DNA of 64,000 bases. It comes from Pseudoclavibacter triregionum. Its GTDB lineage: Bacteria; Actinomycetota; Actinomycetes; Actinomycetales; Microbacteriaceae. A program made the position numbers and the translations under genes. Positions 1 through 64,000 of the stretch are shown here, one piece after another. The stretch's first letter is position 1; each line of letters starts with the position of its first letter. Under the pieces are notes generated by a model. That model saw nothing but the letters and a program-made list of their open reading frames with translations, did no database searches and was not told the origin of the DNA. The DNA lies in NCBI GenBank assembly GCA_910822395.1, contig OU365335.1, forward strand, positions 1,426,001-1,490,000, written 5' to 3'.

Positions 1-398
1 AGCTCGGCCGCATGCTCGGCGGAGGCCGCGGCGGGGTCCGAGGCTTCGGCGTCCTCGTCGTGCCAGGGGAGGGCGTCGTCCTGGGCGGCGTCGGGGAGGT
101 CCTCGAGCGCGGCCTCCTCGGCGGCGAGCGAGGCGTCGGCCGGAGACTCGAACTCGAGCACGACCTCCTCGCCGGCGGGCAGCCCGGCGGGGGCGGAGTC
201 GGCGTCGGCGGCGGCGCTCGCGGCGGCGGCCCCTTCGGCGGCGTCCGGCGAGATCGGCGCCTTGGGCTCGCCCTCGGCGCAGGGACCGGCGGTATCCGCG
301 CGGCGGGCGGCGGACGCGTCGAGCGCGCCGTCTCGTCCCTGGTCCAGCGGTCCCTGGTCGAGCGGGCGGTCGTCGGGGTGGCCGTTCGTCTCCGTCAC
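1..398 (-). CDS. Acidic N-terminus of a probable protein O-mannosyltransferase (partial)
   Basis: The reading frame is open on the minus strand from GTG at 398 to the left window edge; an ATG at 407 is also in frame. About 130 visible residues are Ala/Asp/Glu/Pro-rich and disordered, with no recognisable domain. The assignment rests on position only: in mycobacteria and relatives the dolichyl-phosphate-mannose protein mannosyltransferase gene lies divergently beside rsmI, and acidic N-terminal extensions before the first membrane helix occur in that family. TACGAT sits 7 nt before the GTG, which favours GTG and a leaderless mRNA. It could be another membrane or secreted protein, because the catalytic part lies outside the window. 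Confidence 0.55.
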   Translation of the reverse strand, partial: MTETNGHPDDRPLDQGPLDQGRDGALDASAARRADTAGPCAEGEPKAPISPDAAEGAAAASAAADADSAPAGLPAGEEVVLEFESPADASLAAEEAALEDLPDAAQDDALPWHDEDAEASDPAAASAEHAAE

Positions 399-405
399 GC
401 GGAAC

Positions 406-411
406 ATCGTA
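406..411 (-). promoter_or_regulatory. -10 element, leaderless, left-edge gene
   Basis: TACGAT on the minus strand ends 7 nt before the GTG at 398, so transcription would begin at or next to the start codon. Confidence 0.5.
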
Positions 412-591
412 GGCGGGCGCCGCGGCGCGCCCGGGGAGCCTGGCCGGGCGTCCCACCCGGGGCCGAGGGAGGCTCATGCGCCGGACGGCCCTCGGACGGA
501 CCGGGCCGAGGGGCCTCGGCGGCCGCCGCCGAGGCCCGCACCGCCGCGCCCCGGCCAGCCCGCGCCCCGGCCCGCGTGGGATCATCGGCCC

Positions 592-1407
592 ATGATCATC
601 CTCGCGGGCACCCCGATCGGCAACCTCGGCGACGCCTCGTCCCGCCTCGTCGAGACGCTGCGGGGCGCGAGCCTTGTCGCCTGCGAGGACACCCGCACGA
701 CCGCCCGCCTGCTGGGCCTGCTCGGCATCGGGGAGCGCCCGCGCCTCATCGCCCTCCACGAGCACAACGAGGACGCCCTCGCCGCCGAGCTCGTCGAGCG
801 GGCCCGCGAGGAGGACGTCGTCCTCATCACCGACGCGGGCATGCCCGGCATCTCCGACCCCGGCTACCCGGTCGTCGCCCGCGCGGCCGCGGAGGGCGTG
901 GCCGTCACGGCCGTCCCCGGCCCTTCGGCCGTCATCACCGCGCTCGCGCTCTCGGGCCTGCCGACCGACCGCTTCGCCTTCGACGGCTTCGTGCCCCGCA
1001 AGGCGGGCGAGCGCGACCGGATGCTCCGCGAGCTCGCCTCCGAACCCCGCACGGTCGTCCTCTTCGAGTCGCCCCACCGCCTCGCCGAGACGCTCCGCGC
1101 GATGGCGGGCGCCTTCCCCGCCGGCCGCCGGATCGCCGTGTGCCGCGAGCTCACGAAGCTCCACGAGGAGGTGCGCCGCGGGACGGCCGCCGAGCTCGCG
1201 GAGTGGGCTGAGGAGGGGGTGCGGGGCGAGATCGTCCTCGTCGTCGAGGCGGCGTCGATCGCGCCGGTCGAGGAGGCGGACGCCGTCGCGCAGGTGCGAC
1301 GGCTCGTCGCGGACGGCATGCGGCTCAAGGACGCCGCGGCCGAGGTCGCCGAGGCGACGGGCCGCTCGAAGCGCGAGCTCTACGAGGCGGCGCTGCGGCC
1401 GGAGTAG
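592..1407 (+). CDS. rsmI: 16S rRNA (cytidine1402-2'-O)-methyltransferase RsmI
   Basis: RsmI 2'-O-methylates C1402 in the ribosomal P-site region of 16S rRNA using SAM. The protein is 271 aa, a normal family length, and belongs to the tetrapyrrole-methylase-like fold. The N-terminal GTPIGNLGD loop (residues 6-14), CEDTRTT (31-37) and TDAGMPGISDPG (80-91) are the family's SAM and substrate-binding motifs. The ATG at 592 begins MIILAGTPIGN, the expected N-terminus; the longer upstream reading frame is low-complexity Pro/Arg and is rejected. The gene is divergent from the left-edge gene across 193 nt with no clear Shine-Dalgarno. In mycobacteria this same divergent pair precedes metG and tatD, as here. 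Confidence 0.95.
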   Translation: MIILAGTPIGNLGDASSRLVETLRGASLVACEDTRTTARLLGLLGIGERPRLIALHEHNEDALAAELVERAREEDVVLITDAGMPGISDPGYPVVARAAAEGVAVTAVPGPSAVITALALSGLPTDRFAFDGFVPRKAGERDRMLRELASEPRTVVLFESPHRLAETLRAMAGAFPAGRRIAVCRELTKLHEEVRRGTAAELAEWAEEGVRGEIVLVVEAASIAPVEEADAVAQVRRLVADGMRLKDAAAEVAEATGRSKRELYEAALRPE

Positions 1408-1542
1408 GGAGGCGGCCCGAGCAGGGGATACGGTCGGCGCCGCGCCGGATGCTCCGCCCGCGCGCCGCTCGCCATCCCCAGGCGCGAGTCGCCCGAGCCG
1501 TCCCCAGCTCGCTCCCGCCCGGCCGATCCGCCCGCCCGCGCC

Positions 1543-1548
1543 TAGGAT
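1543..1548 (+). promoter_or_regulatory. -10 element, leaderless, metG
   Basis: TAGGAT followed by 7 nt and the ATG at 1556. It partly overlaps an alternative in-frame ATG at 1547, which would lie inside the promoter and is therefore unlikely to be used. Confidence 0.6.
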
Positions 1549-1555
1549 GGTCCGC

Positions 1556-3154
1556 ATGTCCTCCGGCTCCGCCTTCTACGTGACGACCCCGATCTTCTAC
1601 GTCAACGACGTGCCCCACATCGGCCACGCCTACACCGAGATCGCGGCCGACGTGCTCGCGCGCTGGCACCGCCAGCGGGGCGACCGCACGTGGTTCCTCA
1701 CGGGCACGGACGAGCACGGCCAGAAGATCCTCCGCTCGGCCGTCGCCAACGGAGTGACGCCCAAGGAGTGGGCCGACCGGCTCGTCTCCGAGGCGTGGCA
1801 GCCGATGATGACGACGCTGAACGTCTCGAACGACGACTTCATCCGCACGACCGACGAGCGCCACGAGCGCGCCGTCGCCCGCTTCCTCGAGACCCTCAAC
1901 GACGCCGGCCACATCTACGCGGCCGAGTTCGAGGCGCTCTACTGCGTCGGCTGCGAGGAGTTCAAGCCCGAGTCGGAGATCGTGAATGGCGAGGACCAGT
2001 ACGAGGGCCAGAAGGTCTGCGCGATCCACTCGAAGCCGCTCGAGCTGCTCCAGGAGCACAACTACTTCTTCCGCCTCTCCGACTTCCAGGATCGGCTGCT
2101 CGAGTTCTACGAGGCGAACCCCGAGTTCATCCAGCCCGCCTCGGCCCGCAACGAGGTCGTGAGCTTCGTGCGCTCGGGCCTCAAGGACCTCTCGATCTCG
2201 CGCACGACCTTCGACTGGGGCGTGAAGGTGCCGTGGGACGAGTCGCACGTCGTGTACGTGTGGTTCGACGCGCTCCTCAACTACATCTCGGCCATCGGCT
2301 GGGGCAGCGACGAGCCGGGCGAGGCCGAGCGCTTCGCGCGCACCTGGCCCGCGACGCACATCGTCGGCAAGGACATCCTCCGCTTCCACGCGGTCATCTG
2401 GCCCGCCATGCTCATGGCCGCCGGGCTCCCGACCCCCGAGCGCGTCTTCGGCCACGGATGGCTGCTCGTCGGCGGCGAGAAGATGTCGAAGTCGAAGCTC
2501 ACCGGCATCGAGCCGAGCGAGATCACCGACGTCTTCGGCTCGGACGCCTTCCGCTACTACTTCATGCGCGCGATCCGCTTCGGCCAGGACGGCTCCTTCT
2601 CGTGGGAGGACCTCTCCGCCCGCTACCAGGCCGAGCTCGCGAACGGCTTCGGCAACCTCGCATCGCGCGTCATCGCGATGGCGAAGAAGTACTTCGACGG
2701 CCAGGTGCCGGAGGCCGGGGCGCTCGAGTCGGTCGACCAGGCGATCCTCGATCTCGCCTCGTCGGCCGCGACGGCCGCCGACGAGGCCATGGGCCGGATC
2801 GCCATCGACGACGCGATCGCCGAGATCTGGAAGCTCGTCGACGAGCTCAACGGCTACATCACCGAGACCCAGCCCTGGGTGCTCGCGAAGGACGAGGCCC
2901 AGCGCGGCCGCCTCGCCGCGGTCATCTCGACGGCGATCCGCGGCGTCGGCGCGCTCGCCGTGCTGCTCCACCCGATGCTCCCGCTCGCGACCGAGAAGCT
3001 CTGGACGGCGCTCGGCGGCGAGGGCGCGCTCGACGAGGTGCCCGTCTCGGAGGCGGCGCAGTGGCGCGGCTCCGGCTCGCTCGGCGAGCTCGCGCCGCTC
3101 TTCCCGCGCATCGAGCAGGAGACGCCGCAGACGCCGACCCCGGCGGCCGGCTAG
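1556..3154 (+). CDS. metG: Methionyl-tRNA synthetase
   Basis: This class I aminoacyl-tRNA synthetase charges initiator and elongator tRNA-Met. The 532 aa protein carries HIGH at residues 21-24 and KMSKS at 309-313. A cysteine pair (YCVGC) in the connective peptide near residues 126-129, plus a later Cys/His pair, suggests one zinc knuckle. There is no C-terminal EMAP/tRNA-binding domain, in keeping with the short actinobacterial form. The anticodon-binding helical domain fills roughly 350-520. The start is set by the leaderless promoter and by MSSGSAFYVTTPIFYVND. tatD begins 10 nt downstream, so the two are probably co-transcribed. Confidence 0.97.
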   Translation: MSSGSAFYVTTPIFYVNDVPHIGHAYTEIAADVLARWHRQRGDRTWFLTGTDEHGQKILRSAVANGVTPKEWADRLVSEAWQPMMTTLNVSNDDFIRTTDERHERAVARFLETLNDAGHIYAAEFEALYCVGCEEFKPESEIVNGEDQYEGQKVCAIHSKPLELLQEHNYFFRLSDFQDRLLEFYEANPEFIQPASARNEVVSFVRSGLKDLSISRTTFDWGVKVPWDESHVVYVWFDALLNYISAIGWGSDEPGEAERFARTWPATHIVGKDILRFHAVIWPAMLMAAGLPTPERVFGHGWLLVGGEKMSKSKLTGIEPSEITDVFGSDAFRYYFMRAIRFGQDGSFSWEDLSARYQAELANGFGNLASRVIAMAKKYFDGQVPEAGALESVDQAILDLASSAATAADEAMGRIAIDDAIAEIWKLVDELNGYITETQPWVLAKDEAQRGRLAAVISTAIRGVGALAVLLHPMLPLATEKLWTALGGEGALDEVPVSEAAQWRGSGSLGELAPLFPRIEQETPQTPTPAAG

Positions 3155-3164
3155 GGGAGGGCGG

Positions 3165-4214
3165 ATGTCGGAGCAGCAGGAGCCCCGCGAGCAGCCCGCC
3201 GCCCGAGGCGCCGAGCAGACCGCCGAGGAGCGCGCCGGGAAGCCCATCCCGGGCACCCCGCGCGAGGACGGCGGCCCCTCGCAGTACCTCGCCAAGCGCG
3301 ACGCCGTCTCCGAGCAGGGGCACAAGCGCGTGCTCGAGTACCCGCCGCTCCCGGAGCCGCTGCCCGGCTACTGCTACGACAACCACACGCACCTCGAGAT
3401 CGAGGACGGCGACGAGGAGACCGGCCAGCTCGAGCTCGCCGAGCAGCTCGACCGCGCGAGCGCCGTCGGCATCCGCGGCTCGATCACCGTCGGCGGCGAC
3501 GTCCCCTCGAGCCGCTGGGCCGCCGAGGCCGCGAGCCACGAGCCGCGCCTGCTCGCCGCCGTCGCGATCCACCCCAACGAGGCGCCCCGCTACGCCGAGG
3601 CCGGCGAGCTCGACGAGGCCATCGCCGCGATCGACGCCCTCGCGCCGCTCCCGCGCGTGCGCGCGATCGGCGAGACCGGCCTCGACTACTTCCGCACCGA
3701 GGGGGAGGCCGCCCTCAAGGCGCAGATGGACTCCTTCGAGGCGCATATCGAGCTCGCGAAGCGGCACGAGCTCGCGATGCAGATCCACGACCGCGACGCG
3801 CACGACGACGTCATCGCGACGCTGCGCCGCTGCGGCGCCCCCGAGACGACGGTCTTCCACTGCTTCTCCGGCGACGCCGACATAGCCCGCATCTGCGCCG
3901 ACGAGGGCTGGTACCTCTCCTTCGCCGGCACCGTGACCTTCAAGAACGCGAAGAACCTCCGCGAGGCGCTCGAGGTGACGCCCGTCGAGCGCATCCTCGT
4001 CGAGTCGGACGCCCCGTTCCTCACGCCGACGCCCTTCCGCGGGCGCCCGAACGCGCCGTATCTCGTGCCCCACACGATCCGCTTCATCGCGGAACACCTC
4101 GGCAAGGACCTCGCCATGCTCACGGCGATCATCGCCGCGAACACCGAGCGCGTCTACGGCGCCTGGGACGCCGAGCCCCTCGCCCATCCCGCCGAGCAGC
4201 TGGCGCGGCCGTGA
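3165..4214 (+). CDS. TatD-family metal-dependent deoxyribonuclease
   Basis: TatD proteins are two-metal TIM-barrel hydrolases with 3'-5' exonuclease activity on DNA or RNA; the cytosolic role is usually repair or nucleic acid turnover. The HTH metal motif (DNHTHLE, about residues 69-75), a conserved Glu in AIGETGLDY (about 167-175), QIHDRDAHDD (about 206-215) and HCF (about 228-230) are present, and ESDAPFLTP supplies the last Asp near 275. The protein is 349 aa; the first 65 residues are an Arg/Glu/Pro-rich extension not typical of the E. coli enzyme. GGGAGGG precedes the ATG. Its last 4 bases overlap the rsmA start (GTGA), so translation is probably coupled. Confidence 0.92.
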   Translation: MSEQQEPREQPAARGAEQTAEERAGKPIPGTPREDGGPSQYLAKRDAVSEQGHKRVLEYPPLPEPLPGYCYDNHTHLEIEDGDEETGQLELAEQLDRASAVGIRGSITVGGDVPSSRWAAEAASHEPRLLAAVAIHPNEAPRYAEAGELDEAIAAIDALAPLPRVRAIGETGLDYFRTEGEAALKAQMDSFEAHIELAKRHELAMQIHDRDAHDDVIATLRRCGAPETTVFHCFSGDADIARICADEGWYLSFAGTVTFKNAKNLREALEVTPVERILVESDAPFLTPTPFRGRPNAPYLVPHTIRFIAEHLGKDLAMLTAIIAANTERVYGAWDAEPLAHPAEQLARP

Positions 4215-5110
4215 GCGGCGCGACGCTCCTCGGCGCGGCCGAGATCCGCGAGCTCGCCGCCGAGCTCGACGTGACGCCGACGAAGAAGCTCGGCCAGAAC
4301 TTCGTCCACGACGCGAACACCGTGCGCCGGATCGCCGAGGTGGGCCGCGTCGAGGCCGGCGAGCGCATCGTCGAGGTGGGGCCCGGCCTCGGCTCGCTCA
4401 CCCTCGCGATCCTCGAGCGCGGCGCGGCCGTCACGGCCATCGAGATCGACCCGCGGCTCGCCGCGAAGCTGCCGGCGACGGTCGCCGCGCACGCGCCGGG
4501 GGCGGAGCTCGAGGTCATCCTCTCGGACGCCCTGCAGGTCGAGGACGTCCCCGGCGAGCCCGTCGCGATCGTCGCGAACCTGCCCTACAACGTGTCCGTG
4601 CCGGTGCTCCTGCACCTCCTCGCGCGCGTGCCGAGCCTCGAGCGCGGGGTCGTCATGGTGCAGGCCGAGGTCGGCGAGCGCCTCGCCGCCGCCCCCGGAT
4701 CGAAGGTCTACGGCGCCCCGAGCGTGAAGGCCGCCTGGTACGGCCGCTGGCGCACCGCGGGCCTCGTGAGCCGGCGCGTGTTCTGGCCCGAGCCGAACGT
4801 CGACTCGATCCTCGTCGCCTACGAGCGCGGCGAGCAGCCGGGCGACGAGGCCCTGCGCGCCCGGGTGTTCGAGCTCGTGGACGCCGCCTTCGGGCAGCGC
4901 CGCAAGATGCTGCGGCAGGCGGTGGCCCCGGCCTTCGGCGGCAGCTCGGCGGCCGCCATCCTCGCCCTCGATGAGGCCGGCATCGACCCCACCGCGAGAG
5001 GGGAGGCGCTCGGCATCGACGACTTCGTGCGCCTCGCGCAGGTCGCCCTCCCGACGGACCCGCAGGTCGTCCCGGCCGCCGACGACGCCGCCCGCGCGCG
5101 GGTAGGTTGA
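4211..5110 (+). CDS. rsmA: 16S rRNA (adenine1518/1519-N6)-dimethyltransferase
   Basis: RsmA (KsgA) dimethylates A1518 and A1519 in helix 45 of 16S rRNA late in 30S assembly. The 299 aa protein has the family signature KKLGQNFVHD (about residues 22-31), SAM motif VEVGPGLGSLT (about 55-65), the acidic AIEID of motif II, and NLPYN (about 124-128), the catalytic motif IV. The helical C-terminal domain includes FGQRRKMLRQA. Start is GTG within a GTGA overlap with tatD, a sign of coupling. No resuscitation-promoting factor gene sits between tatD and rsmA, unlike mycobacteria. Its stop overlaps the ispE promoter. Confidence 0.96.
   Translation: MSGATLLGAAEIRELAAELDVTPTKKLGQNFVHDANTVRRIAEVGRVEAGERIVEVGPGLGSLTLAILERGAAVTAIEIDPRLAAKLPATVAAHAPGAELEVILSDALQVEDVPGEPVAIVANLPYNVSVPVLLHLLARVPSLERGVVMVQAEVGERLAAAPGSKVYGAPSVKAAWYGRWRTAGLVSRRVFWPEPNVDSILVAYERGEQPGDEALRARVFELVDAAFGQRRKMLRQAVAPAFGGSSAAAILALDEAGIDPTARGEALGIDDFVRLAQVALPTDPQVVPAADDAARARVG
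5103..5108 (+). promoter_or_regulatory. -10 element, leaderless, ispE
   Basis: TAGGTT lies 6 nt before the ispE ATG and overlaps the rsmA stop codon by one base, so ispE can be transcribed independently of the upstream operon. Confidence 0.5.
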
Positions 5111-5114
5111 CCGC

Positions 5115-6161
5115 ATGACGCCCGCCGACGCCGCCATGAGCCACGCCGCCGAGCGCCGCCCTGCCGCCGAGTGCCGCGCCGCCGCCGAGCACTGCCCGAC
5201 TGCCGACCACGGCCCTGCCGGCGCGCGCCGCGTCGTCGCGAGCGCGCCCGGCAAGATCAACCTCGCCCTCGCGGTCGGCCCGCTCGACGCCGACGGCTAC
5301 CACCCGCTCGCGACCGTCTTCCTCGCCCTCGACCTCGTCGAGACCGTCGAGGCCGTCCTGCCCGCCGACGACGTCCCGACGGCGGACGCCCTCACCCTCG
5401 CCTTCGACCCCGACTCGGAGATCGATGTCGCGGGCCTCGCCTGCGACGAGTCGAACCTCGCGATCCGCGCCGCCCGCGCCCTCGCCGAGCACGCCGGCGT
5501 CGAGGCGCGCGCCGCGCTGCGCATCCGCAAGCGCGTGCCCATCGCCGGCGGCATGGGCGGGGGATCGGCCGACGCCGCCGCGACCCTCGTCGCCTGCGAC
5601 GCCCTCTGGGGGCTCGAGACGCCGCGCGAGGAGCTCCACGCGATCGCGCGCACGCTCGGCGCGGACGTCCCCTTCGCGCTCGACGGCGGCGCCGCGTTCG
5701 GCACCGGCCGCGGCGATCGCCTCGAGCCCGTGCCGGCCGCGGGCGAGCTCCACGTCCTCCTCGTCCTCGACGCGGAGGGCATGTCGACGCCCGCGACGTA
5801 CCGCGAGCTCGATCGCCTCCGGGAGACGGGCGAGCTGCCGACACCCGTGGAGACGAGCGTCGCGTCCGAGCTCCTCGCGGCGCTCGCCGCCGGCGACGCC
5901 GAGGCGCTGGCGCCGCGGCTCGCGAACGATCTGCAGGCGCCCGCCATCCACCTCCGCCCGCGGCTCGCCGAGGCGATCGCGGACGGCGTCCGCTACGGCG
6001 CCCTCGCCGGGATCGTCTCCGGCTCCGGCCCGACCGTCGCCCTCCTCGCCGCCCGCCGCGACGAGGCCCAGCATCTCGCCGCGCAGCTCGAGCTCGACGG
6101 CCGCCGCGTCCTCCTCGCCTCGGGCCCCGCGCCCGGCGCCCGCATCCTCGACGCGAGCTGA
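5115..6161 (+). CDS. ispE: 4-diphosphocytidyl-2-C-methyl-D-erythritol kinase
   Basis: IspE phosphorylates CDP-methylerythritol in the non-mevalonate isoprenoid pathway. It is a GHMP-family kinase: APGKINL near residues 44-50 holds the substrate-side Lys, the ATP-binding loop PIAGGMGGGSAD spans 142-153, and GIVSGSGPTV near the C-terminus is the third GHMP motif. The ATG at 5115 gives 348 aa, about 38 residues longer than usual at the N-terminus with an Ala/Glu/Cys/His-rich stretch; an ATG eight codons in is also possible. The product feeds uppS, also in this window. In mycobacteria rsmA-ispE are likewise adjacent. Confidence 0.95.
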   Translation: MTPADAAMSHAAERRPAAECRAAAEHCPTADHGPAGARRVVASAPGKINLALAVGPLDADGYHPLATVFLALDLVETVEAVLPADDVPTADALTLAFDPDSEIDVAGLACDESNLAIRAARALAEHAGVEARAALRIRKRVPIAGGMGGGSADAAATLVACDALWGLETPREELHAIARTLGADVPFALDGGAAFGTGRGDRLEPVPAAGELHVLLVLDAEGMSTPATYRELDRLRETGELPTPVETSVASELLAALAAGDAEALAPRLANDLQAPAIHLRPRLAEAIADGVRYGALAGIVSGSGPTVALLAARRDEAQHLAAQLELDGRRVLLASGPAPGARILDAS

Positions 6162-6215
6162 GCCGCGGGATCCCCACCGCCCGGCCGAGACCCGGCACGA
6201 CACACCCTCGACACC

Positions 6216-6276
6216 CGCCACCGCCCGAAGACACCGCGCCACCGCCCAAGACATCCCGCCCACCGCCGAAGGAGCC
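6216..6276 (+). repeat. Three degenerate ~20-bp tandem repeats upstream of the first dynamin gene
   Basis: CGCCACCGCCCGAAGACA begins at 6216, CGCCACCGCCCAAGACAT at 6237 and CGCCCACCGCCGAAGGAG at 6257. The third copy contains the AAGGAG ribosome binding site (6269-6274) of the downstream gene. The array is short and imperfect, so chance expansion of C-rich sequence is possible. Confidence 0.5.
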
Positions 6277-6280
6277 CGCC

Positions 6281-8167
6281 ATGACGATGCAGCCGCCGCA
6301 GGGCCAGCGCCCGCCCGCCAAATCCGGCGCCGCCGTCTTCCAGAAGATGCGCGCCATCGGCAAGGCGCTCGGCGAGGCCGAGGAGTTCGACCGCATCCTC
6401 GCCCGCATGAAGGACGCCCGCACCGGGCATCCCTCGATCGTCATGGTCGGCGAGATCAGCCGCGGCAAGTCGACCCTCGTGAACGCCCTCCTCGGCCAGC
6501 CCGGCCTCGCGCCCGTCGACGCCGCCGAGACGACCGCGCTCGTCGTGAACTTCGCGCCGACGACGCCCGAGAAGCCGGCCGGCACGGCCATCCTCGAGTT
6601 CGAGTACGAGCCCACCGAGCGCCCCGTGCCGCTCCAGGAGCTCTCGAGCTGGGTGCGCGTCGACGGCGCCTCGCTCCAGGCCGCCGAGTTCCCGCCGCTC
6701 CAGGCGACCGTCCACGTCGACTCGTGGCTGCTGCCGAAGACCCTCATCGTCGACACCCCCGGCACCGGCGGCCTCTCCGAGGCCTACGCCCGCCGCGCCC
6801 TCGACCGCGCCGAGCGCGCCTCCGTGCTCGTCCTCGTCACCGACGCCGGCGGCCGCATCTCGAGCCACGCCCTCGACTTCCTCCGCGCCTGCAGCGAGTC
6901 GGTCGCCGAGGTCGTCGTCGTGGTGAACAAGATCGACGCCCACCGCTCGGCGTGGCAGTCGATCGTCGAGGAGGATCGCCAGATCCTCGGCACGATCTCG
7001 GAGTGCCTCGGCCGCAGCGCCGTCCTCGGCCTCTCGGCGCGCTGGGCCGAGCAGGCCGCCCTCGAGCAGGACCCTGCCCGCCGCGCGAAGCTCCTCGAGC
7101 TCAGCCGCATCGAGGACTTCACGCGCGTCATCCGCGGCATCCTCGCGCGCGCCGACCAGCTCCCCGCCGCGAACGCCCTCCGCCAGGCGCAGTCGGCGCT
7201 CACGCCGCACCTCGAGAGCATGGTCGCCGAGAAGCAGGCCCTCGCGAGCGTCGAGGAGCGCGCCGCGAACCCCGACGCCGCCGCCGACGCCGAGCTCATG
7301 CGCGCAAAGGAGAAGCGCGAGGAGCTCCTCCTCACCTTCGACGACTCGAAGTACGACTGGCCCGCCGCGATCGAGGACCTCCGCGGCGAGCTCCAGTCGG
7401 AGACCTCCGGCCGCGCGCGCCACTTCCAGAACGTGTGGAAGGACCGCATCGACCGCGAGTGGACGAAGCTCTCGAAGGACCGCGTCATCGTCATGCAGAA
7501 CGAGCTCGACGCCGCCCTCGAGGTCGAGATGACGGCGCAGATCGCCTCGACGATCACGAAGTGCGCGAAGCTCGTCCGCTGGCTCTACGGCGAGGCCGGC
7601 ATGCAGCCGACCCCCGAGCTGCTCGAGACCTTCGGCGTGCGCCGCAACGCATGGCGCGGCCAGCGGCACGAGCAGTTCGACCGCCGCGGCCAGAAGGTCG
7701 AGGCGCGCATGCTCCTCGGCTCGGCGATGCAGGGCATCGGCCTCTCGCGCCTCGCCCTCATGGGCGTGGGCACGGCCGTCGCGCTCCCCGCCATGCTCGG
7801 CGTCGCCGTCGTGATGGGCGGCCACGCGATGTGGAGCGGCGGGCGCAAGGCGAACAAGCAGGCCGTCCTCCAGGTGCTCGGCGACCGGACGACCGAGATG
7901 CGCGAGCTCCTCGAGCGCTTCAACCGGCAGTCGATCTCGCTCATCCAGACCGAGGCGAAGAAGCAGTTCGACCGCGACCTCAAGAAGGCCGTGAACCAGG
8001 CGAAGGAGGAGGTGCAGCGCCTCCAGCAGGCGAAGTCGGCGACCGTCGAGGAGCGCAAGCGCCGCCTCGCGCAGCTCGAGCCGCGCATCGCCGACCTGCG
8101 GCAGCTGCTCGCCGCCGCCGACCGCGAGCTCGAGCAGCTCGGCTCGGGCTCCGGCGGCGGGGCGTAG
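6281..8167 (+). CDS. Dynamin-like GTPase, IniA-like, with membrane hairpin
   Basis: The 628 aa protein is a bacterial dynamin-like GTPase. G1 is GEISRGKST (57-65), G3 is DTPG (about 157-160) and G4 is NKID (about 214-217). A hydrophobic Gly/Ala/Val-rich segment at about 481-515 fits a membrane-inserting paddle or hairpin, and the last ~80 residues are predicted coiled coil rich in Lys/Glu/Arg. Architecture and length match mycobacterial IniA (about 640 aa), a membrane-remodelling GTPase of the cell-wall stress response; the assignment is by layout, not alignment. AAGGAG lies 6 nt before the ATG. It is the first gene of a dynamin / Hsp70-like / dynamin run and probably acts with the second dynamin at the inner membrane. 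Confidence 0.88.
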   Translation: MTMQPPQGQRPPAKSGAAVFQKMRAIGKALGEAEEFDRILARMKDARTGHPSIVMVGEISRGKSTLVNALLGQPGLAPVDAAETTALVVNFAPTTPEKPAGTAILEFEYEPTERPVPLQELSSWVRVDGASLQAAEFPPLQATVHVDSWLLPKTLIVDTPGTGGLSEAYARRALDRAERASVLVLVTDAGGRISSHALDFLRACSESVAEVVVVVNKIDAHRSAWQSIVEEDRQILGTISECLGRSAVLGLSARWAEQAALEQDPARRAKLLELSRIEDFTRVIRGILARADQLPAANALRQAQSALTPHLESMVAEKQALASVEERAANPDAAADAELMRAKEKREELLLTFDDSKYDWPAAIEDLRGELQSETSGRARHFQNVWKDRIDREWTKLSKDRVIVMQNELDAALEVEMTAQIASTITKCAKLVRWLYGEAGMQPTPELLETFGVRRNAWRGQRHEQFDRRGQKVEARMLLGSAMQGIGLSRLALMGVGTAVALPAMLGVAVVMGGHAMWSGGRKANKQAVLQVLGDRTTEMRELLERFNRQSISLIQTEAKKQFDRDLKKAVNQAKEEVQRLQQAKSATVEERKRRLAQLEPRIADLRQLLAAADRELEQLGSGSGGGA

Positions 8168-8279
8168 CGATCCCGCGGATGGGCGGGGGAGCGCCCCCGG
8201 GGTGGCCCTACGGGCTGAGCGGGTCCAGACCCTGGGGGGAGATCATCCCCAGAGCGTCGCCCGCGACGCATGCGGCGGC

Positions 8280-8285
8280 TACTCT
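8280..8285 (+). promoter_or_regulatory. Possible -10 element ahead of the Hsp70-like gene
   Basis: TACTCT in the 198-nt gap after the first dynamin gene would give a leader of about 75 nt. Just upstream, CTGGGG and CCCCAG (around 8230-8252) could form a weak hairpin. Confidence 0.3.
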
Positions 8286-8365
8286 TGTCGCGACATGAGG
8301 GCCCTTCCGGCCCGAACGAGCACGACTTCCGGGCTCCGGCCCGGCGAGACGCGAGCGGAGGCAGC

Positions 8366-10272
8366 GTGAACTGGGTCCTGGCCTGCGACTTCGGCACGTC
8401 GAACACCACGGCGGCCGAGATCGACGAGGACGGGCGCATCCGCGCGATCGGCCTCGAGGACCAGGGCACCTCGATGCCCTCCGCGGTCTGCCTCACCCCC
8501 TCCGGCACGCGCGTCGGCCAGTCGGCCGTGAACGCCCAGCTCGTCCACCCGGACGGCTTCGAGGCCGCGCCGAAGATGCTCATCGGCCAGGACGACGTCG
8601 TCCTCGGCGGCCGCTTCGTGAAGCCCGAGGAGCTCGTCGAGGCCGTCTACTCGGTCGTCCGCACGACCGCCCTCGCCCGCCACAACGGCCGCGAGCCTCG
8701 CGAGCTCTGGCTCACGCACCCGGTCGCCTGGGCGCCCTCGCAGCTCGAGGTCCTCAAGCGCGGCGCCGAGCGCGCCGGCTTCGACCGCCGGATCATCCGG
8801 ATGGTGCCCGAGCCGATCGCCGCCGCGACGCACTACGCGACCTCACGCTCGATCCAGCCCGGCACCCGCGTCGCCGTCTTCGACTTCGGCGGCGGCACGC
8901 TCGACATCGCCGTGCTCGAGCGCGCGCCCGAGGCCGACGGCGGCTACCGCGTCCTCGCCTACGGCGGCGACCCGCTCCTCGGCGGCCGCTCCTTCGACAA
9001 CCGCCTTCTCGAGTGGGCGCTCCAGACCGCCCGCGAGGCCGGCCAGGGCGACCTCGTCGAGCGCATCGAGAACCCGAAGGACCCGAAGGAGCTCCGCGCG
9101 AAGCTCGCCCTGCGCCGCGCCGTCACGGCCGCGAAGGTCGAGCTCTCGACGCACGCCGACGCCGATATCCCGATGTCGGTCGGCGAGATGGAGCACGTCG
9201 TGACGATCACGCGCGACGAGTACGAGCAGCTCATCTCGGCCGACGTCGAGCGCGGCGGCAAGCTCGTGAAGGACGTCCTCGACCGCGTCGGCGGCGCGAA
9301 GCCGGAGGCGATCTACCTCACCGGCGGCTCGAGCCGCACGCCCGCGATCGCGCGCATGCTCCACCGCGTCACGGGCCTCATTCCCGCGACCTTCGACGAC
9401 CCGAAGCTCGTCGTCTCGGAGGGCGCGCTCCGCGTGCGCCCGGCCGTGACCGTCGGCTCGCAGCAGCGCCCGAACGCGCCCATCCCGGCCATCGGCGCGA
9501 CGCCCGGCGTGCAGGGCCCGCTCCGCCCCGGCGCGCAGGGCCGCCAGGATCTCCGCCCCGCGCCCGGCCCGCGCATGCAGGTGCGCCCCGGCCAGCCCGG
9601 CGGCGGCCAGCGCGTCCGCCCCAGCGCCCCGCCCAGGGCGGCCCCGGCGCGGCGCGTCCCGGCCAGCCCGGGCTGCCGCCGCAGGGCGCCCGCCCGCAGG
9701 GCACCGGACCCGCCGCTCCCGGCGGCCGGACGCAGGCCGGATCGCCCGTCGGCCAGCGCCCCCAGGCCGCGCGCTCGCAGATGTCGGGCCCGGTCGGCCC
9801 CGGCTCGAACCCCTCGCAGGGCGGCCCGGGCGGCCCCGCCTCGCGCCAGATCGGCACGCGAGCGCCCATGTCGATGCCGCGCACGAACCCCTCCGGCCCG
9901 ACGGGCCCCGCCGCGCCGAGCACGCCGAGCGCACCGCGTCCGCTCGCGGGCGCGCCCGCGGCCGCCGCGCCGAAGAAGTCGCGCAAGGGCCTCTGGATCG
10001 CCCTCATCATCGTCGGCGCGATCATCGCCCTGCTCATCATCGCCGAGCTCATCGCCTCGAACATCAAGCGTCAGAACGGCGCGGAGGGGCTCGACGCCCC
10101 CGCCCCGGCCGTCCTCGCCCTCGAGGAGGCGGAGGGCTCGCCGCTCGGTGCCGATCCGCTCGCCGCGTCCCTCACGAGCGAGCCGGCCGCCGACCCCGCC
10201 GCGATCCCGGCGTCGCCCCTCGGCCCCAACGCTGCCGCCGTTCCTCTCGCCCCCGGAGCGGCCGGCGCGTGA
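8366..10272 (+). CDS. Membrane-anchored Hsp70-like ATPase, interrupted by a -1 frameshift
   Basis: GTG at 8366 follows GCGGAGGC. The first frame encodes an actin/Hsp70 ATPase of about 350 residues: DFGTSNT (8-14, phosphate 1), a DFGGGTLD phosphate-2 motif near 173-180 and GGSSRTP near 320-326 (adenosine side). No Hsp70 substrate-binding domain follows; instead there is a Pro/Gly/Gln-rich linker. Within the linker the coding signal moves to the -1 frame around the CCCC runs at 9619-9622 or 9627-9630. That second frame continues the Gln/Pro/Gly-rich linker, has one transmembrane helix (about 9990-10065) after a KKSRK stop-transfer-like patch, and ends at TGA 10272 in a GTGA overlap with the next gene. 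Adding one C restores a single ~635-aa protein. Sequencing error, true mutation and slippage on CCCC all remain possible. Confidence 0.8.
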
Positions 10273-11726
10273 GCATCGACCGCGGCACCCACGTCGCGGA
10301 GCGGATGCGGGGGAGCCTGCGCCTGCTCTGCGACGAGGTCGATCGCGCCGGAGGGCCGCCCGCGCGGCCGATCACCATGGAGATCCGCCGCACCCTCGAC
10401 GAGACCATCCGCCTCGCCGTCGTCGGCCGCGTGAAGGCCGGAAAGTCGACGCTCGTCAACGCCCTCATCGGCAAGCGCGTCGCGCCCACGAGCGAGCGGG
10501 AGTGCACGAAGATCACCACCCACTACCGCTTCGGCAGCCCCGAGCGCGGCGAGCTCGTCCTGCTCGACGGCCGCCGCATCGAGCTGCCCCTGGACGGCGG
10601 ATCGCTGCCCGAGCACCTGCCGGTCGGCGTCGAGGCCGTCTCGCACGCCGTCATCTCGCTCCAGGTCGACTCGCTCCGCGACGTCACCCTCATCGACACC
10701 CCCGGCCTCGCGACGACGACGACCGAGAACGAGGAGACGACCCGCCGCGCCCTCCTCGGACACTCGGGCGCCCGCCAGGCCGACGCGCTCCTCTACGTCT
10801 TCCACAACGTGCCCTACCTCGACGACGTCTCCTTCCTGCAGGAGTGGGGCGCGGTGACCGACAAGCCCGGCGAGTCGGCCGCGAGCGCGATCGGCATCCT
10901 CTCGCACGCCGACCAGGTCGGCGGCTCCCCGTGGGGCGCGGACGACCCGATCGAGCTCGCCCGGAAGCAGGCGCGCGACATCGCGAAGCTCCACGGCGCC
11001 CAGCTCGGCACGGTCGTCCCCGTCGCGGGCCGGATGGCCGAGGCCGCGGAGACCGGCCTCATCCGCGAGCGCGACGCCCGCAGCCTCGCCTCGCTCGCCG
11101 GCGTCGACGACTTCGACCTCGAGCTGCGCGACCCGGAGGACAAGGACGCCCGCTGCGGTGAGCTCTCCGGCGCCGAGCTCGCGAACCTCGTCGACCTCGT
11201 CGGCGAGTACGGCCTCCGCTACGGACGGCAGGCGGCGGGGGAGGGCAGCCGCGCCCTCTCGGCGTGGATGCGCGACCGCTCCGGCATCGAGGACGTCCAC
11301 CGCGCCCTCCGCGACCGCTATGTCGGCCGCGCCCAGTTCGTGAAGGTGCGCGCCGGCCTCAACCAGCTCGACCGGCTCGCGTGGGCCTGGGGCGCCCCGC
11401 CGCGCCTCAAGGAGCTTGTCGCCGAGGCGCGCCTGCGCGAGGAGTTCCACCCGATCCGCGAGCTCGACGCGCTCGAGCGCCTCTCGGCCGTCGCGCCGCA
11501 GCACGAGCTCGTGGGCCTGCTCGACCGGCAGCTCTCCGCCCGAGACGACGCGGATCGCCTCGGCGTGCCCGCGGGATCGCAGGAGGCCGTGAAGCGGGCC
11601 GCCCTCGAGCGCGTCTCGCAGGCCCGCCGCGCGATGCTCGTGAGCTCGGCGCCGCTCATCCAGCACGCCTGCCGCGTGCTCGAGCGATCCTTCACGATCA
11701 TCGCGAAGCGCGCCTCGCAGGCGTAG
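10269..11726 (+). CDS. Dynamin-like GTPase, IniC-like partner
   Basis: A 485 aa dynamin-family GTPase with G1 GRVKAGKST (53-61), a switch-I Thr in the following ERECTKITT stretch, G3 DTPG (about 141-144) and SHAD in place of the usual G4 T/NKxD. No transmembrane hairpin is visible, unlike the first dynamin of the module, so it may be recruited to membrane as a heterotypic partner. Size matches mycobacterial IniC (about 490 aa). Translation starts at a GTG inside the stop of the Hsp70-like gene (GTGA), indicating tight coupling. If the upstream frameshift is real, ribosomes in the first Hsp70 frame would read on out of phase through this gene to 11161, which would impair the coupling. Confidence 0.88.
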   Translation: MSIDRGTHVAERMRGSLRLLCDEVDRAGGPPARPITMEIRRTLDETIRLAVVGRVKAGKSTLVNALIGKRVAPTSERECTKITTHYRFGSPERGELVLLDGRRIELPLDGGSLPEHLPVGVEAVSHAVISLQVDSLRDVTLIDTPGLATTTTENEETTRRALLGHSGARQADALLYVFHNVPYLDDVSFLQEWGAVTDKPGESAASAIGILSHADQVGGSPWGADDPIELARKQARDIAKLHGAQLGTVVPVAGRMAEAAETGLIRERDARSLASLAGVDDFDLELRDPEDKDARCGELSGAELANLVDLVGEYGLRYGRQAAGEGSRALSAWMRDRSGIEDVHRALRDRYVGRAQFVKVRAGLNQLDRLAWAWGAPPRLKELVAEARLREEFHPIRELDALERLSAVAPQHELVGLLDRQLSARDDADRLGVPAGSQEAVKRAALERVSQARRAMLVSSAPLIQHACRVLERSFTIIAKRASQA

Positions 11727-11812
11727 GCGCACCGTCCTCGGCCGACGCCGGCCGCGCTGACGACGCTGCTCGCTCTGCCCGCGCACGGGCATCGCCCTCC
11801 CCCGAACGCGAA

Positions 11813-11846
11813 GAGCGCCCCGGCCCCCGAGGGGACCGGAGCGCTC
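11813..11846. terminator. Bidirectional hairpin between convergent genes
   Basis: Two 15-nt arms pair with two mismatches around a CGAG loop. It separates the dynamin gene (plus) from the calcium-loop gene (minus). No T-run. Confidence 0.6.
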
Positions 11847-11870
11847 CGGCGACCGCGCCAGGCGGGCGGC

Positions 11871-12641
11871 CTAGAGGTAGGTGGTGGCGTCCGAGTAGCC
11901 GTCGCCGTCGACATCCGTCTGGATCTCGTCGACGTAGCCGTCGCCGTCGTTGTCGGTGTAGGAGGTGTCGGTCCAGCCGTCGCCGTCGCGGTCGACGTCG
12001 ATGATGTCGGCCACGCCGTCGCCGTCGAGGTCCGTCGAGAGCGTCTCCTGGTAGCCGTCGCCGTCCTCGTCCGTGTAGACGTAGTCGGCCACGCCGTCGG
12101 CGTTCGTGTCGACGAGCTCCTGCGAGTAGTGGACGCCGTCCGAGAGGTTGTCGCGGAAGAAGTCCATGGCGCCCTGGTTGATGGTGCCGTTCGTCGCGTC
12201 GGTCATCGCGAAGTCCGAGGAGTGGGCGGCCGTCGAGAACTCGGCCTCCGTGGCCGAGTCGCCGTCCGAGCTCGCGCTGTTCGAGAAGTACGAGGTGACG
12301 GCGTCGACCGAGGACGAGTCCGACGAGTCCGACGAGACGTCCGAGGCCGAGTCGGCGGCGTCGGAGGAGTCGTAGGACGAGGTGGTCGAGGAGTACGAGC
12401 CGTAGTCGCCCGACCACTCGCCGTAGGGGTCGAAGAACGACTGGCCGCTGTAGTCGTCGATGCCGTTCTCGTTCCAGTCGTAGTAGAACTCGTCGACGTA
12501 GCCGTCGTAGTCGGTGTCGACGTCCCAGGCGTCGATCCAGCCGTCGTCGTCGAGGTCATAGGCGATCGTCTCCGCGATGCCGTCGCCGTCGGCGTCCCAG
12601 GTGGAGGAGTTCCAGTACGTGTCGTCGTAGTAGTAGCTCAT
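11871..12641 (-). CDS. Cytosolic acidic protein with ten 13-residue DxDGDG calcium-type loops
   Basis: The 256 aa protein starts MSYYYDD and has no signal peptide or membrane segment. Ten 13-residue repeats of consensus DxDGDGxxDxxxx form two blocks: four at residues 16-67 and six at 178-256. Between them is a Ser/Asp/Tyr-rich linker with one possible helix (AMDFFRDNL). The pattern equals the Ca2+-binding loop of EF-hand-like and thrombospondin type-3 repeats, which are normally extracytoplasmic; here export signals are absent. The start was chosen where the acidic repeats begin and upstream sequence turns non-coding; AGCGGAACC precedes the ATG. It is transcribed toward the dynamin module and follows a second loop protein. 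The function is unknown; a Ca2+-sensitive scaffold for the neighbouring GTPases is speculation. Confidence 0.8.
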   Translation of the reverse strand: MSYYYDDTYWNSSTWDADGDGIAETIAYDLDDDGWIDAWDVDTDYDGYVDEFYYDWNENGIDDYSGQSFFDPYGEWSGDYGSYSSTTSSYDSSDAADSASDVSSDSSDSSSVDAVTSYFSNSASSDGDSATEAEFSTAAHSSDFAMTDATNGTINQGAMDFFRDNLSDGVHYSQELVDTNADGVADYVYTDEDGDGYQETLSTDLDGDGVADIIDVDRDGDGWTDTSYTDNDGDGYVDEIQTDVDGDGYSDATTYL

Positions 12642-12833
12642 GGTTCCGCTCGCTTTCGTGGTGCCAGGTGGTGCGGTCATCTCTTTGATGCCGCGGGGCC
12701 GTGGAAAGTTCCGGCGGGCCGCGGAGTCGTCCTCGAGGATGACTCGAGAGCGAAGCGGAGCCGTTTCGGAACATTCTTCGGCCTGGGATGAACGGAAGGC
12801 AACGGACCGGAGTCGGATCTCCGGGCACGACGA

Positions 12834-12868
12834 GGCGGGGCCCGGATCGCCTGGATCCGGGCCCCGCC
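12834..12868. terminator. Perfect 15-bp hairpin after the second calcium-loop gene
   Basis: GGCGGGGCCCGGATC pairs perfectly with its complement around a 5-nt loop, 19 nt beyond the stop at 12887. It separates the two loop-protein genes, so each probably has its own transcript. Confidence 0.7.
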
Positions 12869-12886
12869 CTGAAGCTCGCGCTCGCG

Positions 12887-13474
12887 CTAGAAGAGCTCGC
12901 CGCCGGCAGCGCCGTCGTCGGCCATGCTGTCGTCCGCGAGGCCGTCGTCGAAGGACTCCGCGCCGAGGGAGCCGTCGTCGGAGGCCGTCCACGCCTCGTC
13001 GGCGAAGGCGTCGCCGGCGTGCTCGTCCGCGGAGGCCTCGGCGAAGGCGTCCGGCTGCTCGTCGGACCGCCCGTCGCCGTCGAGGTCGGCGGATGCCTCG
13101 TGCTGCGGGTCGCCGGAGACCGCGGGCTCCTGGTCGTCCGGGATGCCGTCGCCATCGAGGTCGACGACCTCGGCGTCCGGGTCGACCTCGAAGCCGTGGA
13201 AGAAGTCCTCGAGGCCGCGGACGATGCCCTCGATGGCCTCGGTGATGCTCGCCGCGAACTCGGCGAGGAGGTCGTCGCCCGCGGGCTCGGCGCTGAAGGC
13301 CGTGTCGAGCATGGCGTCCCACGTGGCGTCGTCGAGGGCCGGCGGCTCGCCGAGGACGCTCGGCTCCGAGGCCGGGTCGTCGACGCCGGCGTCCGCGACC
13401 GAGGCGTCGGCCGCGAAGGCGCCGGCGAGCTCGTCGCCGTCGTACTCGGCGGCGAAGGCGTCGTAGTCGGTCAT
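12887..13474 (-). CDS. Acidic cytosolic protein with two DLDGDG loops
   Basis: The 195 aa protein (MTDYDAFAAEYDGDE...) is very rich in Asp, Ala and Glu and lacks a signal peptide or membrane helix. A central segment, LLAEFAASITEAIEGIVRGLEDFFHG (described in parts: residues about 75-100), looks like an amphipathic helix. Two calcium-type loops, DLDGDGIPDDQ and DLDGDGRSDEQ, follow it. It shares with the downstream loop protein a CGGAACC leader motif just before the ATG, suggesting common translational features or duplication. It is divergent from the sigma factor gene. I do not recognise a named family. Confidence 0.75.
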   Translation of the reverse strand: MTDYDAFAAEYDGDELAGAFAADASVADAGVDDPASEPSVLGEPPALDDATWDAMLDTAFSAEPAGDDLLAEFAASITEAIEGIVRGLEDFFHGFEVDPDAEVVDLDGDGIPDDQEPAVSGDPQHEASADLDGDGRSDEQPDAFAEASADEHAGDAFADEAWTASDDGSLGAESFDDGLADDSMADDGAAGGELF

Positions 13475-13495
13475 CTCGGTTCCGTTCGTGCAGAG

Positions 13496-13520
13496 CGCCG
13501 CGGGTGGGTGGCCCGCGGCG
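13496..13520 (-). promoter_or_regulatory. 9-bp hairpin in the presumed leader of the two-loop protein gene
   Basis: CGCCGCGGG and CCCGCGGCG flank a 7-nt loop, 21 nt upstream of the ATG. It may be a leader structure or chance GC symmetry. Confidence 0.35.
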
Positions 13521-13614
13521 CGTGGCGGTGCTGAGGAGCGTGGTCGTCGGCCCGTCCCGCCCCGCCGCGCCTGCGGCCGAGGGGATCGGACGTCGATTGG
13601 ATGCGGCGTGGGGC

Positions 13615-13625
13615 GGAAATGTTCC
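13615..13625. promoter_or_regulatory. GGAAATGTTCC palindrome between divergent genes
   Basis: A perfect GGAA-N3-TTCC palindrome lies 141 nt before the two-loop protein gene and 142 nt before the sigma gene. A related TCGGAACATT stretch lies near 12769-12780 upstream of the other loop gene. Candidate regulator site only. Confidence 0.3.
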
Positions 13626-13738
13626 CGATTCGTCCGGATTCCTCCGGGCGGCTCGTCGCGAGCGCCCCGAGAGGGCATCCGGATGCCGTCCCCTCCGCGT
13701 CGGACCACGGGCTGATGCGCCGCGTCACCGCGATGCAG

Positions 13739-13744
13739 TAGCTT
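13739..13744 (+). promoter_or_regulatory. Possible -10 element of the ECF sigma gene
   Basis: TAGCTT lies 23 nt before the GTG, leaving room for a short leader that contains AGGAGGGG (13757-13764). Confidence 0.35.
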
Positions 13745-13767
13745 CCCACGAGATCAGGAGGGGACGC

Positions 13768-14301
13768 GTGCCGAAGACCGAGGCGGAGCTGCTCGCACTC
13801 GCCAAGCAGGGCGACCGGGCCGCGTTCAACGCGCTCGTCGCGCCGTACCGGGATCGCCTCTGGGCCGTGTGCCTGCGCACCACCCGCCACCGCGCCGATG
13901 CGGAGGACGCGCTTCAGGACTGCCTCATCGCCGTCTGGCAGAACCTCGACAAGTTCCGCGGCGAGGCCGGCGTCGCGACGTGGATGTTCCGCATCGCCGC
14001 GAACGCCTCGCTCGCCGTCGTCCGCCGTCGCCGCGAGGTCGTGCCCCACGACGACACGGCCTTCGAGAACGAGAACCCTTCGCGCGATCACGCGGGCTCG
14101 GTCGCCGACCGGGATCGCGTGCAGCGCGCGCTCAAGGTGCTGCCGGAGGACTTTCGCGTCGCGCTCGTGCTCCGCGAGTACGGCGACTACTCGTACCAGC
14201 AGATCGCCGACTACCAGCAGGTGTCGATCCAGACGGTGAAGAGCCGCCTCAACCGCGCGCGCACGATGATGGCGCGCGAGCTCGGATCGCTCGAGGGCTG
14301 A
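13768..14301 (+). CDS. ECF-type RNA polymerase sigma factor
   Basis: A 177 aa two-domain sigma factor. Region 2 covers about residues 19-80 (FNALVAPYRDRLW ... DAEDALQDCLIAVW ... WMFRIAANASL), region 4 about 125-170 (LPEDFRVALVLREYGDYSYQQIADYQQ followed by VKSRLNRARTMM). GTG start is set by AGGAGGGG four nt upstream. No anti-sigma gene lies next to it: downstream is a convergent methyltransferase, upstream the divergent calcium-loop genes and the dynamin module. It may be controlled by expression level or by an unlinked partner. Inference: it could control the neighbouring loop-protein genes. Confidence 0.92.
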   Translation: MPKTEAELLALAKQGDRAAFNALVAPYRDRLWAVCLRTTRHRADAEDALQDCLIAVWQNLDKFRGEAGVATWMFRIAANASLAVVRRRREVVPHDDTAFENENPSRDHAGSVADRDRVQRALKVLPEDFRVALVLREYGDYSYQQIADYQQVSIQTVKSRLNRARTMMARELGSLEG

Positions 14302-14347
14302 GCTCCCTCGAGGCCCGGCTGCCTCGGGGGCCCGAGGCGGCCGGAGC

Positions 14348-15037
14348 CTACGCCTCGCGGCGTGCGAGGACGACGAGATCCTCGAAGACGTGCGGCTCGC
14401 CCGCGCGCGTGACGCCGTCGCGGAGGCGCAGCTCCGCGAGCTCGATCGTCAACCCCGGGGCGTCGAGGCCCGCGGCGCGGATCTCGTCGGCGGGCTCGAG
14501 GCGCTCGGCGGGGCCGCCGTGGCGATCGGCGTGCTGCTCGGCGTGCGAGGTGAGGAGCATCCGCCCGCCCGGCGCGACGAGGTCGCGGGCGGCGCGGAGG
14601 ACCTCCTCGCGCGGGAAGCCCACCTTGGAGTGGAGGAAGCTCGCCGTCGCGAGCTCGACCGGCGCGAGGCCGAGGCCGGCGAGCGTCGGCGCGACCTCGA
14701 GGAAGTCCCCGGCGAGGAAGCGCGCGGCGCCTTCGGGGAGGCCGCGCGCGGCGGCCTCGGCGCGGGCGCGGGCGACCGCGGTGGGGGAGACGTCGACGCC
14801 GAGGGCATGCCATCCCCGCTCGGCGAGCCAGAGGACGTCGCCGCCCTCGCCGCAGCCGACGTCGAGCGCGCCGCCGGGCTCGAGGCCCGCGGCCACCGAC
14901 TCGAGGACGGCGTCCACGCGGCCGGACCACAGGCGCTCGCGCTCGGAGTAGCGGGACTCCCAGTGCTCGACGAGGCTCGGCTCGGTCTCATCCGTCGACT
15001 CAGCGCCCTCGGCGCTCGCGTGCTCGTGCCCGTGCAT
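14348..15037 (-). CDS. Class I SAM-dependent methyltransferase
   Basis: 229 aa. SAM motif I is ALDVGCGEGGDVLWLAERG (about residues 57-75), followed by an acidic VDVSPTAV motif II and a FLAGDFLEV motif. The overall look is that of TehB/thiopurine-type small-molecule methyltransferases, with EHWESRYSERERLWSGR before motif I. The substrate cannot be deduced. GAAGGAGAC lies just upstream of the ATG at 15037. The ABC-F gene ends 23 nt upstream (15061), so the two probably form a transcript, although functional linkage is not obvious. Confidence 0.85.
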   Translation of the reverse strand: MHGHEHASAEGAESTDETEPSLVEHWESRYSERERLWSGRVDAVLESVAAGLEPGGALDVGCGEGGDVLWLAERGWHALGVDVSPTAVARARAEAAARGLPEGAARFLAGDFLEVAPTLAGLGLAPVELATASFLHSKVGFPREEVLRAARDLVAPGGRMLLTSHAEQHADRHGGPAERLEPADEIRAAGLDAPGLTIELAELRLRDGVTRAGEPHVFEDLVVLARREA

Positions 15038-15060
15038 CTCGTCTCCTTCGTCCCGGACGC

Positions 15061-16953
15061 CTAGCCGCCGAGCTGCTCGCCGAGCTCGAGCCACCGCTCC
15101 TCGAGCGTCGACTGCTCCTCGACGAGGCCGTCCCGCTCGGCCGCGAGCGCCGCGAGGCCCTCGAAGTCGCCGTGGTCGTGCGCGGCCATCCGGTCGTCGA
15201 GCTCGCCGAGGAGCGACTCGAGCTTGCCGAGGCGCCGGTCGATCGAGGCGAGCTCCTTCTCGGCGGTACGTCGCTCGGCGCCCGAGAGCTGGGGCGCGGT
15301 CGGCGCGGACGACGAAGGTGCCGAAGATGACGTCGCGCCGGCGCTCGCCGGGGCCGTGGCCGACGACGATCCGCCGCCCGTCCCGCCGCCCGCCGCCGTC
15401 GGGTGCGTCGCGCGATCGGCCGCCGTCGCCGCCGCGCCGCCCGCCGCCTCCTCGCGCGCCCGCAGGCGCAGGTACTCGTCGACGCCGCCGGGCAGGTGCC
15501 GCAGGCCCTTCTGCCACACCGCGTACTGCTGGTCCGTCACGCGCTCGAGCAGGTAGCGGTCGTGCGAGACGACGAGGAGCGTGCCGGGCCACGAGTCGAG
15601 GAGGTCCTCCATCGCAGCGAGCATGTCGGTGTCGAGGTCGTTCGTCGGCTCGTCGAGGATGAGCACGTTGGGCTCGTCGAGGAGGATGAGCAGCAGCTGC
15701 AGGCGCCGCCGCTGGCCGCCCGAGAGGTCCTTGATCGCCGTCGAGAGCTGCGGGCTCGTGAAGCCGAGCCGCTCGAGCAGCTGGGAGGGCGAGAGCTCCT
15801 TGCCGCCGGCGACGTAGCTCGTCTTCACGCGGGCGATGACCTCGCGCACCATGTCGTCGGCGTGGTCGTCGAGCTCGGCGAGGCGCTGCGAGAGCGTCGC
15901 GATCTTCACCGTCTTGCCGCGCTTCACGCGTCCGCTCGTCGGCTCGATCTCGCCCGAGATGAGCTTGAGGAGGGTCGACTTGCCGGCGCCGTTCACGCCG
16001 AGGATGCCCGTGCGCTCGCCCGGGGCGATGCGCCACTCGATGCCGCGGAGGATCTCCTTCTCGCCGAAGCTGACGCCGGCCTCGAGGAGGTCGACGACGT
16101 CCTTCCCCAGGCGCGCGGTCGCCATCTGGGCGAGCTCGATCGAGTTGCGGACGGGCGGGACGTCCTCGATGAGCTGGTTCGCGGCCTCGATGCGGAACTT
16201 CGGCTTGGAGGTGCGGGCGGGCGCGCCGCGGCGCAGCCACGCGAGCTCCTTCCGCATGAGGTTCTGGCGCTTCTCCTCGGCGGCGGCGGCCTGGCGATCC
16301 CGCTCGACGCGCTGGAGGATGTACGCCGCGTAGCCGCCCTCGAAGGGCTCGAGGATGCGGTCGTGCACCTCCCAGGTGTCGGTGCAGACCGCGTCGAGGA
16401 ACCAGCGGTCGTGGGTGACGACGACGAGACCGCCCGCGGTCTTCGACCAGCGCCGGTTGAGGTGCTCGGCGAGCCAGGCGATGCCCTCGACGTCGAGGTG
16501 GTTCGTGGGCTCGTCGAGGAGGAGGATGTCCCACTCGCCGGTGAGCAGGGCCGCGAGCGCGACGCGGCGCTGCTGGCCGCCCGAGAGGTCGCCGATGCGC
16601 GCGTGCCAGTCGAGGTCGCCGACGAGGCCGCGGATGACGTCGCGCACCTTCGGGTCGCCCGCCCACTCGTGCTCGGGGCGGTCGCCGACGATCGCGGCGC
16701 CGACCTCGAGCTCGGGGTCGAGGGTGTCGCCCTGGTCGAGCATCCCGATCGTCACGCCGCGGCGGACGGTCACCTGCCCGGAGTCGGGCTCGATGCGGCC
16801 GGCGAGGAGCTTGAGGAGCGTCGACTTGCCGTCGCCGTTGCGGCCGACGATGCCGATGCGGTCGCCCTCGGCGATGCCGATCGTCACGGAGTCGAAGACG
16901 ACGCGGGTCGGGAACTCGAGATGGAGCGCTTCCGCGCCGAGGAGATGGGCCAC
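15061..16953 (-). CDS. ABC-F family ATPase, Uup-like
   Basis: The 630 aa cytosolic protein has two ABC domains and no membrane segments. Walker A motifs are GRNGDGKST (37-45) and GVNGAGKST (about 325); both halves have LSGGQ signatures, [11 protein letters not shown] and [11 protein letters not shown] Walker B motifs, and switch His residues (VVVTHD, LVVSHD). A charged linker, Ser/Thr/Ala-rich tether and C-terminal coiled coil (about 560-630) resemble Uup, whose tail binds DNA or ribosomes. ABC-F proteins act in the ribosomal E site to resolve stalled translation. Start GTG at 16953 follows TACCCT by 6 nt. In relatives this gene follows ispE; here the dynamin module lies between. Confidence 0.9.
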
Positions 16954-16959
16954 CCACCG

Positions 16960-16965
16960 AGGGTA
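16960..16965 (-). promoter_or_regulatory. -10 element, leaderless, ABC-F gene
   Basis: TACCCT on the minus strand, 6 nt before the GTG at 16953. Confidence 0.5.
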
Positions 16966-17033
16966 GCCGCGCGGCGCGGCGCGGCGCCTGCCTCGAGTCT
17001 CGAGCGGACGGATCGCCGCGGCCGCCGCGGCCG

Positions 17034-17465
17034 CTAGTCGTCCTCGAGGGCGAGCGGCACGTCCATCCGCCCGCGCAGCCGCTCGAGCTCGCGCCGCTCG
17101 CGCTTCGTCGGGCGCCCCGCCCCGCGATCGCGACGGATGGCCGCGGGCGCCTCGAGCGGGCTCGGCCGCGGGGGTGTGCGGTCCTCGCAGGCCTCCGCGG
17201 CGCGGGGCGCGCTCACGCGCTTCGCGATCGGCTCGCGCACGACGAGGATCCGGTCGAAGCCGGCGATCCGCAGCCGCACCTCGTCGCCGACGCGCACCCG
17301 GTCGGCCGGCTTCGCGCGGTCGCCGCGCAGCCGAACGTGCCCGGCCTTGCAGGCGGCCGTCGCGGCCGAGCGCGTCTTCGTCGCGCGGACGGCCCAGAGC
17401 CACTGGTCGATGCGGACGGCGCCGCCGCCCGGCTCCGCGAGCGCGCGATCGCTCGCCGGGCTCAC
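17034..17465 (-). CDS. S4-domain RNA-binding protein, Hsp15-like
   Basis: 143 aa. An S4 domain occupies about residues 18-80: VRIDQWLWAVRATKTRSAA, then the AGHVRLRGDRAKPADRVRVGDEV loop typical of Hsp15/HslR. E. coli Hsp15 binds 50S subunits carrying stalled peptidyl-tRNA. The C-terminus is Arg/Pro-rich (GRPTKRERRELERLRGR), as in Hsp15. GTG start overlaps the stop of the marR gene (GTGA), so the two are translationally coupled. Proximity to an ABC-F gene gives a loose ribosome-rescue theme. Confidence 0.85.
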   Translation of the reverse strand: MSPASDRALAEPGGGAVRIDQWLWAVRATKTRSAATAACKAGHVRLRGDRAKPADRVRVGDEVRLRIAGFDRILVVREPIAKRVSAPRAAEACEDRTPPRPSPLEAPAAIRRDRGAGRPTKRERRELERLRGRMDVPLALEDD

Positions 17466-17983
17466 GGGGTCTCGCGCTCGAGCGCGATCGCGAGCCCCCG
17501 CAGCGCTCGCACGAGCGCCTCGCGGTCGCCGCCCTCGAGCTCGGCGAGCAGGCGCCGCTCGGCGTCGACGAGCACGGTGAGCGCGAGATCGACGCGCTCG
17601 CGGCCGGCCTCGGTCATCGTGACGAGCACGCCGCGGCCGTCGTCCGGGTCGAGCTCGCGCGTGACGAGGCCGCGCTCGACGAGGCGGGCGATGCGGTTCG
17701 TCATCGTGCCGCTCGAGACGAGGTTCGACTCGAGCAGGCGCTTCGGCGAGAGGCGGTGCGGGGCGCCCGCGCGGCGCAGCGCGGAGAGCACGTCGAACTC
17801 CCAGAGCTCGAGGCCGGTCTCGGCGAAGGCGGCCTTGCGGACGGCGTCCAGGCGCTTGTCGATGCGGGCGATGCGCGAGAACACGCTCATCGAGTCGACG
17901 TCGAGGTCCGGGCGCTCGCGGCGCCAGTCCGCCACGATGCCGTCGACGGCATCGCCGAGGGGAGTGGCGCGGCGCAGGTCCAT
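17462..17983 (-). CDS. MarR-family transcriptional regulator
   Basis: 173 aa from ATG 17983 (an in-frame ATG at 17992 would add MER). The winged-helix region runs from about LELWEFDVLSALRRAG through RLSPKRLLESNLVSSGTMTNRIARLVERGLVTRE and the wing DPDDGRGVLVTMT. Terminal helices serve dimerisation. It most resembles the group with N-terminal DAVDGIVADWRRERPDLD extension seen in actinobacterial MarR proteins. GATAAT stands 7 nt before 17983, which picks that start and implies a leaderless mRNA. The S4-protein gene overlaps its stop. The ligand and targets are unknown. Confidence 0.9.
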   Translation of the reverse strand: MDLRRATPLGDAVDGIVADWRRERPDLDVDSMSVFSRIARIDKRLDAVRKAAFAETGLELWEFDVLSALRRAGAPHRLSPKRLLESNLVSSGTMTNRIARLVERGLVTRELDPDDGRGVLVTMTEAGRERVDLALTVLVDAERRLLAELEGGDREALVRALRGLAIALERETP

Positions 17984-17990
17984 GCGCTCC

Positions 17991-17996
17991 ATTATC
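17991..17996 (-). promoter_or_regulatory. -10 element, leaderless, marR gene
   Basis: GATAAT on the minus strand; five of six bases match TATAAT. Seven nt to the ATG at 17983. Confidence 0.55.
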
Positions 17997-18065
17997 GCGC
18001 GCGCGGAGTGGGCCCCGAACCCGACGGAGGCTCAGCCGGGCGGCGGCCGCGACCCCCGCCTCTGG

Positions 18066-18071
18066 CAGACT
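18066..18071 (+). promoter_or_regulatory. Possible -10 element of the tRNA-Gln gene
   Basis: CAGACT ends 11 nt before the mature tRNA 5' end. The first base departs from consensus. Confidence 0.3.
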
Positions 18072-18082
18072 GTTGCCGCCGA

Positions 18083-18154
18083 TCCTCCTTGGTGTAACGG
18101 CAGCACGACGGCCTTTGGAGCCGTGAGGTCCAGGTTCGAATCCTGGGGGAGGAG
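18083..18154 (+). tRNA. tRNA-Gln (anticodon TTG)
   Basis: 72 nt fold into a complete cloverleaf: acceptor TCCTCCT with GGGAGGA (last pair G-U), anticodon stem ACGGC/GCCGT around CTTTGGA giving anticodon TTG, and T-arm CCAGG-TTCGAAT-CCTGG. The discriminator base is G and CCA is not encoded. glmU starts 38 nt downstream, possibly on the same primary transcript. Confidence 0.97.
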
Positions 18155-18192
18155 CGCCAGGGCATCCGCCCCGCATCATGACCGGAGGAACC

Positions 18193-19647
18193 GTGACCGA
18201 TCCCGCACTCGCCGTCGTCATCCTCGCCGCAGGGCAGGGCACCCGCATGAAGAGCCGCACCCCCAAGGTGCTCCACCGCCTCGGCGGCGTCCCCCTCGTC
18301 GGGCACGTCCTCCACACGGCGCAGGAGCTCGGGGCCGCGCACACCGTCACCGTCGTGCGCCACGAGCGCGAGCTCGTCGCGAGCGCCATCCTCGACATGG
18401 CCCCCGAGACGAAGATCGCCGACCAGGACGAGGTCCCCGGCACCGGCCGCGCCATGGAGGCGGGCATGGAGCAGCTCCCGGGCGACTTCGAGGGCCAGAT
18501 CGTCGTGCTCTCCGGCGACGTCCCCCTCCTCGACGCGCAGACGGTCGGGATGCTCCTCGCCGCGCACCGCGAGCACGGCAACGAGCTCACCCTCCTCTCC
18601 GCCTTCTACGACGACCCGACGGGCTTCGGCCGCGTCGTCCGCGACGCCGACGGCGAGTTCGACGCGATCGTCGAGCAGAAGGACGCCACGGAGGAGCAGC
18701 GCCGCATCACCGAGATCAACTCGGGCGTCTACGTCTTCGACGCCGCCGCCGCGCGCCGCGTCGTGCCGAAGATCGGCATGGAGAACGCGCAGGGCGAGAA
18801 GTACCTCACCGACGCCGCGAAGGTCATCCGCGGCGAGGGCGGCCGCATCGAGGCCATCGGCATCGAGGACACCTGGCTCGTGCAGGGCATCAACGACCGC
18901 GTGCAGCTCGGCGAGACGGCGCTCGAGTTCAACCGCCGGATCATCCGCAAGTGGCAGCGCGAGGGCGTCACCGTCCACGACCCCGCCTCGACGACGATCG
19001 AGCGCGACGTGACGCTCGCGCCCGACGTCGAGCTCCTCCCGGGCGTGCAGCTGCGCGGCGCGACGACGATCGGCGCCGGCGCGATCATCGGCCCGGACAC
19101 GACGCTCGTCGACTGCGAGGTCGGCGAGGACGCCACCGTGAAGCGCACCGACGCGACGCTCTCGGTCATCGGCGCCCGCGCGACGGTCGGCCCGTGGTCG
19201 TACCTCCGCCCGAACTCGATCGTCGGCGAGGACGGCAAGATCGGCACCTTCGTCGAGACGAAGAACACGACGATCGGCCCCGGCTCGAAGATCCCGCACC
19301 TCTCGTACATCGGCGACACGACCGTCGGCGAGCAGTCGAACGTCGGCGCCGGCACGATCACCGCGAACTACGACGGCGTCTCGAAGCACCGGACGACCGT
19401 GGGCGACCACGTCCGCACCGGCTCGCACAACGTCTTCGTCGCGCCCGTTACCATTGGGGACGGGGCCTACACGGGCGCCGGCACGACGGTCCGCAAGGAC
19501 GTGCCGTCCGGCTCGCTCGCGATCACCGTGGCCCAGCAGCGCAACATCGAGGGGTGGGTCCAGCAGCACCGTGCGGGCACGGCGGCGGCGGAGGCCGCCG
19601 CGCGCTCGCGGGGCGGCTCGTCCGACGCCGGAACGGATCAGGCATGA
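18193..19647 (+). CDS. glmU: Bifunctional GlcNAc-1-P uridyltransferase / GlcN-1-P acetyltransferase
   Basis: GlmU makes UDP-GlcNAc for peptidoglycan in two steps. The N-terminal half is a nucleotidyltransferase with LAAGQGTRMKSRTPKVLH (about residues 9-26), VLSGDVPLL and NSGVYVFD. The C-terminal half is a left-handed beta helix of hexapeptide repeats (about 265-455) ending in NYDGVSKHRTTVGD and GSHNVFVAPV, the acetyl-CoA region. From GTG 18193 the protein is 484 aa; this start has GGAGG upstream and begins VTDPALAVVILAAG, whereas the ATG at 18178 lacks a Shine-Dalgarno. ATGA overlap with prs indicates coupling, the same pair as in mycobacteria. Confidence 0.96.
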   Translation: MTDPALAVVILAAGQGTRMKSRTPKVLHRLGGVPLVGHVLHTAQELGAAHTVTVVRHERELVASAILDMAPETKIADQDEVPGTGRAMEAGMEQLPGDFEGQIVVLSGDVPLLDAQTVGMLLAAHREHGNELTLLSAFYDDPTGFGRVVRDADGEFDAIVEQKDATEEQRRITEINSGVYVFDAAAARRVVPKIGMENAQGEKYLTDAAKVIRGEGGRIEAIGIEDTWLVQGINDRVQLGETALEFNRRIIRKWQREGVTVHDPASTTIERDVTLAPDVELLPGVQLRGATTIGAGAIIGPDTTLVDCEVGEDATVKRTDATLSVIGARATVGPWSYLRPNSIVGEDGKIGTFVETKNTTIGPGSKIPHLSYIGDTTVGEQSNVGAGTITANYDGVSKHRTTVGDHVRTGSHNVFVAPVTIGDGAYTGAGTTVRKDVPSGSLAITVAQQRNIEGWVQQHRAGTAAAEAAARSRGGSSDAGTDQA

Positions 19648-20621
19648 GCGGCATCATCACCTCCGGCGAGAAGCACCTCGTCCTCGTCTCGGGCCGGGCG
19701 CACCCCCAGCTCGCGAAGGACATCGCGGCGGAGCTCGGCACCGAGCTCGTCGAGACGGAGCTGCGCACCTTCGCGAACGGCGAGATCTACGCCCGCTACG
19801 GCGAGTCGGTCCGCGGCGCGGACGTCTTCGTCATCCAGAGCCACGGCGACCCGATCAACGAGTGGCTCATGGAGCAGATCATCATGGTCGACGCGCTGAA
19901 GCGCGCCTCGGCCAAGCGCATCACCGTCGTCGCGCCCTGCTACCCCTACGCGCGCCAGGACAAGAAGGGCCGCGGCCGCGAGCCGATCTCGGCCCGCCTC
20001 GTCGCCGACCTCTTCAAGGCCGCCGGCGCCGACCGCATCATGTCGGTCGACCTCCACGCCTCGCAGATCCAGGGCTTCTTCGACGGCCCGGTCGACCACC
20101 TCTTCGCGATGCCCGTGCTCCTCGAGCACTTCCGAAAGAACCTCAAGAGCGACAAGCTCACGATCGTCTCGCCCGACATGGGCCGAGTGCGCGTCGCGGA
20201 CCACTGGTCGGACCAGCTCGAGGCGCCCCTCGCGATCATCCACAAGCGCCGCGACCCGAAGGTCGCGAACCAGGTGACCGTGCACGACATCGTGGGCACC
20301 GTCGAGGGCCGCGACTGCCTTCTCGTCGACGACCTCATCGACACGGGCGGCACGATCGTCAAGGCCGCCGAGGCGCTGAAGAAGAACGGCGCCGAGAAGG
20401 TCGTCGTCGCGGCGACGCACGCGGTGTTCTCGCACCCGGCGTCCGATCGCCTCAACTGCGACTTCATCGACGAGGTGGTCGTGACGGACACGCTGCCGAT
20501 CGCCGAGGAGAAGCGCTTCGAGAAGCTCACGGTGCTCCCCATCGCGCCGCTGCTCGCCCGCGCCATCCACGAGGTCTTCGAGGACGGCTCGGTCACGTCC
20601 ATGTTCGACGGCGCGGCCTAG
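19644..20621 (+). CDS. prs: Ribose-phosphate pyrophosphokinase
   Basis: Prs transfers pyrophosphate from ATP to ribose 5-phosphate, producing PRPP for nucleotides, His, Trp and, in actinobacteria, arabinan precursors. At 325 aa it is a standard class I enzyme: FANGEIYARYGESVRG, the PRPP-synthase flexible loop YPYARQDKKGRGREPISA (about residues 93-110), SVDLHASQIQGFF and the PRPP motif LLVDDLIDTGGTI (about 225-237). Its ATG lies in the glmU stop (ATGA). A 19-bp hairpin follows 20 nt after the stop. Confidence 0.97.
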   Translation: MSGIITSGEKHLVLVSGRAHPQLAKDIAAELGTELVETELRTFANGEIYARYGESVRGADVFVIQSHGDPINEWLMEQIIMVDALKRASAKRITVVAPCYPYARQDKKGRGREPISARLVADLFKAAGADRIMSVDLHASQIQGFFDGPVDHLFAMPVLLEHFRKNLKSDKLTIVSPDMGRVRVADHWSDQLEAPLAIIHKRRDPKVANQVTVHDIVGTVEGRDCLLVDDLIDTGGTIVKAAEALKKNGAEKVVVAATHAVFSHPASDRLNCDFIDEVVVTDTLPIAEEKRFEKLTVLPIAPLLARAIHEVFEDGSVTSMFDGAA

Positions 20622-20641
20622 GCCCGCCTCACGCGATCACA

Positions 20642-20683
20642 CGAGGAGGGCGCCGGATCCCAGGGGATCCGGCGCCCTCCTCG
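20642..20683. terminator. Perfect 19-bp hairpin between prs and gnd
   Basis: Nineteen uninterrupted base pairs enclose a CAGG loop between convergent genes. It can serve both directions; no T-run follows on either strand. Confidence 0.8.
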
Positions 20684-20701
20684 CTCCGGGCGAGCTTGCC
20701 G

Positions 20702-22297
20702 CTAGGCGTGCGGGGCCTGGTCGGGCGCGGCGCCCGAGGGCGCGCCGGGCTGGTCCTGGCCCGTCTGCGGCTCGGGCGTCGCGGGGACGGGCTCGGCGAC
20801 GTCGGGGTGCTTCGGGGCCTCGTCGACGCGGTGCTCGGCGCGGTCGCCGGACCAGTCGGTGTGGAAGACGCCCTCGCGGTCGATGCGTCCGTAGGTGTGC
20901 GCGCCGAAGAAGTCGCGCTGACCCTGCACGAGCGCGGCCGGCAGGCGGTCGGCGCAGAGCGCGTCGTAGTACGAGAGCGAGGCGCCGAAGGCGGGTGCGG
21001 GGACGCCCGAGAGCGCGGCCGTCGCGACGACGCGGCGCCACGAGTCGATGCCCTCGGCGACCTCGCCGGCGAAGAACGGGTCGGCGAGGAGCGTCGCGAG
21101 CTCCGGGTCGCGGGCGTACGCCTCGGCGATGCGGCCGAGGAAGACGGCGCGGATGATGCAGCCCGCGCGCCAGATCTTCGCGATCTCGCCCGGGTGGAGG
21201 TCCCAGCCGTGCTCGCGGCCGCCCGCGAGGATCGCGTCGAAGCCCTGCGCGTACGCGACGACCTTCGAGGAGTAGAGCGCGCGGCGGACGTCCTCGACGA
21301 AGCGGCCGTCGACCTGCGCGGGCTCGGGACGGGGCGCCGCGGCGGGCTTCACGGCCGCGCGCTGCTCGGGGTGCGAGGAGACGCCGCGGGCGAAGACGGC
21401 CTCGGCGATGCCGGAGACGGGCGTGCCGAGTGTGAGGGCCGACTGCACCGTCCAGGTGCCCGTGCCCTTCTGGCCGGCCTGGTCGACGACGACGTCGACG
21501 AAGGGGCGCCCGGTCTCGGCATCCACGTGGCGCAGCACCTGCGCCGTGATCTCGATGAGGTAGGAGGCGAGGGGGCCGCGGTTCCACTCGTCGAAGACGT
21601 CCGCGATCTGCGCCGGCTCCATGCCGCCGACGCGGCGGAGGAGGTCGTAGGCCTCGGCGATGAGCTGCATGTCGGCGTACTCGATGCCGTTGTGGATCAT
21701 CTTCACGAAGTGGCCGGCGCCGTCGGTGCCGATGTGGGTGACGCAGGGCTCGCCGTCCTCGGGCGCCTTCGCCGCGATCGAGGCGAGGATCGGGCCGAGC
21801 GTCTCGTAGGCCTCGGCCGTGCCGCCGGGCATGATGCTCGGGCCGTGGAGCGCGCCCTCCTCGCCGCCCGAGATGCCCGCGCCGACGAAGTGGAGGCCCT
21901 TCGCGCGGACGGCCGCCTCCCGGCGGATCGTGTCGGTGAAGAGCGCGTTGCCGCCGTCGACGATGATGTCGCCCGGCTCGAACACCTCGCAGAGGCCGTC
22001 GATGACGGCGTCGGTGGCGGCGCCCGCCTGCACCATGATGATCGCGGTGCGCGGCCGCTGCAGCGAGGCCGCGAACGCCTCGAGCGTCTCCGCCGGGATG
22101 AACCCCGCCTCGGGGTGCTCGGCGACGAGCCTGCGGGTGCGCTCAGGGGAGCGGTTGAAGACGGCGACGGTGTTGCCCTCGCGGCTCGCGAGGTTGCGGG
22201 CGAGATTCGAGCCCATGACGGCGAGGCCGACGACGCCGATGTTGGCGGCCGGGGCGGGAGCCTCGACGGGGTCGATGCGGGCGGCGGTCTCGGTCAT
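20702..22297 (-). CDS. gnd: 6-phosphogluconate dehydrogenase (decarboxylating)
   Basis: Gnd oxidises 6-phosphogluconate to ribulose 5-phosphate with NADP+. The Rossmann motif is GVVGLAVMGSNLARN (about residues 21-35); GGISGGEEGALHGPSIMPGG-type substrate loop and the catalytic HFVKMIHNGIEY (His-Val-Lys, about 195-206) follow, then QKGTGTWTVQSAL. The full fold ends near residue 480; a ~45-residue Pro/Glu/Gln-rich tail is added. At 531 aa this exceeds the usual ~470-485. AAAGGGA precedes the ATG. It supplies pentose phosphate, the prs substrate precursor, from the opposite strand. Confidence 0.96.
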   Translation of the reverse strand: MTETAARIDPVEAPAPAANIGVVGLAVMGSNLARNLASREGNTVAVFNRSPERTRRLVAEHPEAGFIPAETLEAFAASLQRPRTAIIMVQAGAATDAVIDGLCEVFEPGDIIVDGGNALFTDTIRREAAVRAKGLHFVGAGISGGEEGALHGPSIMPGGTAEAYETLGPILASIAAKAPEDGEPCVTHIGTDGAGHFVKMIHNGIEYADMQLIAEAYDLLRRVGGMEPAQIADVFDEWNRGPLASYLIEITAQVLRHVDAETGRPFVDVVVDQAGQKGTGTWTVQSALTLGTPVSGIAEAVFARGVSSHPEQRAAVKPAAAPRPEPAQVDGRFVEDVRRALYSSKVVAYAQGFDAILAGGREHGWDLHPGEIAKIWRAGCIIRAVFLGRIAEAYARDPELATLLADPFFAGEVAEGIDSWRRVVATAALSGVPAPAFGASLSYYDALCADRLPAALVQGQRDFFGAHTYGRIDREGVFHTDWSGDRAEHRVDEAPKHPDVAEPVPATPEPQTGQDQPGAPSGAAPDQAPHA

Positions 22298-22325
22298 CGG
22301 GCGTCCCTTTCGTCGGCGTGGTCCA

Positions 22326-22331
22326 ACGCTA
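22326..22331 (-). promoter_or_regulatory. -10 element of gnd
   Basis: TAGCGT on the minus strand gives a leader of roughly 20 nt that holds the AAAGGGA ribosome binding site. Confidence 0.45.
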
Positions 22332-22416
22332 TCGAAGCGCGGGGCGATCCGGCGGCGCGACGGCGCGCCCGAAGCTCGCGGTGCGAGACTGTCCGTTCCG
22401 AAGCGAGGGGAGCGAC

Positions 22417-23235
22417 ATGGCGCTGGACGACCGCACCCGGCCGTACGAGCTGGGCGGCCCCGTCGAGCCCACCGCGCGGCTCGAGGTGCCCGAGCAGCCC
22501 ACCGACCCCTACCCCGAGGCGCCGCGGCGCGGGCGGGACGCGCGCGGCGAGGGATCGCGCGATGCGGGGGAGTACGCGTACGACCGGACGCGCGCGGCGA
22601 GGGAGCCGTCTTGGGCCGCCTCGGCCCCGATCCCGGCCCCCGCCGCCTTCCCGGCTGCCGCCCCCATCCCGGCCGCCGCCTACGGCGTGCCCGCCTGGCC
22701 CGGCCGCGGGCCCGGCCCCGGGGGGCTCGCCCGCGCGGCGTCGCTGCTGCTGTGCCTGCTGCTCACGGGCGCCGCGCTCGCCCTCCTCGCCGCCGGCATC
22801 GTGGGCACGGTGCTCGAGGCCCAGATCGCGCTGACCGGCCAGGAAGGCTCCGGCGCCCCGGTCTCGGGCCCCCTGCTGCTCCTCGGCGCCGTCGTCGCCG
22901 CCTTCCTCGCCGTGCTCACCACGGCGTGGTCGGGCCTGGGCGCCGTCATCTGCGGGGCGATCATGGCGCTGCTCGGCGGCGCGACGATGTTCTTCCCCCA
23001 GCTGCTCGCGGGCCTGCTCGCGGGCGCGCTCGACGCCGGCGCGTTCTCGACCGGGATCGGCCCCCTCGACGACGTCATCGGCGGCGCGGTCGACGACGTC
23101 GTCGCGGGCGTGGCGGCCGCGGTGAGCTCGCTGCTCGCGGTCACGACGCTCCTGCTCGGGGCGGTCTACCTCGCGGCGGGGCTCGGGGCCCGGGCGGCCC
23201 GGCGCGCCGGCTGGAGCCGGGGCGCCGGGCGCTAG
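22417..23235 (+). CDS. Integral membrane protein with disordered N-terminus, unknown function
   Basis: 272 aa from ATG 22417, preceded by GAGGGGAGC. The first ~100 residues are Pro/Ala/Arg/Asp-rich and likely cytosolic. Four hydrophobic stretches follow: about residues 105-130 (LARAASLLLCLLLTGAAL...), 148-165, 167-190 and 230-255. A polar segment with DDVIGGAVDDVVAG lies before the last. I recognise no catalytic motif or named family. It stands alone, divergent from gnd and convergent with the decarboxylase, whose stop is 3 nt from its own. Confidence 0.75.
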   Translation: MALDDRTRPYELGGPVEPTARLEVPEQPTDPYPEAPRRGRDARGEGSRDAGEYAYDRTRAAREPSWAASAPIPAPAAFPAAAPIPAAAYGVPAWPGRGPGPGGLARAASLLLCLLLTGAALALLAAGIVGTVLEAQIALTGQEGSGAPVSGPLLLLGAVVAAFLAVLTTAWSGLGAVICGAIMALLGGATMFFPQLLAGLLAGALDAGAFSTGIGPLDDVIGGAVDDVVAGVAAAVSSLLAVTTLLLGAVYLAAGLGARAARRAGWSRGAGR

Positions 23236-23238
23236 CGG

Positions 23239-25497
23239 CTAGCCGGGCAGGCCGCCGCCCTCCTCTACGATGCACGGGACGGTCCGGCGGCCGCGGCCGT
23301 CGTCGGCGAGCCCGTGCGTGATGCCGTTGAAGCCGGGGAACTCGTCGGCGAGCCGCGACTCGTGGAGCAGGTACTCCACAATGCGCGGGCTGATGCGCTC
23401 GCCCGGCACCACGAGCGGGATGCCCGGCGGGTAGGGCGTGAGCAGCACCGCGGTGGTACGGCCGGCGAGGTCCACGATCGGGACGTGCTCGACGCGCCCC
23501 GAGGTCATCGCCGTCCACGCGTCGGCCGGGAGCATCGCCATCTCCGGCTGGTCGAGGTAGATGTCGGTGGCGAGGTTCGCCACGTCGCGCTCGCGGTAGG
23601 CCCGGTGCAGGCGGCCGGCCAGATCGCGCAGGCCCTCCCTGGCGTAGCGCGGGTGCTCGGCCGCGAAGCGGGGCATGGCCTCCTCGACGAGCAGGTTCTC
23701 GTCATAGGCGCGCTTGAAGCGATGCAGCTCGGCGATGAGCGTGTTCCACCGCCCCTTCGTGACGCCGATGGTGAAGAGGATGAACAGCGAGTAGAGCCCG
23801 GTCTTCTCGACCACGACGCCGTGCTCGGCGAGGTAGCGGGCGAGGAGGATGCCGGGGATGCCCTCGTCGTCGTACTCGCCGCGCACCGAGAGGCCTGGGG
23901 TGGTGAGCGTCACCTTGATCGGGTCGAGCATGGTGAAGTCCTCGTCGACTTCTTCGAAGCCGTGCCACGTCGCGTCGCCGCGGATGAGCCACTCCGATCG
24001 CTCCGGCAGGCCCTCGCGCGGCGGGGTGTCGGGCCCCCACACGCCGAACCACCACTCGCCGCGGGCGGCGAGGTCCTCGCCGATGCGAATGATCGCGCGG
24101 CGGAACTCCATCGACTCGGTGATCGCCTCGGCGACGAGCGCCTCGCCGCCGGTCCCCGCCATCATCTCGGCCGAGACGTCGCAGCTCGCGATGATCGCGT
24201 ACTGCGGGCTCGTCGAGGTGTGCATGAGGTAGGCCTCGTTGAAGATGCCCTCGTCCAGGCGGGTCTCCTCCGCATTCTGCACGAGGATCTGTGAGGCCTG
24301 CGAGAGGCCGGCGAGCAGCTTGTGCGTGGACTGCGTGGCGTAGACGAGCGAGGAGCGGGTGCGGCTGCGGTCGGTGTCGATCGCGTGCATGTCGCGGTAG
24401 AGCTCGTGGAAGGCCGCGTGGGGCAGCCAGGCCTCGTCGAAGTGGAGCGCCCCGACGCGGCCGTCGAGGGTGTCCTTGATCTCGGCGGCGTTGTAGACGA
24501 TGCCGTCGTAGGTGGATTGGGTGATCGTGAGCACGCGCGGCGTCGTCGACTTGTCGGCGATGAACGGGTTCCGCTCGATCTTCTCGCGGATCGACTCGGG
24601 CGAGAACTCGCGGCGCGGGATCGGCCCGATGATGCCCGCGCGGTTGCGGGTGGGCGTGAGGTAGATCGGCACGGCGCCCGTGAGCATGATCGCGTGGAGG
24701 ACCGACTTGTGGCAGTTGCGGTCGACGACGACGACGTCGCCGGCGCCGACCATCGAGTTCCACACGATCTTGTTCGAGGTGGAGGTGCCGTTGGTCACGA
24801 AGTAGAGGTGGTCGGCGCGGAAGGTGCGCGCGGCGCGGCGCTCGGATTCGGCGACCGGGCCGGTGTGGTCGAGCAGCTGGCCGAGCTCCTCGACGGCGTT
24901 GCACACGTCGGAGCGCAGCATCCGCTCGCCGAAGAAGTCGCGGAACACGTTGCCGACCGGCGACTTGAGGAACGCCGTGCCGCCCGAGTGCCCGGGGCAG
25001 TGCCACGAGTACGCGCCGTCGCCCGCGTAGCGCATGAGGGCGCGGAAGAAGGGCGGCGCGAGCGAGTCGAGGTACTCGCGGGCCTGGCGCTCGACGGCTC
25101 TCGCGACGAACTGGGGCGTGTCCTCGTAGGCGTTGATGACGCCCTCGATCTCGGCGAGGACCTCATCCGGCATCGCGCGCGCGGTGAGGTGCTCGCCGAT
25201 GAGGTAGATCGGCACGCGGCCGTTCTTCGCGCGGATGGCCCGGACGGCGTCGAGGAGGAGCTCGAGCCGCCCGCCCGCGGCGCTCGGCGGCTTCTCGAGG
25301 GCCCGCGCGTCGACGACGTAGAGGATGGCGGCGGTGCGGGCGAACCGATCCGAGCCCTCCACGACGGCGGCGGGGTCGAGCCGCTCGGCGGGCGCGCCGA
25401 ACTCCGCCAGGGCGGCCTCGAGGGCGCGCACCGCGGACGAGAGGCCGAGGGCCGTGCGGGCGCGGTCCTCGACGATGGTGAGGGGGAATCCGAGCAT
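23239..25497 (-). CDS. PLP-dependent Orn/Lys/Arg decarboxylase (fold I, with wing domain)
   Basis: The 752 aa protein fits the inducible Lys/Orn/Arg decarboxylase family, which turns a basic amino acid into cadaverine, putrescine or agmatine plus CO2. Residues 1-130 form the CheY-like wing domain; the PLP domain includes SWHCPGHSGGTAF (about 175), the TNGTSTSNKIV cofactor loop, the LHFDEAW aspartate and STHKLLAGLSQ with the Schiff-base Lys (about 385). The C-terminal domain closes with TPYPPGIPLVVPGE. Substrate is not deducible. AAAGGAGAG precedes ATG 25497; the aminotransferase stop is 23 nt upstream, so they form an operon read away from rpiR. Confidence 0.92.
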   Translation of the reverse strand: MLGFPLTIVEDRARTALGLSSAVRALEAALAEFGAPAERLDPAAVVEGSDRFARTAAILYVVDARALEKPPSAAGGRLELLLDAVRAIRAKNGRVPIYLIGEHLTARAMPDEVLAEIEGVINAYEDTPQFVARAVERQAREYLDSLAPPFFRALMRYAGDGAYSWHCPGHSGGTAFLKSPVGNVFRDFFGERMLRSDVCNAVEELGQLLDHTGPVAESERRAARTFRADHLYFVTNGTSTSNKIVWNSMVGAGDVVVVDRNCHKSVLHAIMLTGAVPIYLTPTRNRAGIIGPIPRREFSPESIREKIERNPFIADKSTTPRVLTITQSTYDGIVYNAAEIKDTLDGRVGALHFDEAWLPHAAFHELYRDMHAIDTDRSRTRSSLVYATQSTHKLLAGLSQASQILVQNAEETRLDEGIFNEAYLMHTSTSPQYAIIASCDVSAEMMAGTGGEALVAEAITESMEFRRAIIRIGEDLAARGEWWFGVWGPDTPPREGLPERSEWLIRGDATWHGFEEVDEDFTMLDPIKVTLTTPGLSVRGEYDDEGIPGILLARYLAEHGVVVEKTGLYSLFILFTIGVTKGRWNTLIAELHRFKRAYDENLLVEEAMPRFAAEHPRYAREGLRDLAGRLHRAYRERDVANLATDIYLDQPEMAMLPADAWTAMTSGRVEHVPIVDLAGRTTAVLLTPYPPGIPLVVPGERISPRIVEYLLHESRLADEFPGFNGITHGLADDGRGRRTVPCIVEEGGGLPG

Positions 25498-25520
25498 CGC
25501 TGCTCTCCTTTCTTGGCCGG

Positions 25521-26858
25521 CTACCAGCCGGCGTAGTCGCTGAGGCCGTCGGCCGGGGCGGCGCCCTCGGCGACGTCGTCGATCGCCTGGAGGAGGCGGC
25601 GCAGCCCGAGCTCGAGCTCGGCCTCGCCGATGGTCAGCGCCGGGGTGAGCTCGAGGACATCCTCGCGCACGATGTAGACCACCGCGCCGAGCTCCCACGC
25701 GCGGTACGCGACCCGCGCGGCGGTGGCGGCGGCCGGCTCGCCGTCGGCGCCCGCGAGCTCAATCCCGCGCAGGAGGCCCCGGCCCCTGACCTCGCGGACG
25801 AGGCCGGCGCCCGGGCGCCCGGAGGAGACGTAGCCGGAGAGCGCGCCCTCGAGCTGGCGCGCCCGCAGCGCCGCCTCCGCGGCGACCTCGTCCGAGGCGA
25901 CGAGGTCGAGGACCGCGCACGCGGCCGCGCAGGGCACGTCGGCGCCGGCGGCCGTGAGCAGCGCCGAGGCGACGGGGCCGTCGAGGATCGCGGCGTCGCC
26001 GATGGCGGCGCTCACGGGCAGGCCTCCGCCGAGCGACTTCCCGAGCGTCACGACGTCGGGGACGACATCCGGCTCCGCCTCGAAGGCGAAGCGCGTTCCG
26101 GCGCGCCCGAGGCCCGCCTTGACCTCGTCCACGATGAGGAGCGTCCCCGTCCGATCGCAGGCGGCGCGCACGGCCGAGAGGAAGCCGTCCGGGGGGACGA
26201 TGACGCCGCCGTCGCACTGGATCGCCTCGACGATGACGGCCGCCGTCTCGCGGCCGGCGAGGGCGGCGTCGAGCAGCTCGAGGCTCTCGTCCAGCTGCTC
26301 CGGGCTCGCCGGGAAGGGGATGAGCCGGGCCTGCGGGGCGTCCTCGCCGTCGCCGGCTCGGAATCCCGACACCTCCTGCGCGAGCCCGAGCCCGCCGTGG
26401 TAGCCGCCGCGGAAGGCCACGACCCGCTCGCGCCCCGTCGCGTGCCGGGCACCCCGCACCGCGACGTCGTTGGCGTCGGTGCCGGCGAGTCCGAGGTACA
26501 CGCGCGCGTCGCCGCGCACCGGGACGAGGGCGGCCAGCCGCTCGGCGAGCCGCGTCGAGCGCGCCCCGGCGGCCGACAGGACCGACGCACCGGACATCGT
26601 CGCGGCGGCCTCGGCGATGGCCTCGGCGATCGCGGGATGCCCGAGGCCGAGCCCCGCGGCCGTCCAGCTCGCGGAGAGGTCGATGAGCTCGCGCCCGGAG
26701 ACGGCGGTGAGCGTGGCGCCGCGTCCGCGCTCGACCGCGAGGGGGAAGAAGCGCAGGCGCTCGACGCCGGAGATGACCGCGACGTCGCGAGCGTGCGCGG
26801 CCTCCTCGAGGCGGCGCTCGCGCTCGTCGAGGGGGAGGGGGCGGTCAGGGCAGGGCAT
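25521..26858 (-). CDS. Class III PLP-dependent aminotransferase
   Basis: 445 aa with class III hallmarks: GLAGTDANDVAVRGAR, FRGGYHGG, AVIVEAIQCDGGV, TLLIVDEVKAGLGRAG with the PLP-binding Asp, and VVTLGKSLGGGLP with the Schiff-base Lys (about residue 270). The family acts on omega-amino groups of ornithine, GABA, putrescine or similar; the exact amine is unknown. Together with the downstream decarboxylase it suggests metabolism of basic amino acids or diamines. ATG at 26858 is preceded by GCGAGGTG. It is divergent from the RpiR regulator gene across 100 nt, typical of a regulator beside its target. Confidence 0.88.
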   Translation of the reverse strand: MPCPDRPLPLDERERRLEEAAHARDVAVISGVERLRFFPLAVERGRGATLTAVSGRELIDLSASWTAAGLGLGHPAIAEAIAEAAATMSGASVLSAAGARSTRLAERLAALVPVRGDARVYLGLAGTDANDVAVRGARHATGRERVVAFRGGYHGGLGLAQEVSGFRAGDGEDAPQARLIPFPASPEQLDESLELLDAALAGRETAAVIVEAIQCDGGVIVPPDGFLSAVRAACDRTGTLLIVDEVKAGLGRAGTRFAFEAEPDVVPDVVTLGKSLGGGLPVSAAIGDAAILDGPVASALLTAAGADVPCAAACAVLDLVASDEVAAEAALRARQLEGALSGYVSSGRPGAGLVREVRGRGLLRGIELAGADGEPAAATAARVAYRAWELGAVVYIVREDVLELTPALTIGEAELELGLRRLLQAIDDVAEGAAPADGLSDYAGW

Positions 26859-26958
26859 GCGCACCTCGCAGCGGGGTCGTGGGAAGATGAGCTGATCGCC
26901 GCGCCCCTCGCAGGGCCGCGGCGGGTCGGGACGGGCAGGACGACGAGCGGGGGCCGCG

Positions 26959-27825
26959 GTGACGAGCGAGGAGGCCGCCGCGGGCGGCATCGCGGCGAGG
27001 CTGGCCGACGACACGCTCCGCCTGCCGCCGACCGGCCGCCGCATCGCGCGGGCGCTGCTCGAGAACTACCCCGCCGCGGGCCTCGACACCGTGGCGAGCC
27101 TCGCGTCCGCGGCGGGCGTGAGCGCGCCGAGCGTCGTGCGGTTCGTGAGCGCGCTCGGCTTCGAGTCGTTCCGGGCCTTCCAGGACGAGCTGCGCGACGA
27201 GCTCGGCGGGCGCGACGCCTCCGCGCTCTCGCAGGCGAGGGTCGTGCGCGGCCGCCCGGGCGACCCCCTCGACGCCTCGCGCCGCGCGATCGCGGCGGGC
27301 GTCGAGGACACGCTCGGCTCCGCCGCGCGGTCGGACTTCGCGGCGGCCGTCGCGCTGCTCAGCGCCGAGGGGCGCCGCGTCACCGCCGTGGGCGGCGACT
27401 ACTCCCGGGCCGCGGCGGCGCATCTCGTCGCCCAGCTGGCCCCGATCCGACCGGAGGTCCGGCTGCTGCCGGGGCCGTCGGTGCTCGCGGCCGCCGAGCT
27501 TGCGGACGCCCGCCCCGGCGACGTCATGGTCATCTTCGATTTCCGTCGCTACCAGCCGCGGATGGCGGCCATCGCGCGCCGTGCCGCGGAGGCGGGCGGC
27601 CGCGTCGTGCTCGTCACCGACCGATGGCGCTCGCCGGTCGCGGCGAGCGCGCACGTGACGCTCATCGCCCGGGTCGAGTCGGCGGGCGCCTCCGACACGC
27701 TCGTGCCCGCGCTCGCCCTCGTCGAGGCGCTCAGCGAAGCCGTCGAGCGCCGCCGCGGGGAGGACGCGCTCGAGCGGCTCGCCGCCGTCGATCCGATCCG
27801 CCGCGAGCTCGACGGGCTCGACTAG
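26959..27825 (+). CDS. MurR/RpiR-family transcriptional regulator
   Basis: 288 aa. The N-terminal helix-turn-helix covers about residues 28-60 (RRIARALLENYPAAGLDTVASLASAAGVSAPSVVRFVSALGF, quoted in parts), followed by FQDELRDEL. The C-terminal SIS-like domain (about 115-270) holds AVGGDYSRAAAAHLVAQL and DVMVIFDFRRYQPR, a degenerate sugar-phosphate fold that in some members senses amino-acid-type ligands. GTG start. The gene is divergent from the aminotransferase and convergent with the M20 hydrolase, so it sits inside the amine island and probably controls both arms. Confidence 0.9.
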   Translation: MTSEEAAAGGIAARLADDTLRLPPTGRRIARALLENYPAAGLDTVASLASAAGVSAPSVVRFVSALGFESFRAFQDELRDELGGRDASALSQARVVRGRPGDPLDASRRAIAAGVEDTLGSAARSDFAAAVALLSAEGRRVTAVGGDYSRAAAAHLVAQLAPIRPEVRLLPGPSVLAAAELADARPGDVMVIFDFRRYQPRMAAIARRAAEAGGRVVLVTDRWRSPVAASAHVTLIARVESAGASDTLVPALALVEALSEAVERRRGEDALERLAAVDPIRRELDGLD

Positions 27826-27842
27826 GCGACGCCGCGGGCCGG

Positions 27843-29042
27843 TCACGCCGGGCCGCCGGCTCGCATCGTCTCGACCGCTGCGAGGTATCCGCCGAGCATG
27901 GCGCGCGCCACGCGGGCCACGGCGCCGTCATCGGGCAGGAACGTCGGGTCGTGCAGCGAGGCGCCCGGTTCCGGGCCCGCCGAGTCGACCCCGACGAAGC
28001 ACATGATCGAGGGGACCGCCTCGGCGAAGAAGGAGAAGTCGTCGGCGCCGAGCGAGCGCATCGGCGCGGCCGCCTCGAGCCCGAGCCCGGGGAGGCGCTC
28101 CTCGAAGGCGCGGACGAGCTCCGCGTCGTTCGCGAGCACGGGCTCGCCGACGGTCCACTCCACCTGGGCCTCGGCGCCGAGCCCCGCGGCGTGGCCGGCG
28201 GCGAAGCGCCGGACGGCCTCGACGACCCGCTCGTCGTCGCCGGGCCGTATCGTGCGCAGCATCGCGCGGATCCTGCCCTCCCCGGGGAGGACGTTCGCGC
28301 TGCCCTCGCCCACGACGATGGTGCCCACGCTCACGAGCGCCGGCGCGAGCGGGTCGACCGCGCGCCGCACGAGCTCGGGCAGGGCGAGGACGATGCCGCT
28401 CACGGCGGCGGCCACATCGCGGGCCTGGTGGGGGTAGGCGCCGTGGCCGCCGGCGCCGCGGACGACGATCTCGATCTCGGACGAGGCGGCGTTGACGGGC
28501 CCCGGCCCCGTGGCCACGCCGTCCCGGGGCACGCCCGGATGGACGTGGGCGCCCACGGCCCGCGCGACGTCCCACCGATCGAGCAGCCCCGCCTCGCGGA
28601 GATCCTGCGCCCCGGAGGGATAGGTCTCTTCACGGGGCTGGAGCACCGCGAGCAGGCCGACCGGCAGCTCGAGGCCGCGGGCCGCGCGCAGGAGCGCCGC
28701 GAGCGCCGCGAGGTGCACGTCGTGGCCGCAGGCGTGCATGGCGCCGGTGTCACAGGCCCAGTCGACGCCGGTCCTCTCGCGCACGGGGAGCGCGTCGAGC
28801 TCGGCCCGCACGAGCACGCAGGGGCCCTCCTGCGGGCCGAAGCGGGCTACGCCGCCGGTGTCCGCCGCCGGCTCGAAGGCCGCTCCGACCGCCTCGGCGA
28901 CGCGATCGGCCGTCGGCCGCTCGCAGCCGGAGACGCGGGCGTCGGCGTGGATCCGGCGGCGCAGCTCCGCGGCGCCGGGCAGCTCCCGCTCGAGCGCGGC
29001 GAGCCAGGCGGCGCCGAGGTCGTCGAGATCGGTGTCAGGCAC
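27843..29042 (-). CDS. M20-family amidohydrolase / metallopeptidase
   Basis: 399 aa. Binuclear metal motifs are HACGHDVH (about residues 116-123), EET in LQPREETYPSGA, and the distal HDPTF (about 373). SLGADDFSFF is typical of the amidohydrolase branch (hippurate, N-acetyl-amino-acid and IAA-amino-acid hydrolases). Expected reaction: cleaving an amide between an acyl group and an amino acid or amine. GTG at 29042 is preceded by AAAGGAAC. It lies 23 nt after the FluG-like hydrolase gene, at the end of the permease operon. It could remove a gamma-glutamyl or acyl group from an intermediate; this is inference. Confidence 0.9.
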   Translation of the reverse strand: MPDTDLDDLGAAWLAALERELPGAAELRRRIHADARVSGCERPTADRVAEAVGAAFEPAADTGGVARFGPQEGPCVLVRAELDALPVRERTGVDWACDTGAMHACGHDVHLAALAALLRAARGLELPVGLLAVLQPREETYPSGAQDLREAGLLDRWDVARAVGAHVHPGVPRDGVATGPGPVNAASSEIEIVVRGAGGHGAYPHQARDVAAAVSGIVLALPELVRRAVDPLAPALVSVGTIVVGEGSANVLPGEGRIRAMLRTIRPGDDERVVEAVRRFAAGHAAGLGAEAQVEWTVGEPVLANDAELVRAFEERLPGLGLEAAAPMRSLGADDFSFFAEAVPSIMCFVGVDSAGPEPGASLHDPTFLPDDGAVARVARAMLGGYLAAVETMRAGGPA

Positions 29043-29065
29043 GGTGTTCCTTTCAGCTGGGCGGC

Positions 29066-30217
29066 TCAGGCGAGCTCGTAGGCGCGGAGCGCGTTGCGGG
29101 CGCCGATCGACTCGGCGATGCGGAGGCATTCGGCCTCGGGCCACCCCTCGTCCTCCCGGAAGCTGGCGAGCACGCGGCCGAGGCCGCGGCGGAAGAGGAG
29201 GGCGCCGAGGTGGTAGAGCTCCGCCGCGCCGAAGGCGTCCGTGGAGAAGAGCGAGCGCCCGAACGGGGTGAGCTCGAGCGACTCGGCGATGACGGCCGTC
29301 GAGCGCGCGCCCGTGTAGTTGATGGCGAGCCCAACGTCGCAGTAGACGTGCGGGAAGACGTCGGCCAGGTAGCCGGCCTCCCGGTGATAGGGGTAGCAGT
29401 GCAGGAGCATGAAGCGGGCGCCCGAGTCGGCCGTGGCGCGCAGGAGGCCGGTGAGCAGGAGGGGCGTGCACCGGTGGAGGTCCACGTCCGCGTCGCCGTA
29501 GCCGATGTGCACCTGGATGGCGGTGCGCCGCCCGATCGCCCACCAGATGAGGTGCCGGATGAGGACGGGGTCGGCGAGCCGGGCCCGGCGGCCGTCGGCG
29601 AGCTCCGCGAGCCAGCGTGCGGCCGCCGCCTCGACCGCGGGGCGATCGGGCGGGGTCGGGTCGAAGTCGAGGCCGATCCGATACGCGGCGATCGTCTTCA
29701 CGCCGATCGCCGTGTCGAGCCGCGCCTCGAGCCGCGCGGTCACCGCGTCGAGGTACGCGGAGCCGTCGGCCTGGCCCGCGGCGAGCTCCTCGGCCACGAG
29801 CTCCGCCTCGCGCTCGAGGCGGATGATCTCGTGGACCCGGGCCCCGGCCGCCTCGCCCATCTCGGCCGGGCCGAGCACCTCGTCGCTGCGGATGCCGGTC
29901 TCGATGCCGAGCGTGGCGATCCCGGCGGCGCGCAGCAGGCGCTCGCTCGCGCCCCGGCCGCCGAGCTCGAGCCGGCGGGCCACGTAGTCCTCCGGGCTCG
30001 CGAACGGCTCGAGGCCGAGCTCGGGCGCGCACCAGCGGCGCACCGCGAAGCCGATCTGCGTGTCGAAGCGGGTGGGGCCCGCCGCCGGCCAGGACGACTC
30101 GGTGAGGAGGTCCTCCAGGCGCTCCCTGCCGAGGTCGTCGGCCGTGACGCCGTGGCAGTGGTGGTCGAAGAGCTCGAGCCCGGAGAGGTCGAGGCCGCCG
30201 ACGGGATCAGTAGACAC
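29066..30217 (-). CDS. Amidohydrolase-superfamily protein, FluG N-terminal-like
   Basis: 383 aa TIM-barrel hydrolase. FDHHCHG (about residues 16-22) gives the first metal HxH; IQVHIGYGD (about 236-244), LLHCYPYHREAGY (about 276-288) and FSTDAFGAAELY (about 325-336) supply later metal and catalytic residues. This set is that of the amidohydrolase half of fungal FluG and bacterial relatives fused or adjacent to glutamine synthetase-like ligases. Here the ligase gene lies immediately upstream and overlaps by 11 nt. GTG start. Substrate unknown; probably the same conjugate the ligase makes or a related amide. Confidence 0.88.
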   Translation of the reverse strand: MSTDPVGGLDLSGLELFDHHCHGVTADDLGRERLEDLLTESSWPAAGPTRFDTQIGFAVRRWCAPELGLEPFASPEDYVARRLELGGRGASERLLRAAGIATLGIETGIRSDEVLGPAEMGEAAGARVHEIIRLEREAELVAEELAAGQADGSAYLDAVTARLEARLDTAIGVKTIAAYRIGLDFDPTPPDRPAVEAAAARWLAELADGRRARLADPVLIRHLIWWAIGRRTAIQVHIGYGDADVDLHRCTPLLLTGLLRATADSGARFMLLHCYPYHREAGYLADVFPHVYCDVGLAINYTGARSTAVIAESLELTPFGRSLFSTDAFGAAELYHLGALLFRRGLGRVLASFREDEGWPEAECLRIAESIGARNALRAYELA

Positions 30218-31517
30218 GGGTGTACACCTCGCACTGCTCGGCGAGCGAGCGCCCGCGCACGTAGACCGACTCGTCGCGCTTGATGGCCTCGAAGGTCGCG
30301 AGGAAGGCCGGGTCGAGCCAGCCGGTGACGACCTCGTCGGCCATGAGGAGATCGAGCGCCTCGTCGAGGCTGCCGGGGAGCTTGGGCAGATCGCGGTCGC
30401 GGCCCTCGAGGTCGAGCTCGCCGTGGATGATCGTGGCCGGCTCGAGGTCGTGCTTCAGGCCCTCCATCCCCGCCTTGAAAAGGAGGCCGAGCAGCAGCCA
30501 CGGGTTCGCCCCGATGTCGGAGCTGCGGAACTCGAAGTGCAGCTGCGGCGCGGGGTCGCGGCCGTCGATCTCGTTGGTCGGGCAAACGCGCAGGAGCGCC
30601 TCGCGGTTCTGGATGCCGAGGAACGCGCGCGCGGTCGACCAGTTGTGGGGGCGCAGCCGCTCGTAGCTCGTCACGAGGGGCGCGAACAGCGCCGTGAGCG
30701 CGGGCGCGTGGCGCACGATGCCGGCCGCGAAGCGCCCCGCGACCTCGGAGAGCCGGCCCGGCCGGGAGGCGTCGTAGGCGATGGGGTTCCCGTCAAGATC
30801 GGACAGCCCGATGTGGACGTGGACCCCGTTGCCGCCGGCGCCGGGGGAGACGACCGGCGCGAACGAGGCCTCGCGCCCGTGCGCGGCGAAGAGGTCGTAG
30901 ACGATGTCGCGGACGAGGATGGCGCGGTCGGCCGCCGCGACGGGGGTAGTGGGCGCGAAGGTCACCTCGAACTGGTGGCGGCCGTACTCGGGCAGCCAGG
31001 TCTCGGGCTCGATGCCCGCGCGGTGGAGGATCGTCATGAGCTCGGTGCCGATGGGCTCCAGGCGCCGGAACCCCTGGTACGAGAAGGGGTGGTGCTCGCC
31101 CTGCTCGGTCATGTCGACGAACTCGTGCTCGAAGGCGCACTTCGTCACGATGCCGTGCTCGCGCTCGAGCTCGGCGGCGGCCTCGCGGAGGAAGGTGCGG
31201 GGGCAGGCGCTCCACGGGGTGCCGTCGGTCTCCACGAGATCGGCGAACACGATCGTCACCGGGTGCGAGCCGGGGATGCCCTCGACCCGCGCGCGGGAGG
31301 CGTGGTCCGGCTTCAGTCGGAGGTCGCCGTGCGAGCCGAAGGGGATGTCGTCAACGATGTGGCCGAGCGGGCCTATGCCGAGGTTGGCGGGGACCCAGCC
31401 GAGGCTCGTGCGCTCGGTGAAGTCGGCGAGCCGCATGGATCGACCCTTCGTGCGCGCGGCGATGTCGCTGGTGGCGACGAAGACGAGCTCGTCGAGCGGG
31501 GCGTCGTTGGCGGTCAT
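30207..31517 (-). CDS. Glutamine synthetase-like ligase, FluG/GlnA3-4 type
   Basis: 436 aa, GS fold. AFEHEF (about residues 131-136) and GNGVHVHIGLS (about 232-242) supply metal and glutamate ligands; SYERLRPHNWSTA and LHFEFRSSDIGANPWLLLG are the canonical C-terminal motifs. The usual adenylylation Tyr region is absent, so this is not the assimilatory GlnA. Such enzymes gamma-glutamylate amines (PuuA, IpuC, streptomycete GlnA3/GlnA4). The gene starts 2 nt after the permease stop and overlaps the amidohydrolase gene, which fits import, conjugation and hydrolysis of an amine. The amine is not identified. Confidence 0.9.
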   Translation of the reverse strand: MTANDAPLDELVFVATSDIAARTKGRSMRLADFTERTSLGWVPANLGIGPLGHIVDDIPFGSHGDLRLKPDHASRARVEGIPGSHPVTIVFADLVETDGTPWSACPRTFLREAAAELEREHGIVTKCAFEHEFVDMTEQGEHHPFSYQGFRRLEPIGTELMTILHRAGIEPETWLPEYGRHQFEVTFAPTTPVAAADRAILVRDIVYDLFAAHGREASFAPVVSPGAGGNGVHVHIGLSDLDGNPIAYDASRPGRLSEVAGRFAAGIVRHAPALTALFAPLVTSYERLRPHNWSTARAFLGIQNREALLRVCPTNEIDGRDPAPQLHFEFRSSDIGANPWLLLGLLFKAGMEGLKHDLEPATIIHGELDLEGRDRDLPKLPGSLDEALDLLMADEVVTGWLDPAFLATFEAIKRDESVYVRGRSLAEQCEVYTRVY

Positions 31518-31519
31518 GG

Positions 31520-32986
31520 CTACTCCAGATCTTCCGTGGTGAGGCGCGCGCCGATGCGCGCCGCGAGAGCGGGACGTGCGAGGACGATGACGAACCCGAG
31601 CGCGCACCACGCGCCCGCGATCCAGGGGAAGTAGGTGTAGGGCGCCTCCTGGCCGACCACCTGGATGACGTAGACGAACGCGAGGTACGCGATGCCGAGG
31701 ATCGGGATGATGATCTCCCATCGGGGGATCCCGGAGGAGGGCCGCAGCGCGAATCGGATGACCCCGACCGAGGCCATCGCGTAGGCGACGACCATGCACA
31801 GCGTGCCGATCGTGGCGTACCAGTAGTAGACGTCGACGCTCGTGGCGCCGCCGAGCGCGAGGCCGACCGCCATCGCGAGCACGATCGCGGTGGTGACGAT
31901 GACGCTCGGGATCGGCACGCCCGTCGTCGGGTGCTGCTCGGCGAGGCGGGCGGGCCCGAAGCCGTCGCGCGCGAGCGCGAAGAGCAGCCGCGAGGCGGCG
32001 GTGGTCGCGCTGAGCAGCGAGGCGAAAGCGACGCAGAAGGCGATGACTGCGATGAGGACGCTGAACCATGGGCCGATGTACGCGGCGGCGAGCGCGGTGA
32101 GGGTCGAGGACGCCTCGGCGAACGCGGCCTGGCCGGCCTCGTCGGTGCCGAAGCCGATCATCTGGGCGAACATGACGAGCACGTAGACGATGCCGCCGAT
32201 GACGACGGCGAGCAGGAGCGCCTTCGGGATGACGCGCCGCGGCTCGGTGGTCTCCTCGCTGAGCGAGGTGCCCGACTCGAATCCGGCCCAGGAGAGGAAG
32301 GCGAACACCGATGCGGTCATGAGCGCGCTGAGCGGCGCGTCGCCCGGGGTGAGGACGCTGAGGTCGATGCCCGTGCTCACGGGCGCGTCGCCGGAGCCGA
32401 CGCGGACGATGATGACCACGGCGAGCACGAGCATCGCCGCGATCCCGACGAAGCCGATGCCGAGCAGGGTCTGGGCCGTGACGCGCGACTCCCGGACGTT
32501 GAGGGCGAGGGCGGCGATCGCGACGACGACCATCACCGCGATCCACGCCCAGCCGGGGAGCGCCCAGCCGAGCTGCTCGGCCATCGCCTCGAAGAACACG
32601 GCGCAGGCGCCCGCGATGCAGGCGGCGAGGAAGAGGTAGGTGCCCAGGAGGGCGAAGCCGCCGAAGAAGCCGGCGCGCGGCCCGAGCGTCGCGCCGGAGA
32701 GCGCGTAGACGGAGCCGGCGTGGTCGATGCGGCGTGTGAGCCGGATGAATCCGTAGGCCACGAGCAGCGTGCCCGCGAAGCTCAGGATGAAGGTGAAGGG
32801 GACGGCCTTGCCGACGAGGCCGGCGACGCCGATGCCGTTGAGAGACATCGCCATGACCGGTCCCATGAAGCCGATGGAGATCGCCGTGACTTCCCACGTG
32901 CGCAGCGGGCGCCGCGGGCGGACGCCTCCGCCGGGCTCGGGCTGCAGGGCTGCGGGATGGGGACGACGCGATGGCTCCGTTGCCAT
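31520..32986 (-). CDS. APC-superfamily amino acid/amine permease
   Basis: 488 aa with about 12 transmembrane helices. AISIGFMGPVMAMSLNGIG (TM1, about residues 38-56), SWAGFESGTSLSEET (TM6/7 region) and FASLLSATTAASRLLFALARDGFGP (TM8 and loop) are APC signatures. Substrate is probably an amine or amino acid given the ligase gene behind it. ATG 32986 has AAGGAG 7 nt upstream; the longer frame (to 33052) lacks a ribosome site and is rejected. This is the first gene of the four-gene operon ending in the M20 hydrolase; a palindrome sits at its promoter. Confidence 0.92.
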   Translation of the reverse strand: MATEPSRRPHPAALQPEPGGGVRPRRPLRTWEVTAISIGFMGPVMAMSLNGIGVAGLVGKAVPFTFILSFAGTLLVAYGFIRLTRRIDHAGSVYALSGATLGPRAGFFGGFALLGTYLFLAACIAGACAVFFEAMAEQLGWALPGWAWIAVMVVVAIAALALNVRESRVTAQTLLGIGFVGIAAMLVLAVVIIVRVGSGDAPVSTGIDLSVLTPGDAPLSALMTASVFAFLSWAGFESGTSLSEETTEPRRVIPKALLLAVVIGGIVYVLVMFAQMIGFGTDEAGQAAFAEASSTLTALAAAYIGPWFSVLIAVIAFCVAFASLLSATTAASRLLFALARDGFGPARLAEQHPTTGVPIPSVIVTTAIVLAMAVGLALGGATSVDVYYWYATIGTLCMVVAYAMASVGVIRFALRPSSGIPRWEIIIPILGIAYLAFVYVIQVVGQEAPYTYFPWIAGAWCALGFVIVLARPALAARIGARLTTEDLE

Positions 32987-33040
32987 GGTTCGCTCCTTGC
33001 GGGTCGGTTCCGAAGCGGCCATCGATTCGGAATGAACGAA

Positions 33041-33046
33041 AGCGTA
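33041..33046 (-). promoter_or_regulatory. -10 element of the permease operon
   Basis: TACGCT on the minus strand, with TTGTTT about 16 nt upstream as a weak -35. The leader would be about 48 nt. Confidence 0.45.
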
Positions 33047-33060
33047 CAGCATTCGCAGAC

Positions 33061-33076
33061 TGAAACAAAGATTTCA
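33061..33076. promoter_or_regulatory. Candidate RpiR operator TGAAA-N6-TTTCA
   Basis: An AT-rich palindrome in a very GC-rich region, overlapping the weak -35 of the permease promoter. RpiR-family operators often have TGAAA/TTTCA half-sites, and an rpiR gene lies in the island. No copy is seen beside the aminotransferase gene. Confidence 0.45.
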
Positions 33077-33140
33077 TTCGCGCGCCTGGCCCGCGCGGCG
33101 CCGGCTCGGCGTGGGGATGGCGGCCGGCGCGGGCTCCGCA

Positions 33141-33146
33141 TAGGAT
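33141..33146 (+). promoter_or_regulatory. -10 element of rplY
   Basis: TAGGAT would start a leader of about 112 nt before the rplY ATG. A compact GC hairpin (33168-33184, arms GGGCGC/GCGCCC) lies in that leader. Confidence 0.4.
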
Positions 33147-33265
33147 GGGCGACTGTACTTCGGCGAGGGGCGCACGGTGCGCCCGTGATCGACGCGGTGA
33201 TCCAGGTTTCGGCGGCCATCCTCCGATCTCCTCCACGCGATCCGACGAGTCGAGAAGGAGAAGCA

Positions 33266-33898
33266 ATGTCAGAGACCCAGGTTCTCAAGGTCCAGGAGCG
33301 CACCGAGTTCGGCAAGGGCGCTGCGCGCAAGATCCGCGCGAAGGACATGATCCCCGCCGTCCTCTACGGCCACGGCGCCGAGCCCCGTCACCTCACCCTC
33401 CCGGGCCACGAGACGATGCTCCTCATCCGCCAGGCCAACGCGATCGTCGAGCTCGACGTCGACGGCAAGGGCGGCGAGGTCGCGCTCGTCAAGGACGTGC
33501 AGCGCGATCCGGTGCGCCAGATCATCGAGCACCTCGACCTCGTCATCATCAAGAAGGGCGAGCTCGTCCAGGTCGAGGTCCCCGTGCACCTCGAGGGCGA
33601 GCCGCAGTCGGGCCTCCAGGCCATCCAGGACGCCACGACGCTCCTCGTCTCGACCGAGGCCATGCACATCCCCGAGTCGATCGTCGTCTCGATCGAGGGC
33701 CTCGAGGAGGGCACGGTCATCCACGCCACGGACGTCCAGCTCCCCAAGGGCACGACGCTCGTCGACGCCGAGTCGGACCTCATCGTCGTCTCGATCCAGG
33801 CCCCGGTCGCGCAGGACCTCGGCGACGAGTCCGACCAGGAGGCCGCGGCCGAGGAGGACGGCGCGGCGGCCTCGGAGGCGCCGGCCGAGGGCGAGTAG
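33266..33898 (+). CDS. rplY: 50S ribosomal protein L25/general stress protein Ctc
   Basis: L25 binds 5S rRNA in the 50S subunit. The N-terminal 5S-binding domain (about residues 1-92) contains RTEFGKGAARKIRAKDMIPAVLYG and the C-terminal TL5/Ctc domain (about 95-185) contains VEVPVHLEGEP. The last ~20 residues are an Ala/Glu/Asp tail. At 210 aa this is the long Ctc form. AAGGAG lies 5 nt upstream of the ATG. It is followed by a terminator and pth, the order seen in mycobacteria. Confidence 0.96.
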   Translation: MSETQVLKVQERTEFGKGAARKIRAKDMIPAVLYGHGAEPRHLTLPGHETMLLIRQANAIVELDVDGKGGEVALVKDVQRDPVRQIIEHLDLVIIKKGELVQVEVPVHLEGEPQSGLQAIQDATTLLVSTEAMHIPESIVVSIEGLEEGTVIHATDVQLPKGTTLVDAESDLIVVSIQAPVAQDLGDESDQEAAAEEDGAAASEAPAEGE

Positions 33899-33925
33899 TC
33901 CCCGACGCTCCGCGCGAGCTCCGCG

Positions 33926-33956
33926 AGGGCCCGGTCCGCTTCGGCGGCCGGGCCCT
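33926..33956 (+). terminator. Hairpin with TTCG tetraloop after rplY
   Basis: AGGGCCCGG and CCGGGCCCT form the outer stem, a bulged T separates the inner CCGC/GCGG stem, and the loop is TTCG. 27 nt after the rplY stop. Confidence 0.75.
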
Positions 33957-34021
33957 TGCCCGTTCCCGCGGTCCGTGCGCGCCCGGCGGCAGACCCCGTT
34001 CGGGGCGTCCGCGGCCTCCGG

Positions 34022-34027
34022 TAGCGT
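34022..34027 (+). promoter_or_regulatory. Possible -10 element of pth
   Basis: TAGCGT after the rplY terminator gives pth its own promoter with a ~75-nt leader. Confidence 0.35.
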
Positions 34028-34107
34028 GATCGCGGCCGCCGCGATGCGCGCGGCCCGGCCATCCGCCGCGCGAGGCCACGCCCCGCGGCCCGCGAGAGAG
34101 GATCCAC

Positions 34108-34695
34108 ATGGCGCAGGACGCCTGGCTCGTCGTCGGCCTCGGCAACCCCGGCGACCGCTACGCCGCCACCCGGCACAACGTCGGCCAGATGGTGCTCGAC
34201 GAGCTCGCGAGCCGCATCGGCGCGAGCTTCTCGCGCCACGCGAAGGCGAACGCACGCACCGCCGAGGGCCGCATCGCGCCCGGTGCCCCGAAGCTCGTCC
34301 TCGCGAAGCCGAACACCTACATGAACGAGTCCGGCGGCCCGATCGCGCAGCTGCGCGGCTACTACGACCTGCCGGTCGAGCGGATCATCGTCGTCCACGA
34401 CGAGCTCGACATCGACTTCGACGCCCTCAAGCTCAAGCAGGGCGGCGGGCACGGCGGCCACAACGGCCTCCGCGACGCCGTGAAGGCGCTCGGCAGCCCC
34501 GAGTTCCTCCGCGTCCGCGTCGGCATCGGGCGCCCGCCGGGACGCCAGGACCCGGCCGACTTCGTGCTCGCGCCCTTCTCGAAGACCGAGCGCGAGACGC
34601 TGCCGATCCTCGTCCGGGAGGCGGCCGACGCCGTCGAGCTCATCGCGCGCGAGGGCCTCCTCGCCGCCCAGAACGCCGTCCATGGGAAGGCGTAG
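34108..34695 (+). CDS. pth: Peptidyl-tRNA hydrolase
   Basis: Pth releases tRNA from prematurely dropped peptidyl-tRNA. The 195 aa protein has VVGLGNPGDRYAATRHNVGQMV (catalytic His in the RHNVG motif, about residue 23; substrate Asn nearby), KPNTYMNESGGP (about 71-82), VHDELDIDFDALKLKQGGGHGGHNGL (catalytic Asp, about 98; quoted in part as GGGHGGHNGL) and FLRVRVGIGRPP. Length is normal. AGAGGATCC is a weak ribosome site. dtd follows after 2 nt, so two tRNA quality-control hydrolases are co-transcribed. Confidence 0.97.
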   Translation: MAQDAWLVVGLGNPGDRYAATRHNVGQMVLDELASRIGASFSRHAKANARTAEGRIAPGAPKLVLAKPNTYMNESGGPIAQLRGYYDLPVERIIVVHDELDIDFDALKLKQGGGHGGHNGLRDAVKALGSPEFLRVRVGIGRPPGRQDPADFVLAPFSKTERETLPILVREAADAVELIAREGLLAAQNAVHGKA

Positions 34696-34697
34696 CC

Positions 34698-35135
34698 GTG
34701 CGCGCCGTCGTCACCCGCTGCTCGAGCGCCCGCGTCCTCGTCGACGGCGAGGTCGTGGGATCGCTCCCGAAGCCCGGCCTCATGGCCCTCGTCGGCGTCA
34801 CGCACTCCGACGACGAGGCCGAGGCCGCGAAGCTCGTCCGCAAGCTCGCGGGCCTCCGCATCCTCGAGGGGGGGGTGTCGGCCGCCGACGCGGGCGCGCC
34901 GATCCTCGTCGTGAGCCAGTTCACCCTCTACGGGGACGCCCGGAAGGGCCGCCGCCCCTCCTGGTCGGCCGCGAGCCCGCGCGAGCACTCGGAGCCCCTC
35001 GTCGAGCGGCTCGTCGAGCTGCTCCGCGCCGAGGGCCTGCACGTCGAGACCGGCCGCTTCGGCGCGATGATGCAAGTGGAGTCGGTGAACGAGGGGCCGT
35101 TCACGGTGCTCCTCGACACGGCGGAGCTCGCGTAG
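34698..35135 (+). CDS. dtd: D-aminoacyl-tRNA deacylase
   Basis: Dtd removes D-amino acids (and Gly) mischarged on tRNA. The 145 aa protein has the signature SQFTLYGDARKGRRPSW (about residues 75-91) and the C-terminal NEGPFTVLLDT, which carries the Gly-cisPro chiral-proofreading motif. GTG start, 2 nt after the pth stop; no separate ribosome binding site, so coupling with pth is likely. A leaderless mfd promoter follows within 70 nt. Confidence 0.95.
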   Translation: MRAVVTRCSSARVLVDGEVVGSLPKPGLMALVGVTHSDDEAEAAKLVRKLAGLRILEGGVSAADAGAPILVVSQFTLYGDARKGRRPSWSAASPREHSEPLVERLVELLRAEGLHVETGRFGAMMQVESVNEGPFTVLLDTAELA

Positions 35136-35205
35136 GGGCATCGACATCCGGCGCCGTTCCCGTCCGCGGGGAGCGGACGCGCGCTCGTGATGTCCGAGGC
35201 CCTCG

Positions 35206-35211
35206 TAGGAT
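35206..35211 (+). promoter_or_regulatory. -10 element, leaderless, mfd
   Basis: TAGGAT, then 7 nt, then the GTG of mfd at 35219; one of the clearest examples in the window. Confidence 0.65.
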
Positions 35212-35218
35212 CGTCCGA

Positions 35219-38200
35219 GTGAGCATCCAGGCCGTCGTCCCAGCACTCCGCGACGCCGAAGGGTTCGCGGCCGCGCTCGAATCCTTCGGCCGATCCGGCG
35301 ACTTCACGCTCGTCGACGGCATGCGCGGGCCGCTCCTCGCCGGGCTCCTCGCCGAGCGCGCGCCCGAGGCCCGCTGCCTCGCCGCGATCACGGCGACGAG
35401 CCGCGAGGCCGAGCAGCTCCGCGACGACCTCGCTGCCTACCTGCCCCAGGCCGAGCTCGTCGAGCTGCCCGCCTGGGAGACGCTCCCGCACGAGCGCCTC
35501 AGCCCCTCCGCCGAGACGACCGGCCGCCGCCTCGTCGCGATGCGCGCCCTCGCCGAGTGGAAGGCCGGCGGCCGCGAGCGCCCCTTCGTGCTGCTCGCGA
35601 GCGTCCGCGCCGCCCTCCAGCCGCTCCTGCCGGGCCTCGACGAGCCCCGCACGATCGACCTCGCCGCCGGCTCCCGCGGCAACGACCTCGAGGCCATCTC
35701 GCGCCGCCTCGTCGAGCTCGCGTACTCGCGCGTCGACATGGTGACCCGCCGCGGCGAGTTCGCCGTCCGCGGCGGCATCCTCGACGTCTTCCCGCCGGAC
35801 GCCGACCACGCGCTCCGCATCGACTTCTTCGGCGACGAGATCGAGGAGATCCGTCCCTTCGCCGTCTCCGACCAGCGCTCGCTCGACGCCGAGGTGGACG
35901 CCGTCCGCCTCACCCCGAGCCGCGAGCTGCTCCTCGACGAGGGCGTGCGGCAGCGGGCCCGCGAGATGCGGCCCGAGTTCCCGAGCCTCGAGCAGATGCT
36001 CGCGAAGATCGAGGAGGGCATCCCGGTCGAGGGTATGGAGTCGCTCGCGCCGGCGCTCGTGCCCGGCCTCGTCGACCTCGCCCACTACCTCCCCGAGGAG
36101 GCCGCCGTCGCGGTCGTCTCGCCCGAGCGCGTCGTCACCCGCGCCCTCCACCTCGCGGAGACGAACAAGGAGTTCCTCGCCGCCGCCTGGTCGGCCGCGA
36201 CCGCCGGCGCGCAGGCGCCCATCGACCTCGCCGCGGGCGACTTCCTCACCCTCCCGCAGCTGCGCGAGTCGGCAGGGGAGCGCGCCTGGTGGACGCTCTC
36301 GCCCCTCCACCAGGACGACGAGGACGTCGCGATCGACGTGCCGGGCGACGCCGTCCCGAGCTTCTCCGGCAACGCCGAGGGCGCCCTCGCGCACGTCGCG
36401 AGCCGCCTCGCCGCCGGATGGTCGGTCGTCATCGCGAGCCGGGGCCATGGCCTCGTCGAGCGCGCCGCCCAGCTGCTCGCCGAGCGCGAGCAGGCCGGCC
36501 GCCCCGTCGACGAGCTGCCGGACGCCCTCGAGCCGGGCGTCGCCTACCTCGTGCAGTCCTCCGTCGCGAACGGCCTCGAGCTGCCCGCCGCGAAGCTCGC
36601 CGTGCTCACCGAGGGCGACTTCTACGGCCGCGCCGCCGGCGTCGACGCGCGCCAGCCCCGCAAGCTCGCCCGGCGACGCGGCGGCACCGTCGTCGACCCG
36701 CTCCAGCTCAAGCCGGGCGACCTCGTCGTGCACGACACGCACGGCATCGGGCGCTTCCGCGAGCTCGCGCAGCGCCAGGTCATCACGAACGCGCGCACCC
36801 GCCAGAAGACGACCCGCGAGTACCTCGTCATCGAGTACGCGCCCTCGAAGCGCGGGCAGCCGGGCGACAAGCTCTTCGTGCCGACCGACCAGCTCGACCA
36901 GCTCACCCGCTACGTCGGCGGCGAGGAGCCCGCGCTCTCGAAGATGGGCGGCCAGGACTGGGCCGCCGCGAAGGGCCGCGCGCGGAAGGCCGTCCGCGAC
37001 ATCGCCGTCGAGCTCGTGAAGCTCTACTCGGCGCGCATGGCGTCGAAGGGCCACGCCTTCGGCCCCGACACGCCGTGGCAGCGCGAGCTCGAGGAGGCCT
37101 TCCCCTTCGCCGAGACCGCCGACCAGCTCCAGACGATCGACGAGGTGAAGCGCGATATGGAGCGGCCGATCCCGATGGATCGCCTCCTCTCCGGCGACGT
37201 CGGCTTCGGCAAGACCGAGGTCGCGGTGCGCGCCGCGTTCAAGGCCGTGCAGGACGGCAAGCAGGTCGTCATGCTCGTGCCGACGACGCTCCTCGTGCGC
37301 CAGCACCTCGAGACCTTCCAGGCGCGCATGGCGGGCTTCCCCGTGACGATCCGGGGCCTGTCCCGCTTCCAGTCGAAGAAGGAGTCGGAGGAGACGAAGC
37401 GCGGCCTCGCGGACGGCTCGGTCGACATCGTCATCGGCACGCACCGCATCCTCACCGAGGGCATCGCGTTCAAGGACATCGGCCTGCTCATCATCGACGA
37501 GGAGCAGCGATTCGGCGTCGAGCACAAGGACGCGCTGAAGAAGCTCAAGACGAACGTCGACATCCTCGCGATGAGCGCGACGCCGATCCCGCGCACGCTC
37601 GAGATGGCGGTGACCGGCATCCGCGAGATGTCGACGCTCGCGACGCCGCCGGAGGACCGCCAGCCGATCCTCACCTTCGTCGGGCCGAAGTCGGATCGCC
37701 AGATCGCGGCCGCCATCCGCCGCGAGCTCCTCCGCGAGGGGCAGGTGTTCTACGTCCACAACCGGGTCTCGTCGATCAACCGGATCGCCGCCGAGCTCGC
37801 GGAGCTCGTGCCCGAGGCGCGCATCGCCGTCGCGCACGGCAAGCTCTCCGAGTCGAGCCTGGAGCAGGTCATCGTCGACTTCTGGGAGCGGAAGTTCGAC
37901 GTGCTCGTCACGACGACGATCGTCGAGACCGGCCTCGACATCCCGAACGCGAACACGCTCATCATCGACGACGCCGAGCGCTACGGCCTCTCGCAGCTCC
38001 ACCAGCTGCGCGGGCGCGTCGGCCGCGGCCGCGAGCGCGGCTACGCGTACTTCCTCTACGACGGCGCGCGCCCGCTCACCGAGACCGCGACGGACCGCCT
38101 CGAGACGATCGCGGCGAACAACGAGCTCGGCTCGGGCATGCAGGTCGCGCTGAAGGACCTCGAGATCCGCGGTGCGGGCAACCTCCTCGGCGGCGAGCAG

Positions 38201-38860
38201 TCGGGCCACATCGCGGGCGTCGGCTTCGACCTCTACCTCCGGATGATCGGCGAGGCGGTCTCGACCTTCCGCGGCGAGGTCGCCGAGGGGCAGACGGAGC
38301 TGCGACTCGAGCTGCCCGTCGACGCGCGCATCCCGGAGGAGTACATCGGCTCGGAGCGCCTGCGCCTCGAGGCGTACCAGAAGCTCTCGAGCGCGTCCTC
38401 GCCGACGGCGAAGGCAGGCGCGATCGACCTCGTCGTCGAGGAGCTGCGCGACCGCTACGGCGAGCCGCCGGCCGAGGTCGGGACGCTCCTCGAGGTCTCG
38501 CGCCTGCGCCGCCTCGCCGTCCGCGCCCGCCTCTCGGAGCTCATCGTCTTCGGCAAGACGCTCCGGATGTCGCCCGTGGAGCTGCCCGACTCGAAGCAGA
38601 TGCGCCTGCGCCGCATGTATCCCGGCGCGAAGCTCGTCGAGGCGACGAGCTCGCTCGCCTTCCCGAACCTCGAGGCGCGCGACGGCGGGACGCCGAGCGA
38701 CGAGGAGATCATCGCGTGGATCCGCGGGATCTTCCGCGCGATCTTCGAGCTCGAGGACGAGGAGGCCGAGGAGGGGCCGGCCTCGCCGGATGCCGCGTCG
38801 ACCGCTTCGGCCGCCGCCGATGACGCCGCGAAGGCCGCGGAGTCGGGCCGGGAAGCCTAG
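35219..38860 (+). CDS. mfd: Transcription-repair coupling factor
   Basis: Mfd is an ATP-driven translocase that removes stalled RNA polymerase and recruits UvrA. The 1213 aa protein has the UvrB-like N-terminal module (AITATSREAEQLRDDLAAYLP, WETLPHERLSP), the RNAP-interacting Tudor-like domain (LKPGDLVVHDTHGIGRF, about residues 497-513), a RecG-type helicase core (LLSGDVGFGKTEVAVRAAF Walker A at about 657-675, DEEQ box II, SATPIPRTL, QLRGRVGRGRERGYAYFLY) and the TRCF C-terminal domain (about 1020-1150). An Ala/Glu-rich tail ends it. Start is GTG, fixed by the adjacent -10. Confidence 0.97.
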   Translation: MSIQAVVPALRDAEGFAAALESFGRSGDFTLVDGMRGPLLAGLLAERAPEARCLAAITATSREAEQLRDDLAAYLPQAELVELPAWETLPHERLSPSAETTGRRLVAMRALAEWKAGGRERPFVLLASVRAALQPLLPGLDEPRTIDLAAGSRGNDLEAISRRLVELAYSRVDMVTRRGEFAVRGGILDVFPPDADHALRIDFFGDEIEEIRPFAVSDQRSLDAEVDAVRLTPSRELLLDEGVRQRAREMRPEFPSLEQMLAKIEEGIPVEGMESLAPALVPGLVDLAHYLPEEAAVAVVSPERVVTRALHLAETNKEFLAAAWSAATAGAQAPIDLAAGDFLTLPQLRESAGERAWWTLSPLHQDDEDVAIDVPGDAVPSFSGNAEGALAHVASRLAAGWSVVIASRGHGLVERAAQLLAEREQAGRPVDELPDALEPGVAYLVQSSVANGLELPAAKLAVLTEGDFYGRAAGVDARQPRKLARRRGGTVVDPLQLKPGDLVVHDTHGIGRFRELAQRQVITNARTRQKTTREYLVIEYAPSKRGQPGDKLFVPTDQLDQLTRYVGGEEPALSKMGGQDWAAAKGRARKAVRDIAVELVKLYSARMASKGHAFGPDTPWQRELEEAFPFAETADQLQTIDEVKRDMERPIPMDRLLSGDVGFGKTEVAVRAAFKAVQDGKQVVMLVPTTLLVRQHLETFQARMAGFPVTIRGLSRFQSKKESEETKRGLADGSVDIVIGTHRILTEGIAFKDIGLLIIDEEQRFGVEHKDALKKLKTNVDILAMSATPIPRTLEMAVTGIREMSTLATPPEDRQPILTFVGPKSDRQIAAAIRRELLREGQVFYVHNRVSSINRIAAELAELVPEARIAVAHGKLSESSLEQVIVDFWERKFDVLVTTTIVETGLDIPNANTLIIDDAERYGLSQLHQLRGRVGRGRERGYAYFLYDGARPLTETATDRLETIAANNELGSGMQVALKDLEIRGAGNLLGGEQSGHIAGVGFDLYLRMIGEAVSTFRGEVAEGQTELRLELPVDARIPEEYIGSERLRLEAYQKLSSASSPTAKAGAIDLVVEELRDRYGEPPAEVGTLLEVSRLRRLAVRARLSELIVFGKTLRMSPVELPDSKQMRLRRMYPGAKLVEATSSLAFPNLEARDGGTPSDEEIIAWIRGIFRAIFELEDEEAEEGPASPDAASTASAAADDAAKAAESGREA

Positions 38861-38890
38861 CGCGGCCTCGGTCGCCCGACCGCATCCTGC

Positions 38891-38912
38891 CCATGGGGAG
38901 TTCTCCCCATGG
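38891..38912. terminator. First of three hairpins between mfd and the dehydrogenase gene
   Basis: CCATGGGGAG and CTCCCCATGG are separated by TT; in practice a 9-bp stem with a 4-nt loop. 30 nt after the mfd stop. Confidence 0.6.
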
Positions 38913-38949
38913 CGTCCTTCTCCCGCAGCTGGCAGAGTTCCTGCTCGGG

Positions 38950-38978
38950 ACGGAGCGCATCGGGGGGATGCGCTCCGT
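38950..38978. terminator. Second hairpin between mfd and the dehydrogenase gene
   Basis: ACGGAGCGCATC and GATGCGCTCCGT form a perfect 12-bp stem around a G5 loop. Confidence 0.6.
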
Positions 38979-39046
38979 CGACCTACGTCACGCGGAGCGA
39001 GCTTCAGCGAAGCCGCCGGAGGGGGCGCTCCGCGCCTGCACGCGAC

Positions 39047-39076
39047 GAGGGCCCGGAGTGCACGCTCCGGGCCCTC
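39047..39076. terminator. Third hairpin, closest to the dehydrogenase stop
   Basis: GAGGGCCCGGAG and CTCCGGGCCCTC form a perfect 12-bp stem around TGCACG, 34 nt beyond the dehydrogenase stop. Confidence 0.7.
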
Positions 39077-39109
39077 TCGCGTTCACGCGAGGCGCTGCGG
39101 CGCCGGGCG

Positions 39110-40186
39110 CTACAGCCCCTTGCCGCTCGGCGAGACGAGGATCTTCACCGCGGTCTCGTTGCGGTTGATGAGCGTGTCGAAGCCCTCCGAGATGAGGCCG
39201 TCGAGGCCGATTCTGCCCGTGATGAAGGGGGCGAGGTCGACCTTGCCCTCCTCGACGAGCTTGATCGTGCCCGGGTGCGAGTTCACGTAGGCGATCGTGC
39301 CGCGGACATCCAGCTCCTTGAGCACGATCTTCTGCATGTCGAAGGTCGCGGGCTTGCCCCAGATCGAGACGATGACGAGGACGCCCTGCGGGCGGAGCGC
39401 ATCGACGAGCGTGTCGAGCGCCGCCTGGACGCTCGTGCACTCGAAGGCGACGTCGGCGCCGCGGCCGCCCGTGAGCTTGCGGACCTCCTCGACGACGTCG
39501 ACCGCCGATGGGTCGAGGGCGTGGTCGGCGACCTTCGTCTCGACGGCCTTCTGGCGGCGCAGCGGGCTGGGCTCGGAGATGATGACCGTGAGCCCCTGCG
39601 CCTTGAGGACGGCCGCGGTGAGCAGGCCGATGGGGCCAGCGCCGCCGACGAGGGCGACGTCGCCCGCCTTGCCGCCGGAGCGCTCGACGGCGTGGTAGCC
39701 GACGGCGAGCGGCTCGATGAGCGCGGCCTGGTCGAGCGGGATGTCGTTCGAGATCGGGTGCACCCAGCGGCGCATCACCGAGATCTTCTCGCCGAGGCCG
39801 CCGCCGCGTCCGGCGAGGCCGATGAAGTTCATGTCGGGCGAGAGGTGGTAGTCGCGGCTCTCGGGGCCGGTGTCGACGTCGTCCCGCACGATGTACGGCT
39901 CGACGACGACGTGCTGGCCGACCTCGAGGTCGTCGACGCCCTCGCCGAGCTCGACGACGACGCCGGAGAACTCGTGCCCGAGGGTGACGGGGGAGTCCTC
40001 GCCGGAGATGGGGTGCGGGTGGCCCTGGGGCGGGCAGAAGATGGGCCCGTCCTTGTACTCGTGGAGGTCGGTGCCGCAGATGCCGCACCAGGCGACCTCG
40101 ATGCCGACCTCGCCGGGGCCGACCTTCGGCTCCTCGATCTCGTCGATGCGGATGTCGCCGTTGCCGTAGTAGCGCGCTGCGCGCAT
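39110..40186 (-). CDS. Zinc-dependent medium-chain dehydrogenase, 2,3-butanediol dehydrogenase type
   Basis: 358 aa MDR enzyme. Catalytic zinc ligands are Cys in CGICGTDLHEY (about residues 34-44) and the His-Glu of LGHEFSG (about 69-75); the Rossmann motif VGGAGPIGLLTAAVLKAQG is at about 177-195. The N-terminus MRAARYYGNGDIRIDEIEEP is characteristic of (R,R)-butanediol dehydrogenases, which interconvert acetoin/diacetyl and butanediol with NAD(H); a related polyol is possible. The structural-zinc four-Cys lobe is not evident. GGAAGGAAGGGC precedes the ATG. It is monocistronic, convergent with mfd and divergent from mazG. Confidence 0.88.
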   Translation of the reverse strand: MRAARYYGNGDIRIDEIEEPKVGPGEVGIEVAWCGICGTDLHEYKDGPIFCPPQGHPHPISGEDSPVTLGHEFSGVVVELGEGVDDLEVGQHVVVEPYIVRDDVDTGPESRDYHLSPDMNFIGLAGRGGGLGEKISVMRRWVHPISNDIPLDQAALIEPLAVGYHAVERSGGKAGDVALVGGAGPIGLLTAAVLKAQGLTVIISEPSPLRRQKAVETKVADHALDPSAVDVVEEVRKLTGGRGADVAFECTSVQAALDTLVDALRPQGVLVIVSIWGKPATFDMQKIVLKELDVRGTIAYVNSHPGTIKLVEEGKVDLAPFITGRIGLDGLISEGFDTLINRNETAVKILVSPSGKGL

Positions 40187-40405
40187 GATGCCCTTCCTTC
40201 CGGCGGCCGGGCCGGTCGCCCGGCCTGCCAGCCCCCACGCTAGGAGCGCCACCTGGACGCGGCGTCCGAGGCGCGCCTGCCTCGCCGCCTGAGCGGCTGA
40301 GCGGCGCGGGCTCCCCGCGACGGCGATCGGAGACCCGGAGACGCGGACACGGGCTCGCCGGCGGCCGGCGGCCGCGAGCCGGCCCCGTCACGCCGACGGG
40401 CGCGC

Positions 40406-40411
40406 CACAAT
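40406..40411 (+). promoter_or_regulatory. -10-like element, leaderless, mazG
   Basis: CACAAT (third to sixth bases match consensus) 6 nt before the ATG at 40418. Confidence 0.4.
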
Positions 40412-40417
40412 GTCGGC

Positions 40418-41137
40418 ATGACCGATGCCGCGCAGCCCGAGTCCGCGCCGAGCCCGAACGCGCCCGGCGACGCCGTCCCCGCGGAGCTCGCGCGGCTGCT
40501 CGGCACCGTGGCGCGGTTCCGGGGCGAGGGCGGCTGCGCCTGGTACGAGGAGCAGACGCACGCGAGTCTCGCGCCCTACCTCGTCGAGGAGTCGGCCGAG
40601 CTCGTCGAGGCGATCGAGGCGGGCTCGCCGGAGGACCTCCGCGAGGAGCTCGGCGACGTGCTCTTCCAGGTGCTCTTCCACGCCGACGTCGCCGCGCAGG
40701 ATCCCGACCCGACCCGACGCTTCGACCTCGAGGACGTTGCGCGCGACCAGCGCGAGAAGCTCGAGCGGCGGAACCCCCACGTCTTCGGGCCGGAGCCGAC
40801 CCGCGACATCCCGCGCATCCTCGAGCTCTGGCACGAGGCGAAGGCGGTCGAGAAGGCGCATCGGACGAGCGTGCTCGACGGCATCCCGGAGCCGCTCAAC
40901 CCCGTCGCCCGCGCCTCGAAGACGCTCGGCCGGGCCGCCTCCCTCGGGCTCGGCGCGGCCGACGCGGCGCCCGCGGATGCCGAGTCGGCGACGCCCGAGG
41001 ACGCCCTCGGCGGCGAGCTCCTCGCCCTCGTCGAGCGCGCCCGCGCGGAGGGCGTCGACCCCGATCGCGCGCTCAGGCGGGCCGTCCGGCGCCTCGAGGA
41101 CGCCGTGCGCGACACGGAATCGCGAGGGAAGGCCTAA
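40418..41137 (+). CDS. mazG: MazG nucleoside triphosphate pyrophosphohydrolase
   Basis: MazG hydrolyses (d)NTPs to monophosphate and PPi, limiting oxidised nucleotides. The 239 aa protein has the all-alpha NTP-PPase core: EESAELVEAIEAGSPEDLREELGDVLFQVLFHADVA (about residues 53-88; given in parts: EESAELVEAIE holds ExxE, EELGDVLFQ the ExxD metal ligands). The WYEEQTH segment replaces the usual CPWDxxQTH. One MazG domain plus a divergent helical C-terminus, as in mycobacteria. mfd-mazG order is shared with mycobacteria, though here a dehydrogenase intervenes. Confidence 0.92.
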   Translation: MTDAAQPESAPSPNAPGDAVPAELARLLGTVARFRGEGGCAWYEEQTHASLAPYLVEESAELVEAIEAGSPEDLREELGDVLFQVLFHADVAAQDPDPTRRFDLEDVARDQREKLERRNPHVFGPEPTRDIPRILELWHEAKAVEKAHRTSVLDGIPEPLNPVARASKTLGRAASLGLGAADAAPADAESATPEDALGGELLALVERARAEGVDPDRALRRAVRRLEDAVRDTESRGKA

Positions 41138-41141
41138 GCCC

Positions 41142-41162
41142 GGCCGGCAGCTCCTGCCGGCC
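41142..41162. terminator. Hairpin between mazG and the YhhN-family gene
   Basis: GGCCGGCAG and CTGCCGGCC around a CTC loop fill nearly the whole 26-nt convergent gap. Confidence 0.65.
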
Positions 41163-41163
41163 C

Positions 41164-41982
41164 CTAGATCCGCGAGCTCGCCCGCGTCTCCGGCCCGGGG
41201 ATCGCCGGCGGCAGCCCCGGGGTGTCGAGCGACGAGGGCGACGCCTCGGCCGCCGCGGCGTCGACGGCGAGCACGGTCTCCTCGGCCTGCGCCTCATGCA
41301 CGATCGCGCGGCGGACGGCCCAGACCATGATCGACTGCGCGGCCATGTACGGCGCCATGATGACGATCCCGCGCACGGGGTCGCCCGGGTCGAGCGCGAG
41401 CACGAACTTGTAGAGGCCGACGAAGGCGTTCGACACCATGAAGAGCAGGCCCGCGAGGGTGCCCGGCCATCCGTACCCCGTCGCGAGCACGCCGGTCGCG
41501 AGCACGGCGAGGGCGTAGAGGAAGAGCAGGCCCGTGAAGACGCCCGCGCCCGGCAGGCAGGCGCTCACGACGATGCAGCCGGCGGCCGCGTAGGCGAGCA
41601 TGACGATCCGGTTCCGCGCGAACACGCTGCGCTCCCGGCGCGAGGCGAGCTCCCACGCCCATGCGAGCTGCGCGGCGAGGAAGAAGAGCACCATCGACGG
41701 GAACTCGGAGTCGGGCGCGACGAGGCGCGGCCCGAAGTCGCCGGCCCAGCTCAGCAGGAGCGCGGCGGTGAGGCCGATCCGGTCGCGGGCCGGCATCGGC
41801 ACCGAGAGCGCCCCGAGCGAGAGCGGCGCGTGGGCGTAGGCGAGGAGCACAAGCATGAGCAGGGCCTGCGTGAGGTTCCGCAAGGTGCCCTCGCCCATGA
41901 GGATGCTCGCGAGCTGGAGCACGCCGACCGCGCTGTACGCGACGAGCGCGATGCGGTCGAGGTTCCGGAGCATGGCATCCAT
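41164..41982 (-). CDS. YhhN-family membrane protein (lysoplasmalogenase-like)
   Basis: 272 aa, about eight transmembrane helices (about residues 10-230) and a ~40-residue Ala/Glu/Pro C-terminal tail. Motifs LLLSWAGDFGPRL and LFMVSNAFVGLYKF match the YhhN/TMEM86 family, whose conserved Asp residues (here in WAGDFGP) are implicated in hydrolysing the vinyl-ether bond of lysoplasmalogen. Whether this organism has plasmalogens is unknown, so the activity is tentative. ATG at 41982 or, nine nt later, 41973. Divergent from hisS. Confidence 0.8.
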   Translation of the reverse strand: MDAMLRNLDRIALVAYSAVGVLQLASILMGEGTLRNLTQALLMLVLLAYAHAPLSLGALSVPMPARDRIGLTAALLLSWAGDFGPRLVAPDSEFPSMVLFFLAAQLAWAWELASRRERSVFARNRIVMLAYAAAGCIVVSACLPGAGVFTGLLFLYALAVLATGVLATGYGWPGTLAGLLFMVSNAFVGLYKFVLALDPGDPVRGIVIMAPYMAAQSIMVWAVRRAIVHEAQAEETVLAVDAAAAEASPSSLDTPGLPPAIPGPETRASSRI

Positions 41983-42054
41983 TGAACCGCGGAATCGCCC
42001 GCGACCGCGCGCCCCCGGAGGATGACCCGCGCGGTCGGCGGCCCGGATGGCTGG

Positions 42055-42060
42055 AAGAAT
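42055..42060 (+). promoter_or_regulatory. -10-like element, leaderless, hisS
   Basis: AAGAAT 7 nt before ATG 42068; the first base is off consensus. Confidence 0.35.
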
Positions 42061-42067
42061 GGCCCGC

Positions 42068-43420
42068 ATGGCCGTCCAGATCTCCTCCCCGCGCGGCATG
42101 CGCGACTTCCTCCCCGCCGACAAGCGCCGCCGCGAGCGCGTCCTCGCGACGATCCGGGAGGCGTACGCCGAGCACGGCTTCGAGGAGATCGAGACCCCCG
42201 TCGTCGAGGACTCCGAGCGCCTCCACTCGGGCATGGGCGGCGACAACGAGAAGCTCTCCTACGCGGTCATGCGCCGCGGCCTCGACCACGCCGACCTCCA
42301 GACCGCCGCGGACGAGAACGAGCCGCTCCTCCTCTCGGACCTCGGCCTCCGCTTCGACCTCACCGTGCCGCTCGCGCGCTTCATCGCGACCCACCGCGGC
42401 ACGCTCCCGACCGTCTTCCGCTCATTGCAGATCGGCCCCGTCTGGCGCGCCGAGCGCCCGCAGAAGGGCCGCTACCGCCAGTTCGTCCAGTGCGATATCG
42501 ACATCTCGGGCGAGCCCGGTCCGATCGCCGAGATCGAGCTCCTCGCGGCCGGCTCCGCGGCCCTCGCGCGCCTCGGCCTCGGCGCCTGCACGATCCGCCT
42601 CAACGACCGGCGCCTGCTCACGGGCATGCTCGACGCGTGCGGCTTCCAGGCCGCCGCCCACCCGGGCGCGCTCATCTCGATCGACAAGCTCGACAAGATC
42701 GGCGCCGAGGGCGTCATCGCAGAGCTCCGCGAGGGCGCGACCGCGGAGGCGCCCGTCGAGGCCGTCGAGCGGCTCGGCGAGGCGCTCGAGGCGTGGGCGC
42801 CGCGCATCGCCGCGGGCATCCCGCTCGAGCGCGAGGCCATGCTCGAGGTGCTTCCGGGCCCCATGCGCGAGCACGGGGCCGTGCTCGAGGCGGTCGACTC
42901 GATGCTCGGGATCGCCGAGGGCGTGCGCGCCGCGGGCGGCGAGCTGCCGCTCGTCTTCGACCCGACGCTCGTGCGCGGCATGGGCTACTACACGGGCACG
43001 ATCTTCGAGGCCGCGCATCCCGAGTCGGGCTCCTCGGTCGGCGGCGGCGGCCGCTACGACGGCATGATCGGCCGCTTCCTCGGCCACGACGTCCCCGCCG
43101 CGGGCTTCTCGATCGGCTTCGAGCGCATCGTCGACCTCGTCGACCTCGAGGCGCTCCCGGGCGGCGACGCCGAGCGCCGCGACCTCGTCCTCCTCGTCGA
43201 CAAGCGGATGCCCGCGATCGACGTCGCCCGCGTGAAGGCCGCGTGGCTCGAGCCCGGCTCGCGCGTCCGCGTCGAGAAGCGCCCGAAGAACCCGAAGGCG
43301 CTCCTCGCCTCCCTCGCCGAGCAGGGCTGGACCCACGTCGGCCACGTCCGCGACGAGCACGTCGCCGACCCCCGCTCGCTCGAGCTCCAGCCGCTCGCGG
43401 TCGAGGGCCCGGCCGAGTAG
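42068..43420 (+). CDS. hisS: Histidyl-tRNA synthetase
   Basis: Class II synthetase, 450 aa. PRGMRDFLPADKRRRE opens the protein; motif 2 is VWRAERPQKGRYRQFVQCDIDI (about residues 124-145; key Arg in WRAERPQ), the histidine A motif is LVRGMGYYTGTIFE (about 304-317) and motif 3 lies in AAGFSIGFERIVDL (about 344-357). The C-terminal anticodon domain (about 370-440) is present. ATG 42068 preferred over ATG 42059, which would fall inside the promoter. An acetyltransferase gene follows after 17 nt. Confidence 0.96.
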   Translation: MAVQISSPRGMRDFLPADKRRRERVLATIREAYAEHGFEEIETPVVEDSERLHSGMGGDNEKLSYAVMRRGLDHADLQTAADENEPLLLSDLGLRFDLTVPLARFIATHRGTLPTVFRSLQIGPVWRAERPQKGRYRQFVQCDIDISGEPGPIAEIELLAAGSAALARLGLGACTIRLNDRRLLTGMLDACGFQAAAHPGALISIDKLDKIGAEGVIAELREGATAEAPVEAVERLGEALEAWAPRIAAGIPLEREAMLEVLPGPMREHGAVLEAVDSMLGIAEGVRAAGGELPLVFDPTLVRGMGYYTGTIFEAAHPESGSSVGGGGRYDGMIGRFLGHDVPAAGFSIGFERIVDLVDLEALPGGDAERRDLVLLVDKRMPAIDVARVKAAWLEPGSRVRVEKRPKNPKALLASLAEQGWTHVGHVRDEHVADPRSLELQPLAVEGPAE

Positions 43421-43437
43421 GGGCAGGGGGAGTAGCC

Positions 43438-45451
<2,014 letters not shown>

Positions 45452-45466
45452 GCCCCGCGCACGCGA

Positions 45467-45504
45467 CCGAGGGGCGGTCGGGCTTCGGCCCGGCCGCCCC
45501 TCGG
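45467..45504 (+). terminator. Hairpin with TTCG loop after eno
   Basis: Outer stem CCGAGGGGCGG/CCGCCCCTCGG, a T-G wobble, inner CGGGC/GCCCG and TTCG tetraloop: about 17 pairs, 15 nt after the stop. Confidence 0.8.
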
Positions 45505-45545
45505 CGTCCCTGGCGCGCCCGGACCCGCGCGTCGATCCGGCCTTG

Positions 45546-45551
45546 TACGAT
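45546..45551 (+). promoter_or_regulatory. -10 element for the membrane-protein/deacetylase pair
   Basis: TACGAT, followed by a leader of ~115 nt before the ATG at 45672. Confidence 0.4.
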
Positions 45552-45671
45552 CGCCCCGGTCGCGGCCCTCGAGCAGCCTCGGGCGGCGGCCGACGCGGAG
45601 CGACGCAGGGCCGGGCCGCGCCGAGCGGGACGGCCGAGGAGCGGGACGAGACGAGACGGGCGGGGGAGCGG

Positions 45672-46346
45672 ATGGCGGATCGCACGGCCGCGGCGCCCGA
45701 CGCCGCGCGCGCCCTGCCGCAGGACGGCCCGAGGGCCCGCCGTCGACGCCGCCTCGCGCTCGCCGCGGGCGTCCTCCTCGCCGCGATCATCGCCGCCGGC
45801 CTCGTCGTCGCCGCGCCCCGCCTCGCGCGCGGCTTCGCGACGACGACCGCCGTGGCGCCGACGACCGTCGAGCTCGCGCGCGACGGCGATCGCGCGACGC
45901 TGGAGCTCCCGGCCGGATGGTCGGCGCTGCGCTGGCCGTGGTCGCAGGATCGCCTCCGCCTCGAGAGCCCCGACGGCGCCCTCGCCCTGGACCTCGCCCT
46001 GCGCGAGTCGCCGCGCGAGCCGAGCGCCGTCCTCGCCGAGGCCCTCGCGCCCGAGCTCGCCGCCGCTGTGCCGCCCTCCCCGACGGGCGCCGAACGGCTC
46101 GACACGGGGACGACGATCCTCGAGCTCCGCGTCGCCGAGCCCGCCGACGCCGCGGCGGCCGCCGCGCTCGCGGGGCCCGAGGGCGCGAGCACCATCGCGG
46201 TCGCCGTGCCGACCTCCGAGGAGTCGACGGGTCCCGCCGTCGAGGTCGTCGCGCGGGGGAGCGGCGCCGACGACGCGTACCGCGGCGAGTACGCGGCGAT
46301 CCTCGCGACGCTCGCCATCGCACCCGCGCCGGAGGCGACGCCGTGA
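45672..46346 (+). CDS. Single-pass membrane protein, unknown function
   Basis: 224 aa. A basic cytosolic segment (RARRRRR, about residues 23-29) precedes one transmembrane helix (about 30-52), then an extracytoplasmic domain of ~170 residues with VELARDGDRATLELPAGWSALRWPW, reminiscent of small beta-rich domains. I do not recognise a family. GGGGGAG precedes ATG 45672; the longer upstream frame is low-complexity. The stop overlaps the start of the deacetylase gene (GTGA), so the two products probably work together at the envelope. Confidence 0.75.
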   Translation: MADRTAAAPDAARALPQDGPRARRRRRLALAAGVLLAAIIAAGLVVAAPRLARGFATTTAVAPTTVELARDGDRATLELPAGWSALRWPWSQDRLRLESPDGALALDLALRESPREPSAVLAEALAPELAAAVPPSPTGAERLDTGTTILELRVAEPADAAAAAALAGPEGASTIAVAVPTSEESTGPAVEVVARGSGADDAYRGEYAAILATLAIAPAPEATP

Positions 46347-48298
46347 GCGGGGAGCGGGAGCCGGACCCGGGCGCCGCCGAGCGCCGCGGACGTCTCGCGG
46401 CGGAGCCCGCCGCCGAGCCCGCCGAGGACACGGTCTTCCGGCCGTCCTCGCTGCCCGCGGCCGCGCTCGCGGGCCGGCACGCCGCGCCGATCGAGGCGGA
46501 GGGCGGGGAGCTGCCCCGGCGGATCGACCGGCCGATGGGGGCGCCGCTGCCGGTGGCGGTGGCGTCGGCGCCGTCGGCGGCTGCGGCACCCGAGCAGGAG
46601 TCGATTCCGGAGGCCTCGAGCGAGGTCGCCGAGCGGGTGACGTCGACGCCGGTGGTTTCGAGACGGCCGCTGCGCGGCCTCCTCAACCACCTCCGGTCCG
46701 AGCGGGGGCGCCGCCGGACGGCGGGGACGTGGCTCGCGTCGCTCTCGGCGATCGCGGTCGCGACGACCGCGGCGGCCGTCGCGAGCGTCCTCCCGGCCCC
46801 CGCGACCGGCTGGACCCCGCGCCCGAGCGCCGAGCAGCTCGCCGTCGGCCTCGCCGCCCAGGCGAGCCTACCGAGCGTCGACGACGCGACCGTGCCCGGC
46901 CTCTCGCCCCAGCGCATCCGCGCCGACGGCAGCGCCATCGGCGCCCGCTGGACCTACCTGCCGGGCGAGAGCCCCTTCAACGCCCGCCTCGACGGCATCC
47001 TCCAGGACGCCATCGCCCGCTTCGGCCAGAGCCACGGCACCCTCCGCTACGCGCCCGCCCCGCTCGCCTCCGGCGGTCTCGCCGACCGCGGCTGCGTCGA
47101 GGGCTCGACGACGCGCCCCGCGGCGGACCTCCTCGCCGATCCCGCGCACGCCTCCTCCTCGGGATCCGGCCCGAAGCTCGTCATCGCGTGCGAGGTCGTC
47201 GCCGCGAGCGGCACGGTCTTCGGCGAGCGGCTGCGGATCGTCTCCGGCTCCGCGAGCTCGATCGACCGCGACGAGACCGTCACCGTCTACGCCGACACGG
47301 CCACCGGTGACCTGCTCGACGAGTCGCAGCTGCTCTCGCCGAGCGCGGGCGAGGCGCTCTGGCCCGCGGTCATCCGGGCCATCCGCGCCTCGCTCGACGC
47401 GACGTGGGACGTCGACGTCGCCGCGCCCACGCCGGAGGAGGCCGCCGCGCTCTCGGCGTCGATCCGCGGCGTCGGCCTCACCCCCGAGGGCCGCCTCGCC
47501 GTGCGCCTCGACCACCCGCCGAGCTCCGAGGCGTGGACCTCGCTCGCGGGATCCGAGCGCCTCTCGGGCCCCATCACCGTCGAGGCCGACCCGGCCGAGG
47601 TCGAGGCCGCGCTCACCGAGGCGGCCCGCCCGCTCGTCGCGGCAGCGGGCGGCGAGTGGAGCGGCCCCGCGCCCGTGCTCGCCGGCTACGACCACGTGAA
47701 CTGCGGGCTCGTGCCCTGCGTCGCGCTCACCTACGACGACGGCCCGGATGCCAATATCCCCGGCATCCTCGACGCGTACAACGCCGCCGGCGCGAGCGCG
47801 ACGTTCTTCTTCATCGGCCGCTTCGTCGACGGGAAGCCGGAGGTCGTGCGGCGCGTGGCGGCCGAGGGCTTCGAGATCGGCAACCACTCCTGGTCGCACT
47901 CCGACCTCCGCTCGCTCTCGCTCTCGGACGTCTCGAACGAGATCGCGCAGACGAACACCGCGATCGCGAACCTCACCGGCCACGCCCCGACGAGCTTCCG
48001 CCCGCCCTACGGCGCCTACAACATGTCGATCGCGAACCGGCTCGGATGGCAGCCGCTCGTGCTCTGGGACATCGACACCCGCGACTGGCAGGACCCGGGG
48101 CCGCAGGCGATCATCGAGCGGGCGACCGGATCGGCGCGCGCGGGCTCGATCATCCTCATGCACTCGACCCACCAGGGCACCGCGGACGCCGCGCCCGGGC
48201 TCATCGCCGCCCTGCAGGATCGCGGCTTCCAGCTCGTCACGGTGAGCCGGCTCTACGGCGGCACGCTCCCGCAGGGGATCGTGAAGCCTTCGGCGTAG
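46343..48298 (+). CDS. Membrane-anchored polysaccharide deacetylase (NodB domain)
   Basis: 651 aa. About 120 disordered cytosolic residues precede one membrane anchor (about 127-150), a ~280-residue extracytoplasmic region that may be PdaC/RsiV-like (ESPFNARLDGILQDAI), and a NodB domain (about 455-640). NodB motifs: TYDDGPD (catalytic base Asp and metal Asp), HSWSH (metal His pair, about 518-522), FRPPYGAYN and LWDIDTRDWQD, then LMHST. The domain deacetylates peptidoglycan or chitooligosaccharides. Start GTG in a GTGA overlap with the upstream membrane protein. The long N-terminal cytosolic tail is unusual for this family. Confidence 0.9.
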   Translation: MSGEREPDPGAAERRGRLAAEPAAEPAEDTVFRPSSLPAAALAGRHAAPIEAEGGELPRRIDRPMGAPLPVAVASAPSAAAAPEQESIPEASSEVAERVTSTPVVSRRPLRGLLNHLRSERGRRRTAGTWLASLSAIAVATTAAAVASVLPAPATGWTPRPSAEQLAVGLAAQASLPSVDDATVPGLSPQRIRADGSAIGARWTYLPGESPFNARLDGILQDAIARFGQSHGTLRYAPAPLASGGLADRGCVEGSTTRPAADLLADPAHASSSGSGPKLVIACEVVAASGTVFGERLRIVSGSASSIDRDETVTVYADTATGDLLDESQLLSPSAGEALWPAVIRAIRASLDATWDVDVAAPTPEEAAALSASIRGVGLTPEGRLAVRLDHPPSSEAWTSLAGSERLSGPITVEADPAEVEAALTEAARPLVAAAGGEWSGPAPVLAGYDHVNCGLVPCVALTYDDGPDANIPGILDAYNAAGASATFFFIGRFVDGKPEVVRRVAAEGFEIGNHSWSHSDLRSLSLSDVSNEIAQTNTAIANLTGHAPTSFRPPYGAYNMSIANRLGWQPLVLWDIDTRDWQDPGPQAIIERATGSARAGSIILMHSTHQGTADAAPGLIAALQDRGFQLVTVSRLYGGTLPQGIVKPSA

Positions 48299-48325
48299 CG
48301 CCGACGCCCCGGCGCGTTCGACACC

Positions 48326-48393
48326 CGACACCCCGCCCCTCCCGACACCCCGCCCCTCCCGACACCCCGCCCCTCCCGACACCCCGCCCCTAC
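48326..48393. repeat. Four tandem copies of a 17-bp unit
   Basis: CGACACCCCGCCCCTCC is repeated four times with exact 17-nt period; the fourth copy has one change (TAC). It lies between the deacetylase and ftsB genes, just before the ftsB promoter. Confidence 0.85.
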
Positions 48394-48418
48394 TCGCCCG
48401 CCGCGGATGCCCGCCTGC

Positions 48419-48424
48419 GACAAT
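48419..48424 (+). promoter_or_regulatory. -10-like element, leaderless, ftsB
   Basis: GACAAT 6 nt before ATG 48431. Confidence 0.45.
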
Positions 48425-48430
48425 GGCGCA

Positions 48431-48871
48431 ATGGCCAGCACGAGCACCCGGCGCCGAGCGCGCGTCCCCTCCGCGGGGTCGATCTTCGTGCTCGTCGCGA
48501 TCCTCCTCGGCGGGCTCGTCCTCGCGCCGACCGTGCAGCAGTTCGTCGCCCAGCGGCAGCGCATCGCCGAGCTCGGCGCCGAGGTCACGGCCACCCAGCA
48601 GCACATCGAGGCGCTCGAGATCGAGCAGGCCCGCTGGTCCGACCCGGCCTACATCGAGGCCCAGGCGCGCGGCCGCCTCCTCTTCATCCGCCCCGGCGAC
48701 ACGCTCTACCTCGTCGCGCCCGACACGCAGCTCCACGGCCAGACCGGCGCCGAGCCCGCGAGCGTCGAGCAGCACGCCACCTCGCACGACTGGCTCGAGA
48801 TCGCCGCGACGTCCTTCGTCGTCGCGGGCACCTCGACGGACCCGCAGGCCGGGTCGGAAGGAGCCCGCTGA
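48431..48871 (+). CDS. FtsB/DivIC-family septum protein
   Basis: 146 aa bitopic protein: basic cytosolic N-terminus, transmembrane helix about residues 15-35 (IFVLVAILLGGLVLAPTVQQF in outline), then a coiled coil with QRQRIAELGAEVTATQQHIEALEIEQARW and the ARGRLLFIRPGDTLY motif typical of actinobacterial FtsB-like proteins. It would bridge FtsQ/FtsL in the divisome. It starts at a leaderless ATG and its stop overlaps the next gene by one base (TGATG). eno-ftsB-DUF501 is conserved with mycobacteria. Confidence 0.92.
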   Translation: MASTSTRRRARVPSAGSIFVLVAILLGGLVLAPTVQQFVAQRQRIAELGAEVTATQQHIEALEIEQARWSDPAYIEAQARGRLLFIRPGDTLYLVAPDTQLHGQTGAEPASVEQHATSHDWLEIAATSFVVAGTSTDPQAGSEGAR

Positions 48872-49446
48872 TGGCCGACGCCGCCCCGCCTCAGACCGCC
48901 TCGGTCAAGGCATCCGCCGACGGGCCCCGATGGGAGCCCGCGAGCGAGGCCGACCTCGCCGTCGTCGCCGAGCAGCTCGGCCGCGAGCCCCGCGGCGTGC
49001 TCGGCATCGCCGCGCGCTGCGCCTGCGGCAACCCGATCGTCGTCGCGACCTCGCCGCGCCTGCCGAACGGCGCCCCCTTCCCGACGCTCTACTACCTCAC
49101 CCACCCCGGCGCGACGGCCGCCATGTCGACGCTCGAGGCGCAGCAGCTCATGGTCGAGATGCAGGAGCGCCTCGCCGAGGACGAGGAGCTCCGCGCCGCC
49201 TACCTCCGCGCCCACGAGTCGTACCTCGCGGATCGCGAGTCGATCGAGGTCGTCGAGGAGCTCCGCGGCATCACCGCCGGCGGCATGCCGACGCGCGTGA
49301 AGTGCCTCCACGCCCTCGCCGGCCACGCCCTCGCCGCCGGGCCGGGCCTCAACCCGATCGGCGACTGGGCCCTCGAGGCCTCGAGCTGGAAGGCGTCCGT
49401 CTGCACCTGTGCGGAGCCCGGACGGGCCGTCTCCTCGGCGCACTAG
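48871..49446 (+). CDS. DUF501 protein
   Basis: 191 aa. VVAEQLGREPRGVLGIAARCACGNPIVVATSPRLPNGAPFPTLYYLTHP (about residues 31-80, shown by its start REPRGVLGIAARCACG) and PTRVKCLHALAGHALAAGPGLNPIGD are DUF501 signatures. Conserved Cys and His residues (CACG, KCLHAL) suggest a metal or thiol function, but the activity is unknown. It is translationally coupled to ftsB. In mycobacteria an exopolyphosphatase follows; here ndh follows instead. Confidence 0.9.
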   Translation: MADAAPPQTASVKASADGPRWEPASEADLAVVAEQLGREPRGVLGIAARCACGNPIVVATSPRLPNGAPFPTLYYLTHPGATAAMSTLEAQQLMVEMQERLAEDEELRAAYLRAHESYLADRESIEVVEELRGITAGGMPTRVKCLHALAGHALAAGPGLNPIGDWALEASSWKASVCTCAEPGRAVSSAH

Positions 49447-49449
49447 GCT
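49444..49449 (+). promoter_or_regulatory. -10 element of ndh overlapping the DUF501 stop
   Basis: TAGGCT starts with the TAG stop of DUF501, giving ndh a ~55-nt leader. Confidence 0.5.
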
Positions 49450-49510
49450 TGCTCACGTCGCGGGGCCGAGGCCCCGCCGTCACCATGTCGCCAGAGACAG
49501 GAGCGTCCCC

Positions 49511-50875
49511 ATGACCCGAATCCTCATCGTCGGCGGAGGCTACGCCGGCTTCTACACCGCCCTCGGCCTCGAGCGCCAGCTCGCCCCGGGCGAGGCGAGC
49601 GTCACGGTCGTCGACCCGCTCCCGTACATGACGTACCAGCCCTTCCTCCCCGAGGTCATCGGCGGCTCGATCGAGCCCCGCCACGCGGTCGTCTCGCTGC
49701 GCCGCCACCTCAAGCAGACGAAGGTCGTCGCCGGCGAGGTCGCGCAGATCTCGCACGCCGAGAAGAAGGCCCGCGTCGCGCTCAACGAGGGCGGCGAGGT
49801 CGAGCTCGAGTACGACGTCATCGTCGTCACCGCGGGCGCCGTCTCGCGCACCTTCCCGATCCCCGGCATCGCCGAGAACGCCGTCGGCTGCAAGACGATC
49901 GAGGAGGCGACGTACATCCGCGACACGATCGTCGACAACTTCGCCAAGGCCTCGACGATGGCACCGGGTCCCGAGCGCGACCGCCTCCTCACCTTCGTCG
50001 TCGTCGGCGGCGGGTTCGCCGGCATCGAGGCCTTCGCCGAGATGCGCTCGCTCGCGACCGCGCTCCTCGCCGAGCACCCCTCGATCCAGTTCGACGACGT
50101 CCAGTTCCACCTCATCGAGGCGGCCGGCCGCATCATGCCTGAGGTCTCGGAGGAGACCGCGAACTGGGTCGTGAAGAACCTCGCCGAGCGCGGCGCGACG
50201 GTGCACCTCAACACGCAGTGCGCCTCGGCCGTCGACGGCGTCGTCGAGACCTCGGCGGGCGACCGCTTCCCGACCGACCTCATCGTCTGGACGGCCGGCG
50301 TCATGGCCGCCCCCGTCGTGAAGACGAACTCCGACCTGCCGGTCGACGAGCGCGGCCGCCTCCGCGCCCGCGCCGACCTCCGCGTCGAGGGCGACCAGGG
50401 CATCGTGGCCGACGCCTGGACCGCGGGCGACGTCGCGGCCGTGCCCGACCTCTCGGGCGGCGGCGTCGGCGGCTTCTGCGTGCCGAACGCGCAGCACGCC
50501 GTCCGCCAGGGCAAGCTCCTCGCCTCGAACCTCGTCGCCTCGATCCGCGGCGCCGCCCCGCGCGACTACTACCACGAGAACCTCGGCGCGGTCGCGGGCC
50601 TCGGCCCCGGCGTCGGCGCGTTCCGCACCGGCAAGTACGCGCTCACGGGCATGCTCGCCTGGCTCGCCCACCGCGGCTATCACGGCATGGCGATCCCGAC
50701 GCTCGAGCGCAAGGTCCGCGTCTTCACCGACTGGGCGAACGCCGCCGTCCTCGGCCGCGACTTCGTCTCGATCGCGGCCCGCGAGACGCCCCGCGCGGCG
50801 TTCGAGCGCTTCGCCTCGCGCCCGAAGTCGGCCGCCGAGCCGAAGGCCGAGGCCGCGAAGGCCGAGGCCAAGTAG
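49511..50875 (+). CDS. ndh: Type II NADH:quinone oxidoreductase
   Basis: A 454 aa FAD flavoprotein that passes electrons from NADH to menaquinone without proton pumping. FAD motif ILIVGGGYAGFYTA (about residues 4-17), NADH motif FVVVGGGFAGIEAFAEM (about 161-177), TAGDVAAVPD (about 308-317, FAD ribityl) and QHAVRQGKLLASNL. A C-terminal amphipathic region (about 375-430) anchors it peripherally to the membrane; the last 20 residues are Ala/Lys/Glu-rich. AGGAGCG precedes the ATG. A strong hairpin terminates it. Confidence 0.95.
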   Translation: MTRILIVGGGYAGFYTALGLERQLAPGEASVTVVDPLPYMTYQPFLPEVIGGSIEPRHAVVSLRRHLKQTKVVAGEVAQISHAEKKARVALNEGGEVELEYDVIVVTAGAVSRTFPIPGIAENAVGCKTIEEATYIRDTIVDNFAKASTMAPGPERDRLLTFVVVGGGFAGIEAFAEMRSLATALLAEHPSIQFDDVQFHLIEAAGRIMPEVSEETANWVVKNLAERGATVHLNTQCASAVDGVVETSAGDRFPTDLIVWTAGVMAAPVVKTNSDLPVDERGRLRARADLRVEGDQGIVADAWTAGDVAAVPDLSGGGVGGFCVPNAQHAVRQGKLLASNLVASIRGAAPRDYYHENLGAVAGLGPGVGAFRTGKYALTGMLAWLAHRGYHGMAIPTLERKVRVFTDWANAAVLGRDFVSIAARETPRAAFERFASRPKSAAEPKAEAAKAEAK

Positions 50876-50892
50876 CGCCTCCCGCACGACGC

Positions 50893-50929
50893 CCGAAGGG
50901 GCCCGCTCAGCTCGAGCGGGCCCCTTCGG
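50893..50929 (+). terminator. Perfect 16-bp hairpin after ndh
   Basis: CCGAAGGGGCCCGCTC and its complement surround AGCTC, 18 nt after the stop. Confidence 0.8.
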
Positions 50930-51003
50930 CGTCCCGGGGGAGCGGGCGCCGGGGTCGGCCGCCGGGCGTCCGGCGCTCACGGCATCCCCGGGACGCGCGC
51001 GGC

Positions 51004-51009
51004 TACCAT
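51004..51009 (+). promoter_or_regulatory. -10 element, leaderless, lemA-family gene
   Basis: TACCAT with 7 nt to ATG 51017. Confidence 0.6.
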
Positions 51010-51016
51010 CGTCGGC

Positions 51017-51583
51017 ATGAACGACTGGCTCTGGATCGTCCTCGCCGCCGCGGCGCTGCTCATCGTCATCGCCCTCCTCGTCGTCGCCTCCGGGCGCGGA
51101 GGCGTGCGCCGCGCGACCGCCCGCGTCGACGGCGCCTGGGCCGAGCTCGAGGGCCACGTCGCCGACCGGGGGAGCCGCATCACGGAGCTCCTCGGCCGCC
51201 TCGAGGCCGCCGCGCCGCAGGAGTCGAAGGCCATCCGCGCGCTCGCGAGCGCGAACGAGGCCGCGCTCCAGGCCGGCACGCCCTCCGCCCTCGGCGCCGC
51301 CGAGCCCGAGGTCCACTCGGCGCTGCGGACCGTCCTCCACGTCGCCGACGGCTACCCCGCGCTCGTGCAGAGCCCGGACTTCCTCGAGCTCCGCAACGGG
51401 ATCGCCGCCGAGAACGACCGCATCCAGGCCTCCCGCCGCTTCTACAACGGCTCGGTGCGCGAGTACAACACGAAGATCTCGACCTTCCCGGGCAGCCTCG
51501 CGGCCGGCAAGGCGTCCGAGCGGGAGATCTTCGAGGCCGCCGACAAGCTCGCGATCGCCGAGCCGCCGCGCGTCCAGTTCTAG
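51017..51583 (+). CDS. LemA-family protein
   Basis: 188 aa. One N-terminal membrane helix (about residues 5-25), then the helical LemA domain with ARVDGAWAELEGHVADRGSRI, ALRTVLHVADGYPALVQSPDFLELRNGI, IQASRRFYNGSVREYNTKISTFPG as signatures. Family members sit in the membrane with their helical bundle outside or inside; precise role unknown. It is monocistronic, 81 nt ahead of the transporter gene with its own promoter. Confidence 0.9.
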   Translation: MNDWLWIVLAAAALLIVIALLVVASGRGGVRRATARVDGAWAELEGHVADRGSRITELLGRLEAAAPQESKAIRALASANEAALQAGTPSALGAAEPEVHSALRTVLHVADGYPALVQSPDFLELRNGIAAENDRIQASRRFYNGSVREYNTKISTFPGSLAAGKASEREIFEAADKLAIAEPPRVQF

Positions 51584-51651
51584 CGGCGCGGCGCGGTGCC
51601 TGCCGCACCGAGGAGGGCATCCGCCCCGGCTCGCCCGCACCCGCCGCGCCA

Positions 51652-51657
51652 TAGAAT
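51652..51657 (+). promoter_or_regulatory. -10 element, leaderless, AI-2E family gene
   Basis: TAGAAT, 6 nt before ATG 51664. Confidence 0.55.
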
Positions 51658-51663
51658 GACGGA

Positions 51664-53082
51664 ATGACCACGTCGCCGGATCGCCGCGCCGAAGCCGCCG
51701 AGACGACCCTCGCCGGCGACCCCGCCGCCGTGCCCGCCGAGTCCGCCGAGCTCGGCGCACCCCCGACGGGAGCCGAAGAGGCCGAGGCCGCGGCCCCCGC
51801 GGAGGACGTCCTCGTCCCGCGCGCGATGCGCATCGCCGGCGCGTGGTCGTGGCGCATCATCGCGGTCGTCCTCGCGATGATCCCGATCGGCTGGGTCATC
51901 TCGCAGGCCAGCATCCTCGTCATCCCGCTCCTCGTCGCGACGCTCCTCGCCGCGCTCCTGCGCCCGCTCTACTCGCGCCTGCTCGCCTGGCACTGGCCGA
52001 AGGGCCTCGCGCTCATCGCGACGCTCCTCGCGCTCTTCCTCGCGGTCGGCGCGCTCCTCGCGCTCGTCGTGAGCGCCTTCTCGGGCGGCTTCCACCTCGA
52101 CATGGGGCGCCTGCAGACGCAGTACCAGACCGCCCTCCAGTGGCTGCGCGACTCGCCCCTCCACGTCACCGAGCAGCAGATCACGGCCGCCGTCGAGGAG
52201 GTCACGAGCTGGGTGCAGTCGAACGTCTCCTCGATCGTCTCCGGCGCCGTCACCGCGGGGTCGACGGTCGTCTCGATCGCGACCGGCTCGCTCGTCACCC
52301 TCTTCGCGCTCATCTTCTACCTGCTCGACGGGCGCCGCATCTGGCTCTTCATCGTCGGCCTGTTCCCGCGCCCGGCCCGCGCCGCCGTCGACGGCGCCGC
52401 GCGGCGCGGCTGGGTCTCGGTCGGCCACTACGCGCGCGTGCAGGTCATCGTCGCGCTCATCGACGCGGTCGGCATCACGATCGGCGCGCTCTTCCTCAAC
52501 GTGCCCTTCGCCATCCCGATCGGCATCATCGTCTTCCTCGCCTCCTTCGTGCCCTTCCTCGGCGCGATCGCCTCGGGCGGCCTCGCCGTGCTCGTCGCGC
52601 TCGTCTACAACGACCTCTGGAACGCGCTCATCATGCTCGCGGTCGTCATCGCGGTCATGCAGATCGAGGCGCACATCCTCCAGCCGCTCATCATGGGCAA
52701 CGCCGTCGAGATCCACCCGCTCGCGGTGCTCCTCTCGGTGAGCGCGGGATCGCTCTTCGCGGGCATCGCCGGCGCCGTCTTCGCGGTGCCGATCGTCGCG
52801 GCTCTCAAGGTGGCGATCCAGTACATCGCGAGCGAGGAGTGGCGCGGGCAGCCCGATCCCACGAAGCTGCTGCCGCCGGACGACCCGGACGAGCTGCCGG
52901 CCGGCGCCCGCGCCGCGAGCGCGCTCGTCGAGGCCGTCCGCTCGCGCGTCGAGGCGCACGGCGCCCACGCGGCCTCCGACGACGAGCTCGCCGGGGCCGC
53001 CGAGGTGCGTCTCGCGGCGGCCGCCGACACCGACATCACCAGCGCGGGCCCGGATGCCCGCGAGGACGGAGGGGCACGATGA
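51664..53082 (+). CDS. AI-2E family transporter (TqsA/PerM-like permease)
   Basis: 472 aa with about eight membrane helices between residues 62 and 395. The family arrangement is visible: two early helices with LLVATLLAALLRPLYSRLL, a hydrophilic mid-region with amphipathic helices (about 140-195), ALIFYLLDGRR, then PIGIIVFLASFVPFLGAIASGG and EAHILQPLIMGNAVEIHPLAVLLSVSAG. Members export AI-2 or act as Na+/H+ antiporters; the substrate here is open. N- and C-termini are Ala/Glu-rich extensions. The stop overlaps the ilvA ATG (ATGA). Confidence 0.92.
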   Translation: MTTSPDRRAEAAETTLAGDPAAVPAESAELGAPPTGAEEAEAAAPAEDVLVPRAMRIAGAWSWRIIAVVLAMIPIGWVISQASILVIPLLVATLLAALLRPLYSRLLAWHWPKGLALIATLLALFLAVGALLALVVSAFSGGFHLDMGRLQTQYQTALQWLRDSPLHVTEQQITAAVEEVTSWVQSNVSSIVSGAVTAGSTVVSIATGSLVTLFALIFYLLDGRRIWLFIVGLFPRPARAAVDGAARRGWVSVGHYARVQVIVALIDAVGITIGALFLNVPFAIPIGIIVFLASFVPFLGAIASGGLAVLVALVYNDLWNALIMLAVVIAVMQIEAHILQPLIMGNAVEIHPLAVLLSVSAGSLFAGIAGAVFAVPIVAALKVAIQYIASEEWRGQPDPTKLLPPDDPDELPAGARAASALVEAVRSRVEAHGAHAASDDELAGAAEVRLAAAADTDITSAGPDAREDGGAR

Positions 53083-54536
53083 CCGAGCCGACGCAGGGCG
53101 AGCTCCCCGTGAGCGAGGAGATCGGCGCCGAGGCGATCGGCGGCGACGCGGGCGCGGACGCGGCGGCGACGGATGCCCTCGCCGAAGGCGCCCGGGCCGC
53201 CGAAGGCGCCCGGGCCGCCGAGGCGCAGGCCCCCGAGGCCATCGGCGGCGACGCCGCGGCCCCCGCGCACCCCGCCGTGCCGGCGCACCCTGCCGTCCCT
53301 GCCCCGCGCCTCCCGAGCCTCGCGGAGATCTCCGAGGCCCGCGAGATCGTGAACCGCGTCGCGACGCCGACGCCGATGGACTCGGCGCGCTTCCTCTCCG
53401 ACCTCGTCGGCGCGCCCGTCTGGCTGAAGTGCGAGAACCTCCAGCGCACCGGCTCCTACAAGATCCGCGGCGCGACGAACCGCCTCGCCCACCTCTCGCC
53501 CGAGCAGCGCGAGCGCGGCGTCATCGCGGCCTCCGCCGGCAACCACGCCCAGGGCGTCGCCTTCGCGGCCCGCGAGCTCGGCGTCGAGGCGACGATCTTC
53601 ATGCCCGTCGGCGTCCCGCTCCCGAAGCTCGAGGCGACCCGCGGCTACGGCGCGAAGATCGAGCTCGTCGGCGCGACCTTCCAGGAGACGCTCGCGGCCG
53701 CTCAGGCGCGCGCGGCCGGCACCGGCGCCGAGTTCATCGCGCCCTACGACCACCCGGACGTCATCGCCGGCCAGGCGACGCTCGGCTTCGACATCCTCGA
53801 CCAGCTGCCCGACGTCGAGACGGTCATCGTGCCGATCGGCGGCGGTGGCCTCATCTCCGGCATCTCGGCGACGATGTCGCAGGTCGCGGCGCAGCAGGGC
53901 CGGAAGATCCGCATCATCGGCGTCCAGGCCGCGAACTCGGCCGCCTTCCCGCCCTCGATCGAGGCCGGCGAGCCCGTCACGATCACGGCGCAGCCCACGA
54001 TCGCCGACGGCATCGCGGTCTCGCGCCCCGGCGACCTCACCTTCCCGGTCGTCGCGAACCTCGTCGACGAGATCGTCACCGTGTCCGAGGACGACATCTC
54101 CCGCGCCATCCTGCTCCTCCTCGAGCGCGCGAAGCTCGTCGCCGAGCCCGCCGGCGCGACGGCCGTCGCCGCGATCATCTCCGGCCAGATCAAGGACACG
54201 GGCGAGACCGTCGCCGTGCTTTCGGGCGGCAACATCGACCCGATGATGCTCGAGAAGGTCATCAGCCGAGGCCTCACGGCCTCCGACCGCTACGTGAAGA
54301 TGACCTTCGGGATCGTCGACCAGCCGGGGCAGCTCGCGACGATCGCGCGCATCCTCCATGAGCAGAACGCGAACGTCATCGAGGTGCTCCACACGCGCCA
54401 CAACAAGGGCCTGCAGGTCTCGGAGGTCGAGCTCGAGGTCTCGGTCGAGACGCGCGGCACCGAGCACATGCGGCGCGTCGTCGAGGCGCTCGCGGAGGCC
54501 GGCTACCGGCCGCGCGTGAACCTCAACGACGACTAG
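53079..54536 (+). CDS. ilvA: Threonine ammonia-lyase with ACT domain
   Basis: IlvA deaminates L-threonine to 2-oxobutyrate for isoleucine synthesis or threonine catabolism. 485 aa: a ~80-residue Ala/Glu/Pro extension with short repeats (EGARAA twice, HPAVPA twice), the PLP domain with GSYKIRGA (Schiff-base Lys, about residue 128), [18 protein letters not shown] phosphate loop and VLSGGNID, and a C-terminal ACT domain (about 400-480, [18 protein letters not shown]) of the short catabolic-type enzyme. The ATG overlaps the transporter stop. A Cds1-like gene follows after 10 nt. Confidence 0.94.
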
Positions 54537-54546
54537 GGGCGAGCGG

Positions 54547-55659
54547 ATGACGTCCTCCGACGCGAGCCTCGCCGGGCTCGAGCGGCTCGATCGCTCCGAA
54601 CCCGAGGTGCGCGAGTGGGTCGCCGAGAGCCTGCGCCGCCTCGAGGCCGACGCGCGCCGCAGCGCCGACACCCATCTCCACCGGCTCGAGCTGCCGGAGT
54701 CGTGGGGGATCGACCTCTACCTCAAGGACGAGTCGACCCACCCGACGGGCAGCCTCAAGCACCGCCTCGCGCGATCGCTCTTCATGTACGCCCTCGTGAA
54801 TGGATGGCTCCGGCCCGGCGGCCTCGTGGTCGAGGCGTCGTCCGGCTCCACCGCCGTCTCGGAGGCCCACTTCGCCCGCATGCTCGGCCTCCCGTTCGCG
54901 GCGGTCATGCCGCGCTCCACGAGCCCCGAGAAGGTGCGGCTCATCGAGGCGGCGGGAGGCATGTGCCACTTCGTCGATCGCCCTGACGAGCTCCATGAGG
55001 CCTCGCGACGCCTGGCCCGCGAGCACGGGGGCCACTTCATGGACCAGTTCGCCTATGCCGAGCGGGCCACCGACTGGCGCGGCAACAACAACATCGCCGA
55101 GTCGATGCTCCGGCAGCTCGAGCTCGAGCGGCACCCTGCTCCGAGCTGGGTCGTCGTGGGCGCGGGGACGGGCGGCACGAGCGCGACGATCGGTCGCCAC
55201 CTGCGGTATCACCTGCTGCCGACCCGCCTCTGCGTGGCGGACGTCGAAGGCTCGGCGTTCTACGACGGCTGGGCTCAGGGCGATCCGGACGCCCGCGGTA
55301 ATCGTCCGAGCCGCATCGAGGGCATCGGCAGGCCCGGCATCGAGCCGAGCTTCGTGCCGGAGGTCATCGACCGCATGGTGCGCGTGCCCGACATCGCGTC
55401 GATCGCGGGCGCGCGCTTCCTCGGCGAGCGCCTCGGGCGCCGGGTCGGAGGCTCGACCGGCACGAACCTCGTCGCGGTCGCCCAGCTCGTCGAGGAGATG
55501 CGAGCGCGCGGCGAGCGGGGCTCGATCGTGACCCTCATCTGCGACTCGGGGGAGCGCTACGGCGGGACCTACTACGACGACGCGTGGATCGCGGAGCAGG
55601 GGTGGGACCTCGCGCCCTGGCTCGCGGAGCTCGAGCGCGCGCTGCCGTCGGCGCGCTGA
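54547..55659 (+). CDS. PLP-dependent cysteine synthase-like enzyme, Cds1-type L-cysteine desulfhydrase
   Basis: 370 aa fold-II PLP enzyme. [16 protein letters not shown] and [21 protein letters not shown] (Schiff-base Lys in GSLKHR, about residue 83) closely recall M. tuberculosis Cds1, which degrades cysteine to pyruvate, ammonia and H2[20 protein letters not shown] (substrate loop), [19 protein letters not shown] (phosphate loop, about 200-218) and [17 protein letters not shown] complete the core. Extra C-terminal residues are usual for this group. Located behind ilvA and near mca, it may serve cysteine or mycothiol sulfur turnover; that link is inference. Confidence 0.88.
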
Positions 55660-55737
55660 GGTCGTCGGGGAGCGGCCGCAGGCAACGGCTCGAGACGGCG
55701 GCTCGACCTCACCTGGGGATATGCGGTCCGCGAACGC

Positions 55738-55773
55738 GACGCGCCCCGGCTCGCGAGTCTCCGGGGGCGCGTC
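55738..55773. terminator. Hairpin between the Cds1-like gene and greA
   Basis: GACGCGCCCC and GGGGCGCGTC (10 bp) with inner GG/CC pairs and one bulge, in a convergent gap. Confidence 0.65.
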
Positions 55774-55788
55774 CGCGTGCGCGATCCG

Positions 55789-56274
55789 CTACGGGCGGAA
55801 GGTCTCGACCTTGAGGACCTCGACCTCGACCGGCTTGCCGTTCGGCGCCTCGTAAGACGCCTTCGCGCCCTCCTTGAGGCCGAGGATGGCCGCGCCGAGC
55901 GCCGACTCCGTCGAGGTGACGCGGAGGTCGGTCTGCGAGGCGATCTCGCGGCTGCCGAGGAGGAACTTCGACTCGCGGCCGGCGACCTTCGCGGTGACGA
56001 CCGTGCCGGTCTCGACGACGCCGGACGCCTTCGGCGCCTCGCCGACCTTCGCGTTCGCGAGCATGACCTCGAGCTCGCGGATGCGGGCCTCGATCTTGCC
56101 CTGCTCGTCCTTCGCGGCGTGGTAGCCGGCGTTCTCCTTGAGGTCGCCGTCCTCGCGCGCCTCCTGGATGCGCGCGGCGATCTCCTCGCGGCCGGTCGTG
56201 GAGAGCTCGTCGAGCTCGGCCTTGAGGCGGTCGAAGGTCTCCTGGGTGAGCCAGGTGACGGCGGGATCAGACAT
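55789..56274 (-). CDS. greA: Transcription elongation factor GreA
   Basis: GreA enters the RNA polymerase secondary channel and stimulates cleavage of backtracked RNA. 161 aa: the N-terminal coiled-coil hairpin (about residues 8-78) carries GDLKENAGYHAAKDEQ at its tip with the acidic Asp and Glu that coordinate Mg2+; E. coli has NAEY where this has NAGY. The C-terminal FKBP-like domain covers 85-158. AAGGAG lies 10 nt before the ATG. greA-DUF4307-mca order is shared with mycobacteria. Confidence 0.96.
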   Translation of the reverse strand: MSDPAVTWLTQETFDRLKAELDELSTTGREEIAARIQEAREDGDLKENAGYHAAKDEQGKIEARIRELEVMLANAKVGEAPKASGVVETGTVVTAKVAGRESKFLLGSREIASQTDLRVTSTESALGAAILGLKEGAKASYEAPNGKPVEVEVLKVETFRP

Positions 56275-56367
56275 GGGGCATCGGCTCCTTGGTGTGCGTC
56301 GATCGCCTCGGGGAAGCGCCCGTACAACGATCGAAGCCCCGACCGAGTGTCAGGGCTCCGCGAGATT

Positions 56368-56991
56368 CTAGCGGGTGGATCCGTCCCGCGTCCAGCATTC
56401 CTTGACGTAGACGACGGTCGCGAGGCCGACGGTGACGATCCGCGCGCTCGTGTCCCGGCTCGGGGCGTCGACGGGCTCGAGCTCGACGACGTCCCAGCCG
56501 ACGACCGCGCGGCGCTCGTCCTCGGCCTGGATGGCGCAGGCGAGGGGCGTCCCGGCGGGCGCGGTGACGTGGTACTCGAGCGTGATCGCCGAGTCGCCCT
56601 CGGGGTGGAAGCGGAGGGTGTCGGCGCGGATGGCCGAGGAGGAGCCGCCGAGCTGGCTGAGGCTCCAGAGGCCGAGCACCGCGACGGTGAGCGCGCCGGC
56701 GACGATCGCGACGATCCGGTTCGCACGGCCGGACCGCTCCGGGGCGGCGTCGAGCGCGGCCTCCTCCTCGGCGGCGGCCGCGAGCTCGGCCTCCGTGAGC
56801 GGTGCGGGGAGGGCGTCCGGCGCGGCGGGGACCGCCGAGACGGCGGGCGCGGTCGCGGCGACGGCGGACCCGGGGGCGGGCTCGGCGGGGGCGGGGGCGC
56901 CCGCGGGCGCAGAGGCCGGGGTCACGGCATCCGTCGAGCGGGAGCGCGGCCGCCTGCGGCGCCGCCCGTATCGCTCGTCGAGATCCGTCAC
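56368..56991 (-). CDS. DUF4307 membrane protein
   Basis: 207 aa. Arg-rich N-terminus (YGRRRRRPRSRS), ~75 disordered Ala/Pro residues, one membrane helix (about 91-112, IVAIVAGALTVAVLGLWSLS) and an extracytoplasmic beta domain with a single Cys in PLACAIQAEDERRAVVGW and another in YVKECW. The role is unknown. The gene is divergent from mca in the same arrangement as in mycobacteria. TAGCCT is 6 nt before the GTG, fixing the start. Confidence 0.85.
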   Translation of the reverse strand: MTDLDERYGRRRRRPRSRSTDAVTPASAPAGAPAPAEPAPGSAVAATAPAVSAVPAAPDALPAPLTEAELAAAAEEEAALDAAPERSGRANRIVAIVAGALTVAVLGLWSLSQLGGSSSAIRADTLRFHPEGDSAITLEYHVTAPAGTPLACAIQAEDERRAVVGWDVVELEPVDAPSRDTSARIVTVGLATVVYVKECWTRDGSTR

Positions 56992-56997
56992 AGCTCC

Positions 56998-57003
56998 AGG
57001 CTA
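56998..57003 (-). promoter_or_regulatory. -10 element, leaderless, DUF4307 gene
   Basis: TAGCCT on the minus strand, 6 nt before GTG 56991. It lies 17 nt from the mca -10 on the opposite strand. Confidence 0.5.
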
Positions 57004-57019
57004 TCGGCGACCGGGCGAC

Positions 57020-57025
57020 TAGGCT
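57020..57025 (+). promoter_or_regulatory. -10 element of mca
   Basis: TAGGCT, with a ~30-nt leader that contains GAGGAG before the GTG. Confidence 0.5.
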
Positions 57026-57061
57026 CGTGAGGTCGCACCAACCGTCCCCCGAGGAGCTCCC

Positions 57062-57934
57062 GTGGCATACCGTCTGCTCGCCGTGCACGCCCATCCCGAC
57101 GACGAGTCGAGCAAGGGCGCCGCGACCTACGCCGCCTATGTGGAGCGCGGCGACGAGGTCATGGTCGTGAGCTGCACGGGCGGCGAGCGCGGCGACATCC
57201 TCAACCAGGGCCTCGAGTCGGCGCTCCACGCCGCGCGCGACCTGCCGGGCCTGCGCCGCGTCGAGATGGCGACGGCGCAGGAGATCCTCGGCGTCCAGCA
57301 CCGCTGGCTCGGCTACGTCGACTCCGGGATGGCGAGCGAGGACGGCACCGTCCCGGCGATGTCCTTCGCCGACGTGCCCGTCGAGATCTCCGTGCGCCCC
57401 CTCGTGAAGCTCATCCGCGAGTTCCGCCCGCACGTGCTCGTGACCTACGACGAGAACGGCGGCTACCCGCACCCCGACCACATCCGCACCCACGAGATCT
57501 CGATGCGCGCGTGGGACCTCGCCGCCTCCGACGAGGCGCCCGAGCTCGGCGAGCCGTGGGAGATCTCGAAGCTCTACTACGACCGCACGATGAACGCCGG
57601 GCGCGCCCAGACGATCTTCGACAAGCTCGTCGAGCTCGACATGGACGCGCACCTCCGCGAGAAGCTCGAGGAGGTGCTCGGCTGGATGAAGCAGAAGCCC
57701 GCCACCGTCACCACCCGCGTCGCCGTCGGCCCCTACTTCCCGCGCCGCGACGACGCGCTCCGCGCCCACGCGAGCCAGGTCGCCCCCGACAACGAGTTCT
57801 TCTTCGCCGTGCCGCGCGAGCTCGAGCGCGACACGTACCCGTACGAGGACTACGAGCTCGTGCGCTCGCGCGTGGAGGCGGAGACGCCCGAGACGGACCT
57901 CTTCGCCGGCATCCCGGAGGAGGCGGCCCGATGA
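57062..57934 (+). CDS. mca: Mycothiol S-conjugate amidase
   Basis: Mca hydrolyses mycothiol S-conjugates to a mercapturic acid and GlcN-inositol, a detoxification step. 290 aa, close to the usual 288. Zinc ligands: HAHPDDESSKGAATYA (His-x-x-Asp-Asp, about residues 9-14) and the distal His in HPDHIRTHEISMRA (about 140); SCTGGERGDILN is the LmbE-family motif. The Lys in DDESSKGA is typical of Mca, distinguishing it from MshB. GTG start. Its presence implies mycothiol as the major thiol. The stop overlaps the next ATG (ATGA). Confidence 0.95.
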   Translation: MAYRLLAVHAHPDDESSKGAATYAAYVERGDEVMVVSCTGGERGDILNQGLESALHAARDLPGLRRVEMATAQEILGVQHRWLGYVDSGMASEDGTVPAMSFADVPVEISVRPLVKLIREFRPHVLVTYDENGGYPHPDHIRTHEISMRAWDLAASDEAPELGEPWEISKLYYDRTMNAGRAQTIFDKLVELDMDAHLREKLEEVLGWMKQKPATVTTRVAVGPYFPRRDDALRAHASQVAPDNEFFFAVPRELERDTYPYEDYELVRSRVEAETPETDLFAGIPEEAAR

Positions 57935-58308
57935 GCGCGCTGCTCGCCCTCGCCGACTCGGCCCGCATGCTCCAGCTCACCGCCTCCGAGCTCATGGCGC
58001 GCGGCGTCGCGGCGCTCGCGGAGGACCCGACGCCCTCGCCGACGCCCGCCTTCAACGAGGACGACGTCACGCCCGGCGTCGTCGGCTTCGTCGTCACAGC
58101 GCTCTTCTTCGTCGCCTGCGCGCTGCTCGTGTGGAGCCTCATCCGCCGCGTCTCGCGCCTCCAGCACCGCGAGCGCGTGCGCGCCGAGCTCGAGGCAGAG
58201 CGCCGCCAGATGATCCTCGACGGGCTCGACCCGCACGCGCAGCCGACGTCGAGCGAGGTCGCCCCAGACGCCGAGGGCCCGGACGCGCCGCAGGCTCCCC
58301 GTGGCTAG
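57931..58308 (+). CDS. Small single-pass membrane protein coupled to mca
   Basis: 125 aa, one membrane helix at about residues 50-71 (VVGFVVTALFFVACALLVWSLI), followed by a basic amphipathic helix (RRVSRLQHRERVRAELEAERR). A similar small membrane protein follows mca in mycobacteria. No enzymatic motif. The ATG lies inside the mca stop, so expression is coupled. It may localise or support Mca, but no function is established from the sequence. Confidence 0.85.
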   Translation: MSALLALADSARMLQLTASELMARGVAALAEDPTPSPTPAFNEDDVTPGVVGFVVTALFFVACALLVWSLIRRVSRLQHRERVRAELEAERRQMILDGLDPHAQPTSSEVAPDAEGPDAPQAPRG

Positions 58309-58352
58309 CCGCTCACCGGGCGAGGCGTCCGTCGCGCTCGGCGGTCGCCGGG

Positions 58353-59096
58353 CTACACGTTGGCAGCCGGGTGCAGCGCGATGAGCAGCACCGCGACCCA
58401 GTGGCAGAGGTACGCGAGCACCGTGCACGCGTGGAAGATCTCGTGGAAGCCGAAGTGCCCCGGCACCGGGTTCGGCCGCTTCATGCCGTACGCCACGGCG
58501 CCGACCGTGTAGAGCAGGCCGCCGATCGCGACGAGCAGCATCGCCGTGAGGTCGGTCTGCAGCAGCTCCGGGAGGAACATCACGGCCGACCATCCGAGGC
58601 CGAGGTAGAGGGCGACGTAGAGCCATCGGGGCGCGTGGGTCCAGAAGATCCGGAAGAGGATGCCGAGCACCGCGACCGACCAGACCGCGATGAAGAGGAT
58701 GAGGCTGTGCGGCGGTCGCAGGCCCAGCAGCGACACGGGGGAGTACGTCCCCGCGATGAGCAGGAAGATGTTCGCGTGGTCGAAGCGGCGCAGCGCGAGT
58801 CGCACGCGGTCGGACCAGTCGAAGCGGTGGTAGAGCGCGGAGATGCCGAAGAGGACGATCGAGCTCAGCGCGTAGAGCGCGCACACGAGACGCGCCTCGA
58901 GCGTCGGCACGACGGCGACGAGCAGGAGGCCCATGACGACCGCGAGGGGCAGGACGCCGGCGTGCATCCAGCCGCGCCAGCTCGGCTTCGGGGCGGGAGC
59001 GACCGCCGGGGCGTCCTGGGTCGGCGTCGCTGCTCCGGCCGCCGCGCGCCGCGCCGCGTCGATCGTGGGGAGGTGGGGATCGCCGGGAAGCTGCAC
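58353..59096 (-). CDS. trhA: TrhA/hemolysin III family membrane protein
   Basis: 247 aa from GTG 59096, seven membrane helices (about residues 45-245). The PAQR-like signature is present: SALYHRFDWSDRVRLALRRFDHANIFLLIAGTYSP in outline (His and Asp of HRFDW and RFDHANI) and a C-terminal HEIFHACTVLAYLCHWVAVLL zinc His set. The name hemolysin III is historical; relatives affect membrane lipid homeostasis. GTG 59096 is preferred because TACCGT is 7 nt upstream. Divergent from uppS as in mycobacteria. Confidence 0.93.
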   Translation of the reverse strand: MQLPGDPHLPTIDAARRAAAGAATPTQDAPAVAPAPKPSWRGWMHAGVLPLAVVMGLLLVAVVPTLEARLVCALYALSSIVLFGISALYHRFDWSDRVRLALRRFDHANIFLLIAGTYSPVSLLGLRPPHSLILFIAVWSVAVLGILFRIFWTHAPRWLYVALYLGLGWSAVMFLPELLQTDLTAMLLVAIGGLLYTVGAVAYGMKRPNPVPGHFGFHEIFHACTVLAYLCHWVAVLLIALHPAANV

Positions 59097-59103
59097 CCTC
59101 CAC

Positions 59104-59109
59104 ACGGTA
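59104..59109 (-). promoter_or_regulatory. -10 element, leaderless, trhA
   Basis: TACCGT on the minus strand, 7 nt before GTG 59096. Confidence 0.55.
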
Positions 59110-59205
59110 GCGGCACCGCCCTGCGCGATCCCCCGGAGGCGTCGCCGCGCGTCGCCGCACGCCCGCGCACGGGCCGGCCGGGGCCTCCCCGGCACCGCGT
59201 TCCGG

Positions 59206-59211
59206 TAGCGT
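59206..59211 (+). promoter_or_regulatory. -10 element, leaderless, uppS-family gene
   Basis: TAGCGT, 7 nt before GTG 59219; an upstream GTG at 59210 falls inside it. Confidence 0.6.
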
Positions 59212-59218
59212 GGCCCTC

Positions 59219-60019
59219 GTGAGACGACGGCGGATCGACCGGGGGCGCGGAGCGCTCTACCGCGTCTACATGCGCCGTCTCCGCGCCGATCTCGAGGGCC
59301 GCCCGCGTCCGCACCACGTCGCGATGATCATCGACGGGAACCGTCGCTGGGCGCGCCAGCTCGGGCACGACACGGCCGCCCCCGGCCACCGCGCGGGCGC
59401 GAACAAGATGATCGAGTTCCTCAGCTGGTGCGACCGCGCCGGCGTCGAGCGCGTCACGCTCTATCTGCTCTCGAACGACAACCTCACGGGGCGATCCTCG
59501 GCCGAGCTCGCCGACCTCCTCGGCATCATCGGCGACCTCGCGCGCCGCATCGCGGCGAACCCGCGCTGGCGCGTGCAGCACGTCGGCGCGACCGCGCAGC
59601 TGTCGGAGGACCTCGCCGCGACGCTCGCCGAGGTCGAGGCCCAGACCGCCGATCGCGCGCCTGCGCCGGGTCAGGGCATGCACGTGAACCTCGCCGTCGG
59701 CTACGGCGGGCGGAGCGAGATCGTCGAGGCCATGCGCCGGATCGTCCGGAAGTCCGCCGAAGACGGCGAGAGCCTCGAGGAGGTCGCCGAGCGCCTCACG
59801 CCCGACCTCATCGGCGAGCACCTCTACACGGGCGGGCAGCCCGACCCGGATCTCGTCATCCGAACCTCCGGCGAGCAGCGCCTCTCGGACTTCATGCTCT
59901 GGCAGTCGGCGCACTCGGAGTTCTACTTCGTCGAGGCGCTCGGGCCGGATCTGCGCGAGGTCGACTTCCTCCGCGCGCTCCGCGATTTCGCCGGCCGGCA
60001 GCGGCGCTTCGGGCAGTAG
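59219..60019 (+). CDS. uppS: cis-Prenyltransferase (UppS/Z-FPP synthase family)
   Basis: 266 aa. MIIDGNRRWAR (about residues 37-47) holds the catalytic Asp and diphosphate-binding Arg/Asn; AGANKMIEFLSWCDRAGVERVTLYLLSNDNL and the C-terminal RTSGEQRLSDFMLWQSAHSEFYFV complete the family pattern. It condenses isopentenyl diphosphate in cis configuration to a polyprenyl diphosphate. The mycobacterial gene in this position makes the short Z,E-farnesyl diphosphate; chain length cannot be read here. It uses products of the pathway served by ispE. Confidence 0.93.
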   Translation: MRRRRIDRGRGALYRVYMRRLRADLEGRPRPHHVAMIIDGNRRWARQLGHDTAAPGHRAGANKMIEFLSWCDRAGVERVTLYLLSNDNLTGRSSAELADLLGIIGDLARRIAANPRWRVQHVGATAQLSEDLAATLAEVEAQTADRAPAPGQGMHVNLAVGYGGRSEIVEAMRRIVRKSAEDGESLEEVAERLTPDLIGEHLYTGGQPDPDLVIRTSGEQRLSDFMLWQSAHSEFYFVEALGPDLREVDFLRALRDFAGRQRRFGQ

Positions 60020-60451
60020 CGGGCGTCAGGGCCCGCTCCGCGTCGCGAGTCCGCGCGTGGAGCCGCGGTCCGTGCCGTGCCGGTCCGCGCCGCGCCGCGC
60101 CGCGACACGCAGGCGGCGTGTCGGATCGTCCGTCCGAGCTCGCTCGATGTCGAGTCACATCCGTCACTCCGGCCCCACCCGTCGCCATCCGTCGACCTGA
60201 AATCATCGAGACGGTGACGCCCAGGTGAACGTTCGCCGAGTCGGCGACCGCGGACGCGATTCCCAGGGTCGCAATCCAGGACCGCGCGTCGGCCCCGACG
60301 TAGCGTGAAGGCATCAGGACACCCCCTGATCGAGGCGGCCACGCACGTTCGACTCGACACCTCCGACCCAGTCGGCTCCTGCCGATCGATGTGGCCGCAG
60401 CGTCCAGTGACGAGCCCCCGGGGCGAGCCCCGGCGGCGGAGGAGCGGAAAC
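60020..60451 (+). other. 432-nt intergenic region before phoH2
   Basis: No gene is supported. TAGCGT at 60301-60306 is a plausible -10 and would leave a ~140-nt leader. The stretch 60070-60110 is a short GCCGCGC-rich low-complexity run. I see no recognisable riboswitch or CRISPR pattern. Confidence 0.5.
60301..60306 (+). promoter_or_regulatory. Possible -10 element of phoH2
   Basis: TAGCGT with a long leader to GTG 60452. Confidence 0.35.
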
Positions 60452-61822
60452 GTGACGACCGCGAACGACACCCCGACGACCACGACGACGATCGAGACGC
60501 GGACGGGGGTGGCGGAGCCGGTCGAGACCCGGACGAAGACGTACGTCCTCGACACCTCCGTGCTCCTCAGCGATCCGCGGGCCCTGTTCCGCTTCGCTGA
60601 GCACGCCGTCGTCATCCCGGTCGTCGTCATCTCCGAGCTCGAGAAGAAGCGCCACGATCCCGAGATCGGCTACTTCGCGCGCCAGGCGCTGCGCTACCTC
60701 GACAAGCTCCGCATCGAGCACGAGCGCCTCGACTTCCCGATCGAGGTCACCGAGGACGGCGGAACGCTCCGCGTCGAGCTCAACCACTCGAACATGGCCG
60801 TCCTGCCGTCGGGCCTCCAGCTCGGCGACAACGACTCGCGCATCCTCGCGGTCGCCCAGAACCTCGCGGGCGACGGCCTCGACGTCGTCGTCGTGTCGAA
60901 GGACCTCCCCATGCGCGTGAAGGCCGCCTCCATCGGCCTCGGCGCCGAGGAGTACCGCGCCGAGCTTGCGCGCGACACCGGCTACACGGGCATGGCCGAG
61001 CTCGAGCTCGGCTCCGAGGAGATCTCCGCCCTGTATGAGGACGAGAAGCTCGAGACGGACGTCGTCGCCGAGCTGCCCGTGAACACGAGCCTCGTCATCT
61101 CCTCCGAGCGCGGATCGGCCCTCGGCCGCGTGACCGGCACGCGCGAGGTCTCGCTCGTCCGCGGCGACCGCGACGTCTTCGGCGTCCACGGCCGCTCGGC
61201 CGAGCAGCGCCTCGCGATCGACCTCCTCCTCGACCCCTCGGTCGGGATCGTCTCGCTCGGCGGCCGAGCCGGCACCGGCAAGAGCGCCCTCGCGCTCGCG
61301 GCCGGCCTCGAGGCCGTGCTCGAGCGGGGCCTGCAGCGCAAGATCATGGTCTTCCGCCCGCTCTACGCGGTCGGCGGCCAGGAGCTCGGCTACCTGCCCG
61401 GCGACCAGGACGAGAAGATGGGCCCCTGGGGCCAGGCCGTCTACGACGCGCTCTCGGCCATCGTCTCGGAGAACGTCGTCGACGAGGTGCTCTCGCGCGG
61501 GATGCTCGAGATCCTCCCGCTCACGCACATCCGCGGCCGCTCGCTCCACGACGCCTTCGTGATCGTCGACGAGGCGCAGTCGCTCGAGCGGAACGTGCTC
61601 CTCACGATGCTCTCGCGCATCGGCCAGAACTCGAGGGTCGTGCTCACGCACGACGTCGCCCAGCGCGACAACCTCCGCGTCGGCCGCCACGACGGGGTCG
61701 CCTCGGTGATCGAGACGCTCAAGGGGCACCGCCTCTTCGCGCACATGACGCTCACCCGCGCCGAGCGCTCGGACATCGCGGCGCTCGTCACGGAGCTGCT
61801 CGAGGACTACGAGGTGCAGTAG
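60452..61822 (+). CDS. phoH2: PhoH2: PIN-domain RNase fused to PhoH ATPase
   Basis: 456 aa. The N-terminal PIN ribonuclease domain (about residues 29-165) has [13 protein letters not shown] (metal Asp), [12 protein letters not shown] (Glu) and [12 protein letters not shown] and [10 protein letters not shown] (Asp). The C-terminal PhoH ATPase (about 225-455) has Walker [18 protein letters not shown] and Walker [15 protein letters not shown]. Mycobacterial PhoH2 unwinds and cleaves RNA, and is often linked with an upstream small antitoxin-like PhoAT; none is visible here. GTG start with GGAGGAGCG upstream. The frame extends back to 60305 but lacks support. Confidence 0.94.
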
Positions 61823-62001
61823 GGGAGCCTGCCGCAGGGCCTGCCGTGCAGCCCATCGGGCGTCGCGGCGTCGAGACCCGGTCCCCGTCGGAGAGCGCGA
61901 GTGCTCCCGGCGGGGACCGCCGCGTTCGGGGCGGGCGGTGCGCGGGGCCGGCGCGCGCGGGGTCCGGTGGTCCGGCGCGGGGTTCGGCGTTCGCGGAGGG
62001 G

Positions 62002-63102
62002 ATGCCAACCGGCTTCCCGGCCGCGAGCGCGCGGCCTCGACGCGTGCCCCCCGACGATGTGACCCCGCGCTCCGCCGATCCCGAAGGCGTCGACGCGCCG
62101 CTCGAGGCGGGTCCGCCTCCGCATTCCGATGCGTCGGCCCTCGAGACCGCCGGCGACGCCGAGCGCGAGGCCGAGCGGGAGGCCGCCCGCGAGGCGGCCC
62201 GCGCCCGGAACGCCGAGAGCGACAATCCGCGCGCCATCGAGACCCGCCGCCGCCTCATCGACGCCGTCATGGAGCTCGCCGCCGAGCTCGAGGAGGATCC
62301 TGGACGCGAGGCGCTCACGCCCGCCGCGGTGAGCCGGCGCGCGGGCGTCTCGGCATCCTCGTTCCACGCCCACTACGAGGGCGTCGCCGATCTCGCGCTC
62401 GCGGCGCTGCGTGCGAACCTCCAGAGCCTCGACGCGGACTACCGCGCTCGGGCGGCGAACTCGGAGGACGGTGTCCTCGGCCCCCATGACCGCCGCGCCG
62501 TGTACGCGAGCATCTTCGCGAAGTTCGACCGCGTCCGCGGGCTCATCCTCGCCGCGTTCGGCCCCGGCGGCGACGGGCGACGGATGATCGAGGAGTACCG
62601 CGGGATCGTCGAGGCCGCCGTGCGCCGCGACGCGCCCGGCCTGCCGGAGCACCTCGTGCAGCCGGTGAGCTCGTTCCTCGCGGGCGGCGCGCTCGTGCTC
62701 TACGTCGCGCACCCGTCCGCGGAGGAGCGCGAGGCGGTGCTCGACACGGTCGTCGCACTCATGCCGCGCGTCGGCGACGAGGGCGCGCAGGAGCCCGGAT
62801 TCGGATGGGCGAGCGCGGCGCGGACGTCGCAGGACGGGCCGTCCCGAGCTCGGCGGACGGGCGCGGAGTGGGCTAGCTCGAGGCGGGATCCTCGGCCGGC
62901 TCCGTGCCGTGCTGAGGCGGCTGGGCCTCCGTCATCGGCGGGATCTCGCGCAGCTCCGCCGTCGGCGGGAGGAGCTCGAGCCGCTCGGCGTCGAGCCAGG
63001 CGAGGTTCTCGGCGACGCTCGTGCCGTCGTGCGCGAGGCCGAGCACCGTCGCGCCGCCGAGCGTCGAGCGGTAGCGGGCGTGGAAGTGGCCGTGGGCGAT
63101 GA
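62002..63102 (+). CDS. TetR-family regulator with doubtful 3' end
   Basis: A TetR helix-turn-helix lies about residues 85-135 (TRRRLIDAVMELAAELEEDPG, then LTPAAVSRRAGVSASSFHAHYEGVADLALAAL), with a helical ligand domain behind it up to VALMPRVGDEGAQ. The start is uncertain: ATG 62002 follows GGAGGGG closely, and GTG 62044 or GTG 61846 are possible; residues 1-75 are disordered. The frame continues to 63102, 230 bases antisense into the metallophosphoesterase gene as an Arg/Ser tail, while a TAG in another frame lies at 62874. A small indel near 62800-62870 or a true overlap could explain this. A normal TetR would end near 62875. Confidence 0.7.
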   Translation: MPTGFPAASARPRRVPPDDVTPRSADPEGVDAPLEAGPPPHSDASALETAGDAEREAEREAAREAARARNAESDNPRAIETRRRLIDAVMELAAELEEDPGREALTPAAVSRRAGVSASSFHAHYEGVADLALAALRANLQSLDADYRARAANSEDGVLGPHDRRAVYASIFAKFDRVRGLILAAFGPGGDGRRMIEEYRGIVEAAVRRDAPGLPEHLVQPVSSFLAGGALVLYVAHPSAEEREAVLDTVVALMPRVGDEGAQEPGFGWASAARTSQDGPSRARRTGAEWASSRRDPRPAPCRAEAAGPPSSAGSRAAPPSAGGARAARRRARRGSRRRSCRRARGRAPSRRRASSGSGRGSGRGR

Positions 63103-63703
63103 GCCGCGGCGTCGCGGCGTCGACGACGCGGCGGACGAGCCCGCGATGGCGCTCACCCAGCTCCTCGTCGACGAGCGGGAAGCGCGCGTCGCCGTAGCCC
63201 TTCGGGGCGTCGACGCCCGCGGGCGGGTCGTGGCAGACGAGCACGTCGGCGTGGCCGGGCTCGGAGACGCGGCGCACGTCCTCCTCCGTGAGGCGCTCCT
63301 GCGGCCACCACGAGACGCCCGGCTCGCGGGACATCCGGTCGACGGAGTGGGCGCCGCCGAGCGCGAGCCAGCTGCGGCCGCGCCAGGTCCAGCGCAGGCC
63401 GCGGGGGAGGTGGAGCACGTGGCGGGAGAGCGGGCGGGTGCCGTCCTCGGCGAGCGGCTTCGACTCGAGGTACGCGAAGTCCTCGTGATTGCCGTCGATG
63501 AAGAAGAGCGGGATGCCCTCGAGCACGGCGTCGAGGCCGTGGAGGTAGCTCGGCTCGAAGAGGTAGCCGAAGTCGCCGAGGTGCACGATCGCCTCGGCGC
63601 CGTGCTCGCACGCGGCCCGGATGGCGTCGGAGGCGAAGCCGAGCCGGCCGTGCCAGTCGCCGGCGAGCGCGACGACGCCGGGGTCGAGGTCCGAGATGCT
63701 CAT
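62873..63703 (-). CDS. Calcineurin-like metallophosphoesterase
   Basis: 276 aa. LAGDWHG (Asp and His), VHLGDFGY (Asp), IDGNHEDF (Asn-His), VCHDPP (His) and AHGHFHARYR (GHxH) give the full two-metal phosphoesterase motif set. Substrate could be a phosphodiester, nucleotide or phosphoprotein; not deducible. ATG 63703 is fixed by TACCGT 7 nt upstream. The last ~25 residues are Glu/Pro-rich. It is convergent with the TetR gene, and both reach the CTAG at 62873-62876. Confidence 0.9.
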   Translation of the reverse strand: MSISDLDPGVVALAGDWHGRLGFASDAIRAACEHGAEAIVHLGDFGYLFEPSYLHGLDAVLEGIPLFFIDGNHEDFAYLESKPLAEDGTRPLSRHVLHLPRGLRWTWRGRSWLALGGAHSVDRMSREPGVSWWPQERLTEEDVRRVSEPGHADVLVCHDPPAGVDAPKGYGDARFPLVDEELGERHRGLVRRVVDAATPRLIAHGHFHARYRSTLGGATVLGLAHDGTSVAENLAWLDAERLELLPPTAELREIPPMTEAQPPQHGTEPAEDPASS

Positions 63704-63710
63704 AGGGGCC

Positions 63711-63716
63711 ACGGTA
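63711..63716 (-). promoter_or_regulatory. -10 element, leaderless, metallophosphoesterase gene
   Basis: TACCGT on the minus strand, 7 nt before ATG 63703. Confidence 0.55.
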
Positions 63717-63808
63717 GCGGGCGGCGGGGCCGGCGGCCGGATGGCCTGTGGACAGCCGCCGCCGCGTCGTGTCGCGTCTCGATGCACCGCCCGTGGGGTC
63801 GCTGAAGG

Positions 63809-64000
63809 TTCGCTCATCCGCTGGCCGATCGCTCGCCCGGCCGCCCTCCCGCTGGCCGTTCGCTCACGGGCTGGCGGATTTCGGCCAGCCGATGGCGCTT
63901 CGGCCAGCCCTTCGAGTCTGGTCGCGTCATCGGCTGTCGATTCGCTCATCCGCTGGCCGATCGCTCGCCCGGCCGCCCTTCCGCTGGCCGTTCGCTCACG
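63809..64000. repeat. 60-bp direct repeat with 132-bp offset, cut by the window edge
   Basis: Copy one (63809-63868) and copy two (63941-64000) begin TTCGCTCATCCGCTGGCCGA and differ at one base. Each contains the internal near-repeat GCTGGCCG(A/T)TCGCTC twice. Between them GGCTGG/CCAGCC hairpins occur (about 63869-63910). More copies may lie beyond the window. Confidence 0.85.

Follow-up and report, generated by a model that had tools for sequence, protein, structure and literature searches.

Dynamin-like GTPases, an Hsp70-type ATPase, DxDGDG-loop proteins and an ECF sigma factor in Pseudoclavibacter triregionum: a candidate inducible membrane-maintenance module

To our knowledge, the role and control of most bacterial dynamins are largely open. 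The dynamins of Eleos (LeoA/LeoBC) are paired. The mycobacterial iniBAC cluster has a regulator, IniR (PMC6715688, PMC5760070), and the role of IniB within it is called unclear in the available excerpt of the latter paper. GAP1-N2 GTPase-centric systems (Kaur et al. 2020, PMC7159879) form a linked actinobacterial set of a GTPase, Hsp70, GrpE and an Hsp70 that lacks the peptide-binding domain; the word dynamin does not appear in the main text of that paper.

Here we describe a gene cluster (Table 1) in a 64,000-nucleotide window of the Pseudoclavibacter triregionum genome (contig OU365335.1). Its arrangement is referred to as type II, and the iniBAC-like cluster with IniB as type I. The cluster resembles iniBAC in its paired dynamin-like proteins, its slot for an acidic repetitive partner (IniB there, the DxDGDG-repeat LOOP proteins here) and its dedicated regulator, and Hsp70-like genes are found near many type I clusters too. 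In contrast to iniBAC, type II clusters have no recognised IniB and an ECF sigma factor in place of a STAND regulator; their LOOP proteins are built of DxDGDG repeats and have a promoter of their own, their ATPase gene lies between the dynamins, and their DYN2 falls outside the IniB-linked group. The likeness to Eleos is the pair of dynamin-like GTPases, whereas partners, fixed chromosomal site and ECF-LOOP association set the window-type clusters apart. The GAP1-N2 systems are similar in the linked set of genes listed above but use DO-GTPases, GAP1 and FNIII proteins (PMC7159879, available excerpts).

Table 1. Features of the dynamin cluster, in positions of the window
Feature	Position	Strand	Remarks
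DYN1, dynamin-like GTPase, 628 aa	6281..8167	+	PF00350 45.2 bits; hydrophobic stretch near residue 493
Hsp70-type ATPase domain, without substrate-binding domain	8366..9580 (3' limit approximate)	+	PF00012
Pro-rich linker, one membrane helix and short outer tail	9580..10272 (5' limit approximate)	+	Frame other than that of the ATPase domain
DYN2, dynamin-like GTPase, 485 aa	10269..11726	+	PF00350 54.3 bits; GTGA overlap with preceding frame
LOOPA, 256 aa, pI 4.05, 13-residue DxDGDG repeats	11871..12641	-	N-terminus not hydrophobic
ECF-like promoter site of LOOPA	12687..12712	-	71 bp upstream of LOOPA start
LOOPB, 195 aa, acidic	12887..13474	-	Motif LGExPxLxxxxWDxML common to LOOPB and G009
ECF-like promoter site of LOOPB	13600..13625	-	151 bp upstream of LOOPB start
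ECF sigma factor, 177 aa	13768..14301	+	PF04542 and PF08281 above cut-off

The layout proposed by the first-pass annotation was partly borne out. Both dynamins exceed the Pfam Dynamin_N cut-off, two DxDGDG proteins lie after them together with an ECF sigma gene (frames, Pfam), the flanking genes, named by eye, read as ispE and ABC-F, and the GTGA coupling is present, the helix-bearing frame ending at 10272 and thus overlapping the DYN2 GTG at 10269. The loop genes do lie after DYN2 as described, but on the minus strand, convergent with DYN2 and divergent from the sigma gene. Gene starts were taken from a simple codon-position gene caller, with which some lower-GC genes are lost; it missed most of the Hsp70-type gene (HSP) in three loci (L083, L093 and L094), where the gene was recovered by frame search.

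The mark of bacterial dynamin-like proteins, a Dynamin_N GTPase domain that carries a P-loop and a DTPG motif, was found; in DYN1 the P-loop reads GEISRGKST and the DTPG motif DTPGT, and hydropathy (KD19) reaches 2.10 at residue 493. In a six-row alignment of DYN2-type proteins, G53, V55-L62 and D143-G146 are invariant, and orthologs of DYN2 have 80% identity in G009 and 57% in G029. Structure models from two-row alignments had a pLDDT of 34 for DYN2 and 33 for LOOPA. By these sequence features DYN1 and DYN2 are predicted membrane-remodelling dynamins.

Between them, the frame starting at 8366 matches PF00012 with 103.6 bits (E 1.1e-29) over profile positions 107-369 of 599, a DnaK model was aligned to the ATPase domain at model positions 3-366, and the ATPase motifs read DFGT and DFGGGTLD. 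Positions of the profile beyond 369, which would correspond to a substrate-binding domain, are unmatched; a Pro-rich linker comes next instead, with a membrane helix at about 9997-10053 (KD19 3.09). The ATPase frame is open from 8366 to 11161 and the helix frame from 9013 to 10272, so that in this assembly a frame change within the linker, which is rich in Pro and in GC, splits the gene. The membrane-anchored Hsp70 originally annotated here is therefore present as an ATPase domain and a helix, but not as a single continuous frame. Domain and helix share one open frame in 10 of the 12 Microbacteriaceae type II genomes (all nine of genus g21, and G241), and in G009 the contig ends inside the linker with frames open on either side. 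GrpE-domain genes are present within related dynamin clusters. The idea that the Hsp70-like ATPase is an addition peculiar to this block had to be given up, as 18 of the 27 fetched IniB-bearing loci that yielded a DYN2 row also carry an Hsp70-like gene.

LOOPA contains two runs of 13-residue repeats and LOOPB just two loops. The tandem DxDxDG loops are reminiscent of thrombospondin-type-3 and EF-hand repeats, from which the LOOP proteins differ in their regular 13-residue spacing, in the presence of one Cys in total among 18 proteins, in an N-terminus that is not hydrophobic, and in falling below Pfam cut-offs: every match to the Pfam Ca-loop families was below cut-off in six LOOP proteins, full LOOPA included, and in the window's LOOPA and LOOPB scanned separately. 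The first Pfam scan used LOOPA without its first 10 and LOOPB without its first 29 residues; the PADLOC scan used both at full length. A motif regular expression matched none of ten Microbacteriaceae LOOPB proteins, whose common motif was read by eye. The DxDxDG pattern makes the LOOP proteins putative Ca2+ binders.

A DYN2-like gene occurs in 35 of 398 Microbacteriaceae genomes, comprising 12 type II genomes (the window's own included), 21 type I genomes and two that are untypable. An ECF ortholog (E<=1e-36) is present in 13 of the 398, namely the 12 type II genomes and the fragmentary G130, in which it adjoins DYN1. LOOP queries matched in 12/12 type II genomes against 0/12 comparison genomes (six with type I clusters and six genus-mates without a DYN2-type match), where the ECF query at E<=1e-22 had a sole match, in G059 at 36% identity. 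The first-pass annotation had allowed that loop and sigma genes might lie mostly beside unrelated genes and the dynamins occur without them; this is not the situation in this lineage, and the co-occurrence across actinobacteria that it suggested examining extends to other families. The block is real and goes beyond a chance neighbourhood.

The wider-class picture, which rests on selected loci, includes a dynamin pair with ECF and LOOP genes in four other actinobacterial families and in differing gene orders (G1019, G627, G723, G495 and six f35 genomes); within Microbacteriaceae, G241 likewise has a different order. The dynamin-side ECF of the six f35 genomes is 37-39% identical to that of the window, with the best match elsewhere in the genome at 40-41%, and LOOP-like matches also occur at other places there. 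The LOOP query stayed short of 1e-6 in G723, G651, G762 and G502, where LOOP-type genes were recognised only through motif counts or short matches in BLAST. In four f36 clusters, ECF and HSP are present but no clear LOOP is.

Region 2 and region 4 are both present in the ECF sigma factor. No anti-sigma gene was recognised beside it when the neighbours were read by eye; the gene that follows is ABC-F in G029, and in the window it reads by eye as a methyltransferase on the minus strand. The part of an anti-sigma factor could be played by LOOPB or by the Hsp70-type protein. An ECF-like promoter, GGAAC-16 bp-GCATC, was found upstream of 35/47 LOOP genes versus 3/211 other genes, genes with less than 150 bases of upstream sequence being left out of the count, and 12 of the 47 LOOP genes are without a site. 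The pattern was derived in the window's genus and then tested in g21 and g26, where it stands at 28 of 38 LOOP genes, compared with 3/211 other genes across all loci. Over the same 748 kb it has 48 matches and the reversed pattern one, while a genome scan gave 47 matches in 12 genomes with type II clusters and six in 10 genomes without them. The 2.36-Mb genome of the window contains a tight form at three places, each before a LOOP gene and one of them 0.45 Mb distant, a count that is not independent because the pattern was partly built from the window's own sites. The clusters of G627 and G723 have no strict site; the plain pattern lies upstream of HSP-DYN and DYN1 genes in G1019 and G495. Other bipartite words from the upstream comparison were common to at most three sequences unless they overlapped the chosen pattern, and were dropped. 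Given the complete co-occurrence of the window-type ECF sigma factor in Microbacteriaceae and the ECF-type -35 element, we infer that LOOP gene transcription is most likely under its control. As evidence, the promoter favours inducible LOOP proteins over inducible dynamins.

It is improbable that the cluster is plainly the iniBAC of Microbacteriaceae, with DYN1 as IniA, DYN2 as IniC and the remaining genes neighbours by chance. DYN1 does match the structure of M. smegmatis IniA (6j72) over its GTPase part (residues 25-231, E 7.5e-8), the sizes of the dynamins are similar to those of IniA and IniC, and the type I IniB of Microbacteriaceae is likewise acidic and repetitive. However, the family has separate IniB-bearing clusters, with IniB present in 21 of its 23 non-type-II DYN2 genomes (two could not be assessed), and both kinds of cluster are found in G401. 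A gene like REG_L040 was found in 18 of 21 type I genomes, L040 included (GerE 60.7 bits in L040), whereas no called gene in the Microbacteriaceae type II dynamin stretches was labelled as IniB or as an IniR-like STAND/LuxR regulator, and the partners of the window-type clusters are conserved as a set. Furthermore, the 11 Microbacteriaceae type II rows in the DYN2 tree form their own clade (support 100/98) apart from the IniB-linked rows, which group weakly (88/60), the deep joins being weakly supported. Five rows (L173, L175 and L177-L179), labelled type II by script because of a loop-containing gene of 477-497 aa (733 aa as called in L177), were not counted as such, and f35 rows carry the label 'ECFonly' because LOOP genes in them fall under the script's 120-aa limit. 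As judged from its sequence, DYN2 is not IniC, and the original equation of the pair with IniA/IniC is not supported, given the iniBAC-like clusters with other partners in the same family and the separate type II clade.

The gene set suggests a membrane-maintenance system that can be induced. Computation shows the genes and their linkage, the joint occurrence of ECF, LOOP and dynamin type, and the promoter that most LOOP genes share, also those not linked to the cluster. We consider it reasonably probable that type II is a conserved actinobacterial dynamin module, combining a dynamin/ATPase machine with ECF-induced LOOP proteins, for which we propose a Ca2+-linked role in membrane repair. The machine would consist of the two dynamin-like GTPases and the Hsp70-type ATPase domain, which its linker and one helix would hold at the membrane. 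The ECF sigma factor would recognise GGAAC-16 bp-GCATC(CAAT) and switch on the LOOP genes, the products being at least one strongly acidic protein in which no signal peptide is recognisable (LOOPA, with its 13-residue DxDGDG loops) and the Trp-motif companion LOOPB. Envelope or membrane stress would lead to bulk synthesis of LOOP proteins. These may bind Ca2+ that enters where the membrane is damaged, and may bring in the dynamin pair, or adjust its activity, for repair or fission of the membrane. The Hsp70-type ATPase would power the assembly of the dynamin complex or its release. In this scheme the LOOP proteins would take the position held by IniB in iniBAC; Ca2+ binding and membrane repair are putative functions of the module. 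A bolder version, which we hold to be rather unlikely, is an actinobacterial Ca2+-operated membrane-repair machine in which ECF-induced cytosolic loop proteins gate an Hsp70-tethered dynamin pair, iniBAC being a sister version with interchangeable acidic partners (IniB/LOOP) and regulators (STAND protein, ECF sigma factor, two-component system).

A more modest reading, conceivable although doubtful, is that the LOOP proteins are sigma-regulated Ca2+ or metal buffers or structural polymers that share a stress with the dynamins and are not physically coupled to them. It would account for the lack of a promoter site at the ECF, DYN1, HSP and DYN2 genes of Microbacteriaceae loci (0/40; the G130 fragment, outside this count, is a possible exception, a site standing some 400 bp upstream of the DYN1 start as called), for the ECF-LOOP block that is separate from the dynamin block in G351, and for two further LOOP genes away from the cluster in G000. 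However, LOOP genes co-occur with this dynamin type in Microbacteriaceae. In other families they recur next to dynamin pairs, and G651 and G762 have a LOOP-type gene there although the cluster has no ECF. An anti-phage or conflict system, with Eleos-kind dynamins and a threshold device of Hsp70 and GrpE, is highly improbable. PADLOC LeoBC matches DYN1 (E 1.2e-21) and LeoA matches DYN2 (3.4e-12), and Hsp70 with GrpE is a theme of GAP1-N2 GTPase systems in the available excerpts of PMC7159879, but LeoBC may match dynamins generally, no effector was recognised by eye, and in 11 of 12 Microbacteriaceae genomes the type II cluster is found at a single chromosomal site, next to its ksgA/ispE flank or its ABC-F flank, rather than in a variable island.

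Among PMC full-text papers, a coverage that takes in few subscription papers, no title or abstract dealt with actinobacterial dynamin pairs with ECF, LOOP or Hsp70 partners, and the module seems to be unstudied as an inducible system. The recurring partner set of a membrane-tethered Hsp70-type ATPase, a GrpE-like factor, Ca-loop proteins and an ECF sigma factor with a candidate promoter offers concrete handles in Microbacteriaceae such as Pseudoclavibacter, namely a promoter reporter that should show which stress is the inducer, and partners that can be co-purified with the dynamins. A separate scan of named genomes with a single protein led to one locus.

The block that lies in the window between a gene reading as ispE and a gene reading as ABC-F is a real, coherent module, and it represents a new variant of dynamin-pair clusters rather than iniBAC itself. 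It combines two dynamin-like GTPases (DYN1 and DYN2), an Hsp70-type ATPase (HSP), two acidic DxDGDG-repeat proteins (LOOPA and LOOPB) and an ECF sigma factor, within a 2.36 Mb genome assembled as one contig. DYN1 contains a single strongly hydrophobic stretch, and its residues 25-231 match the solved IniA structure 6j72.

Genes of the dynamin block and its borders (window coordinates)
Feature	Position	Strand	Remark
Gene reading as ispE	5115-6161		Flanking gene, one border of the block
DYN1	6281-8167	+	Over Pfam cut-off
Hsp70-type ATPase gene	from 8366	+	
DYN2	10269-11726	+	Over Pfam cut-off
LOOPA	11871-12641	-	
LOOPB	12887-13474	-	
ECF sigma gene	13768-14301	+	Regions 2 and 4 in protein (Pfam)
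Gene reading as ABC-F	15061-16953		Flanking gene, other border of the block

A DYN2-type profile search matched 35 of 398 Microbacteriaceae genomes, that of the window included; stretches were fetched from all 35, and BLAST comparison with reference proteins of the window and of five fetched loci (L038-L042) served to label their genes. Clusters of the window's kind (type II) were found in 12 genomes, namely the window's own, G009 of the same genus ([Zimmermannella] alba NBRC 15616, now Pseudoclavibacter albus, Microbacteriaceae), nine members of genus g21, and G241 from genus g26. IniB accompanied by IniA and/or IniC (type I) occurs in 21 of the other 23 DYN2-bearing genomes, 18 of these 21 also having a STAND/LuxR-type regulator; the stretches from G311 and G076 were insufficient for typing, and G401 carries both kinds of cluster. 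In a 71-row DYN2 tree, in which some row labels were assigned automatically, 11 type II rows from the family form one clade (100/98) separate from those linked to IniB; the latter group is weakly supported (88/60) and the deep joins are unsure. Of the 27 IniB-bearing loci with a row in this tree (Microbacteriaceae and other families), 18 have an Hsp70-like gene; the link between Hsp70 and dynamins thus extends beyond the window block. Five loci (L153, L154, L184, L185 and L186) have a dynamin pair and an Hsp70-like gene, with neither IniB nor LOOP labelled, and are perhaps a further kind of cluster.

The sigma factor and LOOP genes co-occur with type II dynamins. Orthologs of the sigma factor (E<=1e-36) were found in 13 of the 398 family genomes: the 12 with type II clusters and G130, a 66%-complete genome in which the ECF gene adjoins DYN1 on a 4.8-kb contig. 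At E<=1e-22, the ECF query had no match in six genus-mates lacking a DYN2-type hit, and among six type I genomes it matched G059 alone (36%). The LOOP query matched in all 12 type II genomes, in none of these 12 comparison genomes and, outside the family, in 9 of 17 further genomes. The sigma gene and dynamins share one fetched stretch in 9 of the 12 type II genomes; contig ends fall between them in G191 and G240, and in G351 the ECF-LOOP block lies on a separate contig from the dynamins, surrounded by other genes.

LOOP genes also have a common promoter. Their upstream regions in the window's genus share GGAAC-N16/17-GCATC, whose GGAAC part is typical for ECF -35 elements. Because this pattern was partly derived from the window's own genome, other genera alone provide a valid test; using a wider pattern (spacer of 15-18 bp, site within about 220 bp upstream), the site precedes 28 of 38 LOOP genes in those genera versus 3 of the 211 other genes across all loci (odds ratio 194, with rows that are not independent owing to related genomes and paralogs). 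Over all loci it was found at 35 of 47 LOOP genes (29/37 LOOPA-type, 6/10 LOOPB) and before none of 40 ECF, DYN1, HSP or DYN2 genes, and the reversed pattern occurred once versus 48 times for the real one. Among 33 sites with an extra TT, one of which (in L107) precedes no called gene, 32 have a 16 bp spacer, the consensus being CGGGAACTTTCC then GCATCCAAT. The pattern GGAACNTTN{11,13}GCATC occurs three times in the whole genome of the window, upstream of LOOPA, LOOPB and a third LOOP gene, located at 1.884 Mb. Ahead of a fourth, located at 0.391 Mb, is a site whose spacer is longer by one base. These two unlinked genes (1884283-1885083, L206, and 390960-392810, L205) encode 266 and 616 aa, respectively. 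Genome-wide, 47 such sites were counted in the 12 type II genomes versus 6 in ten comparison genomes. We infer that the sigma factor most likely drives transcription of the LOOP genes.

Among 18 LOOP proteins, 174 loop-to-loop spacings measure exactly 13 residues, and the share of acidic residues is 16-32%, that of basic ones at most 5%; none of the proteins has an N-terminal hydrophobic stretch, and scores against the Pfam TSP3 and EF-hand models fall under cut-off. All 10 family LOOPB proteins inspected contain LGxxPx[LV]xxxxWxxxLxxx[FY], a motif read by eye, and five other clusters encode small acidic proteins with a looser P...W...A form. Since IniB of type I clusters is likewise acidic (D+E 13-35%) and repetitive, the comparison suggests that IniB and LOOP fill an equivalent slot. 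Inside dynamin clusters of G241 and G723, a C39-like peptidase domain is joined to a LOOP-type DxDGDG stretch (L107, 5133-6494; L165, 7164-8408).

Of Hsp70, the window protein retains the ATPase part alone, covering positions 107-369 of the 599 in the Pfam profile, and the window assembly places this part and the linker/membrane helix in separate frames, through a frame change that may be genuine or an assembly error. In G241 and each of the nine type II genomes of g21 the gene is a single open frame; it encodes an ATPase domain, then a linker and one helix, and ends in an outer tail, which has 180-190 residues and 4 Cys in g21, and 216 residues and 6 Cys in G241. Tails in G1019 and G723 likewise have 4 Cys; those of the window organism and G009 are short, without the Cys-bearing domain. 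Near the frame change, RsmI, MetG, TatD, IspE, DYN1, DYN2, ABC-F, GlmU and Prs can be aligned with G009 over most of their length. Several dynamin clusters include a GrpE-domain gene, with PF01025 scoring above cut-off in L158, L159, L161 and L183 and under it in L152; such a gene is consistent with an exchange factor acting on the Hsp70-type ATPase. The clusters of L158, L159, L161 and L183, where the GrpE C-terminal domain is found, also carry Hsp70-like or LOOP-type genes.

Beyond the family, hits were obtained in 63 of 394 genomes (class search) and 22 of 297 (order search); larger stretches were viewed from 33 and 10 of these, respectively, picked mainly by low score and so not a fair sample. 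A dynamin pair with ECF and LOOP, in varied gene orders, was seen in G1019 (family f18), G627 (f22), G723 and G495 (f45) and six f35 genomes, and four f36 genomes contain ECF and HSP, with no LOOP clearly present. In G651, G762 and G502 a dynamin pair and LOOP-type gene have a gene reading as a response regulator nearby, with no ECF labelled beside the pair. The LOOP query did not reach the 1e-6 threshold in these three or in G723. In G1019 the plain pattern is found ahead of the HSP-DYN2-DYN1 genes as well as LOOP, and in G495 ahead of DYN1; therefore the sigma factor may, judging from promoter sequence, drive the machine genes there too. The pattern was not found in the G627 and G723 stretches. 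Loci L161, L181 and L183 have a dynamin pair and LOOP-type gene with a gene reading as a response regulator in place of ECF; in L161 and L183 a gene close by looks, by eye, like PEP carboxykinase.

LOOP proteins and dynamins may act together at the membrane with Ca2+ as the gate, and assembly might be controlled by the Hsp70-type ATPase. The IniA paper describes GTP-dependent fission activity of that protein in vitro, its authors proposing a role in membrane repair (PMC6715688). According to the IniR paper, an excess of IniB over IniA and IniC might be favoured on grounds of stoichiometry (PMC5760070), and this possible excess parallels a separately induced LOOP.

In four g21 loci (L207 2381+, L210 1650+, L213 5105- and L214 5378-) a LOOP-type site lies upstream of a 36-42-aa ORF; these ORFs have an ALxWY motif in common, adjoin a gene reading by eye as PEP carboxykinase, and are a possible microprotein of the LOOP-promoter regulon. 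In three g21 genomes (L208 5505-, L212 1882+ and L215 2119+) the site falls between two genes reading as Ser/Thr protein kinases.
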